Shown one piece after another: positions 1 to 64,000 of a stretch of 64,000 nucleotides of DNA. Origin of the DNA: Ectothiorhodospiraceae bacterium (GTDB lineage Bacteria; Pseudomonadota; Gammaproteobacteria; Nitrococcales; Aquisalimonadaceae); contig PXAT01000194.1 of NCBI GenBank assembly GCA_003565775.1, positions 1 through 64,000 of the forward strand, read 5' to 3'. Positions within the stretch are counted from its first letter, which is position 1. Every line of letters begins with the position of its first letter. The notes beneath the pieces are model-generated. The model worked only from the letters and a program-made list of their open reading frames with translations. It did no database searches and was not told the DNA's origin. Position numbers and translations under genes: made by a program.

Positions 1-60
1 GCTCGGGAATCGAACCCTGCTGGTTAACTTCCGAGGGTTCGAACCCCTCCCACGCTTTCC
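1..60. other. tRNA-like fragment at window edge
   Basis: On the + strand, positions 33-49 form a perfect 5-bp T-stem around the loop TTCGAAC, followed by a possible acceptor strand with no encoded CCA. On the - strand, a second T-arm-like block (GGGTTCGATTCCC) lies at about 5-17. Neither strand gives a complete cloverleaf inside the window. The TTCGAA core is self-complementary, so strand cannot be assigned. It may be the end of a tRNA cut by the window, a degenerate tRNA copy, or chance similarity. Confidence 0.25.
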
Positions 61-66
61 TCTGGT

Positions 67-113
67 ACAAATGAAAAGGGGCTACCCATGCTGGGTAGCC
101 CCTTTTCATTTGT
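67..113 (-). terminator. Strong hairpin terminator after tRNA-Ser
   Basis: A perfect 22-bp inverted repeat (67-88 and 92-113) with a 3-nt loop sits immediately 3' of the tRNA-Ser gene. The stem carries AAAAGGGG facing CCCCTTTT, so the U-run is part of the extended stem. This is the usual layout of a bidirectional intrinsic terminator. It would end the tRNA transcript on the - strand and also stop transcription coming from the left. Confidence 0.8.
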
Positions 114-114
114 A

Positions 115-202
115 TGGCGGAGAGGGAGGGATTCGAACCCCCGGGCCCTTGCGGGCCAACGGTTTTCAAGACCGCCGCATTCGACCGCTCTGCCACCTCT
201 CC
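115..202 (-). tRNA. serT: tRNA-Ser (anticodon UGA)
   Basis: Read on the - strand, the sequence folds as a class II tRNA. It has a GGAGAGG/CCTCTCC acceptor stem, discriminator G, an encoded CCA (TGG at 115-117 on +), a T-loop TTCGAAT, a long variable arm (GGCCCGCAAGGGCC), and an anticodon stem-loop with TTGAAA containing UGA at 166-168. The long variable arm and the UGA anticodon identify serine. It decodes UCA and related UCN codons. Confidence 0.96.
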
Positions 203-269
203 GTGTTCGTTCATCGAGCATCGCCGGCGTTTATTGTCCGCGGCCGATGCCTGCCGGTGCAAGCCGCCT

Positions 270-1352
270 TCAGTCGCCGAGTATTTCGTCCACTTCCTCG
301 ATCAGGTCCGTGGCCACCGAACGCGCCGGTTCGTCCATGTAGCGCATGGCGCTGACACACTCGCCGATGAGGCGCGGTCCGCGATAGATAAAACCGGTAT
401 AGACCTGAACCAGGCTGGCGCCGGCGCGGAGTTTCATGACGGCATCGCTGCCTTTCGCGATGCCACCGATACCGATAATCGGCAGCGCGCCCTGCAGATG
501 CTCGGCCAGCAGCGTGATTGTGGCGGTGCTCCTGGCGAGCAGCGGGCGGCCGCTGAGCCCGCCCGACTCGCCTCCATGCCGGTGACCGATGACCGCGTCC
601 CGGTCGACTGTGGTATTGGTCGCCGCGACCGCGTCCATGCGATGCCGCAGCAGCGCGTCGGCCAACACCCGCAGCTGTTGCTCGTCCATGTCCGGAGAGA
701 TCTTGATAACCAGCGGCACGTAACGATTCCATGTCAGGCTGAGCTGCATCTGCTCGCCTTTCAGGCTCGCCAGCAACTCGTCGAACTGGGTGCCGTGCTG
801 CAGGTCCCGCAGGCCCCGCGTGTTCGGTGACGAGATATTCACGGTGACATAACTGGCGTACTGATAAACCTTGCGCAGGCAGTAGAGGTAGTCATCGACA
901 GCCTGATCAGCAGGCGTATCCGCGTTCTTGCCGATATTGATACCGAGGATGCCCTGAAAACGAGCTGCGCGGACCCGATTCACCAGGTGCTCGACGCCCT
1001 TGTTGTTGAATCCCATGCGATTGATCAGGGCGCCATGGCGGGTGAGGCGGAACATTCTCGGACGCGGGTTGCCGCCCTGCGGCCGCGGCGTGACGGTACC
1101 GATTTCCACGAATCCGAAGCCCAGTGCCGCCAGCGCGCGAATATGATCGCCGTTCTTGTCCAGACCGGCCGCGAGCCCGACGGGATTCGGAAAGCGAAGG
1201 CCCAGCAACTGGGTATCCAGCCGGGGACGCGGCCCGGACAGAAGGCGTGGCAGCCGAAAGGGCTGCGCGGCCGATAACAGGCCAAGACTGATGTCGTGGG
1301 CGGTTTCCGGCTCTAGGCGGAACAGCAGGCTGCGAAGGAGGCGATAAGACAT
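270..1352 (-). CDS. pyrD: Dihydroorotate dehydrogenase (quinone), class 2
   Basis: A 360-aa protein catalysing the fourth step of pyrimidine synthesis, oxidation of dihydroorotate to orotate with electrons passed to membrane quinone. It carries the FMN-barrel segment [11 protein letters not shown] near residues 59-69 and the class 2 signature [12 protein letters not shown] near 171-182, which includes the serine catalytic base typical of membrane-linked enzymes. The C-terminal phosphate-binding segment IGIGGI is present. The N-terminal helical extension (residues 1-45) is the quinone and membrane docking part of class 2 enzymes. Length matches the family (about 336-360). It stands alone between tRNA-Ser and the divergent parA gene. 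Confidence 0.97.
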
Positions 1353-1510
1353 CCGCCTATGCTAGCGATTTTCGCCTTCGCGGTGCAGTTGTATTTCGTC
1401 ATTCCCGGTTGCCGCGGCGCCGAGCGCTCGACCCCCTCCACCGCATTCCGTAGACTAGCGGTTTTATGGTGCAGCGCACCGTGGTGGGACGAACCGGCGG
1501 GGACTGGGCA

Positions 1511-2308
1511 ATGCGGCGCGTGATCTTCAATCAGAAGGGCGGTGTTGGTAAATCCACGATCACATGCAACCTCGCGGCTCTGAGCGCACTGCGTGGCCAG
1601 CGTGCGCTGGTGGTTGACCTGGATGCCCAGGCGAACTCCTCGCGCTACCTGCTGGGCGACGCCCTGGACGATGTCGATGCCGGGCTCCCCGACTTCTTTC
1701 ACGACATGCTCAGCCTGCGCCTCAGCAGCAAGCCGCTGGATGACTTCATTCATGCGACAGAGGTACCCGGTCTGAGCGTGATGCCGGCGAGCCGGGAACT
1801 CGACGAACTCCAGGGGAAACTGGAATCGCGGTACAAGATCTACAAGCTGAAGGAAGCGCTGGAAGAGCTTTCCGGTGACTACGATGCCATCTATCTGGAC
1901 ACGCCGCCGGCGCTGAATTTCTACACCCGCTCGGCCCTGATTGCCGCGGATCGCTGCCTGATCCCGTTCGACTGTGACGAATTCTCTCGCCGTGCGCTGA
2001 TGGAACTGCTCGATACCGTCGCCGAAATCCGCGCCGACCATAATCCGCAACTCGACGTTGAAGGCATCATCGTCAACATGTTCCAGGGTCGGGCTCGCGT
2101 CATGCAGAACGCGGTTGCCGAACTGGAAGCGACCGGGCAGCCGGTCCTCCAGCCGCCCATCTCCGCCTCGGTCAAGGTGCGCGAATCCCATGAACGCAGT
2201 CTGCCGCTGGTGCTGATGGCACCGAAGCACAAGGTCTCGCTGGAATATGCCGCGCTGTTCGATGCGCTGAACGGCACCGGAAAAACCGGCAGGCGCCGTT
2301 CCGCCTGA
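1511..2308 (+). CDS. ParA/MinD-family P-loop ATPase, orphan chromosomal type
   Basis: A 265-aa ParA-like ATPase. The deviant Walker A KGGVGKST lies at residues 9-16 and the Walker B-like segment YLDTPPALN is near 126-134. The ATG at 1511 is preferred over an upstream ATG at 1466 because it puts the conserved MRRVIFNQKGGVGKS at the N-terminus and has a GGGG ribosome site about 9 nt upstream. No parB or parS lies next to it, so it is not the chromosomal parAB locus. Its stop codon overlaps the next gene's ATG by one base (TGATG), indicating coupled expression with the DUF6231-like gene. Closely similar orphan ParA proteins occur in pseudomonads. Cargo and role are unknown. Confidence 0.85.
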   Translation: MRRVIFNQKGGVGKSTITCNLAALSALRGQRALVVDLDAQANSSRYLLGDALDDVDAGLPDFFHDMLSLRLSSKPLDDFIHATEVPGLSVMPASRELDELQGKLESRYKIYKLKEALEELSGDYDAIYLDTPPALNFYTRSALIAADRCLIPFDCDEFSRRALMELLDTVAEIRADHNPQLDVEGIIVNMFQGRARVMQNAVAELEATGQPVLQPPISASVKVRESHERSLPLVLMAPKHKVSLEYAALFDALNGTGKTGRRRSA

Positions 2309-2796
2309 TGAGTGAGGCCCCGGTCACCAGGGCGCTGGAACGCCTGCTCGGCCCGTTGAAACCGGAACGTGTGTGCCTGATCGGGCATTTGCCGGAACTG
2401 GATCTGGCGCACAGCGATGCGATACGGGGCCATCTCTCCGCCTTCACGCACCTCGCGCCGGAAGAAGCCCTGACCGCCCTGCCCGCACTGCCGACGCAGG
2501 ACCTGATCGCAGTCGGACAATCGCTGGAAGTCCTCGACCAGCGGTCTGGCGATCAACTGCTGGCCGGTCTTCGCGATCTCCATGCACGACGGGTGCTGCT
2601 GCGGCTGGATCCGAACCCGGGCCCCTGGGGGCACCGCCAGATCATGGCCTTCGGTTTCCAGCGCCTGTTCCGCCTGCCCGACCCGCCGCATACGGCTTTC
2701 TACGGTTTCGACCTCGGCAATTACAAGGTCACGCCGGACTGGCTTAACCCGAAGCACTGGGCCAACCCCGAGTTGTTCGACCGCTACCGCTGGTAA
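2308..2796 (+). CDS. DUF6231-like conserved protein
   Basis: A 162-aa protein of unknown function, translationally coupled to the ParA-like ATPase. The C-terminal block YDLGNYK-type followed by PDWLN, WANPE and a final aromatic pair resembles what I recall of DUF6231, a small gammaproteobacterial family. That assignment is from memory and was not searched. The N-terminal half (VCLIGHLPELDLA, then VLRLDPNPG-type segments) suggests a Rossmann-like fold, but no catalytic motif is evident. Because it is encoded directly after a ParA ATPase it may be a partner or cargo adaptor, which is inference. Confidence 0.7.
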   Translation: MSEAPVTRALERLLGPLKPERVCLIGHLPELDLAHSDAIRGHLSAFTHLAPEEALTALPALPTQDLIAVGQSLEVLDQRSGDQLLAGLRDLHARRVLLRLDPNPGPWGHRQIMAFGFQRLFRLPDPPHTAFYGFDLGNYKVTPDWLNPKHWANPELFDRYRW

Positions 2797-3031
2797 CGCG
2801 ACCCCCGCGCGCCGCGGGAGACTGCCCCATGCCTGCTCGAACCGGGCCCTGGCGGCGAGGGCGCTGCGCGACCGCAGCACCGCCGCTCCGCCCGTGACAT
2901 GCCCGGGTCTTCCATAACGAGGCTTTCCTTGTTTATAGCCAAACAGTCCTTTCCCCACCGGCGACGCCCTGCTAGCCTCGCCGCCACATTATCGTTCGTG
3001 GCTGAAATGGGCCGGAATCAGGAAACACGGC

Positions 3032-4681
3032 ATGTACCAGTATGACCAGTACGACCAGCAACTCGTTGATCAACGGGTTGCCCAGTACCGCGACCAGACC
3101 CGGCGTTATCTCGCCGGTGAACTGAGCGAGGACGAATTTCGGCCGTTACGACTGCAGAACGGCCTTTACATTCAGCGGCACGCGCCAATGCTGCGGGTGT
3201 CCATTCCCTATGGCCTGCTCTCCTCCGCGCAATTGCGCGTGCTGGCCCATATTGCCCGCACCTATGACAAGGGCTATGGCCATTTCACCACGCGTCAGAA
3301 CATCCAGTACAACTGGCCGCCGCTGGAAACCGTGCCGGATATCCTGGCCGATCTGGCAACGGTCGAGATGCACGCGATCCAGACCAGTGGCAACTGCATC
3401 CGCAACGTGACCTCCGATCAGTTCGCCGGGATCGCCGAAGATGAAGTGGAGGATCCGCGCCCCTACTGCGAACTGATCCGCCAGTGGGCCACACTGCATC
3501 CGGAATTCGCCTACCTGCCGCGCAAGTTCAAGATCGCTGTCACCGGCAGCGAACGCGACCGTGCCGCAACGCAGGTGCATGACATCGGTCTGCAGCTGCA
3601 ACGCACCGCGGACGGAGAACTGGGATTCCGCGTGCTGGTCGGCGGCGGTCTCGGTCGTACGCCGATCATCGGTGAAGTGGTTCGGGAATTCCTGCCCGAG
3701 CGGGAACTGCTCGGTTACCTGGAAGCGATCCTGCGGGTCTACAACCTGCTCGGCCGTCGCGACAACATGTACAAGGCCCGGATCAAGATCCTGGTCAAGG
3801 CCATGGGCATCGATGCTTTTGCCAGCGCCGTAGAGAAGGAATGGCAGCACACGCGGCAGGACCCGGCCTTGCAGCTCGAAGATGCCGACATTGCCGGTTT
3901 CAAGAAGCATTTCCCGGCCCCGGCCTATCGCACGGATGTCGACACCGCGGGCGCCGATCGCCTGCTGGCCGGGAACGCAGACTTCCAGCGCTGGTATCGG
4001 CGCAATACGGTCTCCCATCAGCAACCGGGCTACCGCGCAGTTGTCGTCTCACTCAAGGCGAAGGACCGGGCACCGGGCGACGCGACGGACGCCCAGATGG
4101 AAGCCGTCGCCGAGCTGGCGGAGCGGTACAGTTTCGGCGAAGCACGCGTGACGCATCAGCAGAATCTGGTGCTGGCCGACGTGGCCATCGATACTCTGGA
4201 GGCCCTGTGGCACGAGCTGGATCAGCATGGTCTGGCGACGCCGAACGTCGGCACCCTGAGTGACATGATCTGCTGCCCGGGACTCGATTTCTGCAGCCTG
4301 GCCAATGCCGGGTCCATCGATATCGCTGCAGACATCAATCAGCGTTTCGATGATCTCGACTACATATACGATCTGGGCGAGTTGCGGGTGAACCTGTCCG
4401 GCTGCATGAATGGCTGCGGCCATCACACCGTAGGCCATATCGGCATTCTCGGCGTCGACAAGAAGGGCGAGGAGTTCTATCAGATCACTCTCGGCGGTTC
4501 CTCTTCGAACGATGCGACGCTGGGCGACAGGCTGGGTCCCGCGGTCAGCAAGGACCGCGTCGTCGACACCATGGAATCGATCATTCATGCCTATACCGAT
4601 CTGCGCGAAGGCGAGGAAAGTTTCCTCGAGACCTATCGCCGCGTCGGCATGAAGCCGTTCAAGGAGCGAGCCTATGCCTAA
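3032..4681 (+). CDS. cysI: Siroheme nitrite/sulfite reductase (CysI-type hemoprotein)
   Basis: A 549-aa cytoplasmic reductase that carries out the six-electron reduction of sulfite to sulfide (or nitrite to ammonia). It shows the ferredoxin-like half domains and the [4Fe-4S]-siroheme ligands as Cys415-x5-Cys421 and Cys458-x3-Cys462, in CCPGLDFC and SGCMNGCGHH. The Phe-Thr-Thr-Arg-Gln-Asn siroheme and substrate segment is near residue 90. It overlaps the downstream DUF934 gene by 8 nt, an arrangement common in proteobacterial assimilatory sulfite reduction operons. No CysJ flavoprotein is nearby, so the electron donor may be ferredoxin or encoded elsewhere. Sulfite is favoured over nitrite because of the DUF934 partner. 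Confidence 0.9.
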   Translation: MYQYDQYDQQLVDQRVAQYRDQTRRYLAGELSEDEFRPLRLQNGLYIQRHAPMLRVSIPYGLLSSAQLRVLAHIARTYDKGYGHFTTRQNIQYNWPPLETVPDILADLATVEMHAIQTSGNCIRNVTSDQFAGIAEDEVEDPRPYCELIRQWATLHPEFAYLPRKFKIAVTGSERDRAATQVHDIGLQLQRTADGELGFRVLVGGGLGRTPIIGEVVREFLPERELLGYLEAILRVYNLLGRRDNMYKARIKILVKAMGIDAFASAVEKEWQHTRQDPALQLEDADIAGFKKHFPAPAYRTDVDTAGADRLLAGNADFQRWYRRNTVSHQQPGYRAVVVSLKAKDRAPGDATDAQMEAVAELAERYSFGEARVTHQQNLVLADVAIDTLEALWHELDQHGLATPNVGTLSDMICCPGLDFCSLANAGSIDIAADINQRFDDLDYIYDLGELRVNLSGCMNGCGHHTVGHIGILGVDKKGEEFYQITLGGSSSNDATLGDRLGPAVSKDRVVDTMESIIHAYTDLREGEESFLETYRRVGMKPFKERAYA

Positions 4682-5162
4682 TCTGATCAGGGACCGCAAA
4701 CTGGTCGACGACGACACCTGGACACATCTGGATGACGAGCAACCGGTGCCCGCCTCGGGCGACGTCACCGTCAGCTGGCAGCGCTGGCAGGCGGAAGCCG
4801 ATACCCTGCGCAACCGGGATGGACGCCTTGGCGTGCGACTCGACGGTGACGTCCCGGTCGAGGAACTGGCGGGCCTTACCGAACTGCCGCTGATCGCGCT
4901 GCACTTCCCGGCATTCAAGGATGGCCGCTGTTACAGCCATGCCCGGCTGCTGCGCAGTCGGCATGGCTACGCCGGTGAAATCCGCGCCATCGGAGATGTG
5001 CTGCGCGATCAACTCGCCTACATGGAGCGCTGCGGCATCAATGCCTTCGAGATCCGTGAGGATCGTTCGGCAGACGAGGCGTTGCAGGCTTTCGACGAGT
5101 TCTCCGTGGATTATCAGGGTCGTAGCGAACGGCCTTTCCCGCTGCGCCTGCGCCGCAGCTGA
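4674..5162 (+). CDS. DUF934 protein, sulfite reductase partner
   Basis: A 162-aa protein of the DUF934 family, which nearly always follows a CysI-type reductase. The family signature is visible as LIALHFPAFKDGRCYSHARL near residues 72-91, followed by GYAGEIRA and an LAYMERCGI/NAFEI block. Its first codons overlap the end of cysI by 8 nt, so the two are translated together. The exact role is not established. An electron-transfer or accessory function for the sulfite reductase is inferred from gene linkage. Confidence 0.9.
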   Translation: MPNLIRDRKLVDDDTWTHLDDEQPVPASGDVTVSWQRWQAEADTLRNRDGRLGVRLDGDVPVEELAGLTELPLIALHFPAFKDGRCYSHARLLRSRHGYAGEIRAIGDVLRDQLAYMERCGINAFEIREDRSADEALQAFDEFSVDYQGRSERPFPLRLRRS

Positions 5163-5172
5163 CTCCCTCTCT

Positions 5173-5200
5173 ACCACGGCGACCGTCCGGCCGCCGTGGT
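5173..5200 (+). terminator. Hairpin after cysI-DUF934
   Basis: A 9-bp GC-rich inverted repeat (ACCACGGCG at 5173-5181, CGCCGTGGT at 5192-5200) with a 10-nt loop lies 10 nt after the DUF934 stop. There is no clear T-run behind it. It may be a weak or Rho-assisted terminator, or a 3'-end-stabilising hairpin. Confidence 0.45.
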
Positions 5201-5350
5201 CTCGCCGTTCCACCCGCTTCGACTTGTGCATTGCAAGATCAGGTGTTCTGCCCACCGGATCAGGATTCCACCCTGTCAAACGGTGTAACATTGCGCCCAG
5301 CCAAGGAAACGGAACGTGACTGGATGCACCGTCACGGCAGGGGGTTGGGC

Positions 5351-6673
5351 ATGAAGCAGAAAAACAACGCAGGACATCGCATTGTCATTGTCGGCGGCGG
5401 CGCGGGCGGTCTGGAACTGGCAACCCGCCTGGGGCGCAGTCTGGGCAAACGTGGCCGGGCACAGGTGACGCTGGTGGACGCGAGCCTGACCCATATCTGG
5501 AAGCCGCTGTTGCATGAAGTCGCTGCCGGTACGCTGGATTCCGGCGAGGATGCGCTGGACTATCTGTCACAGGCGCAGCGTCATCACTTCCGCTTTCAGT
5601 ACGGCCGCATGATCGGCCTCGATCGCGGAAACAAGGCGATTCGCCTGGCACCGTTCAAGGACGCCGAAGGCCGCGATGTGGTGCCCGAGCGGAATCTCGA
5701 ATACGACACGCTGGTGATGGCGGTCGGCAGCGTCAGCAACCACTTCAATACCCCCGGCGCCGCGGAGCATTGCCTGTACCTGGACGACTCCGCCCAGGCC
5801 GAGCGCTTCCAGCAGTTGCTGGTGAAGGCCTTCCTGCGCGCTCAGGTGCAGGAAACCGCGATCGACGAGTCGCAGCTGTCAGTGGCCATTGTCGGCGGCG
5901 GTGCCACCGGGGTCGAACTGGCAGCAGAGTTGCGCAACGCGGCGCGCAAGGCGGTCGGTTACGGTCTGGACCGGATCAACCCGGAGACCGACCTCCGCCT
6001 CACCGTCATCGAGGCCGCCGACCGGGTCCTCCCTGCGCTGTCGCCGAGGCTATCGATCAAGACCCGCAAGCAACTCGATGGCCTGGGCGTCTCGGTGCTC
6101 ACCGGAAGCAAGGTAACCGAAGTCACGGACAAGGGCATGCACCTGGAATCCGGCGAGTTCATCCCCGCCGACATGCGCGTCTGGTCTGCCGGGGTCAAAG
6201 GACCGGCCTGGCTGTCCGAGCTCGACGGGCTTGAAACAACATCTGGCAACATGCTGGTCGCAAACGAATTTCTTCAGACAACGCGCGACGAGAACATTTA
6301 CGCCATGGGCGACTGCGCCTCGGTGACCCTGCCCGGCCAGGACAAGCCACTGCCGCCAAGGGCGCAGACCGCCAGTCAGCAGGCCACCTACCTGAACAAG
6401 AGCATTGGCCAGCGCTTGCGCGGTCAGCAGCCGAGCGCCTTTACCTATAAGGACTACGGATCGCTGATTTCACTCAGCGAGGACCATGCCGTCGGTCGTC
6501 TGATGGGCGGCGTATTCGGCAGCTTGATGTTGGAAGGCCTGCTGGCCCGCGCCGCCTACAACATGCTCTACCGCAAGCATCTGGCCGCGGTTCATGGCCT
6601 GTTTCGCATGCTGATCCTGATCAGCCTGCGCGGTCTGTTCAAGCGCACCCGACCGAGGCTGAAACTGCATTAA
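5351..6673 (+). CDS. ndh: Type II NADH:quinone oxidoreductase (NDH-2)
   Basis: A 440-aa FAD-dependent, non-proton-pumping NADH dehydrogenase that passes electrons from NADH to membrane quinone. An N-terminal FAD-binding GGGAGGLELA (about residues 15-24), a second dinucleotide-binding IVGGGATGVELAAEL (about 181-195), and the C-terminal FAD motif YAMGDCAS (about 317-324) are present. A C-terminal amphipathic stretch rich in Leu, Arg and Lys (last 50 residues) fits peripheral membrane attachment. The start at 5351 has a strong GGGGG ribosome site 8-12 nt upstream. An earlier in-frame start at 5231 would add a tail without homology-like features. It is convergent with the hydrolase gene. Confidence 0.93.
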   Translation: MKQKNNAGHRIVIVGGGAGGLELATRLGRSLGKRGRAQVTLVDASLTHIWKPLLHEVAAGTLDSGEDALDYLSQAQRHHFRFQYGRMIGLDRGNKAIRLAPFKDAEGRDVVPERNLEYDTLVMAVGSVSNHFNTPGAAEHCLYLDDSAQAERFQQLLVKAFLRAQVQETAIDESQLSVAIVGGGATGVELAAELRNAARKAVGYGLDRINPETDLRLTVIEAADRVLPALSPRLSIKTRKQLDGLGVSVLTGSKVTEVTDKGMHLESGEFIPADMRVWSAGVKGPAWLSELDGLETTSGNMLVANEFLQTTRDENIYAMGDCASVTLPGQDKPLPPRAQTASQQATYLNKSIGQRLRGQQPSAFTYKDYGSLISLSEDHAVGRLMGGVFGSLMLEGLLARAAYNMLYRKHLAAVHGLFRMLILISLRGLFKRTRPRLKLH

Positions 6674-6694
6674 GGAAACGATGCATGCTTCCCT

Positions 6695-6719
6695 GGGGGC
6701 CCGGCCGGTTTTGGCCCCC
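6695..6719. terminator. Hairpin between convergent ndh and hydrolase genes
   Basis: GGGGGCC (6695-6701) pairs with GGCCCCC (6713-6719) around an 11-nt loop ending in TTTT. It sits in the 158-bp spacer between two converging genes, the expected place for a shared terminator. There is no long T-run outside the stem, so strength is uncertain. Confidence 0.4.
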
Positions 6720-6831
6720 GACTGCGGCGTTGCGCTGCCTGACCGCCGAATGACTGCGGCGCCGCGCCCCGCGCCTTGTCTCGAGAAAAATGCGGACTCC
6801 AGAGCAGGCGTGCGAACACTTCAGCGTTTCC

Positions 6832-7713
6832 TCAGGAAACGCCGGCTCCATCTCCCGCATCGTCTCGGCCGGCGGGCGCCGGCAGCCGCCGGGCCAGCCA
6901 GTCGATGACGGCGTCGGCGGCGCGCTGCCAGTCCTGTTCCAGCATCAGCGCATGCGCGAGCCCAGGCAGTTCCAGGAAATCGGCATCGTAATAGTGCGCC
7001 GTCTGCTGTTGCAGCCGCGCGCTGAACAGCGCGTCGCCGCCGGCCGCCAGCACCAGCATGGGCGGGATTTTCGCCATGCGATGCCGATTCGGCAGATTGG
7101 CAAAACTCATGTCGGCCAGAGCATGCCTGGATTCCGGCTGCATCCACGCCGCATACCGTGTGCGCTTCTCCGCCGGCAGGTCCGTGGAAAACACCGCGCG
7201 GCTCGCCGCCTCCAGATCCATCCATCGCTCCATACCCGCCTGCATCAACCCGATCTGGGTCAGCAGCCAGGGATCTCGCAGCAGCAGACGCGTCAACGAC
7301 GTACCAACGCCGGTGTGGGGCACCGTGGCCATGAGCACGGCGGCCGGCACGGTCGCCTGCTCCAGGTATTTCTGGATGACGAGACCGCCCATGGAGTGTC
7401 CGATCAGCACCGGCGGCTGTGGCATTCGCTCCACCACGGTCGCCACATCGGTCACGAAGTCGACGATCGCGGCGTGATGCAGTCTCTCCCGTCCGCCGCT
7501 GTGGCCATGCCCCCGCAGACTCAGGGCGAAGCAGTGATAGCCTGCGGCTGCAAAGTAATCGAGAAAATGCTCGTCCCAGCACCAGGCACCGGTGTAGGCG
7601 CCGTGGACGAACAACAGCGGCGGTTTTGCATCGTCCGCCGTCGGCGGCCTGCGTTCGAGCACTTCGAGCTCCGGGGATGGTGTCTTGGCGTGCAGCCAGG
7701 AAAGATCAAGCAT
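6832..7713 (-). CDS. Alpha/beta hydrolase (lysophospholipase-like)
   Basis: A 293-aa single-domain alpha/beta hydrolase. The oxyanion segment FVHGAYTGAWCW lies at about residues 35-46 and the nucleophile elbow GHSMGG at 105-110 (Ser107). A C-terminal His in GLAHALM is the likely catalytic base. No signal peptide is visible, so it is cytoplasmic or peripheral. The start at 7713 has GGAGAG eight bases upstream and overlaps the end of the MFS gene by 8 nt, so the two form an operon. The substrate is unknown. The HGAYxGAWCW-type segment is seen in esterases and lysophospholipases. Confidence 0.85.
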   Translation of the reverse strand: MLDLSWLHAKTPSPELEVLERRPPTADDAKPPLLFVHGAYTGAWCWDEHFLDYFAAAGYHCFALSLRGHGHSGGRERLHHAAIVDFVTDVATVVERMPQPPVLIGHSMGGLVIQKYLEQATVPAAVLMATVPHTGVGTSLTRLLLRDPWLLTQIGLMQAGMERWMDLEAASRAVFSTDLPAEKRTRYAAWMQPESRHALADMSFANLPNRHRMAKIPPMLVLAAGGDALFSARLQQQTAHYYDADFLELPGLAHALMLEQDWQRAADAVIDWLARRLPAPAGRDDAGDGAGVS

Positions 7714-8992
7714 CGAATTCGCTCTCCGTACGGTTTTGATGAGTCGTCGCATAACGGCGGCAGCCGCGCAGGAACCAGACCATGGCAAGCCCGGTGATCA
7801 GGCACAACATCAGGAAGCCGATCCGGTAGTCCAGCGGATCGTAGCCGGCACCGTCCGCGCTGCCTTGTTGCAGGCCCAGGCCGAGCGCCCACTGGAGCGC
7901 AAACGCGGACAGGAAAATCAACAGATTGAAGGCCGTGTTGACCCGACCGGCGAGTCGGTTGGGGAAACTGCGCGTCAGGACGACATAGAACAATGTTCCT
8001 GCGCTGCCCGCAAACGCATACAGCATCCACAACAGGACCATCCCGCGCGGCGGCTGCCAACTGAGGATGAACAGCATGACCAGCGCGAGGGCCACCCCGA
8101 ACAGCGCAAGGTTGCGCACCGAGCCGCCGACGGCCGACAAACGCGTCGCGACGGTGCCCCAGAAGGCGTATCCAGCGGTCATCGCGGCTGCGATGAGCAG
8201 CAGCGCCATCGCGATTGCCGGGCGGTCCATGCCGGCGACATCGCGCAGCCAGGGTCCGGCCCAGAGCCCCTGCAGGGCAAGAAATACGCCCATGTTGATG
8301 GCACCGAGGGGCGCCACCGTCCAGAACCAGGGATGGCGAAGCACCTGCCCCAGTTCGCCGATCTGTCGGCCGAGGCTGGGCGTCTCCCGCCCGGCCGAAG
8401 ACCGTGCGTCCGGTGGCCGCACCGGAACCAGACGCCAGAGCAGGACCGAGGCGCCCACACAGGCAACGGCAAGCGCCGCGAACACCGTGCGCCAGTCGGT
8501 CGCGGCCACCAGCCATTCCAGCGGCACGGTACCCGCCATCGCCCCCAGGCCGCCGACTGCCAGGAGCCAGCCGTTCAGCTGCGGCAGGGTCTGCGCCGGA
8601 AACCACTGGACGAATGCCTTGAAGCTCGCCATCAGGCAGGCCGAGACACCGAGACCGATGAGCGCCCGTCCGATACCCAGCACGGCCAGGGTCTCGCCGA
8701 TCGCAAACAGCGCGGCGCCCAGCGCCGCAACCAGCAGCAGGACGCTCTCCACCCGGCGGGCGCCGAACCGGTCAAGCAGGATTCCGAGTGGCAACTGCGC
8801 GGCCGCGAACGCCAGGAAGTAGGCGCTGGTCAGGAAACCCAGAGCACCCGCCCCCAGCGCCAGATCGGACGCCAGATCCGTCGCGATGACAGCGTTCATG
8901 ACCCGGAACAGGTAAGAGATGAAATAGCCCACGGCGAAGGGCACGAAGATACACAGCAGTCGGGCGCGCAGATCGAGGGGTTGCGCGGGCAT
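7706..8992 (-). CDS. MFS transporter, 12 transmembrane segments
   Basis: A 428-aa major facilitator superfamily permease. Twelve hydrophobic segments are visible in two halves. The MFS loop 2-3 signature GILLDRFGARRV lies near residue 70, and a charged cytoplasmic loop near the middle (VRPPDARSSAGRETPSLGRQ) separates the halves. The start at 8992 has an excellent GGAGGA ribosome site; an in-frame start 12 codons earlier lacks one. It is followed directly by an overlapping alpha/beta hydrolase and is divergent from pepN. Substrate and direction of transport cannot be read from the sequence. Confidence 0.88.
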   Translation of the reverse strand: MPAQPLDLRARLLCIFVPFAVGYFISYLFRVMNAVIATDLASDLALGAGALGFLTSAYFLAFAAAQLPLGILLDRFGARRVESVLLLVAALGAALFAIGETLAVLGIGRALIGLGVSACLMASFKAFVQWFPAQTLPQLNGWLLAVGGLGAMAGTVPLEWLVAATDWRTVFAALAVACVGASVLLWRLVPVRPPDARSSAGRETPSLGRQIGELGQVLRHPWFWTVAPLGAINMGVFLALQGLWAGPWLRDVAGMDRPAIAMALLLIAAAMTAGYAFWGTVATRLSAVGGSVRNLALFGVALALVMLFILSWQPPRGMVLLWMLYAFAGSAGTLFYVVLTRSFPNRLAGRVNTAFNLLIFLSAFALQWALGLGLQQGSADGAGYDPLDYRIGFLMLCLITGLAMVWFLRGCRRYATTHQNRTESEFDA

Positions 8993-9114
8993 GGGCAGTC
9001 CTCCGGGAAGCGCTGCGCATGGTAACATTTTCGATACTGTGAAGAGCTCCGTCGGAACTGGCGGCGGGAGCGACAGTCCATCCCGTTATTCGCAAGCCCG
9101 AATGGAGTTTTCGC

Positions 9115-11745
9115 ATGGCCGACGCCTATGCCCGCCCGCAGACCGTGCTGCTGGCCGACTACCCCCCGCCGAATCACCTGGTCGAGACCGTTGACCTGCG
9201 TTTTGAACTGCAGGCCCGCGGTACCGTCGTCTTCAGCCGACTGCGGATGCGCAGCCGCGACGGGCGTCGCGATCTGCCACTACGCCTCGACGGCAAGAAC
9301 CTCGAACTGCTGGAATTGCGGCTGGACGGCGAGCAGCTCGACGGGGATCGATTCCGCGTGGACGACAGCGGCCTCACCATCGATCGGGTACCCGACGCCT
9401 TCGAACTGGCCGTGACCACGCGCATCGTGCCCGAGGACAACACCGCCCTCGAAGGTCTCTACCGCTCCGGCGACCTGTTCTGCACCCAGTGCGAGGCCGA
9501 AGGGTTTCGCTGCATCACCTACTATCCGGACCGCCCCGACGTGATGGCGGTGTTCACCGTCACCGTGGCTGCGGATCCGTCGCGCTTCCCGGTATTGCTT
9601 TCCAACGGCGACCTGGTGGAGAGCGGCACGCTCGAAGACGGACGCCACTTTGCCCGCTGGCATGACCCGTACCCGAAACCGAGTTACCTGTTCGCGCTGG
9701 TAGCCGGTGATCTGCACCTGCACCAGGACAGCTATACCACTGCATCGGGGCGGACCGTGGACCTGCGGCTCTACGTGGAACACCGCAATGCCGGTCGCAC
9801 CGGTCACGCGATGCAGGCATTGAAGGACTCGATGCGCTGGGACGAGCAGACCTATGGCCTGGAGTACGACCTGGACACCTACATGGTCGTGGCAGTGGAC
9901 GACTTCAACATGGGGGCCATGGAAAACAAGGGGCTCAACGTCTTCAACACGGTCTGTGTACTGGCCGATGCGGAGACTTCCACCGACCAGGATTTCACCA
10001 CTGTCGAAGCGGTGATCGCCCATGAATACTTTCACAACTGGACCGGCAACCGGGTGACCTGCCGCGACTGGTTCCAGCTCAGCCTGAAAGAGGGCCTCAC
10101 GGTCTATCGGGAGCACGAATTCTGCGCCGACATGCACTCGGCGGATGTGCAGCGCATCCATGAAGTCCGCTTGCTGCGCACGGCTCAGTTTCCCGAGGAC
10201 GCGGGTCCGATGGCGCACCCGGTCCGCCCGGACCGGTATGCCGAAATCAGCAATTTCTACACCCCCACCGTCTACAACAAGGGGGCCGAAGTCATTCGCA
10301 TGTACCGCAGCCTGCTCGGTGATGCCGGGTACCGGCGCGGGATTGATCTGTACTTCGAGCGTCATGACGGCCAGGCAGTCACCTGCGATGACTTCCGCGC
10401 AGCAATGGCGGACGCCAACAGCATCGACCTGGAGCAGTTCGGCCTCTGGTACAGCCAGGCCGGCACGCCGCGACTGACGGTCCGTGACCACTACGACGCC
10501 GGGGCGCGCCGCTACACGTTGACCGTTAGCCAGCACTGCCCGCCGACCCCCGGGCAGCAGGACAAGCAGCCGATGCACATGCCCCTGAGCATGGCTCTGC
10601 TGGACGCCGACGGTCAGGCGCTGCCACTGCGTCTGGCCGGCGAGGAGCGCCCGGCAGGCAATGAACGCATCCTCGAACTGCGCGAGCGCGAACACGAGTT
10701 CGTGTTCGAGGACATCGAAGCCACGCCGACACCCAGTCTGCTGCGCGGTTTCTCGGCCCCGGTCAGGCTGGACTACCCGTGGACCGAGGAGCAGCTCGCG
10801 TTCCTGATGGCCTACGACACGGATGGTTTCCGTCGCTGGGAAGCGGGCCAGCAACTGGCACTGAATGTGATGCTGCGCGCACTGGCGTCGGACGGGGCCG
10901 TACAGCTCCCCGCAAGCCTGGCTGATGCCATCGGCCGCGTGCTGGACGCTGCCGACGAGGACCCCTCGTTCTCAGCGGAGACCATGATGCTGCCGTCCGA
11001 GGCCTACCTGGCAGAGCAGCTGGAGGTGGTCGATGTCGAGGCCATCCATCGTGTTCGCGAACAGCTGAAAGCCGCGATCTTCCGGGCCCATGGCGATAGG
11101 CTGCTGGCCGTCTATCACGAGATGCAGGATACCGCCTTCTCCATCAGTGGACGGGCCATGGGGCGACGAGCACTGCGCAACCTGTGCCTCGATTACCTGA
11201 TGCATGGCGATCAGGGCATGGCGCTGGCCATGGCTCAGCAGGCCGATGGCGGCACGATGACCGAACGGCTCGCCGCCCTCGCCCTTCTCTGCCATCAGTC
11301 CGGCAACGAACGCGATACGGCCCTTGAGCAGTTCGCCGCGCGCTGGTCCGACGAGCCGCTGGTGATGAACAAGTGGTTCCGCGTGCAGGCGATGTCCCAA
11401 CGCGAGGACGCACCGGAACTGGTCGAAGCGCTGATGACACACCCGGCCTTCACGTTGCGTAACCCGAACCGCGTGCGCGCCCTGATCGCGGCCTTCGCCC
11501 AGGGTAACCCGGTCGGGTTCCATCGGGCGGACGGCGCCGGCTACCGACTGCTGGCCGACGTGATCACCGAGCTCAACGACATCAATCCGCAGGTTGCCGC
11601 GCGCGTTCTGTTGCCGTTGACCCAGTGGCGCCGGCAGGACGAGGCTCGTCAGCAACTGATGCGTGATCAATTGCAACGGATCGGAAACCTTCCTTCGCTG
11701 TCCAAGGACGTACAGGACGTGGTAGACAGAAGTCTGAAAACCTAG
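9115..11745 (+). CDS. pepN: Aminopeptidase N (M1 family)
   Basis: An 876-aa cytoplasmic zinc aminopeptidase that trims N-terminal residues from peptides released by ATP-dependent proteases. The exopeptidase signature GAMENKG starts at residue 268. The zinc site is HEYFH at 303-307 with the third ligand Glu326 in LKEG. Length is close to Escherichia coli PepN (870 aa), and the C-terminal DUF3458-type Ig-like and helical domains are covered to the end. It is followed by prc on the same strand. Its TAG stop runs directly into the short motif discussed in the findings. Confidence 0.97.
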   Translation: MADAYARPQTVLLADYPPPNHLVETVDLRFELQARGTVVFSRLRMRSRDGRRDLPLRLDGKNLELLELRLDGEQLDGDRFRVDDSGLTIDRVPDAFELAVTTRIVPEDNTALEGLYRSGDLFCTQCEAEGFRCITYYPDRPDVMAVFTVTVAADPSRFPVLLSNGDLVESGTLEDGRHFARWHDPYPKPSYLFALVAGDLHLHQDSYTTASGRTVDLRLYVEHRNAGRTGHAMQALKDSMRWDEQTYGLEYDLDTYMVVAVDDFNMGAMENKGLNVFNTVCVLADAETSTDQDFTTVEAVIAHEYFHNWTGNRVTCRDWFQLSLKEGLTVYREHEFCADMHSADVQRIHEVRLLRTAQFPEDAGPMAHPVRPDRYAEISNFYTPTVYNKGAEVIRMYRSLLGDAGYRRGIDLYFERHDGQAVTCDDFRAAMADANSIDLEQFGLWYSQAGTPRLTVRDHYDAGARRYTLTVSQHCPPTPGQQDKQPMHMPLSMALLDADGQALPLRLAGEERPAGNERILELREREHEFVFEDIEATPTPSLLRGFSAPVRLDYPWTEEQLAFLMAYDTDGFRRWEAGQQLALNVMLRALASDGAVQLPASLADAIGRVLDAADEDPSFSAETMMLPSEAYLAEQLEVVDVEAIHRVREQLKAAIFRAHGDRLLAVYHEMQDTAFSISGRAMGRRALRNLCLDYLMHGDQGMALAMAQQADGGTMTERLAALALLCHQSGNERDTALEQFAARWSDEPLVMNKWFRVQAMSQREDAPELVEALMTHPAFTLRNPNRVRALIAAFAQGNPVGFHRADGAGYRLLADVITELNDINPQVAARVLLPLTQWRRQDEARQQLMRDQLQRIGNLPSLSKDVQDVVDRSLKT

Positions 11746-11768
11746 GGAGACGCTGATTGATTCCCTAG
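11742..11768. repeat. Short palindromic repeat at pepN stop
   Basis: CTAGGGA (11742-11748) and TCCCTAG (11762-11768) flank GACGCTGATTGAT. The block includes the pepN stop codon and resembles the ends of the larger intergenic element found behind glnD (59989-60009). Confidence 0.5.
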
Positions 11769-11838
11769 AAAAACACAACTCCCGGAACGCCGTCCCGGAC
11801 AGTGCAGACGCGCGCAGAACGTGATCAGGAGTCGAAGA

Positions 11839-13941
11839 ATGCCTTACTGGATCAAGAGTCGCTGGGCCAGCGCCCTCGCCGGTGTGCTGCTGCTGGCCCT
11901 GGTTGCCGGCACCTCGCAGGCGGCCCCGGAACCGCTGCAACCGAAAGCCGAACACCCCGACAAGGCGCGGCTAATCGCCAACCTGCTGACACATCAGCAT
12001 TTTCGTAAGCAGCCGATCGATGACATTCTGTCCGCGACGGTGCTCGACTCGTACCTGGATCGCCTCGATGCCGAACGCTATTACCTGCTGGCATCCGACA
12101 TCGAGGAATTCTCCGAGTATCGCGGCCGACTCGATGATCTGCTGATGCAGGGCGATCTGCAGCCGGCCTACACGATCTACGAGCGTTTTCGCGAGCGTAA
12201 CCGCGAACGTGCCAGCTTCGCGCTGGGATTGCTCGACGACGGCCTCGAGTTCGATACCGACGAGGAAATCGAGCTGAACCGCCGCGAGGCGAGCTGGGCA
12301 GCCGATCGGGAAGAGCTGGATGATCTCTGGCGCAAGCGGGTCAAGCATGACGCGCTCACCCTGCTGCTGGCCGGCGAGGGTGAAGAAGAAACGACAGATC
12401 TTCTGCGCAATCGCTACAAGGGCATGAAGGAAAACGTTGAACGTACCGGCTCGGAAGACGTTTTCGAGATGTTCATGGGTGCCTGGTCGCGTGCCTTTGA
12501 TCCCCACACGGCCTACCTCTCGCCGCGCAACTCCCGCGAGTTCGACATTCAGATGCGTCTCTCACTGGAAGGCATCGGTGCTGTCCTGCGCACGCATCGG
12601 GACTTCGTGGAAATCATGGAACTGGTGCCCGGTGGTCCGGCATCACGCAGCGGCCAGCTGCAGCCCGGCGACCGGATCATCGGCGTCGGTCAGGAAGACG
12701 AGGAACTTCAGGATGTGGTCGGCTGGCGCCTGTCCGACGTGGTCGACCTGATCCGCGGACCGCGCGACTCGGAAGTACGTCTGCGTATCCTGCCGGGCTC
12801 GGCCGGTTCGGATTCCACGCCGCGTACCGTGACCCTGGTACGTAACGAAATCCAGCTCGAGGAACAGGCGGCGAAGAGCGAAGTGCGCGAGGTCGAGCGT
12901 GACGGCAGCACCCAGCGCATCGGCGTCATCACGATTCCGGCCTTCTACTCCGACTTTGCCGCGGCTCAGGCCGGCGATGAGGACTATCGCAGCACCACCC
13001 GCGATGTCCGCCGCCTGATTCGCGAGATGGAAGAGGACGCTATCGACGGCATTGTCATCGACCTGCGCGGCAACTCAGGTGGCTCCCTGCAGGAAGCGGC
13101 AGACATGACCGGGCTGTTCATTCCGGAAGGTCCGATCGTGCAGATCAAGCGCAGCGACGGCGACAAGGAAATCATGCGCGACCGGGATACCGGCCTCGCC
13201 TACGACGGACCGCTGTCGGTGATGGTGGACCGATTCAGCGCCTCCGCTTCCGAAATCTTCGCCGGCGCGATCCAGGATTACGGTCGTGGCGTCGTTCTCG
13301 GCGAGCAGACCTTCGGCAAGGGCACGGTGCAGACTCTGGTCGATCTCAACCGCTTCACCCGCAGTCAGAGCGACGACGATGAAGCCGGGCGCCTGAAGCT
13401 CACCATTGCCAAGTTCTACCGGGTCACCGGTAGCAGCACGCAGAAGCGCGGGATCATCCCTGATATCGCGTTCCCGTCTCTCGCCGGGGCCGATGAGGTC
13501 GGGGAAAGCGCTGCTGATAATCCCCTGCCCTGGGACCAGATCGACGGCACGCGCTTTACCCGCTTCGGCGATCTGGACAGCACCATCGCCCTGCTCAAGA
13601 ATCGCCACGAGGAGCGTTCCTCGTCCGACGATGCCTATCAGGCGTTTGTTGCCGAGATGGACAAGCTGTCACGGATGAATGACCGCGAGACCGTCTCATT
13701 GCAACGCGAAGCCCGGGAAATGGATCGTGATCAACGCAACAGCGAGCGTCTGGAAAAGGCCAATCGCCGTCGCGCGGCGCACGGACTGGACCCGATCGAG
13801 TCGCTGGATGAGCTGGATCTGGCTGAAGACGAACCGGATACCCTGCTCGATGCGACCGTGGAGATCATGGCCGACCTGTTCGTGATCGAAAGCAGCCCGG
13901 CCACCGCCCAGCGTTGGGAAAGCCAGCTGGGCAGCAACTGA
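11839..13941 (+). CDS. prc: Tail-specific (C-terminal processing) periplasmic protease
   Basis: A 700-aa periplasmic serine protease of the S41 family that degrades or processes proteins from the C-terminus, including cell-wall enzymes. A signal peptide covers about residues 1-29 (basic start, hydrophobic core, cleavage near SQA). A PDZ domain lies at about 235-330, and the catalytic dyad is Ser469 in FSASASE and Lys494 in TFGKGTVQ. Charged C-terminal helices follow, as in E. coli Prc (682 aa). The ATG at 11839 has AGGAG 8 nt upstream; the earlier GTG at 11821 has no such site. It lies downstream of pepN and ends at a strong intrinsic terminator. Confidence 0.95.
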   Translation: MPYWIKSRWASALAGVLLLALVAGTSQAAPEPLQPKAEHPDKARLIANLLTHQHFRKQPIDDILSATVLDSYLDRLDAERYYLLASDIEEFSEYRGRLDDLLMQGDLQPAYTIYERFRERNRERASFALGLLDDGLEFDTDEEIELNRREASWAADREELDDLWRKRVKHDALTLLLAGEGEEETTDLLRNRYKGMKENVERTGSEDVFEMFMGAWSRAFDPHTAYLSPRNSREFDIQMRLSLEGIGAVLRTHRDFVEIMELVPGGPASRSGQLQPGDRIIGVGQEDEELQDVVGWRLSDVVDLIRGPRDSEVRLRILPGSAGSDSTPRTVTLVRNEIQLEEQAAKSEVREVERDGSTQRIGVITIPAFYSDFAAAQAGDEDYRSTTRDVRRLIREMEEDAIDGIVIDLRGNSGGSLQEAADMTGLFIPEGPIVQIKRSDGDKEIMRDRDTGLAYDGPLSVMVDRFSASASEIFAGAIQDYGRGVVLGEQTFGKGTVQTLVDLNRFTRSQSDDDEAGRLKLTIAKFYRVTGSSTQKRGIIPDIAFPSLAGADEVGESAADNPLPWDQIDGTRFTRFGDLDSTIALLKNRHEERSSSDDAYQAFVAEMDKLSRMNDRETVSLQREAREMDRDQRNSERLEKANRRRAAHGLDPIESLDELDLAEDEPDTLLDATVEIMADLFVIESSPATAQRWESQLGSN

Positions 13942-13975
13942 TCGGCCAGATGCGCTGACAAAGGCTCTGCAGTAG

Positions 13976-14007
13976 AACGGGAACCCACGGGTTCCCGTTT
14001 TTTTTGC
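13976..14007 (+). terminator. Intrinsic terminator of prc
   Basis: AACGGGAACC pairs with GGTTCCCGTT around a 4-nt loop and is followed by eight or more T residues (13998-14005). It lies about 35 nt past the prc stop codon and is a textbook Rho-independent terminator. Confidence 0.93.
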
Positions 14008-14008
14008 G

Positions 14009-14225
14009 TTAACGAAGCTCTGATCTAACCCCGCGTCTGCACCCAACGCCGGTTTTGGTCATCTGGCAAGGACCTTCGACCTGGTATCAACCTCACCGGG
14101 TGTTTCCCCCTATCCCCCGGGGACAGGGTCACGGCGGTTCCGGAGCCGGCATCCGCCCGATCGGCAGCGAAGCCCCATACGTGCCCCGTCTGGAAATCGA
14201 AGTCCACCGTTGGGCCGCGGCTTCC
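14009..14225. repeat. Internally shortened copy of the glnD-downstream element
   Basis: This spacer between prc and recJ is related, in reverse orientation, to the repeat at 59989-60482. Positions 14136-14175 match 60092-60131 (opposite strand) with 3 differences in 40. Positions 14013-14102 match the right end of the other copy, including the terminal AGCTCTGATCT block and the segment CGGTGAGGTT. A second, weaker copy of the 40-nt block lies at about 14180-14215. No gene is supported here. Confidence 0.7.
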
Positions 14226-15974
14226 TTAATCCGATGCCTGCATGTGTTCAACGATCAGCTGCAGGCGCTCCCGACCCTGCCAGTGATTGACGTCCGGCCG
14301 ATAGACCAGATGTACCGTGCGACCCAGCTGATCCCAGCCCCGATCCAGGGCGCGAAAGGCGATGGCCTCGACAGGCCGGGTGTGATCGTCGGCACCGTGC
14401 AGACGGACGTCGAGACGCAGATGCCTGCCGCCCACGACGCGTCGCTGGACAATCTCGAAGTGATCGTCGAACAGCGGCTCCGGAAACGCCTTGCCCCAGG
14501 GGCCCGCGTTACGGAGCGCCTGCGCTGTATCCAGCGTCAGGAGCGATTCCTCCAGACCGCCATCGGTGAGCAGATCCCGGTTCAGCATCGACGGTTCCAG
14601 CGCGTCCTCGGCCGCCTGAATCAGGGCCTGCCGGAAACGCTCGAAATCCGCCGGATCCAGGCTCAGTCCGGCCGCGGCCGCATGGCCACCGAAACTCGGA
14701 ATCAGGCCCGGGTGGCTGGCGCTGACGCGTTCCAGCAGGTCACGGATATGCAAGCCCGGGATCGAGCGCGCGGATCCCTTGAGATTTTCGCCGGCCGCGG
14801 CGAACACCACGACAGGTCGATGAAAGCGTTCTCGCAGACGGGAGGCGAGGATGCCGATCACGCCCTGATGCCAGCGATCATCAACCAGACAGATTGCGGG
14901 TGGTGTGCGTTGCGCGGCCTGCTGCCGCTCCAGCGGCTCGAGAATCGCCAGTGCCTCGCTTTCCATGTTCTGCTCGATGTCGCGCCGCTGCCTGTTCAGG
15001 GCATCCAGTTCCGCAGCCAGCCGCTCCGCCCTGCCTGCGTCATCCGCCAGCAGGCATTCGATACCGATGCCGATATCCTCAAGCCGTCCTGCGGCGTTCA
15101 GGCGCGGGCCGACGGCAAAGCCAAGGTCCGCCGCGGTCAGGCGTGCCGGTTCGCGGCCCGCCACACGCGCCAGCGCGAGAATGCCCGGTCGCGCGCGACC
15201 CGCGCGAATCCGGCGCAGACCCTGCGCCACCAGCACGCGGTTGTTACGATCCAGGGGGACGACATCCGCGACCGTGCCCAGCGCCACCAGATCGAGCCAG
15301 TCCGCCATGGATGGCTGGGGCCGCTGCGGGCCGAACCAGCCAACGGCCCGAAGCGCCTGACGCAAGGCCGCCAGCACGTAGAAGATCACTCCGACACCTG
15401 CCAGATGCTTGCTGGCAAACCCGTCGCCCGCCCGATTGGGGTTGACGATCGCATTCGCGGCCGGCAACTGCTCCGGTGGCAGATGATGGTCGGTTACCAC
15501 CACCGGCATACCGAGTTCCCGCGCCCGGGCGACGCCGGCAACGCTGGAAATGCCGTTATCCACGGTCAAGAGCAGATCGGCAGCCATGGCGTGGGCCTGT
15601 TCGGCGATCGGCGGACTGAGCCCGTAACCGGCCTTGAACCGGTTCGGCACCAGATATTCGACCCGTCGATGGCCCATGGCGCGCAGGGCCAGCACGGTCA
15701 GGGCGCAACTGGTGGCTCCGTCGGCATCGAAATCGCCGACCACGACGATCAGCCCCTCCCGTTGCACCTGTTCCGCCAGCAATGCAACGGCCTGATCCAG
15801 CCCGGAGAGGGCCCCGGAAGGCAGCAGAGCATCCAGCCCGAGATGAAGTTCGCGACGCTCACGTACACCCCGGTTGGCGAACACGCGTGCCAGCAACGGC
15901 GACAGTTCACCATCCCCCAGCAGGGCCTGCTCGAGCTCCACTGGCACGGTGCGCCGCCGGATCGGCCGCTTCAT
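14226..15974 (-). CDS. recJ: Single-stranded-DNA-specific exonuclease RecJ
   Basis: A 582-aa 5'-3' single-strand DNA exonuclease for recombination, mismatch and base-excision repair. The DHH-family metal motifs are present: GDFDADGATS at residues 80-89 and the namesake DHH at 162-164. The DHHA1-type segment (GGHAAAAGLSL) is near residue 430, and a C-terminal OB-like domain follows. Length matches E. coli RecJ (577 aa). Its ATG overlaps the stop of the rpfE-like gene (ATGA). That gene pair is also adjacent in Xanthomonas. Confidence 0.96.
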   Translation of the reverse strand: MKRPIRRRTVPVELEQALLGDGELSPLLARVFANRGVRERRELHLGLDALLPSGALSGLDQAVALLAEQVQREGLIVVVGDFDADGATSCALTVLALRAMGHRRVEYLVPNRFKAGYGLSPPIAEQAHAMAADLLLTVDNGISSVAGVARARELGMPVVVTDHHLPPEQLPAANAIVNPNRAGDGFASKHLAGVGVIFYVLAALRQALRAVGWFGPQRPQPSMADWLDLVALGTVADVVPLDRNNRVLVAQGLRRIRAGRARPGILALARVAGREPARLTAADLGFAVGPRLNAAGRLEDIGIGIECLLADDAGRAERLAAELDALNRQRRDIEQNMESEALAILEPLERQQAAQRTPPAICLVDDRWHQGVIGILASRLRERFHRPVVVFAAAGENLKGSARSIPGLHIRDLLERVSASHPGLIPSFGGHAAAAGLSLDPADFERFRQALIQAAEDALEPSMLNRDLLTDGGLEESLLTLDTAQALRNAGPWGKAFPEPLFDDHFEIVQRRVVGGRHLRLDVRLHGADDHTRPVEAIAFRALDRGWDQLGRTVHLVYRPDVNHWQGRERLQLIVEHMQASD

Positions 15975-17011
15975 GCCGCGACCAACCAGTGCCGAAACGG
16001 GCGCGGTCGCCGCCAGAACGCGCGCAGGGAATGGGGACCAAGCAGAAAGCGCCGGCCTTCGGATTCAAGACAGATGCGGGCAAAGGAGCGCCGGCGCAAC
16101 AACTGAAGCAGCACTGGCGCCCAGCGGTCGCACCAGGACCCGGCCTGGTGTTGCCAGCGGACAAAGCTTTCGCCATCCGTCACCGGCACCAGGGCTTCGG
16201 TCTGCAACAGCACCTGCCCGGCAGTTCGGTCGACGGCCGCGGATCCATGCCAGGTTTCCGGAGGCTCGCATGGTATGCCGGAGGCCGCAGCGAGACCCCG
16301 TGCCAGCGCATCATGGCTGAACACGGCGTTGAAGCGGTTGCAGACGCCATTGGCCGGCAGAGCTCCCCCACCCCACAACCAAATGCCGTTGACCGGCGAC
16401 AGCCCCGCTGCCTGACGGCTCACGTTGAGGGGCGACGCGTGCAACAGCATCTGGATGGCATTCAGATGCCGGATCCAGTGCGCGGCATCCGGACCGTCCG
16501 GCAGACCGTCACGCAGAGACGTGCCGAGTGCCTGCTCCAGAGGCACCGTGTCGAGCTGTGGCGCGCGTTCCGGATCACAGAACAGGTACCAGCCACCGGT
16601 AGCCTGCAACTGCAGGGTGAATCCTTCATCGGCAAAGTAGCCCTGAACATCCTGCTGCAGCGAGCGGCGATCGGCGGGCGACAGGGAGACCGGGCCGGGA
16701 CTCATGATCCGAAGCTGGTCACGGTCGGGCACCAGGTGCACCGGATCAGCACAGAAAACCACATGTCGGCCGGGATGCAGACCATCACCGAGGGCGCGGG
16801 CCGGACCCACAGCCACCCTGCCCTTGTCGTCCAGCAACTGCACAAGCCGCTGCGAGAGCCCGCCCGACACCGGTGTCGGGCGCCGCGCTCGGGACAGCAG
16901 CAGTTCGGCCGGCGCCGCGCCAGGCCCGTCCAGCCGGACATCCGCAGCGGCTTGCGCCGGCAGTGGGCCGAGCAGGCCCGGAGCGAGTACGTGCAGCAGC
17001 GATCCGCTCAT
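15971..17011 (-). CDS. RpfE-like protein (COG4255 family)
   Basis: A 346-aa protein resembling the RpfE/COG4255 family, sometimes labelled cofactor-independent phosphoglycerate mutase-like. The recognisable parts are the segment WYLFCDPERAP (about residues 142-152), a central block on residues 180-215 with the family feature SPVNGIWLWGGG, and the position immediately upstream of recJ, as in the Xanthomonas rpf region. I see no classic phosphoglycerate mutase active-site motif. In Xanthomonas rpfE disruption has only mild effects on exoenzyme production, so the function is unsettled. The start has GGAAGG directly upstream. It sits in the hom-thrC-rpfE-recJ run. Confidence 0.75.
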   Translation of the reverse strand: MSGSLLHVLAPGLLGPLPAQAAADVRLDGPGAAPAELLLSRARRPTPVSGGLSQRLVQLLDDKGRVAVGPARALGDGLHPGRHVVFCADPVHLVPDRDQLRIMSPGPVSLSPADRRSLQQDVQGYFADEGFTLQLQATGGWYLFCDPERAPQLDTVPLEQALGTSLRDGLPDGPDAAHWIRHLNAIQMLLHASPLNVSRQAAGLSPVNGIWLWGGGALPANGVCNRFNAVFSHDALARGLAAASGIPCEPPETWHGSAAVDRTAGQVLLQTEALVPVTDGESFVRWQHQAGSWCDRWAPVLLQLLRRRSFARICLESEGRRFLLGPHSLRAFWRRPRPFRHWLVAA

Positions 17012-17047
17012 GGCCTTCCGGGGTCCCGTGATGGGCCAGACCGCGAC

Positions 17048-18187
17048 TCAGAGTCGATCGAGAATGGCCGTCTTGACCGCATCGAGCGTCGCGGGAATGG
17101 TCTTGATCGCCCCGCCAGACTGCTGGATGGCGATATCCGGATCCTTCAGACCATGGCCGGTCAGTGTGCAGACCACCGTGCTGCCCTCGGGAATCCTGCC
17201 CTGCCGGATGTCACGCATGGCGCCCGCCAGCGAGGCTGCCGACGCGGGCTCGCAGAACACGCCCTCACTGGCTGCCAGCATGCGCTGGGCATCCAGGATT
17301 TCGGCGTCGGTACATTCATCGAACCAGCCTTCCGATTCACGCATCACCGCCAGCGCCGGATCGTAGGACTGCGGATGGCCAATCCGGATCGCCGTTGCCA
17401 CGGTCTCGGGGTCGTCGACCATGTGGCCGCGGATGAACGGTGCGGAACCACTGGCCTGATAGCCCACCATCCGCGGACGCCCGGCGACCATGCTGCTGGC
17501 AAATCGGCAGTTGCCGCCGCAGAACAGGCAGGCATCCGTGAGGTGGTCGCAGTCCGGCTTGGCCGATGACTCGCAGTAGCCGATCCAGTGTCCGGTGATA
17601 TTACCGGCATTGCCGACCGGCAGGCAGTGAAAGTCAGGCGCGCGCTCCAGTTCCTCGATGATCTCGAAGGCGGCGGTCTTCTGACCCTGCAGGCGATAGG
17701 GATTGATCGAATTGACGATGGTCACCGGCGCATGGTCGGCAATGTCCTTGACGATACGCATGCCGGCATCGAAGTTGCCGCTGATCTGCAGCACCTCGGC
17801 GCCGTGCATGATGGCCTGGGCCAGTTTGCCCATGGCGATCTTGCCGTCGGGAATCAGGACGAAGGCGCGAATGCCGGCGCGCGCGGCGTAGGCGGCGGCC
17901 GAGGCCGAGGTGTTGCCGGTAGAGGCGCAGATGATGGCCTCGCTGCCCTCACTGACCGCCTGCGTCACGGCCATGGTCATGCCGCGGTCCTTGAAAGACC
18001 CGGTGGGGTTCAGTCCCTCGAACTTGACGTAGACGTCCACGTCCTTGCCCAGCGTGGCCGGAATGTTGTTCAGCCGGATCAGCGGCGTATTACCCTCGCC
18101 CAGACTGATGATGCGCGCATCATCGCGCACGGGCAGACGGTCACGGTACTTCTCGATCAGGCCGGTGTAGCGGCTTCGGAATGGCAT
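17048..18187 (-). CDS. thrC: Threonine synthase with a Cys-rich insertion
   Basis: A 379-aa PLP enzyme converting O-phosphohomoserine to threonine, the last step of the pathway. The PLP lysine is Lys66 in GSFKDRGM. The phosphate-binding GNAGNI is at about residues 192-197. It belongs to the short, Bacillus-like class. An unusual segment at about 205-236 places five cysteines at 205, 213, 220, 223 and 227 (the last four as C-x6-C-x2-C-x3-C) between the GNAGN loop and the following conserved strand RPRMVGYQASG. The cluster could bind a metal, which is inference. It lies downstream of hom, in the usual pathway order. Confidence 0.95.
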   Translation of the reverse strand: MPFRSRYTGLIEKYRDRLPVRDDARIISLGEGNTPLIRLNNIPATLGKDVDVYVKFEGLNPTGSFKDRGMTMAVTQAVSEGSEAIICASTGNTSASAAAYAARAGIRAFVLIPDGKIAMGKLAQAIMHGAEVLQISGNFDAGMRIVKDIADHAPVTIVNSINPYRLQGQKTAAFEIIEELERAPDFHCLPVGNAGNITGHWIGYCESSAKPDCDHLTDACLFCGGNCRFASSMVAGRPRMVGYQASGSAPFIRGHMVDDPETVATAIRIGHPQSYDPALAVMRESEGWFDECTDAEILDAQRMLAASEGVFCEPASAASLAGAMRDIRQGRIPEGSTVVCTLTGHGLKDPDIAIQQSGGAIKTIPATLDAVKTAILDRL

Positions 18188-18234
18188 GGTCTCGACTCGC
18201 TGTGAATCGCTGCAATCTGCGTGGCAGCGACGGA

Positions 18235-19545
18235 TTACTTGAGTTGTTCCAGTCGGATCCGGACGATCCGGCCCTGCACCGCCGGCAGCTCTTCCATGGT
18301 CTCCTGCGCACGATCCATGCGCTGCTCCTGAACCCGGTGCGTGATCAGAATGACCGGGACGTTCTCGGCACCCGGAGCCGGTTCCTTCTGCAGGATAGCC
18401 TCTATGCTGATGCCGTTATCACTGAGTATCCGGGTGATGTTCGCCAGCACGCCGGGCTCGTCGAGCACCTCCAGTCGCAGGTAATAGGCAGTGCTGACCG
18501 AATCCACCGGCAGAATCGGGACATCCGACAGGGCACTTGACTGGAAGGCGAGATACGGAACGCGACTCTCCGGTGCCAGATCAAACTCGCGGACCACATC
18601 GACCAGGTCGGCGACCACGGCGGACGCGGTCGGATCGGCGCCCGCGCCGGCACCGTAATAGAGGGTTGGTCCGACCGCATCACCCATGACCATGACCGCG
18701 TTCATTACGCCGTCGACATTGGCCAGCAGTTGCCGCTCGGGCAGCAGCGTCGGATGCACGCGCAATTCGATCCCGGCCTCGGTCTGGCGGCAAAGACCCA
18801 GGTGTTTGATTCGGTAACCGAGTTCCTGGGCATATTCCACGTCCTCGCGGCTGACATGGGTGATGCCCTCCACATGCACCCGATCGAACTGCAGCGGCAC
18901 ACCGAAAGCGATCGACGCGAGGATGGTGAGCTTGTGCGCCGCGTCGATCCCCTCGACGTCGAAGCTGGGGTCGGCTTCGGCATAGCCGAGCCGTTGCGCC
19001 TCGGCCAGCACATCGGCGAATTCCCGGCCCTCGTAGAACATCTCGCTGAGAATGTAGTTCGAGGTGCCGTTGATGATGCCCGCGAGCCATTCGATGCGGT
19101 TGCCGGTGAGACCCTCGCGGATCGACTTGATGATCGGGATGCCGCCGGCCACGGCGGCCTCGAAGGCGACGGTCACGCCACAGCTGGTCGCGTGCTCGAA
19201 CAGCTTGTTGCCGTATTTCGCGATCAGCGCCTTGTTCGCGGTCACGACATGCTTGCCGTTGGACATCGCACGCATGACCAGATCGAAGGCCGGATCGTCA
19301 CCGCCGATCAGCTCGACGATGATTTCGGTTTCGGGGTCGTCGACGATCGCGTACGGGTCATCGGTGACGCGGATACCCTCCAGCGAGCAGGCGCGAGGAC
19401 GTTCGGGATGGCGGGTCGCTGCACAGACCACCTCGATTCCGCGTCCGGCGCGGCGCGCGATCTCGTCGTTATTCTTTCGCAGCAGGTTGATGGTGCCGGC
19501 ACCGACCGTCCCCAAACCCAGCAAACCGACCTTGACAGAACTCAC
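18235..19545 (-). CDS. hom: Homoserine dehydrogenase with ACT domain
   Basis: A 436-aa enzyme reducing aspartate semialdehyde to homoserine with NAD(P)H. The Rossmann motif GLLGLGTVGAG is at about residues 6-16. The central signature GIINGTSNYI near 175 marks the substrate domain. A C-terminal ACT domain (about 350-430) usually gives threonine feedback control. The GTG at 19545 is chosen because GGAGGG lies 6 nt upstream and the protein then begins just before the Rossmann strand. The upstream ATG at 19584 adds 13 unlikely residues. It is the first gene of hom-thrC-rpfE-recJ. Confidence 0.95.
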   Translation of the reverse strand: MSSVKVGLLGLGTVGAGTINLLRKNNDEIARRAGRGIEVVCAATRHPERPRACSLEGIRVTDDPYAIVDDPETEIIVELIGGDDPAFDLVMRAMSNGKHVVTANKALIAKYGNKLFEHATSCGVTVAFEAAVAGGIPIIKSIREGLTGNRIEWLAGIINGTSNYILSEMFYEGREFADVLAEAQRLGYAEADPSFDVEGIDAAHKLTILASIAFGVPLQFDRVHVEGITHVSREDVEYAQELGYRIKHLGLCRQTEAGIELRVHPTLLPERQLLANVDGVMNAVMVMGDAVGPTLYYGAGAGADPTASAVVADLVDVVREFDLAPESRVPYLAFQSSALSDVPILPVDSVSTAYYLRLEVLDEPGVLANITRILSDNGISIEAILQKEPAPGAENVPVILITHRVQEQRMDRAQETMEELPAVQGRIVRIRLEQLK

Positions 19546-19798
19546 GCAACACCCTCCCCGCACCCGATTGCCGAGCGCAGTCATTGGATTCAGATCATTG
19601 GCCCCACGAGAGACGTCACAGTCTCCGGAAACGCCGAAACTCTATCATGAGGCGCACCGTGCGCGCTTCAGATGCGGCCATGGCGCCCATGCGTCCCTCT
19701 CACCGCGGGCGCGATTGTCGCAGACTTCGCCCGGAACTGTCTGCATCCCGGACAACTCTGTCAAACTGGGAGCAATCAACGATGAGCCAGGAGGATGC

Positions 19799-20200
19799 AT
19801 GCAGCTGACACTGGAACGGACCGGAGACGCCAACCGGATTCGCGCATATGACACCGGTAGCGTGACCGTCAACGACACCGAATACCGCCGCACCACGGTG
19901 GTCACGCCGGAGCGGATCATTCAGGACTGGGGGCCGGCCAGCGCCCGGGACATGGAACTGGCGCATCTGGGGGAATTGCTCGATCTGGAGGCGGAAATCC
20001 TCCTGATCGGAACCGGAAAGCGGCAACATTTCCCGCCGTCCGGTTTCATGGGTCAGGCGGTGCAGGCCGGCGTCGGCATCGAATGCATGACCACCGAAGC
20101 GGCCTGCCGCACCTACAATGTGCTACTGGCCGAGGGCCGCCGCGTGGCGGTAGCCCTGTTCATGATCGAGGCCTCCTCCGAATCGGGAAGGCCGACATGA
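19799..20200 (+). CDS. Mth938-domain protein (DUF498/COG3737)
   Basis: A 133-aa cytoplasmic protein of the Mth938-like family. The typical segments are a central LIGTGKRQHFP (about residues 61-71), GVGIECMTTEAACRTYNVL (about 88-106) and the preceding hydrophobic strand EILLIG. Similar domains occur in the human mitochondrial factor NDUFAF3, but the bacterial role is not established. The ATG at 19799 has AGGAGG four bases upstream. It is transcribed alone, divergent from hom and convergent with rpoS (25-bp gap). Confidence 0.88.
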   Translation: MQLTLERTGDANRIRAYDTGSVTVNDTEYRRTTVVTPERIIQDWGPASARDMELAHLGELLDLEAEILLIGTGKRQHFPPSGFMGQAVQAGVGIECMTTEAACRTYNVLLAEGRRVAVALFMIEASSESGRPT

Positions 20201-20225
20201 CAGGGCCCGGGGAAGTACCGGTCCG

Positions 20226-21227
20226 CTAGCCGAACAGCGTATCCTGGGAGAACCCCTGACGCTCCATGACCTCGCGCAGCTTGCGCAGGGCGTCGATCTG
20301 GATCTGCCGGACACGCTCGCGGGTGACCCCGATCTCGTTGCCCACTTCCTCGAGCGTGGCCCGTTCGCGGCCGTGCAGACCGAAACGTCGTTCAACCACG
20401 GCCCGCTGCTTGTCGGAAAGCTCGTTCAACCAGTGCTCGAGATGCGCGAGCACGTCATCATCCTGAAGCAGGTCGGACGGATCCGGATTGTTCTCATCGG
20501 GAATCGCATCGAGCAGGACGCGGTCCGCTTCCTTGCCGATCGGCATGTCCACCGAGGTGGTGCCCTCGTTCAGGCCGATCATCCGCTGGATATCCGCCAG
20601 CGGGCGATCCAGCAGATCCGCGATCTCATCGGCGGTCGGCTCGTGATCGAGCTGTTGCGCCAGTTTCCGCGACGCGCGCAAATACTGATTGATTTCCTTG
20701 ATCACATGGATCGGCAAACGGATTGTCCGCGTCTGGTTCATGATGGCGCGTTCGATGGTCTGCCGGATCCACCAAGTGGCATAGGTGGAGAACCGGAAAC
20801 CACGCTCGGGATCGAATTTCTCCACCGCACGGATCAGCCCCAGATTGCCTTCTTCGATCAGATCGAGAAAGGCCAGCCCGCGGTTCATGTAACGCCGGGC
20901 AATCTTGACCACCAGCCGCAGATTGCTCTCGATCATCCGCCGCCGTGACTCTTCGCAGCCGCGCTGGGTCCGTCGGGAAAAGTAAACCTCCTCCTCGGCG
21001 CTCAGCAGCGGCGAAAAACCGATCTCATTGAGGTAGATCTGGGTGGCATCGAGACTGCTGCCGGTATGCTCCCCCGGCGAAAACTTGGTGCCGGTGCGAC
21101 CGGCCGCCTTACCGACTCCTGCTGCCGCCTGAAGCTCCTCGTCGTCGCGGAGCTCGAGAAAGCCCTCGGCTGCGTCGTCCTGTGCAACCGCTACATCATC
21201 CATTCTCGATATCTGGTGTTCAGCCAT
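20226..21227 (-). CDS. rpoS: RNA polymerase sigma factor RpoS
   Basis: A 333-aa group 2 sigma-70 factor for stationary phase and general stress. Region 1.2/2 starts at about residue 58 ([13 protein letters not shown]). The core-binding and -10 melting block is [17 protein letters not shown] near 145-161, and region 4 helix-turn-helix ends in [19 protein letters not shown]. It is close in size to E. coli RpoS (330 aa). The acidic N-terminus before residue 50 is variable, as in the family. It follows nlpD in the usual order, but a CMD-like gene is inserted between them. A dedicated promoter is visible at 21330-21358. Confidence 0.95.
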
Positions 21228-21728
21228 GTCATTACCTCTCGCGATGTGCCACCGACAGACCGTGCTGGATACCCGTCAGAAGGTGGCTGGCGGACACCGG
21301 CATTCCATCTTTTTTTCCACCTTGAAACCACTATATGCTTCGCTCGAAAACGCTGCAAGACTTTGATTTAAAAGATGTACCGACTATCTACAAGACCTGT
21401 TCAGAAATATCGCCAGGACCGTCGGCGGGCACTGTCCCCGGCGTCTCCGCCCCTGCAGCCCGAGCCGCCCCGGTGTCCATTCCGCAGCACCTACTGCGGT
21501 ACAGATACGCTGCTTCAGCATCTGCACCTCGACGGTGCCCAAATTAACCGGTGAGCTCCGTACGCTTGCGCACATAGCGAAATCGGCTTGATCGATTGCC
21601 GCGAGATCGCCGCAGCGGTGGTGTGCATGACCGGGGAATCAGGCTGCACCAACATGGCAGGGGTATCCGGGAGGGTGTAACCGGGCGCGAGCCGGCCGGA
21701 GAAGCAGATTCGCCGGAACGCCGGATTC
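21228..21728. other. 500-bp spacer upstream of rpoS
   Basis: The part next to rpoS (21228-21322) would be the 5' leader of the rpoS mRNA behind the promoter at 21330-21358. It contains a run of seven T residues (+ strand, about 21310) and is AT-richer than its surroundings. The far part (21360-21728) holds no convincing gene. A GC-rich hairpin CGCCGGAT/ATCCGGCG at 21719-21738 overlaps the stop of the CMD-like gene and may stabilise its 3' end. Confidence 0.6.
21330..21358 (-). promoter_or_regulatory. Sigma-70 promoter for rpoS
   Basis: On the - strand TTGCAG (21353-21358) and TATAGT (21330-21335) are separated by exactly 17 bp, close to the sigma-70 consensus. The predicted start lies about 95 nt upstream of the rpoS ATG. 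In E. coli the main rpoS promoter is inside nlpD. Here the gene between nlpD and rpoS makes a separate proximal promoter reasonable. Confidence 0.7.
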
Positions 21729-22106
21729 TCATCCGGCGCTCTGGCCACCAGGCGCATCATCGTCCTCGATTTCGTCCTCTTCATCGTCATCGTCATCGTC
21801 GAGGACATCATCAATCCAGGTCAGTCCGGCAACCGCTCGCGGAAAGCCGATGACGCCGATCGCGAGCAACGCGACATGGCGTAGCTCCTCGGGATCGAGA
21901 TCTTCATCCAGGGCGCGACGGGCATGAGAGTGCGTCGCGCCCTCACTGCCGACGGCGACCGCCAGCGCCAGCTTGACCAGACGCCGATCGCGCTCGTCCA
22001 GAGGCCCGGCCTCGGCACAGGCCTGACCCAGCGCACTGTACGCCTCCCAGACATCAGGGAATTCTTCGGCCACATCGCCGGCACTGGATGGTAATTGCTC
22101 GCTCAT
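21729..22106 (-). CDS. Carboxymuconolactone decarboxylase-like protein, acidic tail
   Basis: A 125-aa protein with an AhpD/CMD-type fold signature: DERDRRLVKLALAVAVGSEG at about residues 38-57, then THSHARRAL and a conserved IGFPRAVAGL-type helix. The CxxC found in AhpD-type redox members is absent, so peroxidase-linked redox activity is unlikely. The last 25 residues are almost all Asp and Glu. The start has GGAGAG 7 nt upstream. It sits between nlpD and rpoS on the same strand. Function unknown. Confidence 0.72.
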   Translation of the reverse strand: MSEQLPSSAGDVAEEFPDVWEAYSALGQACAEAGPLDERDRRLVKLALAVAVGSEGATHSHARRALDEDLDPEELRHVALLAIGVIGFPRAVAGLTWIDDVLDDDDDDEEDEIEDDDAPGGQSAG

Positions 22107-22199
22107 GGCTTGCTCTCCGCGGCTAAACTGCAACAGGAATCGCCCTGCCGGCGGACAGACTACCGCATGCAGAGCCCGGCCATCGGTCGGATATCGGTG

Positions 22200-22979
22200 T
22201 CAGCGACGTTCCGGAAGATAGCGTAGAGGATCCACGGGGCGGCCCTCGCGGCGCAATTCGAAATGCAGCATGTGCTGACTGCCATTGCGCCCCATCCGGG
22301 CGATTTCCTGACCGACGGACACGTCGACGCCTTCGCGAACCAGCAACTCTTCGTTATAGCCGTATGCGGTGAGGTATTCATCGTCATGCTTGATGATCAC
22401 GAGATTGCCGTAGCCCACCAGTCCGCTACCGCTGTAGACCACGCGACCGGGTGCGACGGCGCGTATCGCCTGCCCGGAAGAGCCGCTGATGTTGATTCCC
22501 TGTTTGCCGTCGGAATCTGCGGAAAAGCGCTTGCTGACCTCACCATCGGTCGGCCATTTCCAGTCGATATCGGTCGCTGTCCGCTGTCCGGACGAACTCG
22601 AGGCCGACCGGGATGGTGGATCGGGAGCGCGCGCACTGCGGCCGCCACCCGCAGGCGCGGAGGAGCCGGTCGCAGGGGTACTGCTGCGGGCACCACTCGA
22701 CGAAGAGGCGGCAGACCTGTCCCGCCCGCCGCGTGCAGCAAGGCGCAGTTCCTGCCCGGGGTAAATCGTGTATGGCGACTGGATGTTGTTCCAGCTGGCC
22801 AGATCGCGGTAATTGACTCCGTGCCGGAATGCAATGCCGTACAGGGTATCGCCGCGTGCCACGGTATAGCTGCCACCCGGCCCGTCGCCGCCACGATCGG
22901 AGACCGGCGCATAGGTATCCCGCGCGCAAGCTGCCAGCAGGCAGCAGCAAAGCAGCAACAGGACGAACCGCATCGACAT
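22200..22979 (-). CDS. nlpD: NlpD-type lipoprotein, LysM plus degenerate LytM domain
   Basis: A 259-aa outer-membrane lipoprotein that in E. coli activates the amidase AmiC for daughter-cell separation. The signal peptide ends in LLAAC, making Cys18 the lipidated residue. A LysM peptidoglycan-binding domain (YTVARGDTLYGIAFRHGV onward, about residues 41-84) is followed by a Ser/Gly-rich linker and a C-terminal M23/LytM domain (about 140-255). The first zinc ligands are replaced (GINISGSSG instead of an HxxxD site), as in activator rather than enzyme members. The ATG at 22979 has AAGGA six bases upstream. It lies in the surE-pcm-yqaA-nlpD-rpoS series. Confidence 0.93.
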   Translation of the reverse strand: MSMRFVLLLLCCCLLAACARDTYAPVSDRGGDGPGGSYTVARGDTLYGIAFRHGVNYRDLASWNNIQSPYTIYPGQELRLAARGGRDRSAASSSSGARSSTPATGSSAPAGGGRSARAPDPPSRSASSSSGQRTATDIDWKWPTDGEVSKRFSADSDGKQGINISGSSGQAIRAVAPGRVVYSGSGLVGYGNLVIIKHDDEYLTAYGYNEELLVREGVDVSVGQEIARMGRNGSQHMLHFELRREGRPVDPLRYLPERR

Positions 22980-23118
22980 CAGAGGTCCTTTTCCTCGAAC
23001 GGTATCGGGCCGGTCGCCCGCGACAGACCGCGGAACCATTACCGTGACCGGGAAAGGCCCCCGCGCCAACCCCGGATACCGGGGAAGCGGACGATGTCCG
23101 GCCCGTTTCCCCAGGCTT

Positions 23119-23700
23119 TCAGTGTATGAAGAACAGGTACAGCAGAACCAGCAGAATCACACCCAGCCAGCCAAGGATATCGACATAGCGACGGATCCAC
23201 GGTTCGATCCGCGGACCACCCCAGGCAACCACGGCGGCAACCAGGAAGAAACGCGCACCGCGGCCGACGAGCGAGGCCAGCACGAATGGCAGCAAGGCAA
23301 GCGCCAGACCGCCGGCCGCAATGGTGAAAATCTTGTATGGCACCGGTGAGAAGCCGGCAAGCAGAACCACCCAGAACCCCCAGGTCGTGAACCACTCCCG
23401 CGCGGTGACAAGAGCCGTTTCCTGACCCGCTGCCACAATCAGCGGCTCGACCAGTTCCATCGCGAAAAAACCGATCACATAGCCAAGCACGCCGCCAAGC
23501 ACCGATGCCACCGTGGTAATCATGGCGAAACGCATGGCACGACGGGGTTGCGCCAGGGCCATGGGCATCAGCATCACGTCCGGCGGAATCGGGAAAAACG
23601 AGGATTCGGCAAAACTCAGAACCGCGAGATACCGTGGCGCGTGCCGGTGCGCGGCCCACTGCAGCATGCGCAGATACAGCCGGCTGAACAGCCGCGTCAT
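23119..23700 (-). CDS. yqaA: YqaA-type DedA/VTT-domain membrane protein
   Basis: A 193-aa inner-membrane protein of the DedA/SNARE-associated (VTT) superfamily. Four to five hydrophobic segments are present. The family feature [20 protein letters not shown] is near residues 30-49, and the re-entrant-type [14 protein letters not shown] is near 115. DedA proteins are linked to lipid flipping and membrane potential homeostasis. Members of the YqaA branch often sit between pcm and nlpD, as here. It overlaps the end of pcm by 4 nt. Confidence 0.88.
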
Positions 23701-24356
23701 CGGGTCCCGCCCAGCATCGGTACGAACACGACACGATCCAGCACTTCCCGCTGCAGCTGATCGCCGCGCCGGGTGTACCGCACCAGATCCTGCGCATCAC
23801 GCGGCCCGACCGGCGCAATCAGCCGACCCCCCTCGGCAAGCTGCGCAAACAACTCGTCCGGCACGTCCTCCGGTGCCGCCGTCACCATGATGCCGTCAAA
23901 CGGTCCCTGCCCGGCCCAGCCGTTGTAGCCGTCGGCATGACGCACGCGCACGTTATACAAGCCGAAGCGACGCATGCGCTCCCGCGCCAGTGCCACCAGC
24001 GCACTGATCCGTTCCAGCGTGAAGACCTGTTCCACCAGACACCCGAGCACCGCAGCCTGATAGCCGGACCCGGTGCCAACCTCCAGCACCGACGCCGGTC
24101 GCTCCTGTTCGATCAGGGCCTCGGTCATGCGCGCAACGACCCAGGGCTGCGAGATCGTCTGACCGTAGCCGATCGGCAGGGACACATCATCATAGGCACG
24201 GCTTGCCAGGGCTTCGTCGACGAACAGATGGCGCGGTACCACGCGCATCACGTCCAGCACCCGACGATCGCTGATGCCCTTCTCCCGGAGACGCGTCACC
24301 AGACGTTCGCGCGTACGCTGGGAGGTCATGCCGATACCATGCATAAGCACCGACAT
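23697..24356 (-). CDS. pcm: Protein-L-isoaspartate O-methyltransferase
   Basis: A 219-aa cytoplasmic enzyme that methylates isoaspartyl residues with S-adenosylmethionine so that damaged proteins can be repaired. The PCMT signature segments are visible: [12 protein letters not shown] at the N-terminus, the TISQP substrate loop, the SAM-binding EVGTGSGYQ near residue 91, and the late GGRLIAPVG. The start at 24356 overlaps the surE stop (TGATG), which indicates coupling; a start at 24329 is the main alternative. surE, pcm, nlpD and rpoS form the classic survival cluster. Confidence 0.95.
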
Positions 24357-25111
24357 CAGGCCTGCTCCAGCCCGCCGACCCAGCCGGCCACCTTGTCCAG
24401 AGCATCGTAGCGGGTGAGATCTATCTGGATCGGCGTGATCGAGACGCAACCGCGCCGAACGGCATGAAAATCCGTTCCCTGACCGGCATCCTGTTCGGTT
24501 CCGGGAGGGCCGATCCAGTAAATCGGCCGGCCCCGCGGATCTTCGGAGCGAATCGCGCTCTCGGCGCGATGACGCTGCCCCAGCCGGGTTGCCTCGAAGC
24601 CGCGCAACTCCTCCCAGGGGCAGTCGGGTACGTTCACGTTGAGAATCGTGTCGCTCGGCAACGGGTCATGCAGCAGCCGCTTGACCAGCATCACGGCGAC
24701 TCGCGCCGCCGTGGCGTAATGGTCCGGCTCATGCGAGCAGAGTGATACCGCGATCGCCGGCAGACCGAGAAACCGGCCCTCGGTGGCAGCTGCCACGGTA
24801 CCGCTGTAAAGCACATCGTCGCCCATGTTCGCGCCCGCATTGATTCCGGAAACGACCATATCGGGCTCGTCCTCCAGCAAACCGGTCACCGCCAGATGGA
24901 CACAATCGGTCGGCGTGCCCTCGACCCGGAACTGACGGGGCTCGACCTCCCGGGCGCGAATCGGGAGATCCAGCGTCAGCGAATTGCTCGCGCCGCTGCG
25001 GTCGCGATCCGGAGCAACCACCGTGATATCGCCGAGGCTGGCCAGTTCCTTCGCCAGACACTGGATACCGGGCGCCATGTAACCATCATCGTTGCTCACC
25101 AGAATATGCAT
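24356..25111 (-). CDS. surE: 5'/3'-nucleotidase SurE
   Basis: A 251-aa metal-dependent nucleotidase and exopolyphosphatase for stationary-phase survival. The N-terminal metal motif NDDG is at residues 7-10. The conserved [10 protein letters not shown] is near 36-45, and [19 protein letters not shown] is near 89-107. Length equals E. coli SurE (253 aa). The ATG at 25111 starts the conserved [10 protein letters not shown]; the reading frame continues upstream without family features. It is the first gene of the surE-pcm-yqaA series. A 20-bp palindrome lies 47 bp upstream. Confidence 0.95.
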
Positions 25112-25157
25112 GAAGTCCCGCTCACCTCGTCCCGTTCGGCCGCCCTGTCGCGGCAAA

Positions 25158-25177
25158 GCGACCAGTATACTGGTCGC
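25158..25177. promoter_or_regulatory. 20-bp perfect palindrome between surE and Smr gene
   Basis: GCGACCAGTA followed by its exact complement TACTGGTCGC forms an uninterrupted 20-bp palindrome centred at 25167/25168. Its core contains TATACT on both strands, a good -10 hexamer. It lies 47 bp before surE (-) and 113 bp before the Smr gene (+). This is the expected layout for a dimeric regulator's operator over a divergent promoter. The regulator is not identified. Confidence 0.55.
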
Positions 25178-25289
25178 GCCGGATGGTGCATGCGATCCGG
25201 TACCAAAATTGCGAAGATGTCGATTATCAGGAATTCCCCCGGCGGGCAGACCACTGTCGATCGCGACCAGGGCGCGCGAGGACCGAACC

Positions 25290-25823
25290 ATGAGCAATGA
25301 CAAGGACGAGGAACGCCGGCTGTTCGAGGAAGCGATGGCCGACGTCCGCCGGTTGCGCCAGCGGGATTCGGTCACCAGCGACTGGCCGCGGCCGAAACCG
25401 GTCCCGCAGCAGCGGCGGGCCGATGACGCCGCCGTTGTGCGGGAATTGCTGGTGCATGACATCGATCCGATCACCACCGAAACCGGCGAAGAACTGCTGT
25501 TCGCCCGCCCCGGTGTACAACGCCGTGTGCTGCGAAAACTGAGGCGTGGTCAGTACGCGGTGCAGGAGGAGCTGGACTTGCACGGCATGACCGTGCCGGT
25601 GGCGCGGGACGCGGTCCAGGAATTCATTGCCGAGTGTCGAGCAACGAATCGCCGTTGCGTGCGCATCATCCACGGCAAGGGCAATCGCTCGAGCAATCGC
25701 GGACCGGTATTGAAGGGAAAGCTGGACCGCTGGCTGCGGCAGTGGGACGACATCATCGCGTTCTCGTCCGCGCGACCGATGGATGGCGGGACGGGGGCTG
25801 TCTATGTGCTGCTTCGAGCCTGA
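25290..25823 (+). CDS. Smr-domain protein
   Basis: A 177-aa protein with a C-terminal Smr (small MutS-related) domain: [13 protein letters not shown] near residue 92-104 and the motif IHGKGNRS near 127-134. The N-terminal half is charged. Smr domains of this stand-alone type are nucleases or nucleic-acid-binding modules; E. coli SmrB cleaves mRNA at collided ribosomes. Size and layout fit the SmrA/SmrB group. It is divergent from surE and convergent with truD. Confidence 0.9.
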
Positions 25824-25925
25824 GGAAACACTGATTCATGTTTCAGGTTTCAGGTTTCATTCTATAAATCATTTTGTTGCCGGTTTTTTATCACGAAAAA
25901 CTTGAAAACAAACCCCAAACGCCCA
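25824..25925. other. AT-rich spacer between convergent Smr gene and truD
   Basis: The spacer is strikingly AT-rich compared with the surrounding DNA. It starts with the GGAAACACTGATTCATG motif directly at the Smr stop codon. A short tandem repeat of GTTTCAG units (about 25839-25858) follows, and then a T6/A5 segment with a small hairpin GTTTTT/AAAAAC (about 25882-25900). The last may act as a bidirectional terminator. Confidence 0.5.
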
Positions 25926-26960
25926 CTAACCTTTCCGTATGTCAGCGATTTCCCGAAGGACCGCCGTGGCGAACGCGCCGGGCGGCAGCCGAAACGACAA
26001 CACCAGATCATCGGCGTCGCGATGCCAGCCGAGTGCCGTCACCGGCAGACGCAGGGCGCGCCGTTCGGCATGTACGCGGTAATCGCGTAAGCCCGCGGAC
26101 AGCGTCGGCCAGGTCTCCATGACTTCCTGTTCCAGGTCATGTGCCGTCGCGAAGGGCTGCAGACCGTCGATGCCCGGCATCGGGCCCGTGGGATGGAGAT
26201 CGAGGGCTGCAACCCGCTTGTCGTCCGGCGTCTCCGCGTCAGCCGGGAACACGCTGCGACTGCCGGAAAACGTCATCAGATCCCCGGGCAGCACCCGGTT
26301 CCAGGTTCCGTTCGCTACCCGCGTCGCCAGCACGCGGTTGAACAGAAACGATCGTGCCGCCGACAGGTAGAGGCCGCGCAGAGTCCGATCCCGCATGCGC
26401 TGGCCCTGGAACAGCCGCGAGGCGCCGCGCAGATTGCCACCATCGATACCGAAACGTTGATCGCCGAAGTAGTTGGGTACCCCGTGGCGCGCCACGGCAT
26501 GCAGCCGTCGGTGCAGCAGCGCGGTCGGGCCCTGCAAGTCACGCAGACGAATGCGAAAGGCATTACCGACCAGGGCGCCGAGTCGCAATTTCCGGTGATG
26601 CCGTGTCGCTTCGAGCAGGGTCAGGCCGTCCGGCAGCTCCGGCAGCTCCGGATACTGTCCCGGACAATGCACGCCGAACCACTGCTCGGTCACCGCATGG
26701 CGATCCTTGCGCCCGGCGAAGGTCACCAGGCGTCGTTTCACGCCGAGTGCACCGGCCAGCCAACGCGCCACATCCCCGGTATTCCAGCCGACCTTTCGCA
26801 GGCGCAGCAGCAAATGCTCGCCCTCGCCGCCCGGATCGAAGTTCAGCAGTTCGCGCACCCTGAAGTCGTCGGGCTCGCTGCGCAGCAGCGCCGATACCGG
26901 TGGCGGACCGCAGGCACCAGGCAGGTGGGTCCAGGCCGATTCCAGATCTGGCTGACCCAT
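25926..26960 (-). CDS. truD: tRNA pseudouridine(13) synthase TruD
   Basis: A 344-aa enzyme that makes pseudouridine at position 13 of tRNA-Glu and others. The TruD catalytic segment AGRKDRHAVT holds Asp86. The family block GVPNYFGDQRFG lies near residue 155-166, and the TRUD insertion domain is between about 160 and 300. Length is the same as E. coli TruD (349 aa). Its start directly abuts the ispF stop codon, as in the common ispD-ispF-truD-surE order, although here surE is separated by the Smr gene. Confidence 0.95.
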   Translation of the reverse strand: MGQPDLESAWTHLPGACGPPPVSALLRSEPDDFRVRELLNFDPGGEGEHLLLRLRKVGWNTGDVARWLAGALGVKRRLVTFAGRKDRHAVTEQWFGVHCPGQYPELPELPDGLTLLEATRHHRKLRLGALVGNAFRIRLRDLQGPTALLHRRLHAVARHGVPNYFGDQRFGIDGGNLRGASRLFQGQRMRDRTLRGLYLSAARSFLFNRVLATRVANGTWNRVLPGDLMTFSGSRSVFPADAETPDDKRVAALDLHPTGPMPGIDGLQPFATAHDLEQEVMETWPTLSAGLRDYRVHAERRALRLPVTALGWHRDADDLVLSFRLPPGAFATAVLREIADIRKG

Positions 26961-27449
26961 TCAGTCGGGATCCCTTGCCTGCAGCAGCACCACGGCAGAC
27001 GCCAGAATGCCCTCCTCGCGGCCGGTGAATCCGAGCCATTCACTGGTGGTTGCCTTGACGCTGACACGGCTCATGTCAACGGCGAGGTCACGGGCCATGC
27101 AGGCGCGCATGTCCGGAATCCAGCGCGCCAGCTTGGGCTGTTGCGCAACCACGGTCAGGTCGGCGTTGACCAGCTTGAAGCCGGCCTCGGCGATCAGGTC
27201 GCTGACCCGGCGCAGCAAATCCCGGCTGTCGGCATCCTTCCAGCGGTCACCGCTATCCGGAAAATGGCGGCCGATATCACCGAGGGCCGCCGCTCCCAGC
27301 AGCGCATCGCAAAGGGCATGCAGCACGACATCACCATCGGAATGGGCGGCCAGCCCCCGGTCATGCGGGATTTCCACGCCACCGAGGATCAGACGCCGGT
27401 CAGCAGCGAAGGCGTGCACGTCGATACCCTGTCCGATCCGCAGATTCAT
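26961..27449 (-). CDS. ispF: 2-C-methyl-D-erythritol 2,4-cyclodiphosphate synthase
   Basis: A 162-aa zinc enzyme of the non-mevalonate isoprenoid pathway. The metal ligands Asp10 and His12 lie in GIDVHAF. The substrate loop [20 protein letters not shown] and HFPD segment follow, and the C-terminal signature reads [15 protein letters not shown]. The usual lysine of the TTEKLGF signature is Trp here, a small oddity. It overlaps the end of ispD by 4 nt (ATGA), and both feed the same pathway. Confidence 0.96.
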
Positions 27450-28162
27450 GTGCTCGGTTCCGGAGTCGCATCCCGGGCCCGCAGTATCGCCGCCGCCAGG
27501 GGCAGATCGTCAGGCCGGGTGATCTTGAGATTGGCGACACTGCCCTCGACCAGCAGCGGCCGGTAACCCATGGCCTCGACCGCCTGGGATTCGTCGGTAA
27601 CGGTCAGGTCCTGCTCGATGACCCGCTCCAGAGCCCGGAAGAGCAGCCCCAGCGGAAACAGCTGCGGCGTCTGCGCCTGCCACAGGTCATGGCGGTCGGC
27701 AGTGGCAAGCACGCAACGATCGGAATTCTGACGTTTCAGGGTATCCCGCACCGGCACCGCCAGCAGGGCGCCGGCGGCGCTGGCCAGCCCCTGATCGATC
27801 AGCCGCTCCAGTTCTGTTGCCGTAAGACAGGGCCGCACGGCGTCATGCACCAGCACACGGCAATCATCCGGTTGCCGCAGTCGCAGGAAGCGCAGGGCAT
27901 TGAAGACCGACTCGAAGCGCTCCGCACCGCCATCCACGACCTCGAGCGGCTTGTCGCTGACCGGACGGTGGACCGGCCACAGGGCGTCGTCGCGATCCAC
28001 GGCAAAGACCGCCCCCTGGACATGCGCGGACTGCAACAGGGCGGCTGCGGCCCAGTGCAGCACCGGACGGCCATGAAGCGACAGATACTGCTTCGGGATT
28101 CCGGCGCCCATGCGCCGGCCTACCCCGGCGGCCGGCAACACGGCCCAGACAGGCGGCTCCAT
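27446..28162 (-). CDS. ispD: 2-C-methyl-D-erythritol 4-phosphate cytidylyltransferase
   Basis: A 238-aa enzyme that joins CTP and methylerythritol phosphate. The nucleotide-binding start [11 protein letters not shown] (residues 9-19), HDAVRP (about 107-112) and the late TDESQAVE block are all present. The ATG at 28162 overlaps the ftsB stop (TGATG). The frame continues further upstream but without family features. ftsB-ispD-ispF-truD is a standard gammaproteobacterial order. Confidence 0.95.
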
Positions 28163-28434
28163 CACCGTTCGATGACCTGATAGAAGACCTCGTCCTCGCG
28201 GATCATGCCCAACTCGCTGCGGGCGCGTTCTTCCATGGCGTCCAGACCGTCCTTGAGATCCCTGACTTCCGCTTCCAGTGCGTCGTTTCGCTGAGACAGG
28301 GCGCGATTCTCGGTTTGCTGCTCTTCCAGCGCGCTCCGGAGTTGCCAGACCTGGATGAGTCCGCCATCCGGCGACCAGAGCTGAAACTGCAGCACCAGCA
28401 AGCACAATCCCAGCACTGCGATCAGCACGCGCAT
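28162..28434 (-). CDS. ftsB: Cell division protein FtsB
   Basis: A 90-aa bitopic inner-membrane protein of the FtsQLB divisome complex. A transmembrane segment at residues 3-20 is followed by a leucine-zipper-like coiled coil (about 28-70: LRSALEEQQTENRALSQRND) and a short periplasmic tail ending EVFYQVIER. Length fits the family (about 95-103). It sits between eno and ispD, as in E. coli. Confidence 0.93.
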   Translation of the reverse strand: MRVLIAVLGLCLLVLQFQLWSPDGGLIQVWQLRSALEEQQTENRALSQRNDALEAEVRDLKDGLDAMEERARSELGMIREDEVFYQVIER

Positions 28435-28516
28435 GGCGTCTCTCCACCGGTCAGCGGCATGACCGGTTCCTGTTCGATCCGGCGCCCGGCGTCGCTCCGC
28501 ACGCCATGACCGCTAC

Positions 28517-32486
<3,970 letters not shown>

Positions 32487-33797
32487 TCAGGACAGTGCCG
32501 GCGGGCCATCCGCCGGGTGCCACTCGAGCGCATAACCTGCTGTTTCATCATTTGTTTCGGCGCCGACACAGACACAGACCCCGGGCACGGCCAGGACCTG
32601 ATCGTGTCGGCAGAGCAGTGGCCAGCCGGTCCGCTGCCATGGCGGAACACGCGCCTCCTGCAGCAAGCGTCCGAGCCGCTTGCGGGGCCGGCCCACCGGC
32701 TGAACCCGCTGCTCCAGCATGTCGAAACGGAGCATCAGCCCCGGCCCGCCCGAGAGATCCGCTCGCAATGCGCCGCCCGACACGACCCGCAACCGCCCCC
32801 AGGGAAACCGCTGCTCCGCCAGCGCGACCAGCGGGACCCTGTCCGGAGCGACCTGCAGCGTGCTGCCGTCATCCAGATACAGGGTTCCGTGGTAGCGGCG
32901 TATGCGTCCGCCCGGCCAGACCATCGCCGGCTGGCGGTCGTCGGTGGCGGTCAGCAACATGATCAGCCCAGATTGCAAGCGCTTGCGGCCCGGCAACGGC
33001 AGGCCCTGGGCTCGGATCCAGTGCCGCAGGAGATTGCGTGCGCGCGGTTCCGAAACACCTTGCAAGCAGGACAGCGCCAGTCGCGGTGTATCGGCGAGGC
33101 CGTCCAGGCGGGCCAGTTCTTCCAGCAGGGCGTCGCTCTCGGCCGCATCGCCGGCCAGCCGCCCCAGCCCGGCGGCGGCCCGCGGCCAGCGCTGGCGCAG
33201 CTGAGGCATCACGGCATGCCGCAGAAAGTTCCGATCCGGCGTGCGGTCCGCATTGGACGGATCGTCGATCCACACCAGGCCATGGTCTTCGGCGTAAGCC
33301 CGCAACTGCTGCCGCGACCAGTCCAGCAGCGGGCGGACGAGCTTTCCGGGCGGCAGCGGACGCTGTCGGGGAATCGCCGCAAGCCCGGTCACGCCGCTGC
33401 CCCGCATGGCGCGCAGAAGAACCGTTTCGGCCTGGTCGTCGGCATGATGCGCGGTGAGCACCACGCCATCGCGAGCCAACACATCGGTCAGCGCCCGATA
33501 CCGCGCGTGCCGTGCCCGGGCCTCCAGATTCGGTCCGGATGCCACATCGACCCGCACAACGGTCAGCGGCACACCCAGTGCCGCACAGACCCGCTCGCAA
33601 TGCCCCGCCCAGGCGTCCGCCCGGGGATGCAGGCCATGATGGACGTGCACGGCGCGCAGCTGCGCCGACAAGCGCGCCCGCAACGTCTGCATGAGATGCA
33701 GCAGCACAAGGGAATCACAGCCACCACTGAAGGCGACTACGTACTCGCTGCCGGGCGGCAGCGCGGTAAGGATTGCTTCGCTGTCCAGGGATTGCAT
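32487..33797 (-). CDS. tilS: tRNA(Ile)-lysidine synthase
   Basis: A 436-aa ATP-dependent enzyme modifying the wobble cytidine of tRNA-Ile(CAU) to lysidine so that it reads AUA. The PP-loop SGGCDS is at residues 24-29, HVHHGLHPRAD near 52-62, and the TAHHADDQAET block near 115. A C-terminal TilS substrate-binding domain follows. The start at 33797 has GAGG close upstream and lies just past the accA stop. The order accA-tilS-pyrG is common. Confidence 0.95.
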   Translation of the reverse strand: MQSLDSEAILTALPPGSEYVVAFSGGCDSLVLLHLMQTLRARLSAQLRAVHVHHGLHPRADAWAGHCERVCAALGVPLTVVRVDVASGPNLEARARHARYRALTDVLARDGVVLTAHHADDQAETVLLRAMRGSGVTGLAAIPRQRPLPPGKLVRPLLDWSRQQLRAYAEDHGLVWIDDPSNADRTPDRNFLRHAVMPQLRQRWPRAAAGLGRLAGDAAESDALLEELARLDGLADTPRLALSCLQGVSEPRARNLLRHWIRAQGLPLPGRKRLQSGLIMLLTATDDRQPAMVWPGGRIRRYHGTLYLDDGSTLQVAPDRVPLVALAEQRFPWGRLRVVSGGALRADLSGGPGLMLRFDMLEQRVQPVGRPRKRLGRLLQEARVPPWQRTGWPLLCRHDQVLAVPGVCVCVGAETNDETAGYALEWHPADGPPALS

Positions 33798-33837
33798 CGC
33801 CTCGCCACCGTCGGACCGGCGCGAAGGCCCCGGGGAA

Positions 33838-34809
33838 TCAATGAGTGTTTCCCTGGCCCTTCCAGTTGCCGACACGCATCAGGTTATCGTAACGGCGCTG
33901 CAGCATCTTGTCGGAACCATCCGCCTCGATCACCGCCAACTGGCGACGCAATCGGGATTTCAGCGTCTCGGCCATCGCCGGGACATCACGATGCGCCCCG
34001 CCCAGTGGTTCCTGGAACACTTCATCGATCAGCTCCAGCTCCTTCAATCGCGGCGCAATAATCCCCATGGCCTCGGCCGCTTCCTGGGCCCGTTCTGCAC
34101 TCTTCCAGAGGATCGAGGCACAGCCCTCCGGCGAGATCACGGCATAGGTGCTGTAGCTGAGCATGTTGATGCGATCACCGACACCGATGGCGAGTGCACC
34201 GCCGGATCCGCCCTCGCCGATCACCGTGCAGACAACCGGCACCTGGAGGCCGGCCATGACCTGCAGATTGCGGGCGATCGCCTCGCTCTGACCGCGCTCC
34301 TCGGCACCAACGCCCGGATAGGCGCCCGGTGTGTCGATGAAGGTGAGGATGGGCAACCGGAAGCGTTCGGCGGTCTGCATCAGACGCAGCGCCTTGCGAT
34401 AACCCTCGGGCCGCGGCATGCCGAAATTGCGGCGGATCTTCTCGCGGGTATCGCGCCCTTTCTGATGACCGATGATCATCACCGGCCGCCCGTCCAGACG
34501 CCCGATACCGCCGACAATGGCGGCGTCATCGCCATAGGCCCGGTCGCCATGCAACTCCTGGAACTCGGTCACCATGTAGCCGAGGTAATCCAGGGTGTAG
34601 GGGCGCTGCGGATGACGGGCCAGCTGCGCAATCTGCCAGGAGGTCAGGCGACCGAAAATATCCGCGGTCAGGCTGTCGCTCTTCTCGCGCAGGCGCCGGA
34701 TTTCCTCGTGGATGTTCAGATCATTGTCGTCGCCGACGAAACGCAACTCGTCGATCTTCGCTTCCAGTTCGGCGATGGGCCGTTCAAAATCGAGAAAATT
34801 CAGGTTCAT
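33838..34809 (-). CDS. accA: Acetyl-CoA carboxylase carboxyltransferase subunit alpha
   Basis: A 323-aa subunit that, with AccD, moves the carboxyl group from biotin to acetyl-CoA in the first step of fatty acid synthesis. It begins [18 protein letters not shown]. The crotonase-like core holds GHQKGRDT, a [11 protein letters not shown] segment and [15 protein letters not shown]. Length fits (E. coli 319). The stop codon lies within a copy of the short GGAAACACT-type motif listed in the findings. Confidence 0.97.
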
Positions 34810-34938
34810 GATGACCGCCAGTGAGCAAACGAATGCGGCCCGCCGCTACCGGCGACCGGGAAACAGGGCGTTACCGTAGCCACACGCCCCGCGTCTGGCA
34901 AGCGAGCAGACCGTCGGCAGTGCCAACGGCAGGCAACC

Positions 34939-37900
34939 TCAATATTCGACACGCACGGCATCCTCCCCGCCGAGCGCAGCCAGGCGCTGCAGCAGCTCGT
35001 CCGACGGCCTGACGCGCCAGGCGTCACCCAGCCGCAGCACTGCCGAAGCAGCGGCGCCTTCGTATTCAAGCCACACCGGGCAGGCGCCGTCCCGAAACGG
35101 AGTCAGTGCGGTGCGCAGTGATTCCACCGAGCCATTGGCGAAGGCCGGCGCCGCAACCCGCAGGACCAGACGCCGCGCATAGGCTTCGCGCACCTCGCCG
35201 ATGTCGAGCAGTCGGTCGGCATTGATCCGCCAGCCATCCGAAAAATCGTCATAGCCGAGATTGCCTTCCACCACCAGCAGGCGGTCCTTGCTGACAAGAT
35301 GACCGAACCGGCGATAGGCCTCGGTGAACAGCGTGACCTCGATCCGGCCGGTCCGGTCATCCAGCACCAGCATCGCGATCCGGTTGCCGGCCTGGGTGTT
35401 GCGCACCCGCATGGACATGACCAGACCGGCCGCGACCACGCGTCGCTCACCGCCGCGACCGCCGCTGTCAGCCGGCGAGGCATTGGCGACCAGGCCATTG
35501 ATCCGCCCGGTAACCACCCGCTCCAGTTCCGCCTCGTAACGGGTAATCGGGTGCCCGGTTAGATAGAGTCCCAGGGTTTCCTTCTCGGCCTGCAGACGTT
35601 CTTCCTCGGCCCAGTCCGGCAGTGCCGCCACGGCATTGCCGTCGCCGGCATCGTCTGCTGCCGGTGCCGGCTCGGCCAGGCCGAACATGTCGTTCTGCCC
35701 CATCGCTGCATTGCGCGATTGCTGCTCGGCAGCCTTCAGTGCCGGCGGGATGGTCGCCATCAGCGTTGCCCGGTTGACGCCGATGGTATCCATGCAACCG
35801 GCCCGCACCAGTGCTTCCAGCACCCGCCGATTGAGTCGCCGGCCGTCCAGCCGCCGACACAGATCGTGCAGGCTGGCGAACGGGCCGTTCGCCTCGCGCT
35901 CCGCGACCATCGCCTCGATCACGCCCTGCCCGACACCCTTCACCGCACCCATGCCGTAAATCACCGTGGACGGATCCGCGGCGCGGAACCGGAAACCGGA
36001 GCGGTTCACGTCCGGCGGCGCGACCGTGAGGTCCATGTCGCGACATTCCTCGATCAGGGTCACCACCTTGTCGGTGTTGTCCATGTCCGAGGACAGCACG
36101 GCGGCCATGAACGGCGCCGGATAATGCGCCTTCAGCCAGGCGGTCTGGTAGGACAGCAGCGCGTAGGCCGCCGAGTGCGACTTGTTGAAGCCGTACCCGG
36201 CGAATTTCTCCATCAGATCGAAGATGCCCGTGGCATGCGCTTCGCTCAGTCCGTTGGCGGTCGCACCCTTGAGAAATATGGCACGCTGCTTGGCCATTTC
36301 CTCCGGCTTCTTCTTGCCCATGGCGCGACGCAACAGATCGGCACCGCCGAGAGAGTAGCCGGCCAGGACCTGCGCGATTCGCTGCACCTGCTCCTGATAG
36401 AGAATGACCCCGTAGGTCGGCTTCAGCACCGGTTCGAGTTCGCTGCGATGCAGTTCCGGCGTCGGGTAGGCCACCTTTGCCCGGCCCTGCTTGCGGTCGA
36501 TGAAATCGTCCACCATACCGGACTGCAACGGCCCGGGCCGGAACAGTGCCACGAGGGCGATGATGTCCTCGAAACTGTCCGGCTGCAGGCGCCGGATCAG
36601 GTCCTTCATGCCGCGCGATTCGAGCTGGAACACCGCCGTGGTGGCGCAGCGCTTCAGCAGGTCGAAGGTCGGCCGGTCTTCCAGCGGAATGGCACTTATA
36701 TCCAGTTCCGGTTCCTGCTGTTCGCGACGAATGGCGTTCACCGCCTTCACCGTCCAGTCGATGATGGTCAGCGTGCGCAGGCCAAGGAAATCGAACTTCA
36801 CGAGGCCGACTTCCTCGACATCATCCTTGTCGAACTGGGTGGTCAGGGAGGCGCCGCCCGGCTCGCAGTAAAGCGGTGAGAAGTCAGTCAGCGCGGTCGG
36901 CGAGATGACCACGCCGCCGGCATGCTTGCCGACATTCCGCGACAGCCCTTCGAGCTTCATCGCGAGTTCGAGCAGCGTGTTGACCTCCTCGTCATCGTCG
37001 TACTGGGCCTTGAGGTCGGGCTCCTGCTGCAGCGCCTTGTCCAGGGTCATGCCGATCTCGAACGGAATCAGCTTGGCGATCCGGTCGACCATGCCGTAGG
37101 GATGCCCCAGCACCCGGCCCACATCGCGCACCACGGCGCGGGCCGCCATCGTGCCGTGGGTGGCAATCTGCGAGACCTTCTCGCGGCCGTACTTCTCGGC
37201 CACGTAATCGATGACGCGGTCCCGCCCTTCCATGCAGAAATCGATGTCGAAATCGGGCATCGAGACACGTTCGGGATTGAGGAAGCGTTCGAACAGCAGG
37301 TCGTAGCGCAGGGGATCAAGATCGGTGATATCCAGCGCAAACGCCACCAGCGAGCCGGCGCCGGAACCGCGGCCCGGGCCCACCGGGATATCGTTCTGCT
37401 TGGCCCAGCGAATGAAGTCGGCGACGATCAGGAAGTAGCCCGGAAAGCCCATCTGGATGATGACACCGAGCTCGCGCTCGAGGCGCTCGACATAGACCTC
37501 GCGGTCGAGGGTTCGCGCCTCGCTGCCAGGCATCCCCCGCAACTGTTCCAGGCGCTTTTCGAGACCGGCAAAGGACTGCTGACGCAGATACTCGTCCTCG
37601 GTCAGGCCATCCGGGATCGGGAAGTCCGGGAGGACGTTCTGGCCCAGGGTGATGTCCAGATTGCAGCGCCGTGCAATCTGTATCGTGTTCTCGATCGCCT
37701 CGGGCAGATCGCTGAACAGTGCCGCCATCTCCTCGGGAGATCGCAGATACTGCTGCTCGCTGTACAGCCGCGGCCGCCGTGGATCGGCGAGGGTGCGACC
37801 GTCATGAATACAGACCCGGGCCTCGTGCGCCTCGTAATCCTCGGCGCGCAGGAACCGCACGGCATTGGTCGCCACCACCGGGACACCGGTCTCGGCGGCC

Positions 37901-38460
37901 AGCATGACTGCGGCGTGCACGTGCTCCTCGTCGCCGGGGCGCCCGGTTCTCTGCAATTCCAGGTAGTAGCTGTCGGGAAACAGGCCGCGCCAGAACTCCA
38001 GGCGCTGGCGGGCCAGATCCAGGTCATCGGCCAGCAGCGCCTGCCCGACATCGCCCTCCCGCCCGCCGGACAGTGCGATCAGTCCGTCATGGTCCTCTGC
38101 CAGCCAGGAACGCGCCAGCACCGGCACATCGCCATGCTGTCCTTCGAGGTAGCTGCGCGAGATCAGTCGCGTGAGGGTGGTGTAGCCGGCCGTCGTTCTG
38201 ACCAGCAGGATCAAACGACTGCGCCCCTGCGGACTGCTGTCATCCTCGATCCATAGCTCGGCGCCGATAAGCGGTTTGATACCGGCGGCGAGCGCCGCCT
38301 TGTAGAACTTCACCATACCGAACAGATTGCCCTGATCGGTCATCGCTACCGCCGGCATGCCATGCCCGGCAGCCGTCTTCATCAGCGGACGGATGCGCGC
38401 GATGCCGTCCACCAGCGAAAATTCGGTATGCAGATTCAGATGTACGAAGGTTTGGCTCAT
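34939..38460 (-). CDS. dnaE: DNA polymerase III subunit alpha
   Basis: A 1173-aa replicative polymerase subunit. An N-terminal PHP domain begins FVHLNLHTEFSLVDG. The palm catalytic aspartates lie in MPDFDIDFCMEGR near residue 400. A helix-hairpin-helix, an OB domain (about 980-1080) and a C-terminal tail follow. Length is typical of DnaE1 (about 1160). It is separated from accA by 129 bp and divergent from the second lpxA gene. Confidence 0.97.
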   Translation of the reverse strand: MSQTFVHLNLHTEFSLVDGIARIRPLMKTAAGHGMPAVAMTDQGNLFGMVKFYKAALAAGIKPLIGAELWIEDDSSPQGRSRLILLVRTTAGYTTLTRLISRSYLEGQHGDVPVLARSWLAEDHDGLIALSGGREGDVGQALLADDLDLARQRLEFWRGLFPDSYYLELQRTGRPGDEEHVHAAVMLAAETGVPVVATNAVRFLRAEDYEAHEARVCIHDGRTLADPRRPRLYSEQQYLRSPEEMAALFSDLPEAIENTIQIARRCNLDITLGQNVLPDFPIPDGLTEDEYLRQQSFAGLEKRLEQLRGMPGSEARTLDREVYVERLERELGVIIQMGFPGYFLIVADFIRWAKQNDIPVGPGRGSGAGSLVAFALDITDLDPLRYDLLFERFLNPERVSMPDFDIDFCMEGRDRVIDYVAEKYGREKVSQIATHGTMAARAVVRDVGRVLGHPYGMVDRIAKLIPFEIGMTLDKALQQEPDLKAQYDDDEEVNTLLELAMKLEGLSRNVGKHAGGVVISPTALTDFSPLYCEPGGASLTTQFDKDDVEEVGLVKFDFLGLRTLTIIDWTVKAVNAIRREQQEPELDISAIPLEDRPTFDLLKRCATTAVFQLESRGMKDLIRRLQPDSFEDIIALVALFRPGPLQSGMVDDFIDRKQGRAKVAYPTPELHRSELEPVLKPTYGVILYQEQVQRIAQVLAGYSLGGADLLRRAMGKKKPEEMAKQRAIFLKGATANGLSEAHATGIFDLMEKFAGYGFNKSHSAAYALLSYQTAWLKAHYPAPFMAAVLSSDMDNTDKVVTLIEECRDMDLTVAPPDVNRSGFRFRAADPSTVIYGMGAVKGVGQGVIEAMVAEREANGPFASLHDLCRRLDGRRLNRRVLEALVRAGCMDTIGVNRATLMATIPPALKAAEQQSRNAAMGQNDMFGLAEPAPAADDAGDGNAVAALPDWAEEERLQAEKETLGLYLTGHPITRYEAELERVVTGRINGLVANASPADSGGRGGERRVVAAGLVMSMRVRNTQAGNRIAMLVLDDRTGRIEVTLFTEAYRRFGHLVSKDRLLVVEGNLGYDDFSDGWRINADRLLDIGEVREAYARRLVLRVAAPAFANGSVESLRTALTPFRDGACPVWLEYEGAAASAVLRLGDAWRVRPSDELLQRLAALGGEDAVRVEY

Positions 38461-38669
38461 GCTCGACTTCGATGTGGGCTTGCGTCATCCTTCGGCACGA
38501 TCGTAAGGACGCTCCCGCGTCCGACCTCGGGCCCCCGGGTCGCCGGCTTGTACCGGCCTCCCGTCCGCCTCGACCGGTGCCACCATGATCGCCATTATCG
38601 CGCCTCGGGGACCGTCACCGGCAAGGGGTCTCTGGACCACTCACAGCAGATCGGGACCTCGACTTGTCG

Positions 38670-39443
38670 ATGATTCACGAGACAGCAACGGTACACCCTG
38701 AAGCCCGCCTCGGCGACTCCGTTCATGTCGACCCGGGTGCCGTTATCGGTGCCGATGTGGTGATCGGCGATGGCTGCCGGATTGGCGCCCATGCGGTGCT
38801 CGAGGGCCCGCTGCAACTGGGCTCGAACAATGTTGTCGGCCCGCACTGCATTCTCGGCACGCCACCGCAGGATCGCGGCTACCGCGGCGAACCGACCCGG
38901 CTGGAAATCGGTTCCGACAATGTCCTGCGCGAATTCGTCACCGTGCACCGGGCGACCACCAAGGAAGACGGCGTCACCCGCATTGGCGATCACAATTATC
39001 TGATGGCCTACAGCCATGTCGGTCACGACTGTCAGCTGGGCAATCACATCACCCTGGCCAACGCCGCGACCCTCGCCGGGCACGTGATCGTCGGCGACCA
39101 CGTCAACATCGCCGGGCTCTGCGCGGTCCACCAGTTCGCCCGCATCGGCAGATTTGCCATGCTCGGCGGCGGTACCATGGCACCCATGGACATCCTGCCC
39201 TACGCCATGGCCTCCGGAAATCACGCGCGACTCTTCGGCGTGAATCGCCGAGGTTTGCAGCGCAACGGCTTCAGCGCCGACAGTATCCAGCAGATACGTC
39301 AGGCTTATCGCCTGCTCTTCCGCAAGGGGTTGCGGTTACAGGATGCGGTTGCCGCGATCGCTGCGGACGAAAGCCTGGATTCAGCCGAAGTGCAGCATTT
39401 GCTGGAATTCATCCGTACCACTCAGCGAGGCATCACCCGATGA
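38670..39443 (+). CDS. lpxA: LpxA paralogue, likely UDP-GlcNAc3N acyltransferase
   Basis: A 257-aa left-handed beta-helix acyltransferase with hexapeptide repeats through residue about 185. The catalytic His (E. coli His125) is His119 in SHVGHDC. The position that sets acyl-chain length in LpxA (E. coli Gly173) is Gly167 here, predicting a long (C14-type) hydroxyacyl chain. It is the second lpxA in the window. It overlaps a GnnA-like gene by 4 nt and is followed by a GnnB-like gene, the set that in Acidithiobacillus ferrooxidans makes and uses UDP-GlcNAc3N. An N-acyl transfer role on the diamino sugar is therefore inferred. The ATG at 38670 is favoured; a TTG at 38664 is possible. Confidence 0.88.
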   Translation: MIHETATVHPEARLGDSVHVDPGAVIGADVVIGDGCRIGAHAVLEGPLQLGSNNVVGPHCILGTPPQDRGYRGEPTRLEIGSDNVLREFVTVHRATTKEDGVTRIGDHNYLMAYSHVGHDCQLGNHITLANAATLAGHVIVGDHVNIAGLCAVHQFARIGRFAMLGGGTMAPMDILPYAMASGNHARLFGVNRRGLQRNGFSADSIQQIRQAYRLLFRKGLRLQDAVAAIAADESLDSAEVQHLLEFIRTTQRGITR

Positions 39444-40405
39444 GCACCCTTCGCACCGCTGTCATCGGCGCCGGCTATCTCGGCCGTTTCCATGCGCAGA
39501 AATATGCCGCCCTGCCGGGTGCGGAACTGGTCGCGGTGGTGGACGCCGACGCCGAGCGCGCGGCGGCGGTCGCCGGCGAGGTCGGCTGCGAGGCACTGAC
39601 CGATCACCGCGACCTGATCGGACGAGTCGACGCGGTGAGCGTGGTGGTGCCCACACGCCTGCATCATGAGGTCGCCATGGCCATGCTGCAGGCCGGCATT
39701 CACGTGCTCGTGGAAAAGCCGATCACGGCCACCCTGCCGGAGGCTCAGGCCCTGGTTGATACCGCCACAGCGAAGAATCTGCGGCTGCAGGTCGGCCACT
39801 TGGAGCGGTTCAATCCGGCGGTGCAGGATCTGTCGAAGCGGATTGACGGACCGCTGTTCATCGAATCGCACCGGCTCGCTCCGTTCAATCCGCGCGGTGC
39901 CGATGTCAGCGTGGTGCTGGACCTGATGATCCACGACATCGACATCATCCTCACGCTGGTCGGCCAGCCCCTGTCCCGAATCGATGCCAACGGCGTACCG
40001 GTGATCTCGGACGACATCGATATCGCCAACGCAAGGCTGCAGTTCGAAAACGGCTGTGTGGCCAACGTCACCGCCAGTCGTGTGAGCCAGAAAAGCGAAC
40101 GCAAGATGCGCCTGTTCCAGCCCAGCGCCTACATCGCGCTGGATTTCCAGGCCCGCAGTCTCGACATCCGGCGCAAAGGTGGCGGCGAACAGCATCCGGG
40201 CATTTCCGATATCCTCTCCGAGCAGGTGACCTTCGACACCGGTGACGCCCTGCTCAGCGAAATCGAGGCGTTTCTGATCAGTGTCCGCGAAGGCAGTCGC
40301 CCCATCGTCAGCGGTGACGACGGGCTGCAGGCGCTGGCGACAGCCATGGAAATCGGTCGCCTGTTACGCAGCAACCCTCTGCTCAACCGGATGATGGAAA
40401 AGTAG
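39440..40405 (+). CDS. gnnA: Gfo/Idh/MocA oxidoreductase, GnnA-like
   Basis: A 321-aa NAD-dependent sugar oxidoreductase. The Rossmann motif AVIGAGYLGRFHA is at residues 7-19. The family motif VEKPIT is near 91-96, and the HLERFNP segment near 116-122 precedes the substrate domain (LDLMIHDIDIIL near 155-166). In the GnnA role it would oxidise the 3-hydroxyl of UDP-GlcNAc to the 3-keto sugar. That is inferred from the gene order with an LpxA paralogue and a DegT aminotransferase. It overlaps the lpxA paralogue by 4 nt. A different nucleotide-sugar substrate remains possible. Confidence 0.82.
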   Translation: MSTLRTAVIGAGYLGRFHAQKYAALPGAELVAVVDADAERAAAVAGEVGCEALTDHRDLIGRVDAVSVVVPTRLHHEVAMAMLQAGIHVLVEKPITATLPEAQALVDTATAKNLRLQVGHLERFNPAVQDLSKRIDGPLFIESHRLAPFNPRGADVSVVLDLMIHDIDIILTLVGQPLSRIDANGVPVISDDIDIANARLQFENGCVANVTASRVSQKSERKMRLFQPSAYIALDFQARSLDIRRKGGGEQHPGISDILSEQVTFDTGDALLSEIEAFLISVREGSRPIVSGDDGLQALATAMEIGRLLRSNPLLNRMMEK

Positions 40406-40451
40406 GAAGGATTCCCCCCGACACTCCGCAAACGAAACAAGGGCTAGACGC

Positions 40452-41546
40452 ATGATTCCGATGGTCGACCTCACCGCTCAGTACCCGGAGATCCGGGCGG
40501 AAATCGAGCGGGAAATGCAGAAGGTGCTGGACGGCGCCCAGTTCATCCTCGGGCCGAACGTGCAGGCCTTCGAAGAAGAGACGGCCGCCTACCTCGGGGT
40601 CAAACACGGCGTCGCCTGTGCATCCGGGACAGATGCGCTGCATCTGGCGCTGCGTGCCGCCGGGGTCGGCCCCGGCGATGAGGTGATCACCAGTCCGTTC
40701 ACCTTCATCGCCACCGCCGAGGCCATACGCTACGTCGGCGCAACGCCGGTCTTCGTCGACATCGAACCCGATTCCATGAATCTGGATCCGGACCGGGTCC
40801 GCGAGGCCATCACCGAACGCACCCGCGCCATCATCCCGGTGCACCTGTTCGGCCTGCCGGCGGACATCCGGGTCCTGCAGTCGATGGCCTGCGATAACGG
40901 CCTGCTGCTGATCGAGGATTGCGCGCAGTCGTTCGGCGCCACCGTGGACGGCGTCCAGACCGGCAGTTTCGGGATTGCCGGCTGTCACAGCTTCTTCCCC
41001 AGCAAGAATCTCGGTTGCTACGGCGATGGCGGGCTGATCTCGACGAATTCCGACGAAATCGCCGACGAACTCCGCGTCTACCGCAACCACGGCAGTCGCG
41101 AGCGCTACTATCATCACGTAATCGGCTATAACAGTCGCCTGGACGAAATGCAGGCGGTGATTCTCCGCGCCAAACTGCGTCGCATCGACACGTTCAATGC
41201 GGGTCGTCGGCGTGCCGCAGCCGCCTATTCGGACGCCCTGCGTGACCTGCCCGGTGTGGTGGTTCCCGGTGAAAAACCCGGCGCCCGGCATGTCTATCAT
41301 CAGTACACCCTGCTCTCCGAACGCCGCGACGACATCCTCGCCGCGCTGCGCGAGAAGCAGATCGGCTGCGCCGTCTACTATCCGGTGCCGCTGCATCAGC
41401 AGGAGGTGTTCAAGCCCGATTGCGGAAACCTGCGGTTGCCGGTCACCGAAGACATCGCGCGCCGCTGCATGTCACTGCCGATGTTCCCGGAGCTCACCGA
41501 CGAGCAGATCGATACCGTGGTTCAGACAGTTCGGAGCGTGTTCTAG
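40452..41546 (+). CDS. gnnB: DegT/DnrJ/EryC1 aminotransferase, GnnB-like
   Basis: A 364-aa PLP-dependent sugar aminotransferase. The PLP-binding lysine sits in FFPSKNLGCYGDGG near residue 185. The upstream IEDCAQSFGA and downstream NHG/YNSRLDEMQA blocks are standard for the family. In the GnnB role it would aminate the 3-keto intermediate with glutamate to give UDP-GlcNAc3N. It lies 46 bp after the GnnA-like gene and is convergent with rnhB. Assignment as GnnB rather than another sugar aminotransferase rests on context. Confidence 0.82.
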   Translation: MIPMVDLTAQYPEIRAEIEREMQKVLDGAQFILGPNVQAFEEETAAYLGVKHGVACASGTDALHLALRAAGVGPGDEVITSPFTFIATAEAIRYVGATPVFVDIEPDSMNLDPDRVREAITERTRAIIPVHLFGLPADIRVLQSMACDNGLLLIEDCAQSFGATVDGVQTGSFGIAGCHSFFPSKNLGCYGDGGLISTNSDEIADELRVYRNHGSRERYYHHVIGYNSRLDEMQAVILRAKLRRIDTFNAGRRRAAAAYSDALRDLPGVVVPGEKPGARHVYHQYTLLSERRDDILAALREKQIGCAVYYPVPLHQQEVFKPDCGNLRLPVTEDIARRCMSLPMFPELTDEQIDTVVQTVRSVF

Positions 41547-41549
41547 GAA

Positions 41550-41578
41550 GGAAATCGCCGAGAGGGCTCGGCTCCTAC
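41550..41578 (-). repeat. REP-like palindrome with GTAG head
   Basis: Read on the - strand the block is GTAG, then GA, then GCCGAG-CCCT-CTCGGC, then GATTTCC. A GTAG tetranucleotide before a small GC-rich hairpin is the layout of REP sequences tied to RAYT (REP-associated tyrosine) transposases. It lies 4 bp after the gnnB stop. No RAYT gene is in the window. Confidence 0.6.
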
Positions 41579-41626
41579 AACGATCGGGGACATCTCTGCG
41601 GACAGCTATGCCCGCACCGGCATCCC

Positions 41627-41654
41627 GCCGGGCGCCTTGCACCGCGCGCCCGGC
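41627..41654. terminator. Hairpin between convergent gnnB and rnhB
   Basis: GCCGGGCG (41627-41634) pairs with CGCCCGGC (41647-41654) around a 12-nt loop in the spacer where the two operons meet. There is no T-run, so it may be a Rho-assisted terminator or an mRNA 3' barrier. Confidence 0.4.
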
Positions 41655-41669
41655 GCCAGCGATCTCTGA

Positions 41670-42296
41670 CTAGCGGCCTTCGGCGTCGCGCGCGGCAAGC
41701 AATTCGCGCACGGGTCGGAACGATCGCCGGTGTTCCGGCAACGGTCCCAGGCGACGCAAGGCCGCCATGTGGACCTGCGTCGGGTAACCGCGGTGCCGGT
41801 CGAAGCCGTACTCCGGATGCGCCGCATGCAGGACGTCCATTTGCGCGTCGCGGTAGACCTTGGCCAGAATCGACGCGGCGCCGATCGAGGGAATACTGCC
41901 GTCGCCACCCACCACGGCTCGTGACTGACAGGGCAGACCGTCCGGGCAGCGATTGCCGTCCACAAGCACTCCCGGCGGCACGTTCGGCAGCGCCTCGACG
42001 GCTCGCCGCATCGCCAGCAGCGATGCATGCAGGATATTCAGGGTATCGATTTCGGCAGCCGAAGCCTCGGCAATCGCCCAGGCGGTTGCCCGGCTCCGAA
42101 TCTCCTCGTCCAGTTGCTGCCGGCGACGGGGTGTCAACTTCTTGGAGTCGGTCAGGCCACGGATCGGACGCGCCGGATCAAGCAGGACCGCAGCGGCCAC
42201 CACGGTGCCGACCAGCGGCCCGCGACCGACCTCGTCGACCCCGGCAAACAGGGCCACGTCGTCCTGATCCGCGAGCAGCGACAACTGCGTGCTCAT
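41670..42296 (-). CDS. rnhB: Ribonuclease HII
   Basis: A 208-aa endonuclease that removes RNA from RNA-DNA hybrids and single ribonucleotides from DNA. The catalytic [10 protein letters not shown] (about residues 19-28), the LTDSKKL segment and the late [14 protein letters not shown] block with its aspartate are present. It overlaps lpxB by 4 nt (ATGA). It ends the lpxD-fabZ-lpxA-lpxB-rnhB run, the standard gammaproteobacterial order. Confidence 0.96.
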
Positions 42297-43435
42297 CGGC
42301 GCGACTCCAGCAGACGCCGCACGGCCTCCGCCGCCTGTCGATCGGCATCCTGCCGCATCAACGTGTGCAGATCCCGGAAGCGCCCGATCAGTTCTTCACG
42401 CTGACTCTGGTCATCGAGCAGCGTCAGCATGGCCGGCCCCAGGTTGGCCACCGTTGCGTCCTCCTGCGCGAACTCCTCCACCAGCCGCTCGCCCGCAATC
42501 AGATTCGGCATGGCGAAGAACGGTACCTTGACCAGACGTTTCGCCAGCCAGCCGGTGATCGGACTGACCTTGTAGGCGACGACCATCGGCCGCTGATGCA
42601 GCATGGTTTCCAGGGTCGCGGTACCGGACGCCACCAGGACTGCGTTGGCGGCGCTCATGCATTCGCGCGCGCGTCCGTCGTGCAACGTCACCGGCAACCT
42701 GGTGTTGCGCTCACGCAGTGACTGTTCCAGAAACGTTCGAATTCGCGACGTCGCACAGGGCACAATGAAATGCACCCCCGGGCGCTGCGCACAGAGCCAC
42801 TCCACGGTATCCAGGAACACCGGTCCGAGCAGCGACACTTCACTCATGCGGCTGCCGGGCAGGACCGCCGCCACCAACGCCGGCAGCTGCGGCAGGTCGA
42901 GCGCCGAGCGGGCGGCCTCGCGGTCCGGATGCAATGGAATCTCGTCGGCCAGCGGATGGCCGACGAAGGTCACCGGCACCTCATGGCGACGGAAGAACTC
43001 CGCCTCGAACGGGAAGATGCTCAGCATCAGGTCGATGGCTCGCCGGATCTTGCGGACACGACCCTGACGCCACGCCCAGACCGTCGGGCTGACGTAATGC
43101 ACCGTGGGTATGCCGGCATCGCGGAGGCTCTGTTCGAGACCGAGATTGAAATCGGGTGCGTCGATGCCGATGAACAGTTCCGGCGGATCGGCCAGGAAAC
43201 GCCGTCGCAGGTCGCGTCGGATGCCGAGCAGTCGCGGCAGATGCCGCAGGACTTCCAGCAATCCCATCACCGACAGGGCTTCGAGCGGGTAATGGCTGTC
43301 CATGCCTTCGGCCAGCATGCGTTCGCCGCCGATACCCTCGAACGCCGCATCCGGATAGATCCGGCGCAGTTCCCGCATGAGGCCGGCGCCGAGAAGATCG
43401 CCGGAGAGTTCGCCAGCGACGATGCCGATGCGCAT
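42293..43435 (-). CDS. lpxB: Lipid-A-disaccharide synthase
   Basis: A 380-aa membrane-associated glycosyltransferase (GT19) that joins UDP-diacylglucosamine to lipid X. N-terminal [32 protein letters not shown] near residues 88-101, [10 protein letters not shown] near 118-127 and LPGSRMSEV near 194 are family landmarks. Length matches E. coli LpxB (382). The gene lies between lpxA and rnhB with no spacer. Confidence 0.96.
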
Positions 43436-43438
43436 GAG

Positions 43439-44209
43439 CTAGCGGACGAGTCCGCGCTGCGTACCGGCAATGAAACGCAGCAGTTCGGCCACCGGCGGAT
43501 GCGCGCCCGCCATCTCCTGCATGCTCGCCACCGCCTGCTCCAGTCGCAAACCGGCCTTGTACAGACTGCGGTAGGCGCGGCGTAGTGCCTGGATATCGGC
43601 GGCGTCAAAGCCCTGCCGGCGCAGACCTTCGACATTGATGCCATGGGGTTCGGCGGGGTTGCCGGCCACGGTCACGAACGGCGGCACATCCTGCTTGATG
43701 GTCGTGCCCATGGCGCTGAAGGCATGGGTGCCGATATGACAGAACTGATGAACGAGACTGAAACCACCGAGGATGACGTCGTCTTCGACGATCACGTGTC
43801 CCGCGAGGGACGAGCCGTTGGCGAACACCGTCCGGTCACCGATCACGCAATCGTGCGCCACGTGGACGTAGGCCATGATCCAGTTGTCGTTGCCGAGACT
43901 CGTGACACCGCGGTCCTGACTGGTGCCCCGGTTCAGGGTGACGAATTCGCGGATGGTGTTGCGATCGCCGATCTCGAGACGGGTCTCTTCGCCGCCGAAC
44001 TTCTTGTCCTGCGGTTCCTCGCCAACCGAGGCGTACTGGAAGATCCGGTTATCACGACCGATACGCGTCGGCCCGCGCAGCGTCACATGCGGCCCGATCG
44101 TGGTGCCGCCGGCGATCTCGACGCCGGGTCCGATCACGGTAAACGGTCCGACCTCGACGTCGTCGGCGAGGCGGGCATCGGGGTCAACGATGGCGGTCGG
44201 ATGAATCAA
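43439..44209 (-). CDS. lpxA: UDP-N-acetylglucosamine O-acyltransferase, canonical operon copy
   Basis: A 256-aa left-handed beta-helix enzyme that starts lipid A synthesis. The catalytic His is His119 in VHVAHDC. The ruler residue equivalent to E. coli Gly173 is Met167 (FSAMG), as in Pseudomonas aeruginosa, where Met there selects a C10 hydroxyacyl chain. I place the start at the TTG (44209), which overlaps the fabZ stop as TTGA and gives [10 protein letters not shown], the usual N-terminus. An ATG at 44233 would add eight residues and a 28-nt overlap. It lies in lpxD-fabZ-lpxA-lpxB. Confidence 0.94.
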
Positions 44210-44643
44210 GCCGACACGTCCCGCATCGTGCACATGATCTCGGCTTCGGCAACCAGCTGCTCACCCACCGAAGCCCGCGCATCGAACACCCAGATACCAC
44301 GGCGACGACGCGCGATACTGGCCTCCAGGCGCACCTGGTCACCCGGCTCCACCGGCCGTTTGAAGCGTGCGTTGTCGACACCGACCAGGTAGAAAATCGT
44401 GCTGCCGGGCGCTTCGCCCTCGGTGGCGAATGCCAGCAAGCCGCAGGTCTGCGCCATGGCTTCGAGAATCAGCACACCCGGCATCACCGGACGGATCGGG
44501 AAGTGACCCTGGAAGAACGGTTCGTTGATGGTGACATTCTTGAGCGCGATCAACGACTCGCCCGGACGCGACTCGATCACCCGGTCCACCAGCAAAAAGG
44601 GATACCGGTGCGGCAGGTGATTCAGAATCTGGTGAATATCCAT
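44206..44643 (-). CDS. fabZ: 3-hydroxyacyl-ACP dehydratase FabZ
   Basis: A 145-aa hot-dog fold dehydratase that removes water from 3-hydroxyacyl-ACP in fatty acid elongation and competes with LpxA for hydroxyacyl-ACP. It starts [21 protein letters not shown]. The catalytic His and Glu lie in [14 protein letters not shown] (about residues 43-56) and LILEAMAQ. It is placed between lpxD and lpxA in the standard order. Confidence 0.97.
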
Positions 44644-44667
44644 GAACTCGCTTCTTGTTGTGTCGAC

Positions 44668-45720
44668 TCAGGTTTCGTCGGCATCCGTGTCGGACATATC
44701 CTGTGCCGCCAGCTGCTTCTCCAGCCGCTTCAGGCGCTTGGCCATGCCATCCAGTTGATGAAACCGGGCCGCGTTGCGGCGCCACTGGCGGTTCGGTTCG
44801 ACTCCGGTGCCGGACGAGTAGAGACCCGGCTCGTTCAGACTCTTGGTGACCTGCGTCATGCCGGTCAGTTGCACACCGTCAGCGATGTTCAGGTGTCCGG
44901 CCATGCCGACCGCCCCACCGATTGCGCAATGGCGACCGATCCGCGTGCTGCCGGCAATTCCGGAACAGGCAACGATGATGGTGTGTTCACCGATTTCGAC
45001 GTTGTGCCCGATTTGTACCAGATTATCCAGCTTCACCCCATTGCCGATCAGCGTGTCGCCGATGGCACCGCGGTCGATCGTGGTATTGCAGCCCACGTCC
45101 ACATCATCGCCGAGGCGGACCACGCCGATCTGCGGAACCTTGCTCCAGCGCCCTTCGTCATTGGCATAGCCGAAGCCGTCGGCCCCGATCACGGCCCCCG
45201 GATGCAACAGGCACCGGGCGCCGATCACGCAGCCGTCCCAGACTGTCACCCGGGCCACCAGCCGCGTGCCACGGCCAATCCGTACATGGTTGCCGACCAC
45301 GCTGGACGGGCCAATGATGACATCGTCATCGATTTCGGCACCGCCACCGATCGAGGCATGTGGCCCGACGGTCACGCGCTGGCCGATGTGCGCATCCGGC
45401 GCGACCCAGGCAGTGGGATGCACCTGACCATCGCCGGTGACAGGCGGATGCAGGATCGATGCGGCGCGCGCAAACGCATAGTGGGGGTTCTTGGACAGCA
45501 GAACCGGCACCGGACTGGCATCCGCCATATCCGGATGCAACACCACCACGCCGGCGCGTGTCTCCTGGAGATGCCTCTGATATTTCCTGTCGGCGAGAAA
45601 AGTCAGCGCGGACGGGCTCGCGCCCCCCAGGGAGGCGATGTGGTCGACGACTACCGAGCCGTCACCGCGAAAGGTCAGCCCCAGGGCGTTGGCCAGTCCT
45701 TCGAGTGTGGTCTGCGCCAC
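44668..45720 (-). CDS. lpxD: UDP-3-O-(3-hydroxyacyl)glucosamine N-acyltransferase
   Basis: A 350-aa enzyme for the third lipid A step, adding the N-linked hydroxyacyl chain. The N-terminal uridine-binding domain (about residues 1-100) is followed by a left-handed beta-helix with hexapeptide repeats (about 105-300), including the catalytic-histidine segment QIGHNVEIGEH, and a C-terminal helical tail. Length is near E. coli LpxD (341). It lies between skp and fabZ. Confidence 0.96.
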   Translation of the reverse strand: MAQTTLEGLANALGLTFRGDGSVVVDHIASLGGASPSALTFLADRKYQRHLQETRAGVVVLHPDMADASPVPVLLSKNPHYAFARAASILHPPVTGDGQVHPTAWVAPDAHIGQRVTVGPHASIGGGAEIDDDVIIGPSSVVGNHVRIGRGTRLVARVTVWDGCVIGARCLLHPGAVIGADGFGYANDEGRWSKVPQIGVVRLGDDVDVGCNTTIDRGAIGDTLIGNGVKLDNLVQIGHNVEIGEHTIIVACSGIAGSTRIGRHCAIGGAVGMAGHLNIADGVQLTGMTQVTKSLNEPGLYSSGTGVEPNRQWRRNAARFHQLDGMAKRLKRLEKQLAAQDMSDTDADET

Positions 45721-45764
45721 GAGTTCTCCTGTTTATTGTTGCAATACCGACCCGTGCTCGGGGG

Positions 45765-46349
45765 TCAGGAACTGCTGTCTTCGAGATCCTGCCGCAGCCG
45801 TTCCAGCACGTCTTCGGTCAGATCAACCTTGTCACTGGCAAAAATCACGCCCTCGCTGACAATCAGATCGAAACCCCTCTCCTCGGCCAGGTCATTGATG
45901 GTATCCACGATCTGCCGTTGCAGCCGGCCTAACTCCTCGTTGCGCCGCAGATTGAAGTCCTCGCGGAATTCCTCCTGCGCCTGGCGCAATTCGCGTTTGC
46001 GCGCCACCACGTCCCGCTGCAGCCGCCGTTGATCATCCTCACCCATCAGGCTGCTATCGCGGGAGAGTTGCTCCTCGAGCCGCCGGATCTCCGACTGTTC
46101 GTCAGCGATCTGCCGATCCCGCGGCGAGAACTCCCGCTCTAGGCTCGCCCGGGCTTCCTCGGCCTGCGGTGCTTCGGCCGAAACCCTGGCAGCGTTGACG
46201 AATCCGATGCGACTCTCGGCAGAAAGCGGCGCCGCAATCACCTGCAGACAGAGCAGGACGATCGCCAGCAGCGTGATGACTGTCACTGACGACAGCCGAA
46301 GCGATCTCGGCCACGCCTCACGATGGTGCCGTTCAGAGGCCATATGCAT
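45765..46349 (-). CDS. skp: OmpH/Skp-family periplasmic chaperone
   Basis: A 194-aa periplasmic chaperone for outer-membrane proteins. A long basic N-terminus and a hydrophobic signal core (VITLLAIVLLCLQVIAAP at about 24-41) are followed by a mature domain beginning RIGFVNAARV. The coiled-coil arms (about 65-150) are rich in Glu, Arg and Gln, and the end is GFDLIVSEGVIFASDKVDLT, typical of the family. The exact start is uncertain (46349 or 46343; no strong ribosome site). It lies directly after bamA. Confidence 0.88.
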   Translation of the reverse strand: MHMASERHHREAWPRSLRLSSVTVITLLAIVLLCLQVIAAPLSAESRIGFVNAARVSAEAPQAEEARASLEREFSPRDRQIADEQSEIRRLEEQLSRDSSLMGEDDQRRLQRDVVARKRELRQAQEEFREDFNLRRNEELGRLQRQIVDTINDLAEERGFDLIVSEGVIFASDKVDLTEDVLERLRQDLEDSSS

Positions 46350-46362
46350 CCGCGAAACGCGC

Positions 46363-48660
46363 CTAGAAAAAGGAACCAAGCGTAAACTGGAAGCGGTCGA
46401 TGTCATCACCGCTCTCGTTATTTAACGGGTTCGCCCAACTCATTGTCAACGCGCCCAGCGGCGAATTCCAGGTGAAGCCGACACCCGCCGAGTAACGGAT
46501 CTCGTTGAAATCCACCGAGCTTTCATCACGCAGGTCATACACCTGGCCGGCATCGACAAACGTGGAGAAACGCACCGAAGGCGTATCCATGAAGGGCAGC
46601 ATGAAGAAATACTCGATGCTGGCGTTGAGACGCAGATTACCGCCGGCCGGTCGATCATTTTCCGGATAACGCGGGCCCAGGGAACTGATCCGATAGCCAC
46701 GCACGGAACCGATCCCGCCGGTGAAGAAGTTCTCGAAGAACGGCAGTTCACTGGTATTGCCATAGCCCTCGCCGTAACTGACACGACCGAGAAGCGACAG
46801 CACACCGGTCTCGGTGATCGACAGGAAGCGTCGGTTACGATAGTTGAGCTTGTAGTACTGCAGGTCGCTGCCCGGCGTGGTGGCCTCGGCACCGAGGGTC
46901 TGACTGCCACCGCGGGTCGGGAAGATCATCCGGTCGGTGGTGATCCGGTTCCAGCTCAGGCCCAGCGTGTAATTGAAGAAGTTGTCGCCGAAATCGTCCT
47001 CGAAGTCGCGCAGTCGCTGCGGCGTGTCGTCATCGTCACGCACGTTCAGGCCGATGTCTTCGATACCGAAATCGACCCGCACCTCGTCTTCCTCGTTCAG
47101 CGGCACGCCGAAGCCGAGCTGCAGGGCACCGGTGCGCAGATTGAAGTCGGACAACCGCTGGCGCGCAAAGTCGGTCTCACGCCAGAGGGCGGAGAACGAC
47201 CGCGAGATGCCATCCACCGTGTAATAGCGCTCGGTATAGGTGAACTGATAAAGCGTGGCGAAGCGGCTGTTGTTGGCAGCCAGGACCATACGGTCGCCGG
47301 TACCGAGCACGTTGTCCTGTGCCACCGAGAAATTCAGCAACACGCCCTGCCCGCTGCCGTAGCCGATCCCGGCCTGCAGACTGCCCGACAACCCCTCCTC
47401 GACCCGGAAGTTGACGTCGACCTGATCCGATTCACCGGGCACCTGCGGCGTGTCCACCTCGACCCGGTCGAAGAAGCCCAGCCGGTTGAGTCGGGTTCGG
47501 GACAGTTCCACCCGCTCGCTGCTGAACCAGCCTCCCTCCATCTGCCGGATTTCGCGACGAATGACCTCGTCATCGGTGCGGAAGTTGCCGGAGATGTTGA
47601 CCCGGCGGACGTAGGCGCGCTGCCCGGGGTCGACAAAGTAGGTCAGGTTGACGCGACGGTTTTCCCGATCGACTTCGGGCACCGCGTTGACGTTGGCGAA
47701 GGCGTAGCCCTCGACGCCTAGCCGATCACGGATGGCGCGGGTTCCGGCGGTGATGTCCGCATCCGAGTAGGTCTGCCCCTCTTCCAGGCCTGCCAGCTCG
47801 CGCATCTCGTCCTCGGAGATGATGAAGTCGCCGGCCAGGCGCACTTCGCCGATTTCGTACTGATTGCCTTCCGAGAGGTTCACCGTGATGTAGATGCCAC
47901 TGCGATCCGGCGTCAGAGCCACCTGGGTCGAGCTGATGGAAAAGTCGGCATAGCCGCGGTTCAGATAATGGCTGCGCAGGGTTTCCAGATCACCGCCCAG
48001 CCGTTCCCGGGAATAGCGGTCACGTCGCGAGAACGGGGAATACCAGGGTTTCGGACCGAGCTCGAACAGCCGGTTCAGCTCCCGGTCGCTGAAGGACTCG
48101 TTGCCGACGAACTGGATTTCCTGAATCCGGGCGATATCGCCCTCATCGATATCGATACGGATACCGACCCGGTTCCGCGGCAGCGGCGACACGGTGCTGG
48201 AAATATTGACGTCGTAATGACCGCGGCCGAAATACTGCCGCTCCAGCTCTCGCTCCAGATTTTCCAGCAGCGAGCGATTGAAGGTTTCGCCCTCGGACAA
48301 GCCGATGTCCCGCAGCGCCTCATTCAGAGGATCACTGGGAATGTTGTCATTACCGAAGATTTCGACCCGGGCGATGGCCGGTCGCTCGACCACATTGACC
48401 ACCAGCACGTCGCCATCCCGTTCCAGCGAGACGTCCTGGAAGAAGCCGGTCTGATAGAGGGCGCGGATCGCTTCCGCCGCCTGCTCCTGATCGACGCGGT
48501 CATCAACATCGATCGGCAGCGAGTTGAACACTGTACCCGGCGCGATACGGCGGAGCCCCTCGATACGGATATCGGAGGCGACGAAAGGCTCGGAAACCTG
48601 AGCGTGGGCCATGGCGCTCGCGGCCAGACCAAGGATGGTACCTAAAATAAATTTGCGCAT
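46363..48660 (-). CDS. bamA: Outer membrane protein assembly factor BamA
   Basis: A 765-aa outer-membrane protein that inserts beta-barrels. A signal peptide at residues 1-20 (MRKFILGTILGLAASAMAHA) is followed by five POTRA domains (about 23-420) and a 16-strand barrel. The lid-loop motif SVRGYR is near residue 660, and the C-terminal strand ends in FQFTLGSFF, a good beta-signal. Length is close to E. coli BamA (810). The start at 48660 is set by the signal peptide. It lies between rseP and skp, the usual order. Confidence 0.96.
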   Translation of the reverse strand: MRKFILGTILGLAASAMAHAQVSEPFVASDIRIEGLRRIAPGTVFNSLPIDVDDRVDQEQAAEAIRALYQTGFFQDVSLERDGDVLVVNVVERPAIARVEIFGNDNIPSDPLNEALRDIGLSEGETFNRSLLENLERELERQYFGRGHYDVNISSTVSPLPRNRVGIRIDIDEGDIARIQEIQFVGNESFSDRELNRLFELGPKPWYSPFSRRDRYSRERLGGDLETLRSHYLNRGYADFSISSTQVALTPDRSGIYITVNLSEGNQYEIGEVRLAGDFIISEDEMRELAGLEEGQTYSDADITAGTRAIRDRLGVEGYAFANVNAVPEVDRENRRVNLTYFVDPGQRAYVRRVNISGNFRTDDEVIRREIRQMEGGWFSSERVELSRTRLNRLGFFDRVEVDTPQVPGESDQVDVNFRVEEGLSGSLQAGIGYGSGQGVLLNFSVAQDNVLGTGDRMVLAANNSRFATLYQFTYTERYYTVDGISRSFSALWRETDFARQRLSDFNLRTGALQLGFGVPLNEEDEVRVDFGIEDIGLNVRDDDDTPQRLRDFEDDFGDNFFNYTLGLSWNRITTDRMIFPTRGGSQTLGAEATTPGSDLQYYKLNYRNRRFLSITETGVLSLLGRVSYGEGYGNTSELPFFENFFTGGIGSVRGYRISSLGPRYPENDRPAGGNLRLNASIEYFFMLPFMDTPSVRFSTFVDAGQVYDLRDESSVDFNEIRYSAGVGFTWNSPLGALTMSWANPLNNESGDDIDRFQFTLGSFF

Positions 48661-48768
48661 AGGGGCAGTTGTCGGCCTGTCATGTTGTCCCCGCACCGCC
48701 CCCCCCGGCGGACTCCTGAGAGCCGCGCGGCGGTGGTCCGGCAACGGATGCTGTGATTCCCGTTGGCG

Positions 48769-50127
48769 TCACCCGGCAAGCCGGGCAATGTCGTTGTAAA
48801 AGGCCAGGCTCATGATCATCAGCAACATGACGATGCCGAGCTGCTGTCCCACCAGCAGGGCCTTGTCGGAGGGCGGGCTTCCCTTGACCGCCTCGACCAG
48901 GAAGTACATCAAGTGGCCGCCATCAAGTATCGGAATGGGCAGCAGGTTGATGATGCCCAGGCTGATACTGACGATGGCCAGAAATTTCAGGAACGGCACG
49001 AGGCCCGAAGAGGCCGTGTCGCCCGCATGCTGTGCGATGTTGATCGGGCCGCTGAGATTCTTCAACGAGGCCTCGCCGGTCACCATCCGCCACAACACCT
49101 GCACCGTCAGCATGCTGGCCTGCCAGGTGCCCTGCGCCGCCTCGCCGACCGATGCAATGGGGCCATAGCGTACGGTCTGTTGCATGTCTTCGTATAGTCC
49201 TGCGGGAACATCCGGACGTACCCCGAGCACCCCGTTGGGGCTATCCGTGCCCTGCAGACTGACCATGCGTTCCAGCACCTCGTCAGCACGCTGTACTGTC
49301 AGTTCGGTCTCGCTGCCGGCGCGGGAGCGCAGAGCGGCCACCAGCGCATCCCAGTCGGCAACGGCCTCGCCCTCCACGGCAACGATCCGATCACCGGACT
49401 CGAGACCGGCCTCCGCCGCCGCACCGCCGGCGATGGTCTCACCGATCCGGCTTTCCAGCTGCGGTCGCCACGGTTCGAAGCCGATCAGACGCAGCATGTC
49501 CGGGTTCTCGCCGAGCAGTTCCCGGCGATCCAGCTGCATCTGCAGATCACGCTGTCGGCCGCTCCGGTCGACCACGGTGACGTCCACCTCGCCGCTGCCG
49601 CGCACCCCCCGGTCGAGAATCCCCATCATCACCTGCTGCCAGCTCCGGGTGTCACGCCCGCCAACCGCAACGACCTCGTCACCACTGCTCAGGCCGGCGC
49701 GTTCCGCTGCCGTGTCCGGCAGGACATCGCCGACCACCGGTCGCAGTTCCGTGGTGCCGACCACGGCGATGAACCAGTAAACAACAAGGGCGAGCAGGAA
49801 ATTGGCGGCCGGACCGGCCAGCACGATGGCCGTTCGCACCCGCAGAGACTGCCGGTTGAAGGCCCGGTGGCGGTCGGCCTCGGGCACCGGTCCCTCGCGC
49901 TCGTCCAGCATCTTGACGTAGCCGCCGAGCGGGATGGCAGCGATCTGGTATTCGATCCGATCCGGTCCGGCAATACGGGTATAGAGCGGTTTGCCGAAGC
50001 CGATGGAATAGCGCAGAACCTTGACGCCAAGGCGTCGGGCGACCCAGTAATGGCCGAATTCATGAAACGCCACCAGAATCGCGATGGCGACCAGGAACGA
50101 CAGCAGACTGACTCCGAAACCACTCAC
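48769..50127 (-). CDS. rseP: Site-2 zinc metalloprotease RseP
   Basis: A 452-aa intramembrane protease that cuts anti-sigma factor RseA and signal peptide remnants. The zinc motif HEFGH is at residues 22-26. Two PDZ domains lie at about 115-200 and 205-290, and the second metal motif LDGGHL is near residue 400. Four transmembrane segments are visible. The ATG region overlaps the dxr stop by 4 nt. It lies in dxr-rseP-bamA. Confidence 0.96.
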
Positions 50128-51326
50128 GACCTTCCCTCCAGTGTCGGCAGCAGGCGCTCGGCGAGCGCCCGGGCCGCGATATCGGCCGCCAGCGCATCGT
50201 CCAGCGATTCAAGCTTGGACAACGACGTCAGCTGCAAGGTCTGCTCGACCAGTCGTGCGATTCCGACAAACCCCAGGCGTCCGTCGAGAAACGCGTCCAC
50301 CGCGATCTCGTTGGCCGCATTCAGTGTCGCGCAGGCGGTACCACCGCTGGCCAGGGCCTCGTAGGCAAGCCGGAGACAGGGAAACCGCTGCATGTCCGGC
50401 GGTCGGAAATCGAGTCGCGCCACGGCCATCAGATCCAGCGGCTGGACGCCTGCTTCCAGCCGCTCGGGGAAACCCAGCGCATGGGCGATCGGTGTCCGCA
50501 TGTCCGGATTGCCGAGCTGCGCCAGAACCGATCCGTCAGCATAACTCACCAGCGAATGCACCACGCTCTGCGGATGCACGACCACCTCGACATCCGTGCC
50601 GACCAGATCAAACAGCCAGCAGGCCTCGATCAGCTCCAGCCCCTTGTTCATCATGGTCGCGGAATCCACCGAAATCTTGCGGCCCATGTCCCAGTTGGGG
50701 TGCGCACACGCCTCATCCGGCGTGACGTGCTCGAGCGCCGCCAGATCGTGCTCACGAAACGGTCCGCCGGATGCGGTGAGCAGAATGCGCCGGACGCCCG
50801 CCGGAAGCAATTGACCGGGCTGGAAGCCCGGCGGCAGACACTGGAAGATCGCATTGTGCTCGCTATCCAGCGGCAGCAGTTCGGCACCATGATCGCGCAC
50901 CGCCTGCATGAACACCGGCCCGGCCATGACCAGCGCTTCCTTGTTCGCCAGCAGCACCCGCTTTCCCGCCCGAACGGCGGCCAGGGTCGGCTCGAGCCCG
51001 GCCGCGCCGACGATTCCGGCAACGACGGTATCGCTCTCGTCGCTGGCAGCAAGTTCGCACAGGTCCCGCCGCCCGCTGAGCAACCGGGTCCGACAGCCGG
51101 CGTCGGCAAGGCGCTCGCGCAGTTCCCTGGCGCTTACTGCATCGTCGATCAGGGCATAGTCCGGCTGGTACCGCAGGCATTGTTCGAACAGGCGTTCGGC
51201 GTTGCGATGCGCGGTAATGGCATGCAAGCGAAAACGATCCGGGTGGCGCGCAATGACGTCGAGTGTGCTGACGCCAATCGACCCGGTCGCGCCGAGAACA
51301 GTGACACGGCGGACCGCTAGAGCCAT
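50124..51326 (-). CDS. dxr: 1-deoxy-D-xylulose 5-phosphate reductoisomerase
   Basis: A 400-aa NADPH enzyme making methylerythritol phosphate, the committed step of the non-mevalonate pathway served also by ispD and ispF in this window. The NADPH motif [10 protein letters not shown] is at about residues 9-18. [12 protein letters not shown] is near 124-135, and the metal and substrate block [12 protein letters not shown] is near 149-160. Length matches E. coli Dxr (398). The start at 51326 overlaps cdsA by 10 nt; the longer frame upstream is the antiparallel-free extension inside cdsA and is rejected. Confidence 0.96.
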
Positions 51327-52138
51327 AGCAGATACAGCCCGCCGGCAAACACCGTGGCGCTGGCCGTGACGCTGTCGATCCGGTCGAGCACCCCGCCGTG
51401 GCCGGGCAGCAACGTGCCGCTGTCCTTCATTCCGGCCCGCCGCTTGACCATGCTTTCGAACAGATCGCCCACGACCGACAACACGATGGTCAGGATCAGG
51501 AGCAGGAAGAAGGGCAACAACGGCAACGGCATGCCCGGCAGTAGCGGTCGCAGCAACAGGCCGACCACCGTCGCCAGCAGCAGCCCGCCGGCGAATCCCT
51601 CCCAGGTCTTGCCCGGGCTGACTCTTGGCGCCAGACGGTGGCGACCGAAGCGCCGCCCGGCAAAATAGGCGCCGATGTCGGCAGCCCAGGTGATCAACAG
51701 CAGCAGCATGACCAGCCAGGGGCCACCCGGCTGGGCATGCAACCAGACCAGTGCCGTCCACGACGGCAGCAACAACAACAGACCGATCAGCAGACCGCGA
51801 CCCGGCGCCAGTGCTACCGCGTCCCGGGTGGAGCGTTCATGGACCCAGAGCAGAATGAAGGCCACGGGCCAGAACATGACGCCCGCCAGCAACACGGCAG
51901 GCGTTATCACGCCCTCGTCAACGGCGCCCGCGACGAGCGCCATGAAGCCCGCGAGAACACCGATCACCGCCCATGTCACCGAGGCCCGGTTGAGTCCGAT
52001 CATCGGTAACCATTCGAGCACCGCGAGCACGACGACAGCGGCGAGAATCAGAGCGAACCAGGAGGTGGGCAGAAGGAAAACTGCCGCCAGAAACGGCGGC
52101 AGCAGAACCAGCGCGGTCAGGACCCGGTGACTAAGCAC
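51317..52138 (-). CDS. cdsA: Phosphatidate cytidylyltransferase
   Basis: A 273-aa inner-membrane enzyme that makes CDP-diacylglycerol from phosphatidate and CTP for all phospholipids. About eight hydrophobic segments are present. The CDS signature is complete: [10 protein letters not shown], then [13 protein letters not shown] near the C-terminus (about residues 228-253). I use the GTG at 52138, which gives the usual [14 protein letters not shown]-type N-terminus and an 8-nt overlap with uppS. An ATG at 52171 is the alternative. Confidence 0.95.
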
Positions 52139-52889
52139 GTTCGCGACGCCCCAGAGACGGCTGGACGGCACCGAAGCGCCGTTGCCGGCCGGCGAACCAG
52201 GCCAGCGCCTGCCTCAGATCGTCAGCGTCGAAATCCGGCCATAGCGTTTCACTGAAAAACAATTCGGCGTAGGCCAGTTGCCAGAGCAGGAAGTTGCTCA
52301 GGCGGCATTCGCCGCCGGTACGGATCAGGAGGTCGGGCGGAGGCAGGTCGGCCAGGGCCATGGCTCCGCCGACCGCCGCTTCATCAATATCCGAGGCCTG
52401 GATCTCGCCGGCGGCAACGCGTTCGGCGAGTCGCCGGCAGGCATCCGCGATGTCCCAGCGCCCGCCGTAACTGACAGCCACCACCAGTTCGATACCGGCA
52501 TTGCCCGCCGTCAGATGCTCGACCTGCTCGATCGCCCGGTTCAGGGCCTCCCCGAGCCGACTGCGGTCGCCGACAATGCGGATGCGCACCTTGTTTTGGT
52601 GCAGCTCGGAGGCTTCCTTCCGCAGGGTACGCAGCATCAGGTCCATCAGCATGGACACTTCCTGCTGCGGTCGCCGCCAGTTCTCGCTGCTGAAGGCAAA
52701 CAGCGTCAACACCCGGATCCCGCGGTTGCCACATTCGCGAATCAGCGTGCGCGCGGCTTTCACGCCCGCGCGATGGCCCGCCGTCCGAGGCATGTGCCGC
52801 GCCTGCGCCCAACGCCCGTTACCATCCATGATCACCGCCACATGCTGCGGCAGGCGGTCGACGTCGGAATTCGCTTGCTGATCCGTCAT
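52131..52889 (-). CDS. uppS: Undecaprenyl diphosphate synthase
   Basis: A 252-aa cis-prenyltransferase making the C55 carrier lipid for cell-wall and LPS polymers. The motif HVAVIMDGNGRWA contains catalytic Asp22. FAFSSENWRRP near 72-82 and the late DLLIRTGGECRLSNFLLWQ block are present. The E. coli enzyme is 253 aa. The start at 52889 gives this standard length. It lies between frr and cdsA. Confidence 0.96.
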   Translation of the reverse strand: MTDQQANSDVDRLPQHVAVIMDGNGRWAQARHMPRTAGHRAGVKAARTLIRECGNRGIRVLTLFAFSSENWRRPQQEVSMLMDLMLRTLRKEASELHQNKVRIRIVGDRSRLGEALNRAIEQVEHLTAGNAGIELVVAVSYGGRWDIADACRRLAERVAAGEIQASDIDEAAVGGAMALADLPPPDLLIRTGGECRLSNFLLWQLAYAELFFSETLWPDFDADDLRQALAWFAGRQRRFGAVQPSLGRRERA

Positions 52890-53107
52890 GTATTCAAGTC
52901 CCCCTCCGGGAAACGCCGAGCTGTTCCGGCGTCTGCGCCCGAGACCGGTCAGGGCCCTCGGGTACTGCGCGAAGGCCGATTCGTTAGCCGTCGCCGCCGG
53001 GCCGAGGCCCAGGGCGCCCGAGTTCACACGACCAGCCCGGGCGCGAGTGCAGCCCTGCGCAGCAAACAGCGTCTCCCTGCACCGCCAGGAGGAAAGCCGG
53101 GCGATCG
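52890..53107. other. uppS-frr spacer
   Basis: No gene is seen in these 218 bp. GGGAAACGCCGAG at 52908-52920 and, on the other strand, AGGGAGACGCTG at 53067-53078 face each other and resemble the short motif found at several stop codons. The spacer could be a decayed insertion with inverted ends. GC content is as in the neighbours. Confidence 0.35.
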
Positions 53108-55308
<2,201 letters not shown>

Positions 55309-55350
55309 GTGACTGTCCTCTCTGAACTGTTCAATCGTGTCCGGATACAA

Positions 55351-55386
55351 GACCGCGGCCGGTCACCGTACGGTGAGGCCGCGGTC
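55351..55386 (-). promoter_or_regulatory. Long hairpin between rpsB and tsf
   Basis: GACCGCGGCC (55351-55360) and GGCCGCGGTC (55377-55386) form a perfect 10-bp stem, and inside it TCACCG/CGGTGA forms another 6 bp with a 2-nt loop. No T-run follows in the direction of transcription. It may be an attenuating or processing hairpin that sets the rpsB:tsf ratio. Confidence 0.5.
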
Positions 55387-55410
55387 ACGATCACGCTCTG
55401 CCCGGCGGGC

Positions 55411-56181
55411 TCAGCCCCGGGCCGGCGCGTCGGCGGCCGACGCCGCTTCTTCCTTCACTTCCACGAACTCGTCGGTCTCGCTGCCACCGGGGCGCACCGT
55501 CGCGGCGCGCGCATCGAGGATCGCGTCGGCGGCACCGCGCAGATAAAGACGCACGGCACGAATCGCATCGTCGTTGCCGGGAATCACATAGTCGATATCA
55601 CGCACATGGTTGTTGGTGTCGACCACCCCCACCACCGGGATGCCGAGCTTCTTGGCTTCCTGGATCGCGATCTTCTCGAAACCGACGTCGATGACGAACA
55701 TGGCGTCAGGCAGACGCTCCATGTTCTTGATGCCGGCCAGCGAGCGATTCAGCTTTTCCAGTTCGCGAGTCAGCATCAGCGCTTCCTTCTTGACCAGCTT
55801 GTGGAAAGTGCCGTCCTCGTGCTGGGCTTCCAGATCCTTGAGGCGACGAATCGACTGCTTGACAGTGCGGAAGTTGGTCAGCATGCCGCCGAGCCAGCGG
55901 TGATCGACATACGGCATGCCACAGCGCTGGGCTTCTTCGCGTACGGCTTCGCGCGCCGCGCGCTTGGTGCCGACAAACAGCACCTTGCCGCCATTGGCGA
56001 CCATCTTGCCCATAAAATTGAGCGCATCCTGGTAAAGCGGCAGCGTCTTTTCCAGGTTGATGATATGAATCTTGTTGCGTTCGCCGAAGATGTAGGGAGA
56101 CATCTTCGGGTTCCAGTAACGTGTCTGGTGCCCGAAATGGACACCGGCTTCCAGCATCTCGCGCATGGAAACATTGGCCAT
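55411..56181 (-). CDS. rpsB: 30S ribosomal protein S2
   Basis: A 256-aa ribosomal protein that bridges the head and body of the small subunit. It begins [25 protein letters not shown]. The signatures [13 protein letters not shown] (about residues 96-108) and the [12 protein letters not shown] block near 170-181 are complete. The tail is acidic and Ala-rich. The ATG at 56181 has AGGAG 8 nt upstream. It has its own promoter and a long 5' leader, as in other gammaproteobacteria, where S2 controls its own operon. Confidence 0.97.
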
Positions 56182-56386
56182 GATCTGATCTCCTGAAGGG
56201 TTTGGGCCTCCATGAACCCGCATGCAAAAACCCGCCTCTGCGAGCAACCCATTGCACGTGTCGGTCCATGTGCGGATTAACAGCCGGCCCGGACCGTCGT
56301 CTCGACGACGTGCCCGGAACAACCGGTCTGCACGATTGTTTGCCGCACGGACAAGCAGCGCCTGGAATGGCGTTTGCCTGAGCAGC
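56182..56386 (-). promoter_or_regulatory. rpsB 5' leader, probable S2 autoregulatory (t44-like) RNA
   Basis: About 205 nt of untranslated mRNA lie between the predicted rpsB transcription start and its ATG. In E. coli and relatives this leader is a structured element bound by S2 and was catalogued as t44 RNA. Here the last 60 nt contain GGGTT and AACCC segments able to pair close to the ribosome site, and paired GC-rich runs further upstream. Assignment is by position and layout; no covariance search was possible. Confidence 0.55.
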
Positions 56387-56392
56387 GCGCGC

Positions 56393-56421
56393 TTTATACC
56401 ATACCGCCTCGAAAGCGACAA
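56393..56421 (-). promoter_or_regulatory. Sigma-70 promoter for rpsB-tsf
   Basis: On the - strand TTGTCG (56416-56421) and TATAAA (56393-56398) are 17 bp apart. This is the only strong match in the divergent rpsB/map region and would start transcription near 56386. Confidence 0.75.
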
Positions 56422-56435
56422 TTTGCAGGCGGGCG

Positions 56436-56462
56436 AAAAGCGCTGATCCCAGCGCTTTTTTT
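56436..56462 (+). terminator. Intrinsic terminator upstream of map
   Basis: AAAAGCGCTG (56436-56445) pairs with CAGCGCTTTT (56450-56459) around ATCC, followed by a run of seven T residues ending at 56462. It is a textbook + strand terminator, yet the only + strand gene nearby is map, whose ATG is 40 nt further on. It could attenuate map or end a short transcript. Confidence 0.8.
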
Positions 56463-56501
56463 AATGAACGCCGGATCAGTCCACTGGAGGCCCTTCCCCG
56501 C

Positions 56502-57284
56502 ATGGCGGTAACAATCAAGACAGCCGAGGAAATCGAGAAGATGCGCACCGCCGGCCGACTCGCGTCGGAGGTGCTGAGCATGATCGAAGAGCATGTCCGC
56601 CCCGGTGTCACCACGGAGGAACTGGATCGCATCTGTCACCGGCACATCGTGGACGTCCAGGGCGCCATTCCGGCGCCGCTCAACTACCGCGGCTTCCCCA
56701 AGGCCACCTGCACGTCGGTCAATCACGTGATCTGTCACGGTATCCCCGGACCGAAAAAGCTGCGCAAGGGCGACATCCTCAATATCGACATCACTGTCAT
56801 CAAGGACGGCTATCACGGCGACACCAGCAGGATGTTTCATGTCGGCGCCCCGACCATCAAGGGCAAGCGGGTATCCGACATGGCCCATGCCTGCCTTTGG
56901 GAAGGGATTCGTCTGGTCCGTCCCGGCACCACCTTGGGCGATATCGGTCATGCCATCCAGTCACTGGCCGAAGGCAACGGTTTCTCGGTCGTCCGCGAGT
57001 ATTGCGGGCACGGCATCGGCGCCGTGTTTCATGAAGACCCCCAGGTTCTGCATTACGGGGAACCGGGCACCGGACTGGCGCTGCAGGAGGGAATGACCTT
57101 TACCATCGAGCCGATGATCAATGCCGGCCGGCACGAAACGCGGCTATTGCCCGACGAGTGGACGGTGGTCACCCGCGATCACAGCCTGTCAGCGCAATGG
57201 GAGCACACCATCCTTGTTACCGCCGACGGCCATGAGGTGTTGACGCTGCGCCACGACGAGATCCCGGGCGTGGTTCCCGAATGA
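56502..57284 (+). CDS. map: Methionine aminopeptidase type I
   Basis: A 260-aa metalloprotease that removes the initiator methionine from new proteins. The pita-bread fold ligands are visible: Asp in LNIDITVIKDGYHGDTSRMF (two aspartates about 97 and 108), His in YCGHGIGAVFHE (about 169-180), and two Glu residues in TFTIEPMIN and the C-terminal QWEHTILVT. Length is as in E. coli (264). It starts just after an intrinsic terminator and overlaps glnD by 4 nt. Confidence 0.97.
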   Translation: MAVTIKTAEEIEKMRTAGRLASEVLSMIEEHVRPGVTTEELDRICHRHIVDVQGAIPAPLNYRGFPKATCTSVNHVICHGIPGPKKLRKGDILNIDITVIKDGYHGDTSRMFHVGAPTIKGKRVSDMAHACLWEGIRLVRPGTTLGDIGHAIQSLAEGNGFSVVREYCGHGIGAVFHEDPQVLHYGEPGTGLALQEGMTFTIEPMINAGRHETRLLPDEWTVVTRDHSLSAQWEHTILVTADGHEVLTLRHDEIPGVVPE

Positions 57285-59989
57285 AGTCGATGACTCCGCC
57301 CGGTCAAGACCACGCGCCAGTCGACAGCATGCTGTTCGACCCTGACGACCTGGAACAGCGACTGGCCAGCAACGAATCACCCATTGCCGTGTTCCGCGAC
57401 GCGCGAGAGAACGCCGACGCCATGCTCATGGGGCGCTTTCGCGAAGGCACACCAGCCAGCGAACTGGTGCCGCAACGGGCCCTCATCATGGACGAGCTGC
57501 TGCGCCGGGCCTGGGGCCGGATCATCGGCGATGACCGGGAAATGTCCCTGGTCGCGGTCGGGGGTTACGGCCGAGGCGAACTGCACCCGGGGTCGGATAT
57601 CGACATCATGCTGTTGCTGGCCGGCAGCTGCGAGGGCACGCGCGCCGATCACGCCGAGCAGTTCCTGACCTTCCTCTGGGATATCGGTCTCGAAGTCGGC
57701 CACAGCGTGCGCAGCGTCGCCGACTGCGAGACCGAGTCACGCGCCGACATCACGGTCGCCACCAACCTGATGGAATCCCGCCTGCTGGCCGGCCCCCGCG
57801 CGCTGTATGAACAGATGTGTGACGCCACCGGCCCGGCTCGCCTGTGGCCGAGCCGGGATTTCTTCGAGGCGAAACTCGCGGAACAGGTCGCGCGCCACGA
57901 GAAATATCACGACACCGCCTACAACCTGGAACCAAACATCAAGGAAAGCCCGGGCGGGCTGCGCGATATCCACATGGTGGGCTGGGTCGCGAAACGGCAT
58001 TTCGGCGCCGACACGCTTTACGGGCTGGTGGAACAGGACTTCCTGACCGAGGAAGAGCATCAGGAACTGATATCCGGACAGAATTTCCTCTGGGACATCC
58101 GTTTCGCGCTGCACGAGGCCGCAGGGCGTCGTGAAGACCGTCTGCTGTTCGATCACCAGACGACACTGGCCAAGCAGTTCGGCTATACCGACCAGCCGCA
58201 CACCCTGGCGGTCGAGCAGCTGATGCAGCGTTATTTCCGGACGGTAATGCGTCTCAACCGGCTCAACGAAATGCTGCTGCAGCTTTTCCAGGAAGTCATT
58301 CTGTACGCCGATGATCATGAGCCGCCGCAACTGATCAACAAGCGGTTCCAGTGCCGCAAGGGCTTCATCGAGGTTACCCACCCGAATGTCTTCAAGCGCT
58401 ATCCGTTTGCGCTGCTGGAAGTGTTTCTGCTCATGCAGCAGCGCCAGGAACTCAAGGGCGTCCGGGCGTCAACGATCCGTCTGATTCGCAATCATCGCGA
58501 CCTGGTGGACGAGAATTTCCGCAACGATCTGCGCTGCCGCAGCCTGTTCATGGAAATCCTGCGCCAGCCACGCGGCATCACCCACGAGATGCGCCGCATG
58601 CACCGGTACGGATTGCTGGGCCGGTACATCCCGGCCTTCGGTGAGATCACCGGGCGCATGCAGTACGACCTGTTTCATGTCTACACGGTCGATTCGCATA
58701 CGCTGTTCGTGCTGCGCAACGTGCGCCGTTTCGCGCTGCCGGAATTCGCCGACGAACTGCCGTTCTGCAGCACCATCATGCAGCGCCTGCCGAAGCCCGA
58801 ACTGCTCTACCTCGCCGCCCTGTTTCACGACATCGCCAAGGGCCGCGGCGGCGATCACTCCGAGCTCGGTGCCGAAGATGCCTGGGAGTTCTGCATCGAA
58901 CACGGCATGAGCCAGTACGACGCCCGGCTGGTCTCCTGGCTGGTGCGTCAGCACCTGCTGATGTCGATGACGGCACAGCGCAGGGACATTTCCGATCCCG
59001 ACGTGATCGCCGAGTTCGCAGATGAGATGGGTGACCGCACCCGCCTCGACTATCTCTACCTGCTCACGGTTTCGGACATCCGCTCCACCAATCCGGCGCT
59101 GTGGAACTCCTGGAAGGATTCCCTGCTGCTGGAGCTCTACATGCTGACCAACCGGGCGCTCCGGCGCGGCCTGGAACATCCGATTGAAGCCGCCGAACTG
59201 GTACGGGAAACCCAACTGCAGGCGCGCCGTCGTCTGAAGGCCCTGGGCCTGCATCACATGACCGTGAAATCCTTGTGGCGGCATTTCAGCGACGACTACT
59301 TCCTGCGTTACTCGGCCGAAGAGATCGCCTGGCATGCGGTCGGCATTACCCGGACCCGACGCGAGGATCTGCCGCTGGTCCTCATGGAACCGCAGAGTGC
59401 GCGCGGCGGCACCGAGATTTTCATTTACACCGGCGACCGCGACTATCTGTTCGCCCTGACGGCGCACACCCTGGACATGCTCAACCTGAACATCCAGGAC
59501 GCGCGCATCATCACGACCGAAGACGGGCATACGCTGGACAGTTATCTGGTGCTGGAAGACAACGGCCAACCGGTAACCGAGCCCTATCGCAAGAAGGAAA
59601 TCGTGCAACGGCTCCGGGCGGCCCTGAAACGGCAGGACATGGATGATCCGATACGCGTGCCGGTCCCGCGGCAGCACCGGCACTTCAATATCCGCACCGA
59701 AATCAATTTCATGCAGGACGAGGCCAACGGCCGAACGGTGATGGAGTTGCTGACTGCGGATCGCTCCGGCCTGCTGGCCCGGGTGGGTTATGTGCTGTCG
59801 CATCTGGGCATTCGCCTGCAAAGCGCGAAGATCGTCACCCTGGGCTCGCGCGCCGAGGACGTATTCTTCATCACCGATCACGAGAACCGGCCGCTGCAGG
59901 ACGACGGCCTGTTCAACCGCATCCGCGAGGACCTGCTGGACCTCCTCGGCGAGCGTCCGGACACCGTGGAACAGGCGAACGGGCTGTAG
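57281..59989 (+). CDS. glnD: Bifunctional PII uridylyltransferase/uridylyl-removing enzyme
   Basis: A 902-aa nitrogen sensor that adds or removes UMP on PII proteins in response to glutamine. The nucleotidyltransferase motif GGYGRGELHPGSDIDI is near residue 92-107. The HD hydrolase motif FHDIAKGRGGDHSELG is near 514-529. Two C-terminal ACT domains (about 700-780 and 810-890) sense glutamine. Length fits (E. coli 890). The map-glnD pair is the usual order. The stop runs directly into the intergenic repeat. Confidence 0.96.
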   Translation: MKSMTPPGQDHAPVDSMLFDPDDLEQRLASNESPIAVFRDARENADAMLMGRFREGTPASELVPQRALIMDELLRRAWGRIIGDDREMSLVAVGGYGRGELHPGSDIDIMLLLAGSCEGTRADHAEQFLTFLWDIGLEVGHSVRSVADCETESRADITVATNLMESRLLAGPRALYEQMCDATGPARLWPSRDFFEAKLAEQVARHEKYHDTAYNLEPNIKESPGGLRDIHMVGWVAKRHFGADTLYGLVEQDFLTEEEHQELISGQNFLWDIRFALHEAAGRREDRLLFDHQTTLAKQFGYTDQPHTLAVEQLMQRYFRTVMRLNRLNEMLLQLFQEVILYADDHEPPQLINKRFQCRKGFIEVTHPNVFKRYPFALLEVFLLMQQRQELKGVRASTIRLIRNHRDLVDENFRNDLRCRSLFMEILRQPRGITHEMRRMHRYGLLGRYIPAFGEITGRMQYDLFHVYTVDSHTLFVLRNVRRFALPEFADELPFCSTIMQRLPKPELLYLAALFHDIAKGRGGDHSELGAEDAWEFCIEHGMSQYDARLVSWLVRQHLLMSMTAQRRDISDPDVIAEFADEMGDRTRLDYLYLLTVSDIRSTNPALWNSWKDSLLLELYMLTNRALRRGLEHPIEAAELVRETQLQARRRLKALGLHHMTVKSLWRHFSDDYFLRYSAEEIAWHAVGITRTRREDLPLVLMEPQSARGGTEIFIYTGDRDYLFALTAHTLDMLNLNIQDARIITTEDGHTLDSYLVLEDNGQPVTEPYRKKEIVQRLRAALKRQDMDDPIRVPVPRQHRHFNIRTEINFMQDEANGRTVMELLTADRSGLLARVGYVLSHLGIRLQSAKIVTLGSRAEDVFFITDHENRPLQDDGLFNRIREDLLDLLGERPDTVEQANGL

Positions 59990-60482
59990 GGAAGCTCTGA
60001 TCTATTCCCACGCCTGCGTTGGCGATCCCGTTTTTCCCGAGGCAAGCCTGCTGCGCAGCGCAAAAATCGGGGGGAATGCGGCTCACTGGTGGGCTTCGAT
60101 GCCGAGCGGGCGAATGCCGGCTCCGGAACCGCTGCAAGGGCATCCATGCCCGCTTGATGATCGCCTCCCTGCGATCGACATTCCTTCGCCAACATCCGCC
60201 CGCTCGGCTTGGTGCGTGTGGCGCATCCGGGTGCCGTGGCTTCGTCGGTGCCGGCCCGAATCCCGCACCGCGGTTCGAGCCGGGGTAAGGCATTCCCCCG
60301 GAGGGACACCTGCCGCAGGGACGCGGCCGTCGAGCCCCCATGGATGGGTTTACGGCGATCCCGGAGAGGGAATGCCTTACCCCGGCTGGGCACCATTCGG
60401 TGAGGTTGGCACCCAGGTTTAAGGCCCTTGCGAGATAACCATAACGGTCTCGGACGCAAACGCGGGAAGAGATCGGAGCTAT
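59989..60482. repeat. About 490-bp intergenic element with terminal inverted repeats
   Basis: The left end (59989-60016) and the right end (60455-60482, other strand) share an AGCTCYGATCT core followed by TTCCC and a CG-rich block, forming imperfect terminal inverted repeats. Inside are a 40-nt segment (60092-60131) also present at 14136-14175, and a pair of perfect 20-bp inverted arms (60279-60298 and 60368-60387) enclosing a segment with CCATGGATGGG. Short frames in all directions lack ribosome sites and family features, so the element looks non-coding. It fills most of the 631-bp gap between glnD and the ABC-F gene. Confidence 0.7.
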
Positions 60483-60620
60483 CGTCGGGAACCACGCCCT
60501 GTTCCCGGCGGTGCGACTTGATCACGGTGATCGCCAGCGCTGGAAAACACGTGTAGTATCCGCGACTTTCCGGGCTTCGGTCCGGCTTGATCCCGCTTTT
60601 CGTCTGACAGGAAATCTCCC

Positions 60621-62213
60621 GTGCTTCAGTCCGCCAATATCACCATGCAGTTCGGTGGTGCACCGCTGTTCGAAAACGTCTCCCTCAAATTCTCCGGTGG
60701 CAACCGTTATGGCCTGATCGGCGCCAACGGCTGTGGCAAGTCCACCTTCATGAAGATTCTGGGCGGCGATCTCGAGCCCAGTGCCGGCTCGGTCTCCATC
60801 GGTGAAGGGCTGCGTCTCGGCAAGCTGCGCCAGGATCAGTTCGCCTACGAGGCCTACACCGTCACCGACACCGTGCTCATGGGGCATCCGGAACTGTGGC
60901 GCGTGAAGTCGGAGCGGGAGCGCATCTACGGCCTGACCGAGATGAGCGAGGAGGACGGCATGGCCGTCGCCGAGCTGGAGACCGAATTCGCCGAGCTGGA
61001 TGGCTATACGGCCGAGCCGCGGGCCGGCGAACTGCTGCTGGGTCTGGACATCCCCACCGAGCAGCATTTCGTGCCCATGAGCGAGATCGCGCCGGGCTTC
61101 AAGCTGCGGGTGCTGCTGGCACAGGCGCTTTTCTATGATCCGGACATCCTGCTGCTGGACGAACCGACCAACAACCTGGACATCCATACCATCCGCTGGC
61201 TCGAGGACCTTCTCAACCAGCGCAACAGCACCATGGTCATCATCTCGCATGACCGGCACTTCCTGAACAGCGTCTGCACTCACATCGCGGACGTGGACTA
61301 CGGGGACATCAAGGTCTATCCGGGCAATTACGATGACTACATGAGCGCCTCGACCGCCGCCCGCGAGCGGCTGTATGCCGACAATGCCAAGAAGAAGGCG
61401 CAGATGGCAGAGTTGCAGGCCTTCGTCAGTCGCTTCTCGGCCAATGCCTCGAAGGCCAAGCAGGCCACCTCGCGGGCGCGCCAGCTGGAGAAGATCGAAC
61501 TGAACGACATCAAGCCGTCCAGCCGGCAAAGTCCGTATATCAAGTTTGATCAGAACAAGAAGCTCTATCGCCTTGCTCTGGAAACGAAAAACCTCGCCCG
61601 AGGCTTCGATGGCGATAGCCTGTTCAGCAAGCTCGACCTGATGGTGGAAGTCGGCGAACGGATCGCCGTGATCGGCCCCAACGGCATCGGCAAGACCACT
61701 CTGCTGCGCACACTGGTGGGCGATCTGACACCGGACAACGGTGCGGTGAAGTGGTCGGAAAACGCCAACGTCGGCTACTACGCGCAGGACCACGGCGAGG
61801 AGTTTGCCAGCGACATCACCGTATTCGACTGGATGAACCAGTGGGTCGACAGCCAGGGTGACGATCAGGTGGTCCGCGCCACGCTCGGCCGCCTGCTGTT
61901 CTCCGGCGATGACTTCAAGAAGAAGGTCTCGGTCCTTTCCGGCGGCGAAAAAGGCCGCATGCTGTTCGGCAAGCTGCTGATGCAGAAACCGAACATCATG
62001 GTGCTCGACGAGCCCACCAATCACATGGACATGGAGTCCATCGAGGCGCTCAACCTGGCGCTGGAGCATTACCCCGGCACCCTGATCTTCGCCAGTCACG
62101 ATCGCCAGTTCGTGTCCTCGCTGGCGACCCGCATCATCGAACTCACGGCCGATGGCCTGATGGATCATGGTGGCGGCTATGACGACTATCTGAGCACCCG
62201 CCGCGCTGCCTGA
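60621..62213 (+). CDS. ybiT: ABC-F family ATPase, YbiT-like
   Basis: A 530-aa soluble protein with two ABC ATPase domains and no membrane segments, acting on ribosomes. Walker A motifs are GANGCGKST (about 35-43) and GPNGIGKTT (about 352-360). The Walker B block [11 protein letters not shown] is in the first half and [10 protein letters not shown] in the second. The first domain has [14 protein letters not shown] in place of LSGGQ, as in E. coli YbiT, and the second has LSGGEKGR. Length equals YbiT (530). The GTG start at 60621 has AGGAAA 8 nt upstream. YbiT-group factors adjust translation elongation. Confidence 0.92.
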
Positions 62214-62232
62214 ACGCCCCCCTGCCTTCCCC

Positions 62233-62257
62233 GCGCGGCGCATGTCATGCGCCGCGC
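62233..62257 (+). terminator. Hairpin after ABC-F gene
   Basis: GCGCGGCGCATG (62233-62244) and CATGCGCCGCGC (62246-62257) are perfect complements with a single base between, giving at least an 8-bp GC stem with a 9-nt loop. It begins 20 nt after the stop codon. There is no T-run. Probably a 3'-end hairpin. The rest of the 224-bp spacer holds no visible gene. Confidence 0.45.
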
Positions 62258-62437
62258 TGCCCTCGAAGAACGAACTGCCGCGCCTTCTCCGTGTCACAAA
62301 TCGTAGCGGGCGTCCTGGTAGCGACATCGACACCACCCGCCATGCGACTGAATGCTGTAACAGGCAGATCGCAGGGTTGCCCCCTCCCCGGGAGTACCGT
62401 GCCTTCAAGCCATGACGAAGCGGGCAAAGGAAAGGTT

Positions 62438-63298
62438 ATGGACGGAAACTGGATGAAGCACGGCCCCTACCGGATGACCGTGCTGGTGCTCTGGAGCCAT
62501 GCTCTGCTTCTGGCCGCATTGATCACGCTGCATGCGCAGGGCTGGATCAATCTGCTGCTGCCCACCAGTGTCCTGGTTCTGACCGGCATCGGTCTGATCG
62601 CCGCCAACCTGGTCTACCATCTGATCCTGACCGTGCCGCGCTGCAGCCTGATGCTGGACCGGGAACGTCGCGCACTGGCCGCACTGCGCAGGCATCTGGA
62701 TGATGACAGGAGCCAGACACCGCACGACCGTGTGGTCGCCGTCTTTCAGGAGCAGATCGCCGATCTCGATGCCCAGACCGTGCTGGCGCGCTTTCTGCGC
62801 CGACTGGCGCTGGCCAAGGCGAGCAATCCCCGCTATCCGGTGGATCTCGGCTCGTTCTCCGCCCTGCTTGAAAGCCAACTCAAGCGCCGCACCAGTGAAG
62901 TCAGCCTGGCAGCTTCCTACCAGCCGCGTTACGGCCTGTTTTTCACCTTTCTCGGCGTGTCCATAGGCCTCGGCACGGTGGATTTCTCGACAATCGTCGG
63001 CGAAACCGGCGGTGCGGATGTGGGTGCCGGTCTGGTCGTCGCCGGCCAGGTGCTGTCCGGCATCGGCATGGCGGTGCTCACCTCGCTGGCCGGGATGGCC
63101 GGCAACATCATTCTCTCGCGGCACCAGGACGCATTCGATCGTGCTACCAGCGCCATGGTGGACGAAGTCGAGGTACTGATGCTGACTCGCGTCCTGCCGC
63201 TGGTGAATGACGACGAGGAGATGGCGCTGATCCGTCAGGACGTTCCCGAGACACCGGAGGATGTGCTCGACCAGGATATGGAACCGGCACCGGCATGA
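62438..63298 (+). CDS. MotA/TolQ/ExbB-like proton channel protein
   Basis: A 286-aa membrane protein. Two hydrophobic segments lie near the N-terminus (about residues 14-31 and 36-62), followed by a roughly 100-residue charged cytoplasmic stretch. Two more segments follow (about 167-188 and 203-232). The third segment, YGLFFTFLGVSIGLGTVDF, and the fourth, LSGIGMAVLTSLAGMAGNII, have the small-residue and Thr pattern of MotA/TolQ/ExbB pores. The start at 62438 has AAGGAAAGG upstream. It overlaps the next gene by 4 nt. It does not look like canonical TolQ (no tolR/A/B) or MotA. The substrate or load is unknown. Confidence 0.72.
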   Translation: MDGNWMKHGPYRMTVLVLWSHALLLAALITLHAQGWINLLLPTSVLVLTGIGLIAANLVYHLILTVPRCSLMLDRERRALAALRRHLDDDRSQTPHDRVVAVFQEQIADLDAQTVLARFLRRLALAKASNPRYPVDLGSFSALLESQLKRRTSEVSLAASYQPRYGLFFTFLGVSIGLGTVDFSTIVGETGGADVGAGLVVAGQVLSGIGMAVLTSLAGMAGNIILSRHQDAFDRATSAMVDEVEVLMLTRVLPLVNDDEEMALIRQDVPETPEDVLDQDMEPAPA

Positions 63299-64000
63299 CC
63301 CGCAACCCCCGTCATCAGCGCCAGCAGCGCAACGACGAAGCCAGCAATATCGCCACCGCGGACCTGCCCTGGGCGGTGATGGGCGCGCTCGCGCTGGTAC
63401 TGGTGGTGCTGCTCTTGCTGGTCAATCCGGTCACGCCACCGGTCGACCCGGACGACAGCGCGTTGCACGTGACCGCGGAATGGGACCCGGCTCTGCCCGA
63501 GCGGCACCGCGAGAACCCCTTGCCGGAGCGCGAAGCCGTACTGACCCGGGACGATGCCCTCATTCAGCCCGGACACTCGTATGCCGATGTCGATCTGTGG
63601 GCGGTCTACATGGATCCTGCCGGTGACTGCCAGGTGGTCGGTTACCCGACACACATTCGCCAGTCGGCGCTGCTGCGGCTTGATCAGGACGACCGGGGCT
63701 GGCAGGGAGACGAAGCTCGCGAGAATCTCAATCTGGAGGTGGTAGGCGCGCGTACGGTGACGCTGCCTCGGGGGCGCTACATGGCCAGCGTGCACCTCTA
63801 CAATGCGAACGAGGAACCGTTGCCAGTGGTCACTACCCTGCGCGTGGTGATCAATCGCGACCGACCCAATCAGCGGAGCTTCCGCTGGGACATCCCCCTG
63901 GAACGGCCACGTCAGGAAGTGGGCGTCAGCTTCCAGATCGACGATGAGGGCGAACTTGTGGAAGGTTCGATGACGGAGCCCGGGGACATGCGACTCGCCA
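63295..64000 (+). CDS. Single-pass envelope protein, partner of the channel protein (partial)
   Basis: An open frame of at least 235 codons, cut by the window end. The first 22 residues are cytoplasmic and polar. A transmembrane segment follows (LPWAVMGALALVLVVLLLLV, about 24-43) and then a periplasmic domain predicted rich in beta-strands. Asp23 sits at the start of the membrane segment, the place of the proton-carrying Asp in MotB and TolR. The periplasmic part (about 45-235) matches no family I recognise, and no OmpA-like motif is visible before the cut. Four-base overlap with the channel gene indicates a complex. Confidence 0.65.
   Translation, partial: MTRNPRHQRQQRNDEASNIATADLPWAVMGALALVLVVLLLLVNPVTPPVDPDDSALHVTAEWDPALPERHRENPLPEREAVLTRDDALIQPGHSYADVDLWAVYMDPAGDCQVVGYPTHIRQSALLRLDQDDRGWQGDEARENLNLEVVGARTVTLPRGRYMASVHLYNANEEPLPVVTTLRVVINRDRPNQRSFRWDIPLERPRQEVGVSFQIDDEGELVEGSMTEPGDMRLA

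Follow-up and report, generated by a model that had tools for sequence, protein, structure and literature searches.

A very divergent copy of a three-gene membrane module related to the Tol/Ton motors, with relatives in Proteobacteria and tailed phages

The gene pair at the end of the analysed window is, together with a third gene located beyond it, a very divergent copy of a three-gene membrane motor module (A-B-C) which is related to the Tol/Ton motors, is scattered in Proteobacteria and is also found in tailed phages. The window is the complete stretch of 64,000 nucleotides that was analysed (G000:C90:1-64000), and the contig of 70730 bases continues for ~6.7 kb past its end. A-B-C is probably a TolQ/ExbB/MotA-type motor of the inner membrane, driven by protons and equipped with a new head. 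To our knowledge, few PMF motors have a characterised role (flagella, Ton, Tol, gliding and Zorya). A widespread trio with a new head type, two genomic settings (cell-wall/phospho-signalling and PQQ-dehydrogenase clusters) and phage miniatures would offer handles on further proton-gradient work in the envelope. No account of the trio was found in the open-access literature searched, and a survey of MotAB places such proteins in a group of generic ion transporters, among them members whose function is unknown (PMC12505986).

Results

Gene layout and selection

The original prediction described a four-segment protein and a single-pass partner, and both genes were present at the given place with the expected overlap of 4 nt (ATGA; A ends at 63298 and B begins at 63295). 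The start codon of A is the ATG at 62438, and two species of the genus share this protein start. Reading of the downstream genes, which had been proposed as a check, was performed on the contig beyond the window and gave gene C, followed by convergent genes of the ctaG/cox type on the opposite strand, whose sequences suggest a CtaG-like product and subunits of cytochrome oxidase. The positions of all features are listed in Table 1.

Table 1. Features of the A-B-C locus and of its proteins. Positions refer to the window unless the contig is named.
Feature	Position	Strand	Description
Ribosome binding site-like element	62426..62434	+	Shine-Dalgarno-like AAGGAAAGG before A, from sequence reading
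Gene A	62438..63298	+	286 aa; channel subunit with four helices, TolQ/ExbB-like; T170 and S216 at the pore positions
Gene B	63295..64000; ends at contig position 64026	+	235 of 243 residues inside the window
Codon of B Asp23	63361..63363	+	membrane entry
Domains of B	residues 23-43; residues 55-227		single-pass helix; predicted periplasmic TerD-like beta-sandwich
Gene C	contig 64038-64820 (L006:8039-8821), outside the window	same as A and B	260 aa; two N-terminal membrane helices

In two genomes of the same genus A is 84-86% identical and B is also carried; C was read in one of them (G001). Due to the fact that the substitutions between the window genome and G001 are mainly located at third positions and that dN/dS is low (~0.10 for A, 0.09 for B and 0.20 for C), A, B and C are real genes under purifying selection.

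Upstream of A, ~2.4 kb (59990-62437) including an ABC-F ATPase gene (60621-62213) separate glnD from A in the window; in G001 (L015) A lies less than 0.2 kb after glnD. Two inverted repeats past glnD (60101-60208 and 60278-60387), with arms of 28-29 nt and both with a spacing of 52 nt, are possibly REP-like elements.

Distribution of the module

A search of 95 relatives yielded two distant matches (G061 and G064), both of them A-B-C operons followed by a gene for a membrane-anchored FHA protein, and B of the window aligns with their B proteins over the full length at 25-29% identity. B was matched in 40 of 369 gammaproteobacterial genomes and in 16 of 398 genomes of a phylum-wide draw. In GTDB contigs, 191 loci were confirmed by scanning. 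Of the 80 that were fetched for reading, all contain B, 79 contain A and 77 contain C, on one strand and in the order A-B-C. The proposed survey of the genomic context of homologous pairs thus showed that the genes recur together (77-79 of 80 B loci), and since A and C accompany B on one strand in nearly all fetched loci, the A-B-C trio is a unit. The window copy has what defines the module, namely A, B and C adjacent on one strand and the B head motif, and its lineage is placed on a very long branch in the B tree.

Subunit A

The membrane segments of A are located at approximately residues 13-31, 37-55, 164-181 and 199-217. The structure was predicted from an alignment of 58 sequences (pLDDT 81, pTM 0.72), and the best solved matches of the model were TolQ (8vlw_B; Z 13.2, rmsd 3.2, 208 residues) and ExbB (5sv1_C; Z 13.1), followed by ZorA (Z 10.7) and MotA (9.5). 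The lead over ZorA and over unrelated helical rows amounts to 2-4 Z units, to be read with the knowledge that helical bundles reach middling Z by chance, and the Foldseek E-values of the model were only ~0.01. The A-family profile was aligned with the TolQ/ExbB proteins of the genome of the window at a probability of 95 and an E-value of 3.7e-8, and in this profile comparison T170 and S216 fall on the two TolQ/ExbB pore threonines. The predicted fold of A is the TolQ/ExbB pore fold, the lack of which in a predicted structure had been named as the finding that would speak against the original prediction. The pore hydroxyl residues in TM3 (T170) and TM4 (S216) are kept; residue 216 is Thr in all counted members of the A family outside the window genus and Ser in the window lineage.

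In the Pfam search A of the window itself did not match PF01618, which is matched by A of the relative G061 (E 2e-10), and none of the window proteins A, B and C is named by a Pfam, NCBIfam or PHROGs family. Weak matches of A in G004, G012 and G013 were rejected as relatives of the pair, being flagellar MotA with MotB adjoining.

Subunit B

The motif DPFTDLLFNALLGF of B agrees with PY/PLIDV..LL, a motif found in the TolR/ExbD genes of the genome of the window. For the model of the B head the closest solved chains are all TerD (3ibz with Z 9.8, rmsd 4.2 and 143 residues, 2qng with 9.0, 2qz7 with 8.7 and 2kxt with 8.3), and Ig-type folds rank after them at Z 5.8 or less. This match surfaced only on VIA re-alignment of the Foldseek candidates; Foldseek alone gave no meaningful match for the B model. 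B and TerD sequences are collinear, DLD corresponding to DVD and the acidic GDN..GDDE loop to DQDDRG, at an hhalign P of 0.04-0.11, which is not significant, and the Pfam search with B gave no match to PF02342 (TerD). Thus, the head of B is by its fold a predicted TerD-like beta-sandwich, with a kinship that the sequences do not prove, and it is unlike TolR/ExbD or OmpA-like domains. The new periplasmic load of the original prediction is partly borne out, in that this predicted fold sets the head apart from the domains known in B subunits.

In the alignment of phage, bacterial and window proteins the acidic residues D98, D100, D132 and D133 of the head are invariant, and these residues suggest that the head may bind calcium. 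The head motif DxD.W ... DDRG is present in the window copy. DUF2135 (PF09906, cut-off 22) scored 14.8 bits with B of L020 and 22.3 bits with the homologue in G143, and B of the window had no match. Searches of PDB sequences returned only a weak phage virion match for the B profile (E 0.14) and no matches for C.

Asp23 and two clades that lack it

Asp23 opens the predicted helix of B (residues 23-43), in agreement with the predicted Asp at the membrane entry of the single-pass partner. Its conservation among homologues, on which the original prediction had been made to depend, extends from the phages to the window: it is kept in 111 of the 135 collected B sequences, a set that includes some loci twice, and in 72 of the 80 fetched loci, and it is the sole invariant N-terminal column when B proteins of phages, bacteria and the window are aligned.

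The other 24 of the 135 sequences carry Ala (13) or Val (11) instead, and all of them have a Lys four residues after the Asp23 position, where most others have Asn. In a tree calculated without those columns they form two separate well-supported clades, both apart from the window lineage (members are L098, L100, L103, L104, L105, L107, L108 and L120, and L150-L159). These clades otherwise keep an intact trio, and in the 8 genomes checked the copy without Asp was the only one found. A compensating acidic residue or change was looked for in A of these clades and none was found. A second Asp four residues before Asp23 is kept in the clades, but the window genus, the checked phages and L166/L167 lack it. 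Since the trio is otherwise intact in both clades without Asp23, Asp23 is not indispensable to every member of the module.

Neighbouring genes

The gene context was counted in 64 loci with enough flank, the shared ancestry of the loci being uncorrected in these counts. Type I comprises 45 of the 64. Its characteristic genes encode a YkuD L,D-transpeptidase, present in 44 loci, a DUF302 protein, in 34, and a vWA-membrane-FHA protein, in 29; 28 loci have all three. Among the other 19 loci, 11 have a gene for a DUF3108-like lipoprotein directly 3' of C (subtype II). PQQ-dehydrogenase-related genes are found near 10 of the 19 non-type-I loci vs 2 of 45 for type I (Fisher p 3e-5); for a SoxYZ-like quinoprotein carrier the counts are 8 of 19 vs 0 of 45, both comparisons again uncorrected for shared ancestry. 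The existence of two partner sets in the relatives suggests that the motor core has been fitted to different clients in the periplasm. Partner genes of type I or type II are absent from the neighbourhood of the window copy, read to 6.7 kb downstream, and a search without positive control found no relative of the vWA-FHA protein in the genome of the window.

In one locus of genus g377 (L163:6246-8431), genes that read as Ser/Thr-kinase-like and metallophosphoesterase-like adjoin the trio, which fits the FHA link of type I.

Forms carried by phages

The trio was found in Rhizobium phage 16-3 (B is p040, C is p042 and A lies near p038), in other rhizobial phages, in IMG/VR contigs and in a likely prophage. 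The loci are L167:7711-10633 (the likely prophage), NC_011103.1 at positions 21624-24512 (L168), L169, L170, and L193, L195 and L196 (IMG/VR). When viral contigs were scanned with a profile of the bacterial alignment, four of them matched. Phage A proteins are miniature forms of ~140-175 aa, which is barely more than the four helices. A trypsin-like protease gene was located within ~2 kb of the trio in the 4 rhizobial loci read, and an endolysin-like gene near the trio in L167 and L193.

Discussion

Proposed mechanism and alternatives

The mechanism proposed here sets out from what was computed on the genes and their selection, the fold and pore hydroxyls of A, the conservation of the trio and of Asp23 and the fold class of the B head. 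By analogy with known motors, five A subunits would form a pore with two B helices inside, and protons would flow by way of Asp23 in B and of T170 and S216, the hydroxyl ring in A. Two periplasmic heads, TerD-like beta-sandwiches, would take up the movement. C almost always adjoins B and is taken as a third subunit, probably holding or steering the head. Our guess as to the load is that for most relatives it probably consists of envelope proteins encoded alongside, on which the head would act, either the vWA-FHA protein and the L,D-transpeptidase or proteins of the PQQ-dehydrogenase clusters; the window lineage retains the core only, and its load would therefore be encoded elsewhere or be different. 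The possible proton-driven motor of the original prediction is supported, neither the fold of A nor the conservation of Asp23 having gone against it, and we infer the 5:2 assembly, the use and conduction of protons, and rotation or pull from TolQR, ExbBD and MotAB.

It appears unlikely that A-B-C is a gated ion channel or sensor which does no work, the head of which binds Ca2+ or another ligand and thereby opens a signalling proton leak that is connected in relatives to vWA-FHA proteins and Ser/Thr phosphorylation. The resemblance of the head to calcium-binding TerD (2kxt, 3ibz), its four invariant Asp residues, the FHA proteins adjoining the trio with kinase- and phosphoesterase-like genes in one relative, and the existence of the clades without Asp23 would agree with a sensor. 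However, the predicted fold of A is that of the complete TolQ/ExbB pore, hydroxyl ring included, and calcium binding of the head is a suggestion from sequence. In known members this pore fold with its hydroxyl ring couples proton flow to movement.

An anti-phage motor like ZorAB is highly improbable: the only models that A matched below an E-value of 0.01 were ZorA models of PADLOC (17.5 bits and E 3.4e-4 at best) and ZorA is the next structural match after TolQ/ExbB, but A lacks the long tail of ZorA, B has no match to an OmpA-like domain, the adjoining genes are translation, cell-wall, cytochrome or PQQ genes with no nuclease or helicase gene among them, and phages themselves carry the trio. 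We give as little weight to the possibility that the window copy is a relic which is losing its function in its genus. The lineage is on a very long branch and has lost both the DP motif and every partner gene, and one of three other genomes of the genus, which is 86% complete, gave no match, all of which could be read in this way; nevertheless, the relic reading is disfavoured by the selection test (dN/dS ~0.1 in A and B), the frames are intact, and Asp23 and the head motif residues are kept in three species.

Beyond the reading as a proton-driven motor with a new head, we consider it possible, and put it forward only tentatively, that A-B-C represents an unnamed class of such motors with TerD-like, perhaps calcium-binding heads that is common to Proteobacteria and tailed phages, and in which the membrane Asp held to be essential in 5:2 motors was replaced by Ala or Val in two lineages independently, along with the gain of a Lys one turn of the helix further on. 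The Asp-to-Lys clades would be a natural test of the rule that the motor Asp is indispensable.

Comparison with known systems

With TolQ-TolR and ExbB-ExbD the trio shares the predicted fold and the pore hydroxyls of A as well as the short N-terminus, the PxxD helix motif and the single pass of B, whereas the TerD-like head of B, an extra first helix in A, the third subunit C and the absence of a TolA/TonB gene are different. Tol-Pal or Ton proper was rejected, as B has no TolR/ExbD Pfam match and the neighbours are C and cox genes. TolQ/ExbB-type genes paired with TolR/ExbD-type genes are present elsewhere in the genome of the window; at L003:1886-2748 (G000:C84) exbB is followed by two consecutive ExbD-type genes, and in the second of these the helix Asp is replaced by Asn (IIPLINIVFLLL).

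The MotAB stators also have four helices in A and an Asp at the start of the B helix, but the structural score is lower (9.5) and B has no match to a peptidoglycan-binding domain; the genome has its own motAB. ZorAB has a channel of the PF01618 type, the family that A of a relative matches, and A obtained weak scores with the ZorA models; the differences are the missing tail of A, the missing OmpA-like (peptidoglycan-binding) domain match of B and neighbours other than zorC/D/E. The genome of the window also encodes, at another place (L005, G000:C136), a ZorA-like MotA/ExbB protein of 420 aa that has a long coiled tail.

vWA heads have been described on TolQ-type motors, one family having the vWA domain on the motor-bound helix (PMC12204202). 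These force-transducer families are likewise PMF motors with unusual periplasmic heads, and vWA proteins adjoin the motor in many relatives of the window copy; here, however, the head is predicted to be TerD-like, and the vWA protein is separate, has a cytosolic FHA domain and is absent in the window. TerD proteins differ from B in having no membrane helix, and B differs from them in having no PF02342 match, while both share the predicted fold of the B head and the collinear pattern of DxD and acidic loop.
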